Origin: a virus
Direction: 5' to 3' (one strand)
Length of the DNA: 21,913 nucleotides
IMG/VR virus record: IMGVR_UViG_3300042898_001851
Location: 1-21,913 of that record
Below the pieces are notes generated by a model. That model saw nothing but the letters and a program-made list of their open reading frames with translations, was not told the origin of the DNA and did no database searches. The translations under genes and the position numbers were made by a program. Shown here piece after piece: positions 1 through 21,913 of this stretch; position 1 is the first letter of the stretch; the number at the start of each line of letters is the position of its first letter.

Positions 1-1580
1 ACGTCACCTACAAAATCAGCAACATCACCGATTGCGTTAGAGACTTTCTCTGGACCATACTTAGATAACAAATCTAAACGTTGCATTAAAATTCTACGTA
101 GAATAGCACTAGCAACAGGACTATCAATATCGTCACCACCGTCTAACATTCCTTCTTCTACACCGTGCTGACTCTCGCCTATTTCAAGTTCGCCACGAGA
201 AGCCATTCGGTTTTGTAATTTATCAAGTTTGCCTGCCTGTAGCATACTATCAAATTGTGGCAGCATTTGAGCAAGAGTAGCGGTGTCCATTTCAATATCA
301 AATTCGTCTTCTAGCTTCTCTTGCCAATTTCTTATTCTTTCATTCTCTGGTGTTCCAGTAGGAGCCATGACTACTGCTTTTAGATATGCCATTGCTAAAT
401 CTGTTTTGCTCGGTTTACCTTCCTGCACTAACTCATCTTCTTCAGGGATTCCAACTGGATTCAATGCTTGTTGTCCGCCATCACCTTCTTCTAAGTCAAA
501 TGCATCTAGTCTAGACTTTTCTGTTGCTTGATTGTGAGCCAATGTTTCTGCACCAGGAGCTTCTACTAAACTATCTGCCCATTCAGCTAGTTCACTGACT
601 TCTTTCATCTCACCTAAGTTCTTGCTTAGTTTATTAAGAATTGGCATTACTGATTCGATACGAGGATCCAATGTTTCTTGTACAAACAATTCATTTAGAT
701 TATTTTGCTCATCACCCTCGTTCTCCATCAATGAAGGAGTCCATGATTCAAAGTATGTGTTATAACCACGACTGCCGCGCAACTTGCTTAGTGATTCACG
801 CAATGATTGATAGTGATTCAACCCTTCATTAACTAGTCTTTGTGCTGACTCGTTGAATTGATTACCGCGAACAGCACGAACAAATCCTGCCATCTTTGAG
901 TATTCTTCACAGATAGACTTTAAGTGATTCCAACGATCATCGTTAGGGATTCCACCTTCTGCTAAATGGCGTGCATATACTTGTGCAAGGCCGGGCTTAT
1001 TTGTAGGAGAAAGGAATCTTTCACCTTCTGTGTTCTCTAAGAAAATCTTAGATACATTACGATATCTCTGCTCGCCTTCTTGAATTTGGCGAGAATGTTG
1101 TAGGATAATCTTTACTGTAGGTACAGCATCACTATAGCTTGCTGATTTGCCCATTGGATAGTATCCTTCTGCGATTTGTTCTTTCTTCTTCATATAAGTC
1201 CTTTGTGACATGTCACTGTCAATTTTTTCTTTGGGTTCTAATTTAAAGCTCAATTGACGAGCATGGGCCCACTTTTTTAAATGTCTTAATAATCCGTACC
1301 AGCTATCATCAAACTGTGTTCCGGGTGTTCTCTCGGACGCTTTGTTTGCTAGTTCCTGGTCATAGTATAATGTTAGATTTTGAGCACCATCGACGGATAC
1401 CCAAGCATCATCTATCTCTTTGTCACCTTGGGTGAATGTAAATTTGAATACATCAGCTTCTTCCGGAGGCACAGATTTTCCTGCACTAGCAACATCACTG
1501 TCTCTAGGTACTGGATTGTAACCGCGGGAATTCAAGAGATCGTATAATTTACGGTTTAAAGAATCATTTTGTATTGGCAT
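1..1580 (-). CDS. Large hypothetical phage protein, 3' end outside the window
   Basis: Open reading frame of at least 526 codons that runs off the left edge without a stop. It starts at an ATG at 1580, ten bases after the terminase stop. The protein begins MPIQNDSLNRKLYDLLNSRG and is hydrophilic, with several acidic low-complexity stretches (for example around residues 335-365) and predicted helical segments. There is no signal peptide, membrane segment or enzymatic motif that I recognise. Its place directly downstream of terL in the same direction, next to fibre-like and tag-sharing genes, suggests a virion or assembly protein; that is inference from position only. The start is supported by the short gap to terL and the lack of a better in-frame start. 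Confidence is high that it is a gene and low on function. Confidence 0.85.
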   Translation of the reverse strand, partial: MPIQNDSLNRKLYDLLNSRGYNPVPRDSDVASAGKSVPPEEADVFKFTFTQGDKEIDDAWVSVDGAQNLTLYYDQELANKASERTPGTQFDDSWYGLLRHLKKWAHARQLSFKLEPKEKIDSDMSQRTYMKKKEQIAEGYYPMGKSASYSDAVPTVKIILQHSRQIQEGEQRYRNVSKIFLENTEGERFLSPTNKPGLAQVYARHLAEGGIPNDDRWNHLKSICEEYSKMAGFVRAVRGNQFNESAQRLVNEGLNHYQSLRESLSKLRGSRGYNTYFESWTPSLMENEGDEQNNLNELFVQETLDPRIESVMPILNKLSKNLGEMKEVSELAEWADSLVEAPGAETLAHNQATEKSRLDAFDLEEGDGGQQALNPVGIPEEDELVQEGKPSKTDLAMAYLKAVVMAPTGTPENERIRNWQEKLEDEFDIEMDTATLAQMLPQFDSMLQAGKLDKLQNRMASRGELEIGESQHGVEEGMLDGGDDIDSPVASAILRRILMQRLDLLSKYGPEKVSNAIGDVADFVGD

Positions 1581-1590
1581 AATCTATTTA

Positions 1591-3138
1591 TCAACTTATC
1601 ACAGCAAAGAAGGGCAGGGGTTCAATGTATTCATCATGGTCTCGGATTTGTTCTTCTAATTTATAGTGATAGTCTGATAATTCCTGCATCATTCTGATTG
1701 TTAATAGACTGGCCATGACTAAATCGTCTGTTTCACCAATTTTGGCTGCATAGCTTCCACCGGACGCAATAAATGACTTTAACTCAGATACTAAACTCCT
1801 GCTGTTTATTGTCAATTTTCTGCTTTCAATCAAAGTTTTGAACTTAGCACATGCCGCTAGTTTTACTTTTTGCGTTGTATTGAAGCCTTTACGCTTTTTA
1901 CCTTTTTCACTCAAAAAGATTCCGGGGATATTGCTTTCTCCGTATTCGTGAAGTGATATTAAGGACGCTTCTCCAATGCTATTGTTTTCAATTGAATAAT
2001 AGATATTGCTTGCTTCACCGGTACAATCTTCAATATACTTGTTTATTTGAGCCATTAGCTTAACTTGACTTGGAATGTCAGTTTTGTTGTGTTTCCATTC
2101 ACCTACTTGAGTCGTAGTGTTAGCTTCAAATATCTGTATCGCTGCCGGATCTCCGCCTGTACCTAAACTTGGGTCTAGTGCAACTGTATATATGTTACCT
2201 TTGCTAGGTTTCTTGTACCAACGAACTTGGCCCATGCGACTAACCGGTTCAACACCTTCGAGGTCGATCAATGTTGTGGCTGCAATTAATGTCTCATCAG
2301 CAATAATGAACTCACAACCTATCTCTCGACGGAATCGATCTTCGCCTAGTTGGGCTTTCATCTCTTGTGCCCACTTTTCGTCTCTGCCCGGTTGCTCAGT
2401 GTAGTATGCTCTGTATGCTCTGAATCCGTTTACACCTAATTCAGTTTCATTTCCATATGAATCTTCACACTTGTTAGCTTGTTTCCAAATCAATGCAAAT
2501 TGGTCTTCGTCACTGTTAGGTGTGCTTGTGATAATTGCTTTACCACCAGTAGATAAAGTAGGTGTGATAGAAGTCCAGAACAATTCAGCAATGGAAGGTC
2601 TAACGAATGCAAACTCATCTAAGTATAGCAATGAAATAGACATACCACGACCTGTATTTTCTGTCGTGGTTGCTGAAACGATACGAGATCCGTTCTCGAA
2701 ATCTAAAGACCCTTTATTATAAGTGGTCACACCTGCTTTAATGTGATCGGGACAGGCCTCGTATGCATATCGAATTCGTTGCATAATTTCCTGTGCGCCA
2801 GTGTACTTGTGGGCCGCAATAAGAATCGTGCTATCGGGCACGAACATAGCGTACCAAAGTAGATATCCTGCGGCTGACGTTGATTTGCCTGACTGTCGAG
2901 GCATAAGACTAATGCTGAAACGATACTTGTGATATGTTTCGATTAATCGTTTTTGGTACTTCCATGGATGATAAATCATGCTACCCTTAGTAGGGTGCTG
3001 AATCATAAAGAAGTTATCCATAAAGTAAAGATAACCGGAATCCGGGTCGCAACACTTAACAAAATCGTCAAGGTCTTTTTGAGTCTTGAACTTTGTTTTC
3101 GTGTAGGGCGTTTTAACTAATGACGGTGATCCACTCAT
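1591..3138 (-). CDS. terL: Terminase large subunit (T4 gp17 type)
   Basis: Packaging motor ATPase and headful nuclease that docks on the portal and pumps DNA into the prohead. Of 515 residues, the N-terminal ATPase shows a Walker A loop (MPRQSGKST, 79-87), a Walker B (LYLDEF, 171-176, with catalytic E175) and a coupling motif (TSTPNS, 204-209). The C-terminal RNase H-like nuclease has the expected acidic residues: D322 in ALDPSLG, E384 in IENNS and the pair D471-D472 in ETDDLVMAS. It is about 95 residues shorter than T4 gp17, but all catalytic motifs are present. No small terminase subunit is visible nearby. An AAATA-type element lies just upstream of the ATG. The family call is very secure. 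Confidence 0.97.
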   Translation of the reverse strand: MSGSPSLVKTPYTKTKFKTQKDLDDFVKCCDPDSGYLYFMDNFFMIQHPTKGSMIYHPWKYQKRLIETYHKYRFSISLMPRQSGKSTSAAGYLLWYAMFVPDSTILIAAHKYTGAQEIMQRIRYAYEACPDHIKAGVTTYNKGSLDFENGSRIVSATTTENTGRGMSISLLYLDEFAFVRPSIAELFWTSITPTLSTGGKAIITSTPNSDEDQFALIWKQANKCEDSYGNETELGVNGFRAYRAYYTEQPGRDEKWAQEMKAQLGEDRFRREIGCEFIIADETLIAATTLIDLEGVEPVSRMGQVRWYKKPSKGNIYTVALDPSLGTGGDPAAIQIFEANTTTQVGEWKHNKTDIPSQVKLMAQINKYIEDCTGEASNIYYSIENNSIGEASLISLHEYGESNIPGIFLSEKGKKRKGFNTTQKVKLAACAKFKTLIESRKLTINSRSLVSELKSFIASGGSYAAKIGETDDLVMASLLTIRMMQELSDYHYKLEEQIRDHDEYIEPLPFFAVIS

Positions 3139-3155
3139 AGATGAGTATTTAGCTT

Positions 3156-3848
3156 TTACTTGATATCAAGTGGTCTTGCTTTAGTCGCAATAATACAGTA
3201 AAACTTTTCACGAACCTTTTTAGGTTCTCCGCCTGCAGGGTCAGCGATTCCAAGGTCAAATTCTAAACTGTTTAATACATTAACATCGAACCCGGTTCTA
3301 TTTAATAGGGCTAGTAACTGTTGTTCACCTAGAATACTATAGTGATTCAAGTTCCATTCATGCTTACGCTCACAATCGGGAGCAGGTACTTCAATATAAA
3401 TCTTGCTACCTTGTTTCAATACACGATTGTATTCCATCAAACTAAAGATAGGATATGGACTATGCTCTAATGCGTGACGCAAGAAGATGAAATCTACTGA
3501 CTCGTCATGGTACCCATCTTTTTGAGGCAAAAAGCTTAGGTCGTATTTTGAAATCTTATGCCCTTTGCCTTCACATAAGCTAATGTCACCGGGGCTAAGT
3601 GTTACACCAGTAACATTTGCATATTCTCTGGCTTTCATTTCATCTAAGAAATAACCCGGACCACAACCCAAGTCTAAAATTTTAGCATCCTTAGCTAAAT
3701 TCAATGGGTCAATGTAGGTTTTTACAACCTGAGTAGTTAGTTCTTTGTGAAATTGGCTGTCACCTTCATCATATATGTGTGCTGTATACAACCATTCGTT
3801 GTAAAACTTTAACTTGATGAGGTCTATTGTTGTGTTAATATCAATCAT
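3156..3848 (-). CDS. Class I SAM-dependent methyltransferase (Methyltransf_11-like)
   Basis: A 230-residue protein with the class I methyltransferase fold. Motif I (ILDLGCGPGYF, about residues 59-69) binds S-adenosylmethionine. The post-motif region has the usual DFIFLRHALEHSPYP segment, followed by VLKQGSKIYIEVPAP. The HALEH signature is typical of small-molecule, sugar or lipid methyltransferases rather than of DNA base methyltransferases, and no DPPY/NPPY motif is present. It sits 17 bases upstream of terL in the same direction. The substrate cannot be told from sequence. Given the aminosugar-type genes at 7.2-9.4 kb, a role in modifying a glycan or a virion component is possible but unproven. 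Confidence 0.85.
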   Translation of the reverse strand: MIDINTTIDLIKLKFYNEWLYTAHIYDEGDSQFHKELTTQVVKTYIDPLNLAKDAKILDLGCGPGYFLDEMKAREYANVTGVTLSPGDISLCEGKGHKISKYDLSFLPQKDGYHDESVDFIFLRHALEHSPYPIFSLMEYNRVLKQGSKIYIEVPAPDCERKHEWNLNHYSILGEQQLLALLNRTGFDVNVLNSLEFDLGIADPAGGEPKKVREKFYCIIATKARPLDIK

Positions 3849-3901
3849 TGATGATCCTGTAAATCTGATAGAATTACTTATTCATCAAATGACTGTATAT
3901 A

Positions 3902-4276
3902 TTATTTTCTTTTATAGCCTTTAAAGGGTTTGACTAAGCTCTTAGTGTTTCCGCCGGGTAATTCTTGACTACGTAAGTCACCATTGTTTAAGTCTTGGTG
4001 TGCAGACCCTACAACTCGATATGCCATTTTAAGCATGTTTGCTTCTTCTTGTGTATAAGGTGCTGCAACGTCATGTCTTCCTGCCCAACTCTCGCTGTCT
4101 ATTTCAGGCATGAAAGTTCCGTCAGTTGAGGCTGCAGCCATCATAATCCTGTTCAGTTCATATATTCGATCTGCATAATTTTCATCACGAAACTTATGCA
4201 ATCCTACAGTAGATTGGCTTTTTCTTTTACTTAGTTTGCCAATTTTGTTCTCGTTTATAAATTCTTCGGCTCTCAT
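3902..4276 (-). CDS. Unknown protein with shared N- and C-terminal tags (paralogous tags, copy 1)
   Basis: A 124-residue hydrophilic protein of unknown function. Its first residues, MRAEEFINEN, and its last, VKPFKGYKRK, closely match those of the gene just upstream (4273-4680), while the cores differ. The N-terminus resembles the T4 capsid-targeting peptide MKTYQEFIAE, and the INE triplet fits the (I/L)xE cleavage rule of T4 prohead protease gp21. An internal, capsid-packaged protein is therefore a reasonable hypothesis, not an established function. Its start ATG overlaps the stop of the upstream gene (ATGA), which indicates translational coupling. The start is fixed by that overlap and by the shared tag. 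Confidence 0.8.
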   Translation of the reverse strand: MRAEEFINENKIGKLSKRKSQSTVGLHKFRDENYADRIYELNRIMMAAASTDGTFMPEIDSESWAGRHDVAAPYTQEEANMLKMAYRVVGSAHQDLNNGDLRSQELPGGNTKSLVKPFKGYKRK

Positions 4277-4680
4277 TTTCTCTTGTATCCTTTGAAAGCT
4301 TTGACAGGAGACGAATGCATTGTGTCATCCATTTCATCACTGCTAGGTGTACTGACTAATTTTTTGCCGGATTTGCCGACCTTCTTCAATGCTTGGTCAA
4401 TAGTTTTACCAATCTCTTTGTCAAACTCAGATGATATAACTTGATTTTCTCCCCAGCTACTTTCTGCCCTAAAATTAGGCTTATGACCATTTTGTACATC
4501 GTCATTACCGCTTTCTCCTCTTACTGCGGCAATTGCTACACCAAAACGATATAAATCATAGAAGTCATTATTCTGTAACTCTGGAATAACATACGTGTTG
4601 GGGAGAGACTTAGATGCTACGTCTAAGCCGTCATGAACATCACTAAGTTTTTGTTCTGCTATGAACTCTCTAGCTCTCAT
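4273..4680 (-). CDS. Unknown protein with shared N- and C-terminal tags (paralogous tags, copy 2)
   Basis: A 135-residue protein of unknown function that begins MRAREFIAEQ and ends VKAFKGYKRK, the same terminal tags as its downstream neighbour. Codons differ at many third positions within the tags, so amino-acid identity rather than recent DNA duplication is being kept. The IAE triplet after EF matches the T4 gp21 cleavage consensus, and EFIAE is identical to the end of the T4 capsid-targeting sequence. The core shows no enzymatic motif that I recognise. It overlaps both neighbours by four bases (ATGA), in a coupled trio with the fibre-like gene at 4677-5213. The structural or internal-protein role is inferred. 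Confidence 0.8.
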   Translation of the reverse strand: MRAREFIAEQKLSDVHDGLDVASKSLPNTYVIPELQNNDFYDLYRFGVAIAAVRGESGNDDVQNGHKPNFRAESSWGENQVISSEFDKEIGKTIDQALKKVGKSGKKLVSTPSSDEMDDTMHSSPVKAFKGYKRK

Positions 4681-5213
4681 TCCGATCCTTCGGTTGTGAT
4701 GGCTATTTCATCTTGTGTACTCATTACTGAACCTGCTGAAAACCCATCAAGTGCTATCATAGGACCATTTATTAAATCAGCACTGGTAATTTGATATGAG
4801 ATGTAATGATATATAGTAGTGTTGGCAACAGGGTTTACTAGTACTCTAACATTGCCGGCTGATACATCCATATTGTAACTACATAATGCGTTACCCTCAC
4901 GTGATGTACCGTACCCTGAAAATTTTACACCACCTAAGTTATTGGTAATTGCCGATGACAATACTACGTTTTGCATATCAATTGTACCGGGGTCGTAACT
5001 GCGTATTTGTATCATACCTTGCGTAAACACATTAGCTGGATGTTCTAAAATCACTTGGTCAGGTGTAAGGCCTACTGTAACTGATTCTGCAATATTGAAT
5101 GTTGTTGCGAAAAGGTTAGCAAAATTATTGTTAACTTTTTGAAAGGCTACCCGTAACGGATCACCTTCACCGTCGTTAGGTAGTGCGCCTATATTGATTA
5201 TTTCTTGTGCCAT
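4677..5213 (-). CDS. Phage tail-fibre/neck-type structural protein (probable)
   Basis: A 178-residue protein whose N-terminus (INIGALPNDGEGDPLRVAFQ, followed by KVNNNFANLF) carries the widespread PNDG-GDPLR-AF-K-N-NF signature, found at the start of many myovirus fibre, fibritin-like and baseplate-associated proteins. The rest is rich in T, N, V and S with beta-strand-like periodicity, as expected for a trimeric fibre. There is no signal peptide or transmembrane segment. The start has an AGGAATAACC leader upstream of the ATG. It heads a coupled cluster with the two tag-sharing proteins downstream. Virion structural protein is fairly secure; the exact position in the virion is not. Confidence 0.75.
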   Translation of the reverse strand: MAQEIINIGALPNDGEGDPLRVAFQKVNNNFANLFATTFNIAESVTVGLTPDQVILEHPANVFTQGMIQIRSYDPGTIDMQNVVLSSAITNNLGGVKFSGYGTSREGNALCSYNMDVSAGNVRVLVNPVANTTIYHYISYQITSADLINGPMIALDGFSAGSVMSTQDEIAITTEGSE

Positions 5214-5236
5214 GGTTATTCCTGAATACTATTTTG

Positions 5237-5244
5237 TATTTATC
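5237..5244 (-). promoter_or_regulatory. T4-late-type promoter element (GATAAATA)
   Basis: Reading on the minus strand, GATAAATA matches the T4 late promoter octamer TATAAATA at seven of eight positions. It lies 23 bases upstream of the fibre-like gene start and leaves room for a ribosome binding site (AGGAA). It overlaps the stop of the lipoprotein gene upstream. It is a candidate only, because AT-rich sequence makes chance matches likely. Confidence 0.4.
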
Positions 5245-5515
5245 TCTCTAACCAAGTCTTGGGTTGCTGAATGATGATTTGGCGTTTGCCTCGTTGAATT
5301 TCTTGTAATGCTCGTATGGCTTGTAGCTTTACTTCGTTATCAGAACTTTTAACCATTTCAATCAAGGCTGCAATTCTAGCAGCCTCTGCTACAGTAGCAT
5401 CACGACTTAATGATTTTTGTGCTTCTACATAGGTTTCATAGTGATTAACTGTTGAACACCCAGACAAAGCTAAACAAATTGCTAATAATATGCTATTATT
5501 TTGCACTATCTTCAT
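5240..5515 (-). CDS. Small lipoprotein of the lysis region
   Basis: A 91-residue protein starting at the ATG at 5515; a longer frame upstream only reads through the end of the preceding gene. It has a short N-terminal hydrophobic segment (ILLAICLALSGC) ending in a lipobox with Cys near residue 20, so it should be lipidated and membrane-anchored by signal peptidase II. The mature part is helical, with an AAEAARIAALIE-like stretch, and ends in a basic tail (GKRQIIIQQPKTWLER). It overlaps the preceding lipoprotein by 20 bases, and its position after the spanin pair points to a cell-envelope or lysis role. It could be the true outer-membrane spanin or an accessory lipoprotein. The family is not recognised. 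Confidence 0.7.
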   Translation of the reverse strand: MKIVQNNSILLAICLALSGCSTVNHYETYVEAQKSLSRDATVAEAARIAALIEMVKSSDNEVKLQAIRALQEIQRGKRQIIIQQPKTWLER

Positions 5516-5762
5516 GAATTTTCTTCTGTTCGCTATACCACTCTTGCCATCCATCTACCTTAGTTGAGCACTCATAATATAAAGAGTAGTTATGTACGAT
5601 GACTTTTAGCATGTCAGTTATCGCCACTTTGTCTCCCTCAATTTTCTTTAGGCTTTCGCACTTTTTCATGAGTTCAGGTGTAGCGTTGGGGAATTTCTTT
5701 TGAACGGGTACTGTAGTAGAGCATCCAGCTAAAAATAACAAGGCAATGAATATGTATTTCAT
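5496..5762 (-). CDS. Lipoprotein, candidate outer-membrane spanin (Rz1-like)
   Basis: An 88-residue protein with a clear lipoprotein signal (MKYIFIALLFLAGCSTT, lipobox LAGC with Cys14) followed by a short hydrophilic periplasmic part that contains two further cysteines. It is read directly after the two-TM coiled-coil protein at 5759-6256 through an ATGA overlap, the usual order of inner- then outer-membrane spanins. Two-component spanins fuse the inner and outer membranes at the last step of lysis. The proline-rich character of lambda Rz1 is absent, so the call rests on the lipobox, the size and the neighbour. A second lipoprotein follows at once, which leaves some doubt about which one is the partner. 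Confidence 0.6.
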   Translation of the reverse strand: MKYIFIALLFLAGCSTTVPVQKKFPNATPELMKKCESLKKIEGDKVAITDMLKVIVHNYSLYYECSTKVDGWQEWYSEQKKIHEDSAK

Positions 5763-6256
5763 TTCTTATCAACCTTATTCAATTCAGTTGCCAGATTGTG
5801 TATGTCTATCATTTCTTTAGGTACGGGGCAATTTTCAATGTACTTAATGACTTCTTCCCGTCTGATTCTCTCTGGGCCTTCGACTTCTTTGATTACTTCT
5901 TTAGTGTTCCATCTATCAACATACTTGATAATGTCATGACCCTTTTCTCTAACGATCTTAGTCTTTTCCACTATCTTTTCTTGTATCTCTACATTTTTTT
6001 CACTAGACTTTGTTTCTGCCTGTGCTATTTTAGCTTCCATCTCAGCAACTTTTAGCTGCCATTCTTTGTTGTCTGCTAATCCACCTTCTAGGTACACCCC
6101 TAGAACAAGTAACAATAGGCTTATGATTTGAATTGCTAATTTATAGGCTTTGACAAAAGGAACAAATCCTAAGGCAAATCCTGCGATTGTGCCCAAAATA
6201 CCTAATCCAAAGATTATGTGTATTGCGGCCTCAGGTAGTATTGATAGTATCCACAT
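5759..6256 (-). CDS. Inner-membrane spanin candidate (Rz-like, two TM segments)
   Basis: A 165-residue protein with two hydrophobic segments (about residues 10-32 and 39-57), then a long charged coiled coil (about 65-130, rich in K, E and Q) and a C-terminal segment with the motif ENCPVPKEMIDIHNLA. A membrane anchor plus periplasmic coiled coil upstream of a lipoprotein is the inner-membrane spanin layout. The second transmembrane helix is unusual, since classical Rz has a single N-terminal one; with two, both ends should face the periplasm. An AAGGA ribosome binding site precedes the ATG. No holin or endolysin is visible in the window, so the lysis set is split or lies elsewhere. Confidence 0.7.
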   Translation of the reverse strand: MWILSILPEAAIHIIFGLGILGTIAGFALGFVPFVKAYKLAIQIISLLLLVLGVYLEGGLADNKEWQLKVAEMEAKIAQAETKSSEKNVEIQEKIVEKTKIVREKGHDIIKYVDRWNTKEVIKEVEGPERIRREEVIKYIENCPVPKEMIDIHNLATELNKVDKK

Positions 6257-6263
6257 AGTATCC

Positions 6264-7223
6264 TTATTTATGCTTTTTGGTTTGTATCATATCCAAAGTA
6301 CAATCACATTTAAATCGAGTACATTCAACTGAATCTAATGCAAACAAGGTTTCATCAAATATTGACCATTTTTCTCCCTCGCCACATACAGCACGTTGTA
6401 TTCTATCATGTGCTATTCGTATGAATTTTTTGCCGGCATCACATGCATACCCATTGAAATTATCTTCCCTTCGTTTTATAAAATTAATAGCATAGTCAGT
6501 CTTTGTTGTTCCGTCATTGTAAACAAAGGTCATTTTACTAGAATTATATGCATATTTTTCTGGTATACTGGATTTTGGTTTAGTATTAAAAGACGGTGAG
6601 AGTTTAATGCTGTGTGCTAATAAGATATTTTGTTGGTGTTCTGAATACTTAGACATTCCAAACTTATCATTTATTTGCTGTAAGTTTACCATTGTGGGGC
6701 AACTATCATAGATTTTATCAAAAGCTTCTACCGCAACATCAAAATATTCAGGAACACATGTTACGTTTGCAGTGACTATTGTTTCAGTATCTTTAAACAC
6801 ATTGATAACATCAATAATATGATTTACATTTGCTTTTTGCTCAGGATGCACACTCACTGCAATAATATCAATACAGTTAGATTCCTTTAACTCTTCCCAA
6901 TATCGTAACGTTCTAGACCCGTTTGTAATGATATGGGTAAAGTTGCCAGTGCTTTTGATAAACTTTAGTAGTTCTATTAGCTTAGGATAAAGTGTAGGTT
7001 CTCCACCTGTTAGTTTAAACCAAACCTTATTATCGCCACTTTGATGAATCAATCTTTTACAGGTGTCAATGTATACATCAATATCTAAATATTTTTTATC
7101 CCCTGACTTAAACTCAGCTGGACAAAAACTACAATCATAGTTACATGTATTACCTAACATCCATTCAACTGTATTATATTGCAGGCCTGTAACTAATTTT
7201 GCTATAATTGGGAATTTACTCAT
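6264..7223 (-). CDS. Radical SAM protein with C-terminal Cys-rich (SPASM-like) region
   Basis: A 319-residue enzyme with the radical SAM signature CNYDCSFC (C27, C31, C34), which binds the [4Fe-4S] cluster used to cleave S-adenosylmethionine. It has a GGEP motif at 73-76 (LTGGEPTLYP) and a barrel-type THIITNGS segment. Five more cysteines near the C-terminus (C261, C280, C301, C306, C308) suggest an auxiliary cluster of the SPASM or twitch kind. It follows the aminotransferase gene after three bases. The start ATG lacks a clear Shine-Dalgarno, and a perfect TATAAATA octamer lies just upstream, overlapping the neighbour's stop. The substrate is unknown; the context suggests sugar, peptide or nucleotide modification. 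Confidence 0.88.
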   Translation of the reverse strand: MSKFPIIAKLVTGLQYNTVEWMLGNTCNYDCSFCPAEFKSGDKKYLDIDVYIDTCKRLIHQSGDNKVWFKLTGGEPTLYPKLIELLKFIKSTGNFTHIITNGSRTLRYWEELKESNCIDIIAVSVHPEQKANVNHIIDVINVFKDTETIVTANVTCVPEYFDVAVEAFDKIYDSCPTMVNLQQINDKFGMSKYSEHQQNILLAHSIKLSPSFNTKPKSSIPEKYAYNSSKMTFVYNDGTTKTDYAINFIKRREDNFNGYACDAGKKFIRIAHDRIQRAVCGEGEKWSIFDETLFALDSVECTRFKCDCTLDMIQTKKHK

Positions 7224-7226
7224 AAA

Positions 7227-8285
7227 CTATTTATAGAAATCAATAACTTTATTCGCAATATATTGTACGTCATTATCCGTCAATTCCGGATACATGGGTA
7301 AACTAATAACGCCTCTACTAAGCATGACACTAGTGCTTAGTAAGTCGGGCCTATTAAATTTGGTTGCAGTAGGTAAATCCCCTAAAACATACTCATAATG
7401 TCTTTTACATTCGATTCCATCAAGCATTAGATGCGTGAAAAGTGAATTGCGATCCGGCAAATACATTACAAATTTTTGATGTGCATGAGGATCTGTAGTG
7501 CCACTAAGACAGGTTAGTGGTAAATCTTTAAAAGATTGACACCAAAATTTAGCAATCTCTTTTCTTCTATTTTGCCATTCATCTATATATTTTACTCTAA
7601 CCAATAGGTGTGCGCAATCAACCTCGCTCATTTTACTATTCGTACCAACATCATGAAAGTATGGCTTGCAGTTATCTCTGTAGCTTGATGCATATAGATA
7701 TAGCTTTTCATCATTAGTTACAATAGCACCTCCGTTGCCGCTACTGTTCAAATTCTTAGTAGGATCAAAACTGATTGCCATGCCACTACCTACATTGCCG
7801 CCGGCTTCTAACCAGTGCTGTGCTCCATCAACAATAATGCCATGGCTATCTTCATACCGCATATCAGGCCAGGGCCTGCGCCCTGCAAAGCCCATGACAC
7901 AATCATATATGCCACCAACTCTAGCCTCATGAGAGATGATGCCGTTTCTGTCAGTGTCTGCTAATTCAACATCCCATCCAGCAGTTAAGAATGCGTTTAG
8001 TGTTGCAGGGTACGTTAAGTTCGGAATACGAACCTTAGGATTGCCTGCCATTGTATCGTTGTGTTTGATCTTTTTATAGCGGGCTATAATTTCAAGTGCG
8101 TGTGTACCACTATGAACAGTAATAGCATACTTGGTTTTAGTCTTGTGCTTTAGCCATTCTTCGAACGACCGAGTGTAATGTCCGCCAACAAGTTGTCCGT
8201 CTTTAAGAGCACGGTGAGTTGCATCTAGCAACTCTTCCCCGATGTTCTTATACTGTCTTGCTAGACCGAAGTGGGTGATTTTCAT
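7227..8285 (-). CDS. DegT/DnrJ/EryC1/StrS-family PLP aminotransferase
   Basis: A 352-residue protein of the sugar aminotransferase family, which transfers an amino group from glutamate or glutamine to keto-sugar nucleotides using pyridoxal phosphate. Visible features are the SGTHALEI cofactor loop (59-66), DGAQHW with D153 and Q156 for the pyridine ring, and the Schiff-base lysine K177 within SFDPTKNLNSSGNGGAIVTN. The C-terminal HQKFVMYL and ISLPMYPELTDND segments are family-typical. The length matches the usual 350-400 residues. It lies two genes after an NAD-dependent epimerase and just before a radical SAM gene, so a nucleotide-aminosugar pathway is likely. Its start overlaps the small gene 8248-8457 by 38 bases. 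Confidence 0.9.
   Translation of the reverse strand: MKITHFGLARQYKNIGEELLDATHRALKDGQLVGGHYTRSFEEWLKHKTKTKYAITVHSGTHALEIIARYKKIKHNDTMAGNPKVRIPNLTYPATLNAFLTAGWDVELADTDRNGIISHEARVGGIYDCVMGFAGRRPWPDMRYEDSHGIIVDGAQHWLEAGGNVGSGMAISFDPTKNLNSSGNGGAIVTNDEKLYLYASSYRDNCKPYFHDVGTNSKMSEVDCAHLLVRVKYIDEWQNRRKEIAKFWCQSFKDLPLTCLSGTTDPHAHQKFVMYLPDRNSLFTHLMLDGIECKRHYEYVLGDLPTATKFNRPDLLSTSVMLSRGVISLPMYPELTDNDVQYIANKVIDFYK
7228..7235 (-). promoter_or_regulatory. T4-late-type promoter element (TATAAATA, perfect match)
   Basis: An exact TATAAATA octamer on the minus strand, formed by the last codons and TAG stop of the aminotransferase gene (Tyr-Lys-stop). It sits four bases before the radical SAM ATG. If used as in T4, transcription would begin at or inside the start codon, giving a leaderless message or none for this gene. 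The coding overlap means the match could be fortuitous. Confidence 0.4.
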
Positions 8286-8457
8286 TTTTTGCCCATTCTA
8301 TATAGCCGCCGTTAGTAACAGACCACGGGCAATATTGTTCCCATAACACTGTTGATTGTTCAGGATTTTCTTTCATCAACTTATCCACTATGACTCTAGA
8401 TTTATATCCATTTAAAGTCCAGTCATGTGTTTTTAATGCAGTTTCTAGTTCGTTCAT
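8248..8457 (-). CDS. Small hypothetical protein
   Basis: A 69-residue hydrophilic protein beginning MNELETALKTHDWTLNGYKS, rich in tryptophan (four residues), with no recognised domain, signal or membrane segment. It starts in an ATGA overlap with the epimerase gene upstream and its 3' end overlaps the aminotransferase start by 38 bases, which argues for a real, translationally coupled gene. Its position between two sugar-modifying enzymes may mean an accessory role there, but nothing in the sequence shows this. Confidence 0.65.
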   Translation of the reverse strand: MNELETALKTHDWTLNGYKSRVIVDKLMKENPEQSTVLWEQYCPWSVTNGGYIEWAKNENHPLRSSKTV

Positions 8458-9422
8458 TTTATTTTATCCTGCCAGTAACTAGATGTACTCAACCATTCAT
8501 AGTACTTTTGAAAGCCTTCTTCTACATCTACTTTAGGATCATATCCAAAGTCTCTACGAGCGGCGTCAATGTTTAATGCACCACGACTCGGGAAGTCAGC
8601 ATCTTTATCTTTAACTACTAGTGTGCCTCCACCTACTAACTTCAATGCTAGTTGTGCGGCTTCTAACAATGTGCGACTATGGCTCTTGGTAATGTTGTAT
8701 GTTTTATTGTCGGTATTGGAACTTAAACTCGCGGCAACGATTCCTTCGGCGGCATCTTCAACGTAGGTGAAATCGAGTGTTTCTCCTGCTCCATTAACCT
8801 TAAGAGTAGCACCGCGCATTGCTGTGAGCATGAACTTTGCAATAACTCTATCTTCCACATCAAGCGGGCCGTATACAGCACTTGGCCGAATAATAGTATG
8901 ATTAAAACAGCCTCTGCGAGTGTAATCTTTAACCAGGTGTTCCCCGGTGAGCTTGAGTATTCCATATTGTCCCTGTGGCTTGCAATTATAGTCTTCTGTC
9001 ACATCATCAGTAAAGTCACCATAGACCATGCTTGAACTGATGTATACAAATTTCTTTACATTATTCTTTTTACTCATTTCGCATAGGTTGAGTAGACCTT
9101 CACTCATAACACGACTTCCCCATTGCGGGTTTGCATTGACTACCTTCTGTCTAGGGAAGCTAGCCATGTGAATGACGATATCAAACTTATTTGCCGCAAA
9201 CAACCATTCAATGTTTCCGGTACTACAAATATCAAACTTAAAATTTTGATATGTCTTTATTTTCTTTTTTCGTTCAGATACAAGATAGTTGATTTCTTCT
9301 TGTGGAATGATTCCGTAGTTTGTTTGAGTATCAACTATGACAACATCATGCCCTAATTTTTCTAATTTAGATACGACATGATGTCCTATCAATCCCATGC
9401 CGCCGGTTACTAAGATTTTCAT
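8454..9422 (-). CDS. NAD-dependent epimerase/dehydratase (extended SDR)
   Basis: A 322-residue extended short-chain dehydrogenase that probably acts on a nucleotide sugar. It has the Rossmann motif GGMGLIG (7-13), an acidic residue after the second strand (VIVDTQ, D31) that favours NAD, a YISSSMVYG segment giving the catalytic serine, and YGILK with Y153 and K157 as the catalytic pair. The substrate-side RPSAVYGP motif follows. I place the start at the ATG at 9422, where it overlaps the upstream stop (ATGA) and gives the canonical MKILVTGG N-terminus; a longer frame adds six residues without support. With the aminotransferase downstream it forms a likely sugar-modification pair. Confidence 0.92.
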   Translation of the reverse strand: MKILVTGGMGLIGHHVVSKLEKLGHDVVIVDTQTNYGIIPQEEINYLVSERKKKIKTYQNFKFDICSTGNIEWLFAANKFDIVIHMASFPRQKVVNANPQWGSRVMSEGLLNLCEMSKKNNVKKFVYISSSMVYGDFTDDVTEDYNCKPQGQYGILKLTGEHLVKDYTRRGCFNHTIIRPSAVYGPLDVEDRVIAKFMLTAMRGATLKVNGAGETLDFTYVEDAAEGIVAASLSSNTDNKTYNITKSHSRTLLEAAQLALKLVGGGTLVVKDKDADFPSRGALNIDAARRDFGYDPKVDVEEGFQKYYEWLSTSSYWQDKIK

Positions 9423-9751
9423 TCGTATTTCAACTTCCAAAATGTTAATTGTTTAGGTGTTAGATATGCTCTAATCTGATATGTGTAACCGTAACTGTAT
9501 ATGTCAAGATTACGATGCCAACTGGGTGCAGGTAAAGAATTTTCCATAATCCATTTACCTTCGTCTGTTTGTTGCCATTTATATATCGGTTCGGCAACCA
9601 ACAAATCAGGATCTTCAACATCACTCATTTTAATAGTGTGAACTACATGAGTGATAGATACCATCTCTTCACCACTATCAGATAGTCGTACCTGATATTT
9701 GGGTCGAGTGAACTCGTCTTTAAACTGCCATTGTTGCTTTGATAGGGCCAT
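9419..9751 (-). CDS. Hypothetical protein
   Basis: A 110-residue protein, soluble by composition and rich in W, Y and charged residues, with no recognised domain. It begins MALSKQQWQFKDEF and ends in an aromatic tail (TFWKLKYE). It overlaps the end of thyA by 32 bases and the epimerase start by four (ATGA), so it is embedded in a translationally coupled run. The role is unknown; neither the neighbours (nucleotide and sugar enzymes) nor the sequence allows a specific call. Confidence 0.7.
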   Translation of the reverse strand: MALSKQQWQFKDEFTRPKYQVRLSDSGEEMVSITHVVHTIKMSDVEDPDLLVAEPIYKWQQTDEGKWIMENSLPAPSWHRNLDIYSYGYTYQIRAYLTPKQLTFWKLKYE

Positions 9752-10619
9752 GACTCTGATAATTCTCTAAGTGTATGTCTTGCATTGTCATTTCAAATAT
9801 GTTTGTTTTCTGCGAGTTAAGCATCAATAACGGTGCTGAAAATTCTTCACGAGTTAACTGTTCTTTAACTTGTTCAACGTGATCTTTGTAGATATGGGTG
9901 TCACCTGTACTGATAATCAACTCACCAACCTTTAATCCGCAGTGATGTGCAATCAAATGTGTAAGCAATGCATAGCTAGCAATGTTGAATGGTAGACCCA
10001 AGAATACATCAACACTACGCTGATACATGTGACAAGACAATTCTTTATTCTTGTTTACATAAAATTGACTCATAACGTGACAAGGGGGCAATGCCATTTG
10101 ATCTAGTTCGCTTACGTTCCATGCGCTGAGAATATGCCTGCGACCATTAGGATCTTTGACTAATCCTTCTAATAGATTTGATAGTTGGTCGACTTCTGTT
10201 CTGTCTACTGCCAGGCGTGTGCCACCTTTGTGCGCCGGCCCCATGTCTTTTTCAACCGTGTCTTTGTTCCAGTGCCGCCATTGAACACCATAGACCCTGC
10301 CGAGATCACCCTCGAACTTCGCTTTTGGTTTCCAATACGGCGCAAGCGCATTCGGTGTCCAGATAGTAACCTTGCCTTCGGCCGTGCCGTGGGTAAGTTC
10401 TGCCAATCTACGTTCATCACTAGAGCCTTCAATAAACCATAGAAGCTCACCGACACAAGCTTTCCATGCAAGCTTTTTAGTAGTGATAGCGGGAAAGCCT
10501 CTACGCAAATCAAAGCGAAGATTACGGCCAAAAACACTATAGGTGCCAACACCAGTTCTGTCATCTTTAAGTTCTCCATTGTCTAGTATGTCTTGTAGTA
10601 AATCGTGATATTGTTTCAT
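9720..10619 (-). CDS. thyA: Thymidylate synthase
   Basis: Methylates dUMP to dTMP with methylene-tetrahydrofolate, supplying thymidine nucleotides for phage DNA replication. Of 299 residues, the signatures are DDRTGVGT with the phosphate-binding R21, FPAITTKKLAWK, GDLGRVYGVQWRHW, the catalytic C180 in ALPPCH, QRSVDVFLGLPFNIASY with R201 and N212, and STGDTHIYKDH with H242 and Y244. The length is between those of typical bacterial (264) and T4 (286) enzymes, with a modest insertion near 120-140. It is coupled to the methyltransferase upstream by an ATGA overlap and sits two genes after folA, the usual phage pairing. Confidence 0.98.
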   Translation of the reverse strand: MKQYHDLLQDILDNGELKDDRTGVGTYSVFGRNLRFDLRRGFPAITTKKLAWKACVGELLWFIEGSSDERRLAELTHGTAEGKVTIWTPNALAPYWKPKAKFEGDLGRVYGVQWRHWNKDTVEKDMGPAHKGGTRLAVDRTEVDQLSNLLEGLVKDPNGRRHILSAWNVSELDQMALPPCHVMSQFYVNKNKELSCHMYQRSVDVFLGLPFNIASYALLTHLIAHHCGLKVGELIISTGDTHIYKDHVEQVKEQLTREEFSAPLLMLNSQKTNIFEMTMQDIHLENYQSHGPIKATMAV

Positions 10620-11209
10620 TTTTTAATCCTTATTGACCACATTGTGCTATTTTGATAAAATGTCGCTGTGGTTTTATACATTGCTTGAAGAAGTTTAACA
10701 TTATAAATAACGTCAGGAAAACGGCTAGTGTAATCATGACCACATATCAATGCATCTTTTTTCATAAAATCTTTAAAATAAAAAATATTTTTTATATCAG
10801 TAGGATTTGTATGGGCTGCGTCTATGAATAATAAATCGATCTGCGCACCTGTATACGGGTAATCTCTCCACACTACTTGTCCATCTTTTAGTTTCAATAG
10901 AGTAATATTCGGATAGTCCTTTGTGTTTTTTAAAAACTCTTGTTCTTTACTATACATTTTACCTATTTGCCAAAAGTCACCAACTGGATGAGACCAAAGC
11001 AAATTGTTTGAGTGTTTCCAATCTTCAAAATAATCTATACAATTAATTTTTACTGAAGAATATGCTCCTTCAGCAAATGCTACAGCCGATCTTCCAAAAA
11101 ATGAACCTAATTCAACAATTACACCATTTTCTGGAACAGTTCTAGCCCACTCGTATAGAATGTCTAAGTCTTTTTCAGATGATAAACCTGGAACAGAGTA
11201 TGCTTTCAT
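10616..11209 (-). CDS. Class I methyltransferase, Methyltransf_24-like
   Basis: A 197-residue protein when started at the ATG at 11209, which overlaps the folA stop (ATGA); a start four codons earlier is possible. It has a motif I (VIVELGSFFGRSAVAFAEGA) and the LLFIDAAHTNPTDIKNIFYF segment followed by ALICGHDY, characteristic of the Methyltransf_24 / cephalosporin-hydroxylase-like group, which often modifies sugars or secondary metabolites. No DNA or RNA methyltransferase motif is visible. It lies between folA and thyA, which are normally adjacent, so it appears inserted into the dTMP operon. The substrate is unknown; a sugar or glycan target would fit the downstream epimerase and aminotransferase. 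Confidence 0.85.
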   Translation of the reverse strand: MKAYSVPGLSSEKDLDILYEWARTVPENGVIVELGSFFGRSAVAFAEGAYSSVKINCIDYFEDWKHSNNLLWSHPVGDFWQIGKMYSKEQEFLKNTKDYPNITLLKLKDGQVVWRDYPYTGAQIDLLFIDAAHTNPTDIKNIFYFKDFMKKDALICGHDYTSRFPDVIYNVKLLQAMYKTTATFYQNSTMWSIRIKK

Positions 11210-11658
11210 TTCTTTTTCCAAATTTCATATGAGTGGTCTATGTGATCTTCTTTAAAGAAACACATAAATTCTTTTTCTAATTTTACTAAATCGATGAATG
11301 TATCACAAGTGTATTCGGCAAATGTTTTAGTAAGATGTATTTCATCTATCATATCCCAACATTGTTGAATCACGTTGCCTCCACCTATTATCCATGCATC
11401 ATTGCCTGCAGTGGTAGGTAGTAATTTTACATCACCCATTGTAACTGCTCCGGGTATGGAAACTTTAGACATGACATAATTATGTCTGTTTGGTAATGGT
11501 TTGATTGGTAGGCTTTCCCAAGTTCTCTTTCCCATAACAACATTTTTATCTGTAGTCAATTCTTTGAATCTTGGCAAATCGCCCTCGATTTTACTCCAGG
11601 GCAAGTTGTTGTCATAGCCTATCCCACCTTTTGGATCACATGCTACTATAAGTTTCAT
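11206..11658 (-). CDS. folA: Dihydrofolate reductase
   Basis: Regenerates tetrahydrofolate consumed by thymidylate synthase. The 150-residue protein has the classic motifs: GIGYDNNLPW (12-21), DLPRFKELT with D27 as the proton donor, the NADPH-binding GKRTWESLP (43-51) and the WIIGGGNVI loop (89-97). The length is slightly below the bacterial norm of about 160, but all core elements are present. It overlaps both neighbours by four bases (ATGA). With thyA at 9720-10619 it forms a phage dTMP-synthesis pair. Confidence 0.97.
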   Translation of the reverse strand: MKLIVACDPKGGIGYDNNLPWSKIEGDLPRFKELTTDKNVVMGKRTWESLPIKPLPNRHNYVMSKVSIPGAVTMGDVKLLPTTAGNDAWIIGGGNVIQQCWDMIDEIHLTKTFAEYTCDTFIDLVKLEKEFMCFFKEDHIDHSYEIWKKK

Positions 11659-11951
11659 AGTTTATTTAATAATCTATCAGTCTCTGGTTGAACAGTTTCA
11701 GCAATGTTTTGAACATTGAGAACAAATTCCACAGTCGAAATTTGATCGTCAAGCTCGTGCAGTTTTCTACCAACTGCATCCTCAATTTGTTCAGGGTCCA
11801 AACCTTGACTGAGAAACTTTTCAATGTTAATTGTCTGTTGTCGTTTACCTTCAAGCTTGACGATTATCTTTTTAATAAACTGTACAGGTATTTTTTGTTT
11901 CTCAACATCTTCTAAGATGTGTTCCCACTTTGCAATGAATTCAGGTGACAT
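11655..11951 (-). CDS. Hypothetical helical protein
   Basis: A 98-residue, highly charged, probably all-helical protein (begins MSPEFIAKWEHILEDVEKQK) without a recognised domain. It lies six bases after the AT-hook-tailed gene and overlaps the folA start (ATGA), so it is part of the coupled run. A segment near its end (TVEFVLNVQNIAETVQPETD) is less charged but not a membrane helix. The size and charge would suit a small regulator or assembly factor; this is a guess. Confidence 0.75.
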   Translation of the reverse strand: MSPEFIAKWEHILEDVEKQKIPVQFIKKIIVKLEGKRQQTINIEKFLSQGLDPEQIEDAVGRKLHELDDQISTVEFVLNVQNIAETVQPETDRLLNKL

Positions 11952-11957
11952 GAAATA

Positions 11958-12644
11958 TTATACTACTACTTTTGCCTTTGCAGGACGACCTCTACGCTTT
12001 GGTTGGGCAGAGATAGAAGCAGTAGACATTGTTTCAAGTACACCTCCGTCCATCTGTGCGGCTTCTTTCAGCAACCGTTGTGATTCTGCCAGTAGTCCTT
12101 TAGCCTCTGCATCCATCTTTTGTGCTTGCTGACGCAAGTTATTTGCTAACTCATTGTCGGCCAATGCACCTTGGGCACTTTGTACATTTTGCGATGGTGC
12201 TTGATTACCACGCATTCTACGAGCAACATCAGCTGGATCTTGTAGTCCGCGGCTATTATCAATCTCAGCAAGACGCTTAACTGCGGCTTCACCTTGTTTC
12301 ATTTCATTCAAAATCTTGTTGAGTTCATTCAACTTGATCTTAGTGTTAGGTGCGGGGGTCATGATTACCAACTCGGTGTTGACTTTCTTTAACTGACCTT
12401 CTCTGTGCAAAACTTGTAAAATTGGATTGCCGTCTGTCGTGTAAGTTCGATTTAATGCGTCAGCCAAATTCTCACTATTCTGCCCAATGTCAGATTCTAT
12501 GCATTTAATCATAGGATTGTGAATGTGCTGATTTAGTAACTCAGTATATGTTACCAAGCACATATGCGGCTCGCCCGGAACCTCTCTAAAAATAACTGCA
12601 ACTTTGCGGTCACCGTGTTTACCTACGTGTCTTAAAAAACTCAT
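11958..12644 (-). CDS. Phage protein with C-terminal AT-hook-like tail
   Basis: A 228-residue protein of unknown function. The N-terminal 100 residues (begins MSFLRHVGKHGDRKVAVIFR) look like a folded alpha/beta domain. They are followed by a long helical, Q/A/E/K-rich region (about 110-205) and a basic tail QPKRRGRPAKAK near the C-terminus. RRGRPAK matches the AT-hook core (RGRP flanked by basic residues), a minor-groove DNA-binding element for AT-rich DNA. A strong ribosome binding site (AAAAGGAGAA) precedes the ATG. It heads the run that leads into folA and thyA. DNA association is inferred from the tail only. Confidence 0.8.
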   Translation of the reverse strand: MSFLRHVGKHGDRKVAVIFREVPGEPHMCLVTYTELLNQHIHNPMIKCIESDIGQNSENLADALNRTYTTDGNPILQVLHREGQLKKVNTELVIMTPAPNTKIKLNELNKILNEMKQGEAAVKRLAEIDNSRGLQDPADVARRMRGNQAPSQNVQSAQGALADNELANNLRQQAQKMDAEAKGLLAESQRLLKEAAQMDGGVLETMSTASISAQPKRRGRPAKAKVVV

Positions 12645-12675
12645 AGCGTTTCTCCTTTTAATAATCTTATTTAAT

Positions 12676-12712
12676 AGTGGTTTTGTGACTTAAAATAAAT
12701 GTCAAGACCACT
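12676..12712 (-). terminator. Intercistronic hairpin, possible weak terminator or processing site
   Basis: Two ten-base arms, AGTGGTCTTG and CAAAACCACT on the minus strand, pair with one mismatch around a 17-base AT-rich loop. The hairpin begins at the end of the gene at 12702-12956 and stands before the strong ribosome binding site of the gene at 11958-12644. There is no good run of T after it, so termination would be weak; RNA processing or stability control is as likely. Confidence 0.35.
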
Positions 12713-12956
12713 TTAATTCGTACAGTAATGCCTCAGTAGGATCTTCGAATGAGGGCAATGTGATGGGCACAAAGAAATCATCTATGGATTCTGATCCAAT
12801 AAAGGTATAACGTCCTGATAGATTATGTACGATCCATTTAGCTGATTCTCTTGTTATTGCTGTGTTTGCTGTGACAAAGTGCGGGGGCTTGAAGTCTAGC
12901 TTTCTATTAATATGCCACACCTCAGGCTTTATTTCAATAGTAGAATGGACACTCAA
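12702..12956 (-). CDS. Small hypothetical protein, TTG start
   Basis: An 84-residue protein (MSVHSTIEIKPEVWHINRKL with initiator Met) without a recognised domain. The only upstream start in frame is TTG at 12956, which overlaps the TGA stop of the preceding gene (TTGA), with an AAAGG-type ribosome binding site nine bases before it; no in-frame ATG exists. A GTG 12 codons later is the alternative. Aromatic and hydrophobic residues near the end (DDFFVPITLPSFEDP) suggest a small folded domain. Its stop codon overlaps a TTGACA hexamer, but no matching -10 box follows. Confidence 0.6.
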   Translation of the reverse strand: MSVHSTIEIKPEVWHINRKLDFKPPHFVTANTAITRESAKWIVHNLSGRYTFIGSESIDDFFVPITLPSFEDPTEALLYELKWS

Positions 12957-13318
12957 CTGATTACCTTTTTTGTAGTTTCTCTATCACTATAGACACAGTG
13001 ACCCACATTACGAATACTATCCACGATAGATTGCGGGATTGTCTTGAATAATTGCTTTACTTCATCCATGTCCATACCAGTAACGAATTCATAAATTTCA
13101 TAATTGCGGTGTGAATTCATCCTAGCACGAAGGATCATCATTTGTAAGGGGATTCCTTGAGGCTGAGTAGGCTGGCGTTCTTCTTTTAGAATGCTTAGTA
13201 TTTTAAGCTTTTCCCAATTATCGAGTTCATATAATGCGACTTTAACATCAAATATGCATTCAAGACCTAGATGGTCCCACATTACAATAAAGTGATTATG
13301 ATCCTTTTTTGAGGGCAT
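12953..13318 (-). CDS. Hypothetical protein
   Basis: A 121-residue, mixed-charge protein beginning MPSKKDHNHFIVMWDHLGLE. No catalytic motif, signal peptide or membrane segment is visible. It overlaps the gene before it by 23 bases and the TTG start of the gene after it. The segment MILRARMNSHRNYEIYEF looks helical. It is part of the run downstream of the VWA gene. The function is unknown. Confidence 0.7.
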   Translation of the reverse strand: MPSKKDHNHFIVMWDHLGLECIFDVKVALYELDNWEKLKILSILKEERQPTQPQGIPLQMMILRARMNSHRNYEIYEFVTGMDMDEVKQLFKTIPQSIVDSIRNVGHCVYSDRETTKKVIS

Positions 13319-13538
13319 ACAACATTTCTACCTTACTTATTGCATCATTGAGTGTAGGATCACTATCTGCCATGAACACGGCTTCTTTTAATTTAAACCA
13401 TCTAGCAGATAGTTCTCCTTCTTTTTTGTGTACAGGATCAACCCAATGAAGGTGTCGATCAGTCTCGCCCATTTTACGAGCATACACTGTTTTACCTCCA
13501 TCGGGTGATTCAAAAATTAACTTTTCACTTGTCATCAT
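13296..13538 (-). CDS. Small hypothetical protein downstream of the VWA gene
   Basis: An 80-residue protein starting at the tandem ATGATG at 13538, which overlaps the last codons of the VWA gene; a longer open frame reaching into that gene has no start support. It contains a compact beta-type segment (ESPDGGKTVYARKMGETDRH) and a helical second half. The coupling by overlap suggests co-translation with the VWA-metallopeptidase, hence a possible partner, although the sequence itself is not recognised. Confidence 0.65.
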   Translation of the reverse strand: MMTSEKLIFESPDGGKTVYARKMGETDRHLHWVDPVHKKEGELSARWFKLKEAVFMADSDPTLNDAISKVEMLYALKKGS

Positions 13539-14808
13539 ACAGTGCGTAAGTGCCGAATGGGGGATTCGGATTAGGGTCACCATGAATGATCCATGTAGTG
13601 TCGCAGTAGTCAGCATCGCCCCAAGAACCGCAAGGGTAACCATCAGTGAAAACAATCAGTCGCTTGGGCACATTACCCACTTCTTTCAAGTATTCAAAGA
13701 TAGCATCAAAGTCAGTACCACCGCCACCTTGTGGTTCGTAGCCATCAATCGAATCAAGATTCTCACTAGTAAAATCAGCAGGGTTGTAGATTTCAGTATC
13801 GAAACAGAATACGTGAACCTTGTAACCATCGAACGCATCCATCATGCCACCAATCTCACCCAAGAATGCTTGCGCTTGGTGGTTACTGATAGAACCTGAC
13901 ATGTCGATAGCAACGACCACATCGATTTCTTCGCCGGGAGTCATGCCGGGCATGATAGCATCCATGTGCCAACCACGGCGTGAAGGACGCATCCAAGAGA
14001 AGTCAGTGCGAATAGCACTGGTCAAGTTAGTCTGAATTAGTTCACGCCAGGGCATGACTGGGTCAGTAACACTACGAATCAAACGCTCAACACCTTTAGG
14101 CAATGTACCTGCTTCGGCAGATTGTGCGGCATTCAAAATAGCTTGCTTGATTTCTTGACGGGCACGTTCACGTTCTTCAGGAGACATCTTAGGACGACCT
14201 TTGCCTTTGCCTTCTTTTTCGTCACCGTCACCATCAGATTCACCATCACCATCACCGTCGAGGTGATCGTCAATCATCTGGTCAATCAGACTATTGATAT
14301 CAATCTTTTGGACATTCTTCATGAGGTCATCATAGATTTCCTCAGAAGACTTACCGTCATACTTTTGCTCATACAAGCAAGGCACAGTGGTAATGAATTG
14401 ACCAACCTTGTGTCGCTTCAAGTCGGCATTGACTGCATAGTCGTTTGCAATGTTAAAGAGTTGCGGGTCACGAGTACCGCGGCGACCCATGTGATCGTAC
14501 ACTACATGCAACACCTCATGTGCCACAAGAAACTCAACCTCTTTAGGCTTGAGCATCATAATGAAACGGGAGTTGTAATAGAATTTGAGACCGTCAGTTG
14601 CCGCAGTACTACACCATTCATCGGCATTGGTCAATGACATGCGTGTTGCGAGGTTACCGAAAAACGAATGGCGCAACAGCAAACCAATTCGAGCAGTTAC
14701 TAGTCGCTCACGGGCTTGCAGGTCAATCTTTGGATCAGTGGGACCGACAAGTTTATCAAACTTGTCATTGTTCTTTTTAGTTTTGCGCTTGTCAATAACT
14801 TCGCTCAT
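13525..14808 (-). CDS. Putative metallopeptidase with C-terminal VWA domain (DUF2201-like)
   Basis: A 427-residue, two-domain protein. The N-terminal half has HEVLHVVYDH (H97, E98, H101, with D105-H106), a zinc-binding HExxH motif, and an NDYAVNADL segment at 122-130 typical of the DUF2201 metallopeptidase-like domain. A linker at 183-200 is packed with DGDGDGE-type acidic repeats that could bind calcium. The C-terminal half is a von Willebrand A domain with an intact MIDAS: DMSGS (D302, S304, S306), T365 in GGGGTD and D389 in FTDG. Such proteins usually work with a MoxR-type AAA+ ATPase, and one lies two genes upstream (15363-16463). A dedicated promoter sits directly before the gene, with AAAGGA as ribosome binding site. 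Confidence 0.92.
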   Translation of the reverse strand: MSEVIDKRKTKKNNDKFDKLVGPTDPKIDLQARERLVTARIGLLLRHSFFGNLATRMSLTNADEWCSTAATDGLKFYYNSRFIMMLKPKEVEFLVAHEVLHVVYDHMGRRGTRDPQLFNIANDYAVNADLKRHKVGQFITTVPCLYEQKYDGKSSEEIYDDLMKNVQKIDINSLIDQMIDDHLDGDGDGESDGDGDEKEGKGKGRPKMSPEERERARQEIKQAILNAAQSAEAGTLPKGVERLIRSVTDPVMPWRELIQTNLTSAIRTDFSWMRPSRRGWHMDAIMPGMTPGEEIDVVVAIDMSGSISNHQAQAFLGEIGGMMDAFDGYKVHVFCFDTEIYNPADFTSENLDSIDGYEPQGGGGTDFDAIFEYLKEVGNVPKRLIVFTDGYPCGSWGDADYCDTTWIIHGDPNPNPPFGTYALYDDK

Positions 14809-14834
14809 GTTAATCCTTTAGTGTTTATGCGTCT

Positions 14835-14863
14835 ATTATATCAAATAATAGATTTTCTGTCAA
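14835..14863 (-). promoter_or_regulatory. Sigma70-type promoter for the VWA gene
   Basis: On the minus strand a perfect TTGACA (14863-14858), a 17-base spacer and a perfect TATAAT (14840-14835). It begins one base after the stop of the acidic protein gene and leaves a leader of about 20 bases with a ribosome binding site before the VWA start. The consensus match is complete, so activity is likely with host RNA polymerase. Confidence 0.85.
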
Positions 14864-14864
14864 A

Positions 14865-15149
14865 TTATTGCAGGTTCCGTTTTGTAGTACGATTTACTAC
14901 GTCCTCATCGAGGTCAACTTCTTCAAGGTCATCAAGGTCAATGCCCATTTTTTCAGCAAGTTCTTCCAATTCTTCGTCAGATAGTTCATCCAAATCAACG
15001 GGAAGTGATCGTTCAAATAACTCACCTGTTTCGGCCATGCGATTAATCTCAGCAATCATTTCGTCCAGTTCTTCCTGTGTCCCATCAAAGTCATCAAAGC
15101 AACCTGGGGCAAACACAACCTCTAATGGCTTTTTTTCTTCGTTACTCAT
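14865..15149 (-). CDS. Highly acidic small protein of the MoxR-VWA module
   Basis: A 94-residue protein in which about a third of the residues are D or E, concentrated after residue 20 (for example DLDELSDEELEELAEKMGID). The N-terminal FAPGCFDDFDGTQEELDEM segment precedes a helical run. No catalytic motif is visible. It sits between a MoxR-type ATPase and a VWA-metallopeptidase, and its start overlaps the stop of a 50-codon gene (ATGA). The composition would suit an adaptor, a substrate or a DNA or RNA mimic; the context favours a partner of the ATPase-VWA pair. The function is inferred only. Confidence 0.75.
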   Translation of the reverse strand: MSNEEKKPLEVVFAPGCFDDFDGTQEELDEMIAEINRMAETGELFERSLPVDLDELSDEELEELAEKMGIDLDDLEEVDLDEDVVNRTTKRNLQ

Positions 15150-15298
15150 AGTGACAACCCTCGGTAACCTGCATCAAATGCGATTCGTGCATAGGCTGCA
15201 CCTGCTTCAATTTTGAAGTGCTCCATACCATCATCCTTGGTCCAACCCCAAGAGCGGGCACGTTGCCCTAATGCATAAAAATACTTTTTACCTGACAT
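15146..15298 (-). CDS. 50-residue hypothetical protein
   Basis: A short gene from the ATG at 15298 to a TGA that overlaps the next start (ATGA). The protein begins MSGKKYFYALGQRARSWGWT and is mildly basic, with aromatic residues and a helical AGAAYARIAFDAGY segment. A clear AAGGA ribosome binding site precedes the start, directly after the terminator at 15312-15344. The good ribosome binding site and exact coupling support it despite the small size. The function is unknown. Confidence 0.65.
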   Translation of the reverse strand: MSGKKYFYALGQRARSWGWTKDDGMEHFKIEAGAAYARIAFDAGYRGLSL

Positions 15299-15311
15299 AA
15301 TAATCCTTAAT

Positions 15312-15344
15312 AAAAAAGGGTGAGCATATTGCTACACTCACCCT
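15312..15344 (-). terminator. Rho-independent terminator after the MoxR-type gene
   Basis: On the minus strand a 7-bp GC-rich stem (GGGTGAG / CTCACCC) with a 12-base loop is followed by six T residues. It lies 19 bases after the ATPase stop and directly before the ribosome binding site of the 50-codon gene. It should separate or attenuate transcription between the ATPase and the acidic/VWA genes. Confidence 0.85.
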
Positions 15345-15362
15345 GTAAAACTAGTAACTGAA

Positions 15363-16463
15363 TCAGTTACCAGCCTCCACGATGTACTTGCCGTACTTCT
15401 TGTGGAAATCATCAAATGTAGCACCAAGCAAGCTAGGCTCGATTGGGAGTTTGTAAGTCTTGAGTGCAATCTTAGCACCCATAACAACCAACTCAGTTTC
15501 AAAGTTAGCCATGATGTATGTGAAGAAGTTCTTCGCCATGTCATGGAATTCTTTGTTGGTCACTTTCTTGTTTTCAAGTGCATCACGCAATTCGTAGCAC
15601 ATAGAAACTGTCAGTGAGTACATAGCCGAGATTTCTTTGACAGACAAGTCTTTGACTTTACCTGACAAGATATCAGCTGGGTCGGGCATACGACCTGCGA
15701 CTTTGCGGTGTGCCATAAACTTAACAGCAAGACCTTCACCAACTGCACCTGCAACCAAGTTGAACAGTGTGTCAGTGTCAACGTCCTCGTCTTTCAACAA
15801 GTCAGACACGAATACCCAAGAACGGGGAGTAGCGAATGCTCGGCTTGAAGACTTAGAATCGAATTCGTACAAGTCTTGTTTTGCAAAAGACAAGTAACCA
15901 ACCACGTCCTTGTGAATGCCTTTGTCAACTGCCCAGTTTTGCCATGCAGTAAAATCGGCTCGCATTTCCAAGTGCAAGAAACGATTAGCGAGGGGCATTG
16001 GCATGCGATATGTAACACCTTTGTCACTATCACGGTTACCTGCCGCAACGATAACAACATTGTCAGGGAGTTTATACTTACCTACACGACGGTTCAGAAT
16101 CAACTGATAACCTGCAGCCTGTACTGCTGGGGGCGCACTGTTCATTTCATCGAGGAACAGAACAACAACGGGGTATTGACTTGCGAATTCTTCATCGGGC
16201 AAATCGACGGGTGCGGCCCAGTCCATCTTGTTGATATCTTTGTTGAAGTAGGGGATGCCTCGAATATCAGTAGGCTCCATTTGCGCCATACGCAAGTCAA
16301 TGACGAAACCACCAAGTTCATCAGAAATTTCTTGAACAACCTCAGACTTGCCGATACCGGGAGGGCCCCACAAGAAAATAGGACGCTTTGCTTGGAAAGC
16401 TTTGAGAACAGCCTTGCGGGCTTGAACGGAAGTGATTGTGAGATTGTCAGAAACTTTAGACAT
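15363..16463 (-). CDS. MoxR-type AAA+ ATPase
   Basis: A 366-residue AAA+ protein of the MoxR/RavA-like group, chaperone-type ATPases that work with VWA proteins. It has Walker A GPPGIGKS (33-40), Walker B VLFLDEMNSA (102-110, D105-E106), sensor 1 AAGN (140-143) and an arginine in PLANRF (R161) as the likely finger. The segment EPTDIRGIPYF after Walker A is family-typical. The C-terminal part (about 200-366) is helical. Its own sigma70-type promoter lies upstream and a terminator downstream. Together with the acidic protein and the VWA-metallopeptidase it forms a plausible remodelling module. Confidence 0.93.
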   Translation of the reverse strand: MSKVSDNLTITSVQARKAVLKAFQAKRPIFLWGPPGIGKSEVVQEISDELGGFVIDLRMAQMEPTDIRGIPYFNKDINKMDWAAPVDLPDEEFASQYPVVVLFLDEMNSAPPAVQAAGYQLILNRRVGKYKLPDNVVIVAAGNRDSDKGVTYRMPMPLANRFLHLEMRADFTAWQNWAVDKGIHKDVVGYLSFAKQDLYEFDSKSSSRAFATPRSWVFVSDLLKDEDVDTDTLFNLVAGAVGEGLAVKFMAHRKVAGRMPDPADILSGKVKDLSVKEISAMYSLTVSMCYELRDALENKKVTNKEFHDMAKNFFTYIMANFETELVVMGAKIALKTYKLPIEPSLLGATFDDFHKKYGKYIVEAGN

Positions 16464-16505
16464 GTGTTATCCTATAAAGAAAGTGTGTTAAAAGAAAGAA
16501 ACTGT

Positions 16506-16534
16506 AGTTTAACAGAGATTTGATTTATCGTCAA
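16506..16534 (-). promoter_or_regulatory. Sigma70-type promoter for the MoxR-type gene
   Basis: TTGACG (16534-16529), a 17-base spacer starting ATAAAT, and TAAACT (16511-16506) on the minus strand. The -10 box matches the consensus at four of six bases. It shares the TTGAC-ATAAAT block with the other promoters of this region and leaves a leader of about 35 bases with an AGGA ribosome binding site. Confidence 0.7.
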
Positions 16535-16541
16535 ATTTATT

Positions 16542-16844
16542 TTACATGATTTGGGCGATGATGCGGTTGTACACATCCTTCTTAGCCATCATGTAATCGT
16601 AGTCACGTTCGCCGGGGCGAAAGTTGTTCCACTGATTCTGCCCAGCGTAGGAGATGATATCACGCTTGAGAGAATTTGGAGTGCTGTATGCTGAAATGAA
16701 ACCATACAGGTCATAGTGAGCAATGAATCCAGAACACAGATTGATGTACTTGTAACCTGTCTTGTTCAGATTGTCAATGTTCTTGCATGCCTTAACAATG
16801 TTAGAGACAATCAGAGTCTTTTGGCGTTCTGTCAGGGGAGTCAT
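16542..16844 (-). CDS. Hypothetical protein
   Basis: A 100-residue protein beginning MTPLTERQKTLIVSNIVKAC, mostly helical and rich in Y and N, with no recognised domain. It has its own strong promoter (16878-16906) and an AGGAACTGAAA leader nearly identical to that of the next gene upstream, which shows the two are regulated alike. It ends eight bases before the MoxR promoter. The function is unknown; the early-type promoter suggests a host-takeover or early accessory role. Confidence 0.75.
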   Translation of the reverse strand: MTPLTERQKTLIVSNIVKACKNIDNLNKTGYKYINLCSGFIAHYDLYGFISAYSTPNSLKRDIISYAGQNQWNNFRPGERDYDYMMAKKDVYNRIIAQIM

Positions 16845-16877
16845 TTTCAGTTCCTATGTTTCAATGTCAATACAAGT

Positions 16878-16906
16878 ATTGTAGCACAAGGTCCATTTAT
16901 TGTCAA
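16878..16906 (-). promoter_or_regulatory. Sigma70-type promoter
   Basis: A perfect TTGACA (16906-16901), a 17-base spacer starting ATAAAT, and TACAAT (16883-16878, five of six). It starts one base after the stop of the gene at 16908-17195 and drives the gene at 16542-16844. Confidence 0.85.
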
Positions 16907-16907
16907 A

Positions 16908-17195
16908 TTACATTGACCAGTAGCTTTCGCTAGCAGGGTTGCAAGCCCAAGGAGTGTCACGGTCGATCTGAACATCTTTGCCAGTCATGAGGTTCTTGAC
17001 TGTAATCATAGAAGGGTGAAACTCGATACGGAAACCCTTGCTTGTTGGATACAGTTCGTATTGAAGTTCGCGGACTTCACGCTTCATTTCAGCTTCATCA
17101 CGGTTGCGCCATACTGTAGTTGAAACAATACGCTCGCCGGACTTAGTGCGCTTGTCGGCTTTGTAGATATACATTGTGTGATCTTGCTTAGTCAT
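16908..17195 (-). CDS. Hypothetical protein
   Basis: A 95-residue basic/aromatic protein beginning MTKQDHTMYIYKADKRTKSG. The pattern of a strand, a helix (RDEAEMKREVRELQYELY) and further strands suggests a small alpha/beta domain, but I do not recognise the family. AAAGGAACTGAA before the ATG at 17195 supports that start over the internal Met at residue 8. It is transcribed from the promoter at 17226-17254, which carries a palindrome beyond its -10 box. Like its neighbours it seems to be a singly controlled early gene. Confidence 0.75.
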   Translation of the reverse strand: MTKQDHTMYIYKADKRTKSGERIVSTTVWRNRDEAEMKREVRELQYELYPTSKGFRIEFHPSMITVKNLMTGKDVQIDRDTPWACNPASESYWSM

Positions 17196-17213
17196 TTCAG
17201 TTCCTTTGTTTCA

Positions 17214-17227
17214 ATCTATGTATAGAT
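17214..17227 (-). promoter_or_regulatory. Operator-like palindrome overlapping the -10 region (copy 1)
   Basis: ATCTATACATAGAT on the minus strand: two 6-base arms (ATCTAT/ATAGAT) around AC. It begins in the last two bases of the -10 box and covers the expected start of transcription, a classic repressor position. The same 14 bases occur at the same place in the promoter at 17696-17724. Confidence 0.5.
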
Positions 17228-17254
17228 TATATGCCCAAACCGATTTATTGTCAA
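17226..17254 (-). promoter_or_regulatory. Sigma70-type promoter (copy A of a duplicated promoter)
   Basis: A perfect TTGACA (17254-17249), a 17-base spacer (ATAAATCGGTTTGGGCA) and a perfect TATAAT (17231-17226) on the minus strand. It drives the gene at 16908-17195 and lies just after the SprT-like gene. It is nearly identical to the promoter at 17696-17724. Confidence 0.88.
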
Positions 17255-17259
17255 CCTTT

Positions 17260-17670
17260 TTATTCTTCAAATGCTCGACGGAGAATCAACTCTTGACGGC
17301 TGAATGCTTCAATTTCCCAGGGCATACTCAAGTATTCAGTTTTCTTGCTATACTTTTTGCCTGCCCAAATTGCGGTTCCGTTTTTTGTAGACTTTAGTGT
17401 ACCCTTAGCCATTTGCTTGACATGGACCATTTCGTGCGCAAGTGTCAGTCCAATCTCTTTGAGTCGGCGATTGGGCTTGATGACTACCATGTAGCATCCT
17501 GTTGCCTGTGAAAGGTCTAGCGTAATGCCGCTGTTGTCCCCGCATTCATCGGCAATACGAATAACCACTGCTTTGGTACTATTTTCAAGTTTCAGTTGTT
17601 TGAATATAGAGGGTAGCAATGCTTCTACGAATTTTTTGTTTCGGCGACTGCCTTCAACTTTGAATTCCAT
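17260..17670 (-). CDS. SprT-like / small zinc metallopeptidase
   Basis: A 136-residue protein starting at the ATG at 17670 (an upstream GTG is possible; an AAAGGA ribosome binding site supports the ATG). It has a zinc motif LTLAHEMVHVKQ (HEMVH, 79-83) and a downstream PWEIEA segment (117-122) whose Glu could be the third metal ligand, as in compact SprT-like or phage HExxH proteases. No signal peptide, so it should act in the cytoplasm. It is controlled by its own promoter with an operator-like palindrome. The target is unknown. It is a second HExxH protein close to the VWA-metallopeptidase. Confidence 0.8.
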   Translation of the reverse strand: MEFKVEGSRRNKKFVEALLPSIFKQLKLENSTKAVVIRIADECGDNSGITLDLSQATGCYMVVIKPNRRLKEIGLTLAHEMVHVKQMAKGTLKSTKNGTAIWAGKKYSKKTEYLSMPWEIEAFSRQELILRRAFEE

Positions 17671-17683
17671 CACTAATCCTTTG

Positions 17684-17697
17684 ATCTATGTATAGAT
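17684..17697 (-). promoter_or_regulatory. Operator-like palindrome overlapping the -10 region (copy 2)
   Basis: Second copy of ATCTATACATAGAT, again starting in the end of TATAAT and covering the expected transcription start, here ahead of the SprT-like gene. The identical sequence at the same distance in two promoters argues for a shared regulator. Confidence 0.5.
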
Positions 17698-17724
17698 TAT
17701 ATTACCAAACCGATTTATCGTCAA
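17696..17724 (-). promoter_or_regulatory. Sigma70-type promoter (copy B of a duplicated promoter)
   Basis: TTGACG (17724-17719), a 17-base spacer (ATAAATCGGTTTGGTAA) and a perfect TATAAT (17701-17696). The -35 box contains the TGA stop of the small exported protein gene upstream. It drives the SprT-like gene. Confidence 0.85.
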
Positions 17725-17921
17725 CCTTTTTTCACGCAAAGGTATTCTTTGGAGACTTTGACTTGCAGGTCGATGGTTTGTTCAAGTTCTTTCATTCGTT
17801 GGCCTGGCGGATTAATTTTCTGAGCATAGATTTCCCGAATCGCACTTTGACAGGCGGACTGTGAATCAAATTCGACAGCCCAGCCATTTGAAAGGATCAA
17901 TGATATTAAAATGAATTTCAT
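17721..17921 (-). CDS. Small protein with signal-peptide-like N-terminus
   Basis: A 66-residue protein with a short hydrophobic start (MKFILISLILSNGWAVEF) that could be a signal peptide or anchor, although it is short and has only one positive charge. The rest is hydrophilic and contains two cysteines (in SACQSA and YLCVKK) that could form a disulfide in the periplasm. It starts one base after the stop of the gene at 17923-18177, so the two share a transcript from the promoter at 18183-18211. The function is unknown; export is inferred from the N-terminus. Confidence 0.65.
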   Translation of the reverse strand: MKFILISLILSNGWAVEFDSQSACQSAIREIYAQKINPPGQRMKELEQTIDLQVKVSKEYLCVKKG

Positions 17922-17922
17922 G

Positions 17923-18177
17923 TTAGTCTACTAGTTTAGCAATTAGTATTAGCTTTTCCAAATGTGTTATGGAATCGTTTAGATTTTTTAGAGGTGTCTC
18001 TAAAATATGTTTATTAGGAGTACGGCGACAAGTCACTTCTAGTTTGGAAAGTTCAGTAACCATGGATATGATGTTCTTCAACATTTTGTTGAGATCCGGG
18101 TTGTAGCGTAGTTTAGACAAGTCTTTGCGTAACTTGTCACATGCTTCGCTACCTTCTAATGCAGTTTTTATTTCCAT
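17923..18177 (-). CDS. Small helical hypothetical protein, probably leaderless message
   Basis: An 84-residue, lysine- and leucine-rich helical protein beginning MEIKTALEGSEACDKLRKDL, with heptad-like patterning in KMLKNIISMVTELSKLEV and LKNLNDSITHLEKLILIAKL that suggests a coiled coil. The ATG at 18177 lies six bases after the -10 box of its promoter, so transcription should start at or within one or two bases of the A of the ATG, and no Shine-Dalgarno can be present. The function is unknown. Confidence 0.7.
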   Translation of the reverse strand: MEIKTALEGSEACDKLRKDLSKLRYNPDLNKMLKNIISMVTELSKLEVTCRRTPNKHILETPLKNLNDSITHLEKLILIAKLVD

Positions 18178-18182
18178 ATTGT

Positions 18183-18211
18183 ATTCTATACTATATCCTA
18201 TTTATTGTCAA
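18183..18211 (-). promoter_or_regulatory. Sigma70-type promoter giving a near-leaderless transcript
   Basis: A perfect TTGACA (18211-18206), a 17-base spacer beginning ATAAAT, and TAGAAT (18188-18183, five of six). It drives the genes at 17923-18177 and 17721-17921. The start codon lies only six bases after the -10 box. Confidence 0.8.
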
Positions 18212-18218
18212 GCCATGG

Positions 18219-18241
18219 AAAAAGGCTCCGAAGAGCCTTTT
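18219..18241 (-). terminator. Rho-independent terminator after the porin gene (UUCG loop)
   Basis: A nine-base perfect stem (AAAAGGCTC / GAGCCTTTT) closed by a TTCG tetraloop and ending in five T residues on the minus strand, 17 bases after the porin stop. The central 20 bases are identical to the hairpin at 20328-20347. Confidence 0.9.
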
Positions 18242-18257
18242 GTTGAGGTTGATCTTA

Positions 18258-19139
18258 TCAGAAACGATGTGTCAAACCTACACCCACTTGCTCAACGTCA
18301 TGTGCTGAACCTGTCTTGTTGACATTGCGATATGCAACAGTCAACGCAGTACGCTTGCTGAAATTATAATCAGCACCTAGTGCGTATGCTTTAACGTCAG
18401 TGTTTGTGGTACCATAACTTGCCTTAGCAGTGATAGAACCGATATCACGTGAGACACCAATCAAGTCACCTTTGCTATTAGTAGCACCTTGGTCATCACT
18501 ATGAGTATAAGTAATTTTGTTACCAAATAACTTAGTGCTTAAACCAACAACAGTACTCTTTTCAGTACCTTGCTCAAAACGAGCGACTGTTGCACCTACG
18601 CCCAATAATGTCGTAGAGCCAGCAACTACCGTAGCTTCTTGTCCTACAATAGTTTGTGAACGCTCATAAGCAACTGCTAAGTTTTTAACAGGAGTTACGT
18701 TAACGAACACTGAATCACCTAAACGTAGATTACGTAGATTGTGAACATCACCTGCAACACTACCAAACAATGTACCGAAAGTATCGTTGTTTGTGATTGC
18801 TAAGAAATGGCTATGAACATTGCGACCTAGGTCAACGCTACCAAACTTGCTTGCTAGACCTACAGTACCTTGACGATCACCCAACTTAGTACCAACACCA
18901 TCGATGGTGTTACCACTTAGAGAGGTTTCGACTATAGCACGTGCAGTTAGACCACCGCTTAATTTTTCAGTAACTGATAACGCAAAGTTACTAGTTGGTG
19001 CAGTAACCAACTGAGTGCTCTTAGTACCGCCTACTGTAGATGAATCAACAAATTCGCTGACTTTACCTGATAAAGCTACTTGAGCACTGGCTAAGCCAGT
19101 AGCCGCCATGAATAATGTTGCCATTACGATTTTCTTCAT
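18258..19139 (-). CDS. Outer-membrane porin with signal peptide (betaproteobacterial type)
   Basis: A 293-residue porin starting at the ATG at 19139, with AAAGGAAA as ribosome binding site; a TTG 11 codons earlier would place a hairpin inside the gene and is rejected. A signal peptide (MKKIVMATLFMAATGLASA, cleavage before QVALSG) targets the Sec pathway. The mature part has alternating beta-strand patterns, GRNVHS and FGSVDLGR segments and a C-terminal YNFSKRTALTVAYRNVNKTG block ending in GLTHRF with terminal Phe for BAM recognition. These are features of Burkholderiales general porins, which are usually 330-400 residues, so this copy is shortened. Porins are rarely carried by phages; acquisition from a betaproteobacterial host is inferred. 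It has its own promoter, leader hairpin and terminator. Confidence 0.9.
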   Translation of the reverse strand: MKKIVMATLFMAATGLASAQVALSGKVSEFVDSSTVGGTKSTQLVTAPTSNFALSVTEKLSGGLTARAIVETSLSGNTIDGVGTKLGDRQGTVGLASKFGSVDLGRNVHSHFLAITNNDTFGTLFGSVAGDVHNLRNLRLGDSVFVNVTPVKNLAVAYERSQTIVGQEATVVAGSTTLLGVGATVARFEQGTEKSTVVGLSTKLFGNKITYTHSDDQGATNSKGDLIGVSRDIGSITAKASYGTTNTDVKAYALGADYNFSKRTALTVAYRNVNKTGSAHDVEQVGVGLTHRF

Positions 19140-19154
19140 AAAATTTCCTTTAAT

Positions 19155-19176
19155 AAAAAACCTGTTTTTCAACAGG
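19155..19176 (-). promoter_or_regulatory. 5' leader hairpin with U-run in the porin mRNA
   Basis: CCTGTT-GAAA-AACAGG, a 6-bp stem with a GNRA tetraloop, followed by six T residues on the minus strand. The predicted transcription start (about 19175) falls at the first bases of the hairpin, so it would form the very 5' end of the mRNA. It could stabilise the message, or act as an attenuator or terminator for upstream reads. Confidence 0.7.
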
Positions 19177-19181
19177 CTAGA

Positions 19182-19210
19182 ATAATATTTATTTGATAAA
19201 AAGCTATCAA
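19182..19210 (-). promoter_or_regulatory. Sigma70-type promoter of the porin gene
   Basis: TTGATA (19210-19205, five of six), a 17-base spacer and TATTAT (19187-19182, five of six) on the minus strand. It overlaps a perfect inverted repeat (19189-19214). It fits the isolated position of the porin between two terminators. Confidence 0.65.
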
Positions 19211-19214
19211 ATAA
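19189..19214. repeat. Perfect inverted repeat over the porin promoter
   Basis: Two 10-base arms (TTATTTGATA / TATCAAATAA) with a six-base centre. It covers the -35 box and most of the spacer, the position of a repressor or activator operator. There is no T-run after it, so a terminator is less likely. Confidence 0.6.
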
Positions 19215-19282
19215 TTTAGTTCATAGAGTAAAGTATACAGTGTGTATGTGTAAAAAGTAAGTCTATTGGGATAATAGATGAT

Positions 19283-19306
19283 AAAAGGCTACTTAATTAG
19301 CCTTTT
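19283..19306 (-). terminator. Rho-independent terminator after the second radical SAM gene
   Basis: A nine-base perfect stem (AAAAGGCTA / TAGCCTTTT) with a six-base loop, 16 bases after the stop at 19323. The flanking A and T runs make it potentially bidirectional. It isolates the porin unit. Confidence 0.75.
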
Positions 19307-19322
19307 ACGCCTCGGTATCACG

Positions 19323-20306
19323 TTATAACAATGCTGTCAACTTTTGGGTTAACATTGATTTATATGTTGTGAGTCGGTACCGCAAATTTTTGAACTGCTC
19401 TCCCTCTAGAATAGACGATGCTTCTTCGATACTATCGAGTGCAATTGGTAGGTCACTAGGTAAAATATTGAACACTGACAACTGATTTGGTAATGTAACA
19501 ATATGGGAAGAGAATCCGCAATTAGGATTTTTCTTTGATACCTTTACGAAATACTTAGCGAGTGAGTGTACATCTATAATAGATATGTTAGTGAATGTAG
19601 AATGAAAGTTCACGCTTACCGGTAGAGTTAGAAATTTCTGTATATTATCATCAACAACTTGCCAATCGGTTCCTTGTCTTTGTTTAACCGCGGTTTCACC
19701 AACACCGTCTATACTAAGATTCAATACAGTCTTAAACTTCAACATCTTTTCAACAAAGACAGGATTATACACACTAGCGTTTGTGTATATGCGTAGTTCC
19801 ATATCAGTTTTGTTTTTGCTAACAAGGTGATCCAACAATTGGTAATAATGTTTGATCAACATAGGCTCGCCTCCGGTGAGTATCAAATATTTCAAACTTT
19901 CAGAGAGGACTAATATTTCTTCCCAATCATTTTCTTTTATATTGAAAACTTCTCCTGCAATCAAAGAGCTATTCTGTGCATTGCACATTATGCATTGAAA
20001 GTTGCACAGATTACTAGTCCTTAATTCCATATAGTCAATGGTGTCCGTAGTAACGTCTTCACCGTATACGTTAAGCATAAATTGTCTAAAGCTCTGTACT
20101 CCTGAATCTTCTAGTTTCTTGCAACTCACACAGGTGGTGTCAAACTCATTATTGATAAATTTCTGTTTTAAATTCTTTAAGTAGTCACTATTTAAGAATT
20201 CGGTAGGTGACATATCAAATCGCTTTGAACTCATACAACAAACTGATGATTTATTAGTGTGATAGTACATTGATCTCCAGGGGGCCGGACAAAAGAATTT
20301 TTTCAT
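19323..20306 (-). CDS. Radical SAM protein with N-terminal Cys-rich domain
   Basis: A 327-residue enzyme. The radical SAM cluster motif CNFQCIMC (C101, C105, C108) lies unusually far from the N-terminus. It is preceded by a Cys-rich domain with FCPAPW (C6), SVCCMS (C23, C24) and TTCVSC (C59, C62) that resembles an auxiliary [4Fe-4S] or twitch/SPASM-type domain placed before the barrel. GGEP lies at 145-148 (LTGGEPMLI), and RIYTNAS and LNLSIDG are barrel strands. It differs in architecture from the radical SAM protein at 6264-7223. A perfect TATAAATA lies eight bases before the ATG and no clear Shine-Dalgarno is present. The substrate is unknown. Confidence 0.88.
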   Translation of the reverse strand: MKKFFCPAPWRSMYYHTNKSSVCCMSSKRFDMSPTEFLNSDYLKNLKQKFINNEFDTTCVSCKKLEDSGVQSFRQFMLNVYGEDVTTDTIDYMELRTSNLCNFQCIMCNAQNSSLIAGEVFNIKENDWEEILVLSESLKYLILTGGEPMLIKHYYQLLDHLVSKNKTDMELRIYTNASVYNPVFVEKMLKFKTVLNLSIDGVGETAVKQRQGTDWQVVDDNIQKFLTLPVSVNFHSTFTNISIIDVHSLAKYFVKVSKKNPNCGFSSHIVTLPNQLSVFNILPSDLPIALDSIEEASSILEGEQFKNLRYRLTTYKSMLTQKLTALL

Positions 20307-20314
20307 AGTGCCCG

Positions 20315-20322
20315 TATTTATA
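20315..20322 (-). promoter_or_regulatory. T4-late-type promoter element (TATAAATA, perfect match)
   Basis: An exact TATAAATA octamer in non-coding sequence between the UUCG hairpin and the radical SAM start, which makes it the best late-promoter candidate in the window. By T4 spacing transcription would start near 20309, giving a leader of about three bases. Confidence 0.6.
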
Positions 20323-20327
20323 ATAGG

Positions 20328-20347
20328 AAAGGCTCCGAAGAGCCTTT
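20328..20347 (-). terminator. UUCG hairpin at the 3' end of the tmRNA unit
   Basis: An eight-base perfect stem (AAAGGCTC / GAGCCTTT) with a TTCG loop. The T-run is only three bases before CC, so it may serve as a 3' end or stability element as much as a terminator. It is identical over its 20 bases to the core of the porin terminator. Confidence 0.7.
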
Positions 20348-20531
20348 ACCGAGTTTCTGTTACGAGGTATGTCTTACCCTAAGCTGAGTTTAGGCAGCTA
20401 ATGCGAACTGTGAGTCGTTTGCGTTTACTTTGTTTTGCTTCTTCGACCGGGTCACCCCAATCCTAACGGCTTCTACATTGCCGGACTGTCCATTTCCGTA
20501 CTCTTGACCCAATCGATCCTGTGTCAGGCCC
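20348..20531 (-). ncRNA. ssrA: Permuted tmRNA, coding half (5' acceptor strand, tag frame)
   Basis: The minus-strand sequence from 20531 starts GGGCCTGACACAGGATCGA, like the 5' end of bacterial tmRNA (acceptor strand, then GGATTCGAC-like D-analogue). GGGCCTG pairs with CAGGTCC of the acceptor half over seven base pairs with a G3:U wobble, the alanine identity element. TTGGGTC (20512-20506) pairs with GATTCAA (20777-20771) as helix H2. After a structured pseudoknot-like stretch comes the tag frame with a GCA resume codon (20422), followed by an H5-type hairpin that holds the stop codon in its loop. The 3' limit is set only by the hairpin at 20328-20347. The tmRNA frees stalled ribosomes and tags their products. 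Confidence 0.85.
20390..20422 (-). other. tmRNA proteolysis-tag reading frame (ANDSQFALAA)
   Basis: Ten codons from GCA to GCC followed by TAA, decoding to ANDSQFALAA. With the alanine charged on the tmRNA added first, the tag would be A-ANDSQFALAA. AND at the start and ALAA at the end are typical; the ALAA end is the ClpXP/ClpAP recognition signal. The middle (SQF) differs from the E. coli tag ANDENYALAA. The LAA codons lie in the 5' arm of an AGCTG/CAGCT hairpin as in known tmRNAs. Confidence 0.85.
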
Positions 20532-20532
20532 A

Positions 20533-20727
20533 TCATAAGAAAACTTCTTCACCTTGTTCATCACAAAGCATTGTGTAGAAATCATTTGGTCCGCCTACAT
20601 ACTTGAACATCCAACTACCTTGGCTGACTTCTCTTTCAGTTCGAACTAAAATATCCTTTTCAGAAAACTTAGTGCCAGAAATTACAGGCAATATGTTTCC
20701 GTCACGAGTTTTTACACAAATTTTCAT
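20533..20727 (-). CDS. ORF filling the intervening segment of the permuted tmRNA
   Basis: A 64-residue ORF from the ATG at 20727 to the TGA at 20533. It starts 12 bases after the CCA of the acceptor half and stops one base before the GGGCCTG 5' end of the coding half, so it occupies 195 of the 208 bases that the tmRNA precursor must lose. AAGGAAG precedes the ATG at good distance. The protein (begins MKICVKTRDGNILPVISGTK, later VGGPNDFYTMLCDEQGEE) is of mixed charge and looks like a small beta-rich domain; I do not recognise it. The Shine-Dalgarno, sharp fit and codon-like sequence support a real gene, though it has no homolog I can name. Confidence 0.6.
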   Translation of the reverse strand: MKICVKTRDGNILPVISGTKFSEKDILVRTEREVSQGSWMFKYVGGPNDFYTMLCDEQGEEVFL

Positions 20728-20739
20728 CAAACTTCCTTA

Positions 20740-20801
20740 TGGTGGACCTGGCGGGCACTGCCCCCGCGTCTTGAATCCTTTTCTGTCTACTTCATACAGT
20801 C
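20740..20801 (-). ncRNA. ssrA: Permuted tmRNA, acceptor half (T-arm and CCA end)
   Basis: The minus-strand sequence ends GACGCGGG-GGCAGTG-CCCGC-CAGGTCC-ACCA, the layout of the E. coli tmRNA 3' end (GACGCGGG, T-loop, CCCGC, CAGCTCCACCA). CCA is encoded. The 5-bp T-stem is intact, but the T-loop reads GGCAGTG instead of the usual TTCRANY. GATTCAA (20777-20771) forms H2 with the coding half, and GACTGT (20801-20796) is complementary to ACAGTC at 20489-20484. It lies before the coding half in the direction of transcription, so the gene is circularly permuted as in alpha-, some beta-proteobacterial and cyanobacterial ssrA. The 5' limit is uncertain; the lipoprotein stop at 20809 bounds it. Confidence 0.8.
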
Positions 20802-20808
20802 TTAACTT

Positions 20809-21033
20809 TTATCTACACACCTGCCTATGTTGATACACAGGACGATGATAGATATCATACCCAATCACTTGCCTAGAAGTGTGACAATGCAACGGTCTTG
20901 GTGCAGGTTGTGAGTATACTGAACCCATAACTGCGGCACCGATTATTGCACCGGTCAATGCCGCGTTTTGCTGAGGTGTTGCACACCCAACAAGACTGCC
21001 CAAAACAACAACAGCACCGATAAAACGTTTCAT
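20809..21033 (-). CDS. Small glycine-zipper lipoprotein
   Basis: A 74-residue protein with a lipoprotein signal (MKRFIGAVVVLGSLVGCATP, lipobox LVGC, Cys17) followed by a Gly/Ala-rich hydrophobic stretch (ALTGAIIGAAVMGSVYS) like a glycine-zipper membrane segment. The tail is rich in H, R and Y (for example IYHRPVYQHRQVCR) and contains two cysteines. A strong AAGGAGCG ribosome binding site precedes the ATG. It is similar in plan to small host outer-membrane lipoproteins. It ends only about eight bases before the tmRNA acceptor half and probably shares its transcript. A role in the envelope is inferred. Confidence 0.8.
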   Translation of the reverse strand: MKRFIGAVVVLGSLVGCATPQQNAALTGAIIGAAVMGSVYSQPAPRPLHCHTSRQVIGYDIYHRPVYQHRQVCR

Positions 21034-21042
21034 ATACGCTCC

Positions 21043-21150
21043 TTACATTAACAAACCATATGCAATGCACCAAAGTTCAAGCCCTAACTTGTAGGCTACA
21101 TATAAGCCCATTAGTGCTAGTAATCCCTTAAGTGCTAAAGCTCTATTCAT
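21043..21150 (-). CDS. Possible leaderless 35-residue membrane peptide
   Basis: A short frame from the ATG at 21150 (another in-frame ATG lies at 21156, too close to the promoter) to a TAA that overlaps the ribosome binding site of the lipoprotein gene. The peptide (begins MNRALALKGLLALMGLYVAY) is one hydrophobic helix, consistent with a single-span membrane peptide. The predicted transcription start falls within about one base of this ATG, so translation would have to be leaderless. It could equally be a non-coding leader for the lipoprotein. Confidence 0.4.
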   Translation of the reverse strand: MNRALALKGLLALMGLYVAYKLGLELWCIAYGLLM

Positions 21151-21157
21151 ATTCATG

Positions 21158-21186
21158 ATTGTATCACCTTTCTGTATTTATGTCAA
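21158..21186 (-). promoter_or_regulatory. Sigma70-type promoter of the lipoprotein-tmRNA unit
   Basis: A perfect TTGACA (21186-21181), a 17-base spacer and TACAAT (21163-21158, five of six) on the minus strand. The TGA stop of the upstream glycosyltransferase-like gene lies inside the -35 box. It is the only good promoter upstream of the tmRNA halves. Confidence 0.85.
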
Positions 21187-21913
21187 ATTTCATAGTCCCT
21201 ACATGATTTGAGGTTTTCATAGTCATCTATCAAGTGTCGATCCAAAATATTCCCGGTATCTTCATACCAATTGATAGCTTCAACTGCTATTTTTGGGTAT
21301 AGTGATTTATCATATGCTAGTGCCCTTGCATGTTTCTTATTGAATGCAACTTTGTTGGCTATTTGCATTTGTAATATGTACAAATTTTGTTTGTCTATTT
21401 TTACAAGCTTTTTGAAGTTTTCTAACAACATCTCATATCGTTTTTCTTCATCGGGTTCGTCATCAAACGAATAGTCAAATAGTTCCTCGTACAGTTCAAA
21501 CCCTAAATTTTTTAAGAATTTATGATAGTGCATCTGACTTGCTACCAGAAAGGGCTTACCTAGTAACAAAGGAATAGCAGTTTTTTCTGACAAGAAAATT
21601 GTATTCCCGGAACTCTCACTTATCAATTGTGCAAATGATTCGTAATACTGGTCTACTATTCTATATTGGTTTTTATCCTCTGCAAACTCAGGTTCTAGAA
21701 TCAATGGCCTACCGTCAAAATATCTATAGGTATACACTACTGGGTCGGGTGTACCATGCATTGAAATTGCTCCGTGTTCCAACAGATTACTTTTAGCTAA
21801 CAAGTCTATTAATAAACACCTATGGGAGTGAGGCCTATTGTTCATTGATATGAAATGATATTTATAATCCACGTTTTGATAAGGGTCAATTGATAATTTT
21901 TGTCCTTTACTAC
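21183..21913 (-). CDS. Glycosyltransferase-like protein, 5' end outside the window
   Basis: An open frame that enters from the right edge without a start; about 243 codons are visible, and the apparent GTG start at 21872 is not needed because the frame stays open upstream (reading SIDPYQNVDYKYHFISMNNR). SMNNRPHSHRCLLIDLLAK near the start and FLSEKTAIPLLLGKPFLVAS followed by FLKNLGFELYEELFDYSFDD later resemble the nucleotide-sugar-binding C-terminal half of fucosyltransferase/exostosin-like glycosyltransferases (EKT-PLL-GKPFL, then LGFE-F). There is no signal peptide in the visible part. A glycan-modifying enzyme is the best reading, with moderate certainty because the N-terminus is missing. 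A TATAAATA inside it is coding sequence. Confidence 0.7.
   Translation of the reverse strand, partial: SKGQKLSIDPYQNVDYKYHFISMNNRPHSHRCLLIDLLAKSNLLEHGAISMHGTPDPVVYTYRYFDGRPLILEPEFAEDKNQYRIVDQYYESFAQLISESSGNTIFLSEKTAIPLLLGKPFLVASQMHYHKFLKNLGFELYEELFDYSFDDEPDEEKRYEMLLENFKKLVKIDKQNLYILQMQIANKVAFNKKHARALAYDKSLYPKIAVEAINWYEDTGNILDRHLIDDYENLKSCRDYEI

Follow-up and report, generated by a model that had tools for sequence, protein, structure and literature searches.

A predicted late promoter and conserved stem-loops in the leader of phage-encoded porin genes

How is a porin gene expressed when it is carried by a large phage, and what part do the inverted repeats ahead of the gene play? The question is raised by a stretch of 21,913 nucleotides from the virus record IMGVR_UViG_3300042898_001851 (the whole 21.9-kb stretch analysed is called the window here), which encodes a T4-type terminase whose closest counterparts among cultured phages (48.7% identity) come from Pseudomonas phage PA5oct and related phages. 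On the minus strand, at 18258-19139, lies a gene for a porin of 293 amino acids (Porin_4, PF13609; E 6.4e-19) with its ATG at 19139 and a Shine-Dalgarno sequence, AAAGGA, at 19146-19151 that was read in the sequence and is kept in nearly all relatives. An earlier note on this DNA had proposed a promoter covered by an operator-like repeat and a transcript beginning with a protective or attenuating hairpin. Reading along the minus strand, the elements to be explained are a TATACT, a conserved block, an inverted repeat, the octamer AATAAATA, a second hairpin, a U-rich stretch, AAAGGA and the ATG.

The porin gene, its relatives and its neighbours

Relatives of the porin were found at 21 viral-contig loci (designated, like their leaders, by L numbers) and then, in a second search, at 50, with identities up to 98%. 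Two of the 50 (L063, L071) have no start codon; the other 48 together with the window gave 40 distinct leaders. The window and a 139-kb relative are collinear, and 17,856 of the 21,913 bases of the window aligned. In cultured phage records neither leader nor porin had a meaningful match, and two pattern scans of species genomes for cellular porin relatives returned 20 and 36 hits, none of which was confirmed as a relative; host porin leaders therefore could not serve as a comparison. Going by these two scans, the porins form a phage-specific clade. The stretches GRNVHSxF and GSVAGDVHN are common to the phage porins (window 18258-19139; L023-L072), and the same scans found them in no cellular relative. 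A porin encoded by a phage has a precedent in the temperate lambdoid phage PA-2, which encodes an enterobacterial porin; the present phages differ from it in being large, in having a T4-type terminase and in a porin clade that the two scans did not find in cells. AlphaFold gave a porin model of moderate confidence (mean pLDDT 64.4), which adds little. In L004/L005 the C-terminal two thirds of the porin (6001-6879) are identical to those of the window's porin and the N-terminal part and leader differ, which, as aligned, is recombination within the gene.

Upstream of the porin leader is a radical SAM gene (19323-20306, minus strand), and between the two the hairpin scan placed a terminator-like hairpin at 19281-19308 (minus), 3' of the radical SAM gene and separating it from the leader. 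This gene looks like an insertion, because the collinear relative has no aligned sequence there; the window has another radical SAM gene at 6264-7223. Beyond the first lies a permuted tmRNA gene (20390-20801, minus; RF04321, 100.1 bits), which ARAGORN missed in the window; the same program reported a permuted tmRNA in six of 15 related loci (L002, L005, L006, L008, L009, L060). The tag in L002 is ANDSQFALAA, and inspection by eye gives the same tag in the window. Permuted tmRNA has already been published for marine and aquatic phages (PMC9004378). The tmRNA is the sole Rfam family in the window; the best Rfam score for the leader was that of RyhB, at 18.2 bits against a cut-off of 55.

A late promoter box and a stem-loop at the predicted 5' end

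Of the 40 leaders, 23 have a late box 42-67 nt before the ATG (L062 was removed by hand, and L055 fell beyond the distance limit). In an alignment of 23 leaders the invariant bases are T-A-A-(A)-T-A, a TAAATA box that in the window belongs to AATAAATA (19193-19186, minus strand). The earlier note had placed a -35 box and spacer here, a sigma70 reading that finds no support in the relatives, where TTGATA is not kept and the late-box bases are invariant. ATAAATA is also the most over-represented 7-mer upstream of genes in two large relatives, with 45 occurrences against 2.9 expected (168 gene models) and 15 against 1.1 (130), as counted on simple gene models made for this analysis. A gp55-like sigma factor (phrog_12791, E about 1e-72) is encoded in 9 of 16 and 7 of 12 related contigs, among them the collinear 139-kb relative; contigs lacking it may be fragments, and the gp55 gene lies outside the 21.9-kb fragment that is the window. 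The gp45 model of the T4 family, phrog_223, had no match in 8 contigs, nor anywhere else. Two marks of a T4-type late promoter are present, a TATAAATA-like octamer upstream of late genes, as the box in the window and as genome-wide enrichment in relatives, and a phage-encoded gp55-type sigma in the relatives.

In T4 the late boxes span -13 to -6, and in many T4-like phages the first T is weak (PMC1524935). The porin box resembles these in the TAAATA of the -13 to -6 element, in its weak first base and in the gp55-like sigma of the same phages, and on its sequence the porin promoter reads as a gp55-type late promoter of the T4 kind. With the box at 19193-19186 and the T4 spacing, the predicted late start (+1) falls at about 19180 (minus strand), within 1-2 nt. 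That the transcript begins at the hairpin had been claimed before; the predicted start holds, and its basis is now the late box rather than a sigma70 promoter. Unlike most late boxes here, which precede the start codon by 10-30 nt, that of the porin is some 50 nt away because the hairpin fills the leader. Many late boxes are just 4-30 nt before a start codon (L086-L101; in the window, for example, 3151, 7235 and 20322, minus strand), so that numerous late transcripts would start with a very short leader or lack one.

The 5'-terminal stem-loop of the window, AGCCTGTT / GAAA / AACAGGTT, occupies 19159-19178 (minus), or +3 to +22 of the late transcript. Its stem (19178-19171 with 19166-19159) has 8 pairs, 3 of them G-C and one G-T, and a GAAA loop, which bears out the GNRA-capped hairpin described earlier. 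Six T do stand at 19160-19155, as had been reported, yet two of them lie inside the stem and not after it. The best stem begins between +2 and +7 (mode +3) in every one of the 23 late-box leaders, and it is 6 bp or longer in 22, L025 having only 5 bp. Between the end of the stem and the Shine-Dalgarno sequence lies a linker of 7-12 nt (mode 8), in most leaders rich in U. Against shuffled sequence the stem was significant (p < 0.05) in 18 of 23 leaders, with a Fisher combination of 5e-19; most leaders are related by descent, and these p-values overstate their independence. On the alignment 87.7% of cells are paired, a count lowered by the arms of L031, L061 and L030 being off by at least one column, and four of six pairs have changed on both sides; the covariation score was 0.305, as compared with 0.215 after shuffling and at most 0.117 after sliding. 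A GNRA loop caps the stem in 14 of the 23 leaders, and the arms vary in sequence. Eight leaders added later all have a stem of 7-8 bp at +3 (the search pattern included the start of one arm). Covariation and shuffling together place the hairpin beyond chance.

By eye, three leaders (L057, L060, L064) have a sigma70-like promoter instead of the late box, with the hairpin still at the expected start. No clear hairpin of this kind was seen in the diverged porin leaders L058, L062, L065 and L069-L072. In the window and two relatives, 16 further late genes have leaders at least 30 nt long; of these, six reach 6 bp and one attains a score of 9, so a hairpin at the start is not a rule for late genes. 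A small gene of 121-140 amino acids (L088 16752-17174, minus; L101 13006-13371, plus) has, behind a late box, a +2 hairpin the arms of which differ between the two phages yet still pair.

The ompA mRNA is stabilised by hairpins at its leader's 5' end (PMC2777011). The porin leader resembles the E. coli ompA 5' untranslated region in that the mRNA of an outer-membrane protein opens with a stem-loop, here predicted to lie within a few nucleotides of the 5' end (from +3 in the window, from +2 to +7 across the 23 leaders), and in the single-stranded U/A-rich stretch before the ribosome site; it differs in being about 40 nt long and in issuing from a phage late promoter. The suggestion that the hairpin protects a 5' end in the ompA manner fits a hairpin that is conserved as structure while its sequence changes, at a start that is predicted.

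The upstream inverted repeat and the alternatives

Further upstream, the inverted repeat TTATTTGATA / GCTTTT / TATCAAATAA occupies 19189-19214 (minus), its 3' arm overlapping the late box. The arms (19189-19198 and 19205-19214) form the perfect 10-bp repeat noted earlier, with 6 nt between them, and covariation in relatives places it beyond chance. In seven leaders (the window, L023, L024, L025, L038, L102, L119), in which TATACT stands 15-17 nt before the repeat, all 70 of 70 cells are paired and six of ten pairs have changed on both sides; the sole departure from Watson-Crick pairing is G.U (L024, L025, L038, L119). When 31 late-box leaders were tested (L062 left out by hand), the repeat was significant (p < 0.05) in 11 with G.U allowed and in five with A.C allowed instead. 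The mean folding z-score of the stretch was -1.75 in 26 leaders versus -0.44 at 94 other late boxes. The repeat is missing from the L039/L046 group. Similar helices just before the late box were read by eye in L055 and, among relatives of a second protein family (of 181-183 amino acids, described below), in L157, L163 and partly L159; that of L055 begins near the expected start of a TTGAAA/TAAAAT promoter. An operator would be expected to keep its dyad symmetry as double-stranded DNA across relatives; here the pairs are kept through G.U, which breaks that symmetry, and for this reason the repeat is better read as an RNA helix of a longer transcript, from a start that we infer to lie upstream, than as the operator first proposed.

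A candidate for such a start is the conserved, porin-specific block at 19208-19237 (minus), in consensus TATACT followed by TTAC.CAAACA..TATTTTATTTG, with the -10-like TATACT at 19237-19232; the block may contain an upstream start or a regulator site. As a phage-wide middle promoter it was rejected, since a profile built without L030, L052 and L061 picked out no further good copy, either in two relatives or in the window; the second-best match in one relative was the same site read on the other strand. When offsets in the block were compared, a 22-bp direct repeat came out best (7.50, against a shuffle maximum of 7.38, with L052 and L062 left out); since its place and sequence differ between leaders, it was taken as marginal and not used.

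Four other explanations bear on these two helices. A sigma70 promoter with a repressor on the inverted repeat over its -35 box draws on TTGATA/TATTAT, which makes 10 of 12 matches at 19210-19182 beneath the perfect repeat. However, the scan found 5 sigma70-like sites where shuffling predicts 6.4, it is TAAATA and not TTGATA that the relatives conserve, and their G.U pairs are at odds with symmetric DNA; on scan counts, alignment and pairing this arrangement was rejected and is very improbable. The position of the late box in the 3' arm of the first hairpin recalls T4 gene e, where late promoters sit near the 5' strand of a structure that is inhibitory (PMC3014915), and with it a switch in which a long early transcript hides the ribosome site and the late transcript does not. 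As in the gene e and I-TevI leaders, the late promoter overlaps an arm of the hairpin of longer transcripts; unlike theirs, the hairpin here leaves the ribosome site uncovered. That site is equally open in both transcripts (unpaired 0.47 in long and 0.48 in short ones) and neither helix contains it, so sequestration in the long transcript was rejected, and a switch of this type is scarcely credible.

For the 5'-terminal hairpin, an intrinsic terminator or attenuator would account for its being flagged by the scan (8 pairs, 3 G-C) and for the 5-7 T within 8 bases after the stem in most leaders. Yet the T do not adjoin the stem in many leaders and number just 2 and 3 of 8 in L030 and L061, while L034, L035 and L048 have none after the stem; the stems of the 23 leaders contain 1-5 G-C pairs, so that a conserved G-C-rich stem running directly into a U tract is not what the leaders share. 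The stem also stands right where its own transcript begins, and no competing fold was seen. Attenuation, one of the two roles first offered for the hairpin, is accordingly improbable. Rather than affecting decay, the hairpin could work chiefly through translation, or could dock a protein or small RNA (at the GNRA loop, or S1/Hfq at the linker), and the steady spacing from stem to Shine-Dalgarno sequence and the mostly U-rich linker speak for such a role; with GNRA in only 14 of 23 loops and arms that vary, no fixed sequence seems to be read, and this explanation is doubtful while still deserving some weight.

A leader shared by different genes

A scan for TAAATATTANTCTAGCC returned 45 stretches, of which 25 have the hairpin and then a gene that starts MKK and is, by eye, signal-peptide-like; the other 20 are unrelated or coding sequence. 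Seventeen of the 25 are on contigs found earlier and eight are new. Behind the leader in L102, L118, L125 and L130 (and L129, by its start only) are Porin_4 proteins 29-45% identical to that of the window. The L102 leader matches the window's at 144 of 151 aligned bases and the proteins are 29% identical; the coding sequence has changed and the leader has stayed. In L119, L133 and L141 the leader precedes a family of 181-183 amino acids without a Pfam match, to which it is not universal (two of 11 loci of the family search, plus L141). Members of this family (L119 1302-1853, L133 687-1238, L141 2838-3383, L155-L165) have a signal-peptide-like start, and as a guess from sequence they may be outer-membrane proteins. 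As these comparisons have it, the leader behaves as a module that stays in place when one coding sequence is replaced by another.

The explanation preferred, to which a probability of about 0.6 is given, is a late promoter followed by a 5'-terminal stem-loop that shields the mRNA and leaves the ribosome site clear, in a modular leader, with the upstream helix belonging to transcripts from upstream starts. A gp55-type late sigma factor would bring host polymerase to the late box; the RNA would begin near 19180 and fold at once into the stem-loop, followed by a U-rich single strand and, about 8 nt on, the Shine-Dalgarno site. By analogy with ompA, the stem-loop most likely puts the 5' end out of reach of 5'-end-dependent decay, and the expected outcome is an outer-membrane protein produced in quantity late in infection. 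The inverted repeat would form a second RNA helix in transcripts that start further upstream. The tight control during infection once proposed is recast here as timing by the gp55-type promoter. A more elaborate version, held tentatively and at less than even odds, is a transferable leader for outer-membrane proteins with nested host-type and gp55-type promoters, the latter in the 3' arm of the upstream hairpin, each transcript having its own 5' stem-loop and unrelated secreted, probably beta-barrel genes being swapped behind it.

Neither part is of a new kind, one being a T4-type late promoter and the other a 5'-terminal stem-loop; a limited search of the literature on phage porins and such leaders found no description of a leader shared by phage-borne outer-membrane-type genes. 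That related phages have this leader ahead of other membrane-type genes too suggests an exchangeable device for the late production of such proteins. Its late box and hairpin offer a simple sequence handle for finding genes under the same regime, and 5'-terminal hairpins emerge as components of late phage messages that evolve. Uncultured large phages bring porins of their own, seemingly with a dedicated late leader re-used for other membrane-type proteins, and this re-use points to a need for rebuilding the outer surface of the host late in infection, which may serve superinfection exclusion, nutrient entry or upkeep of the envelope.
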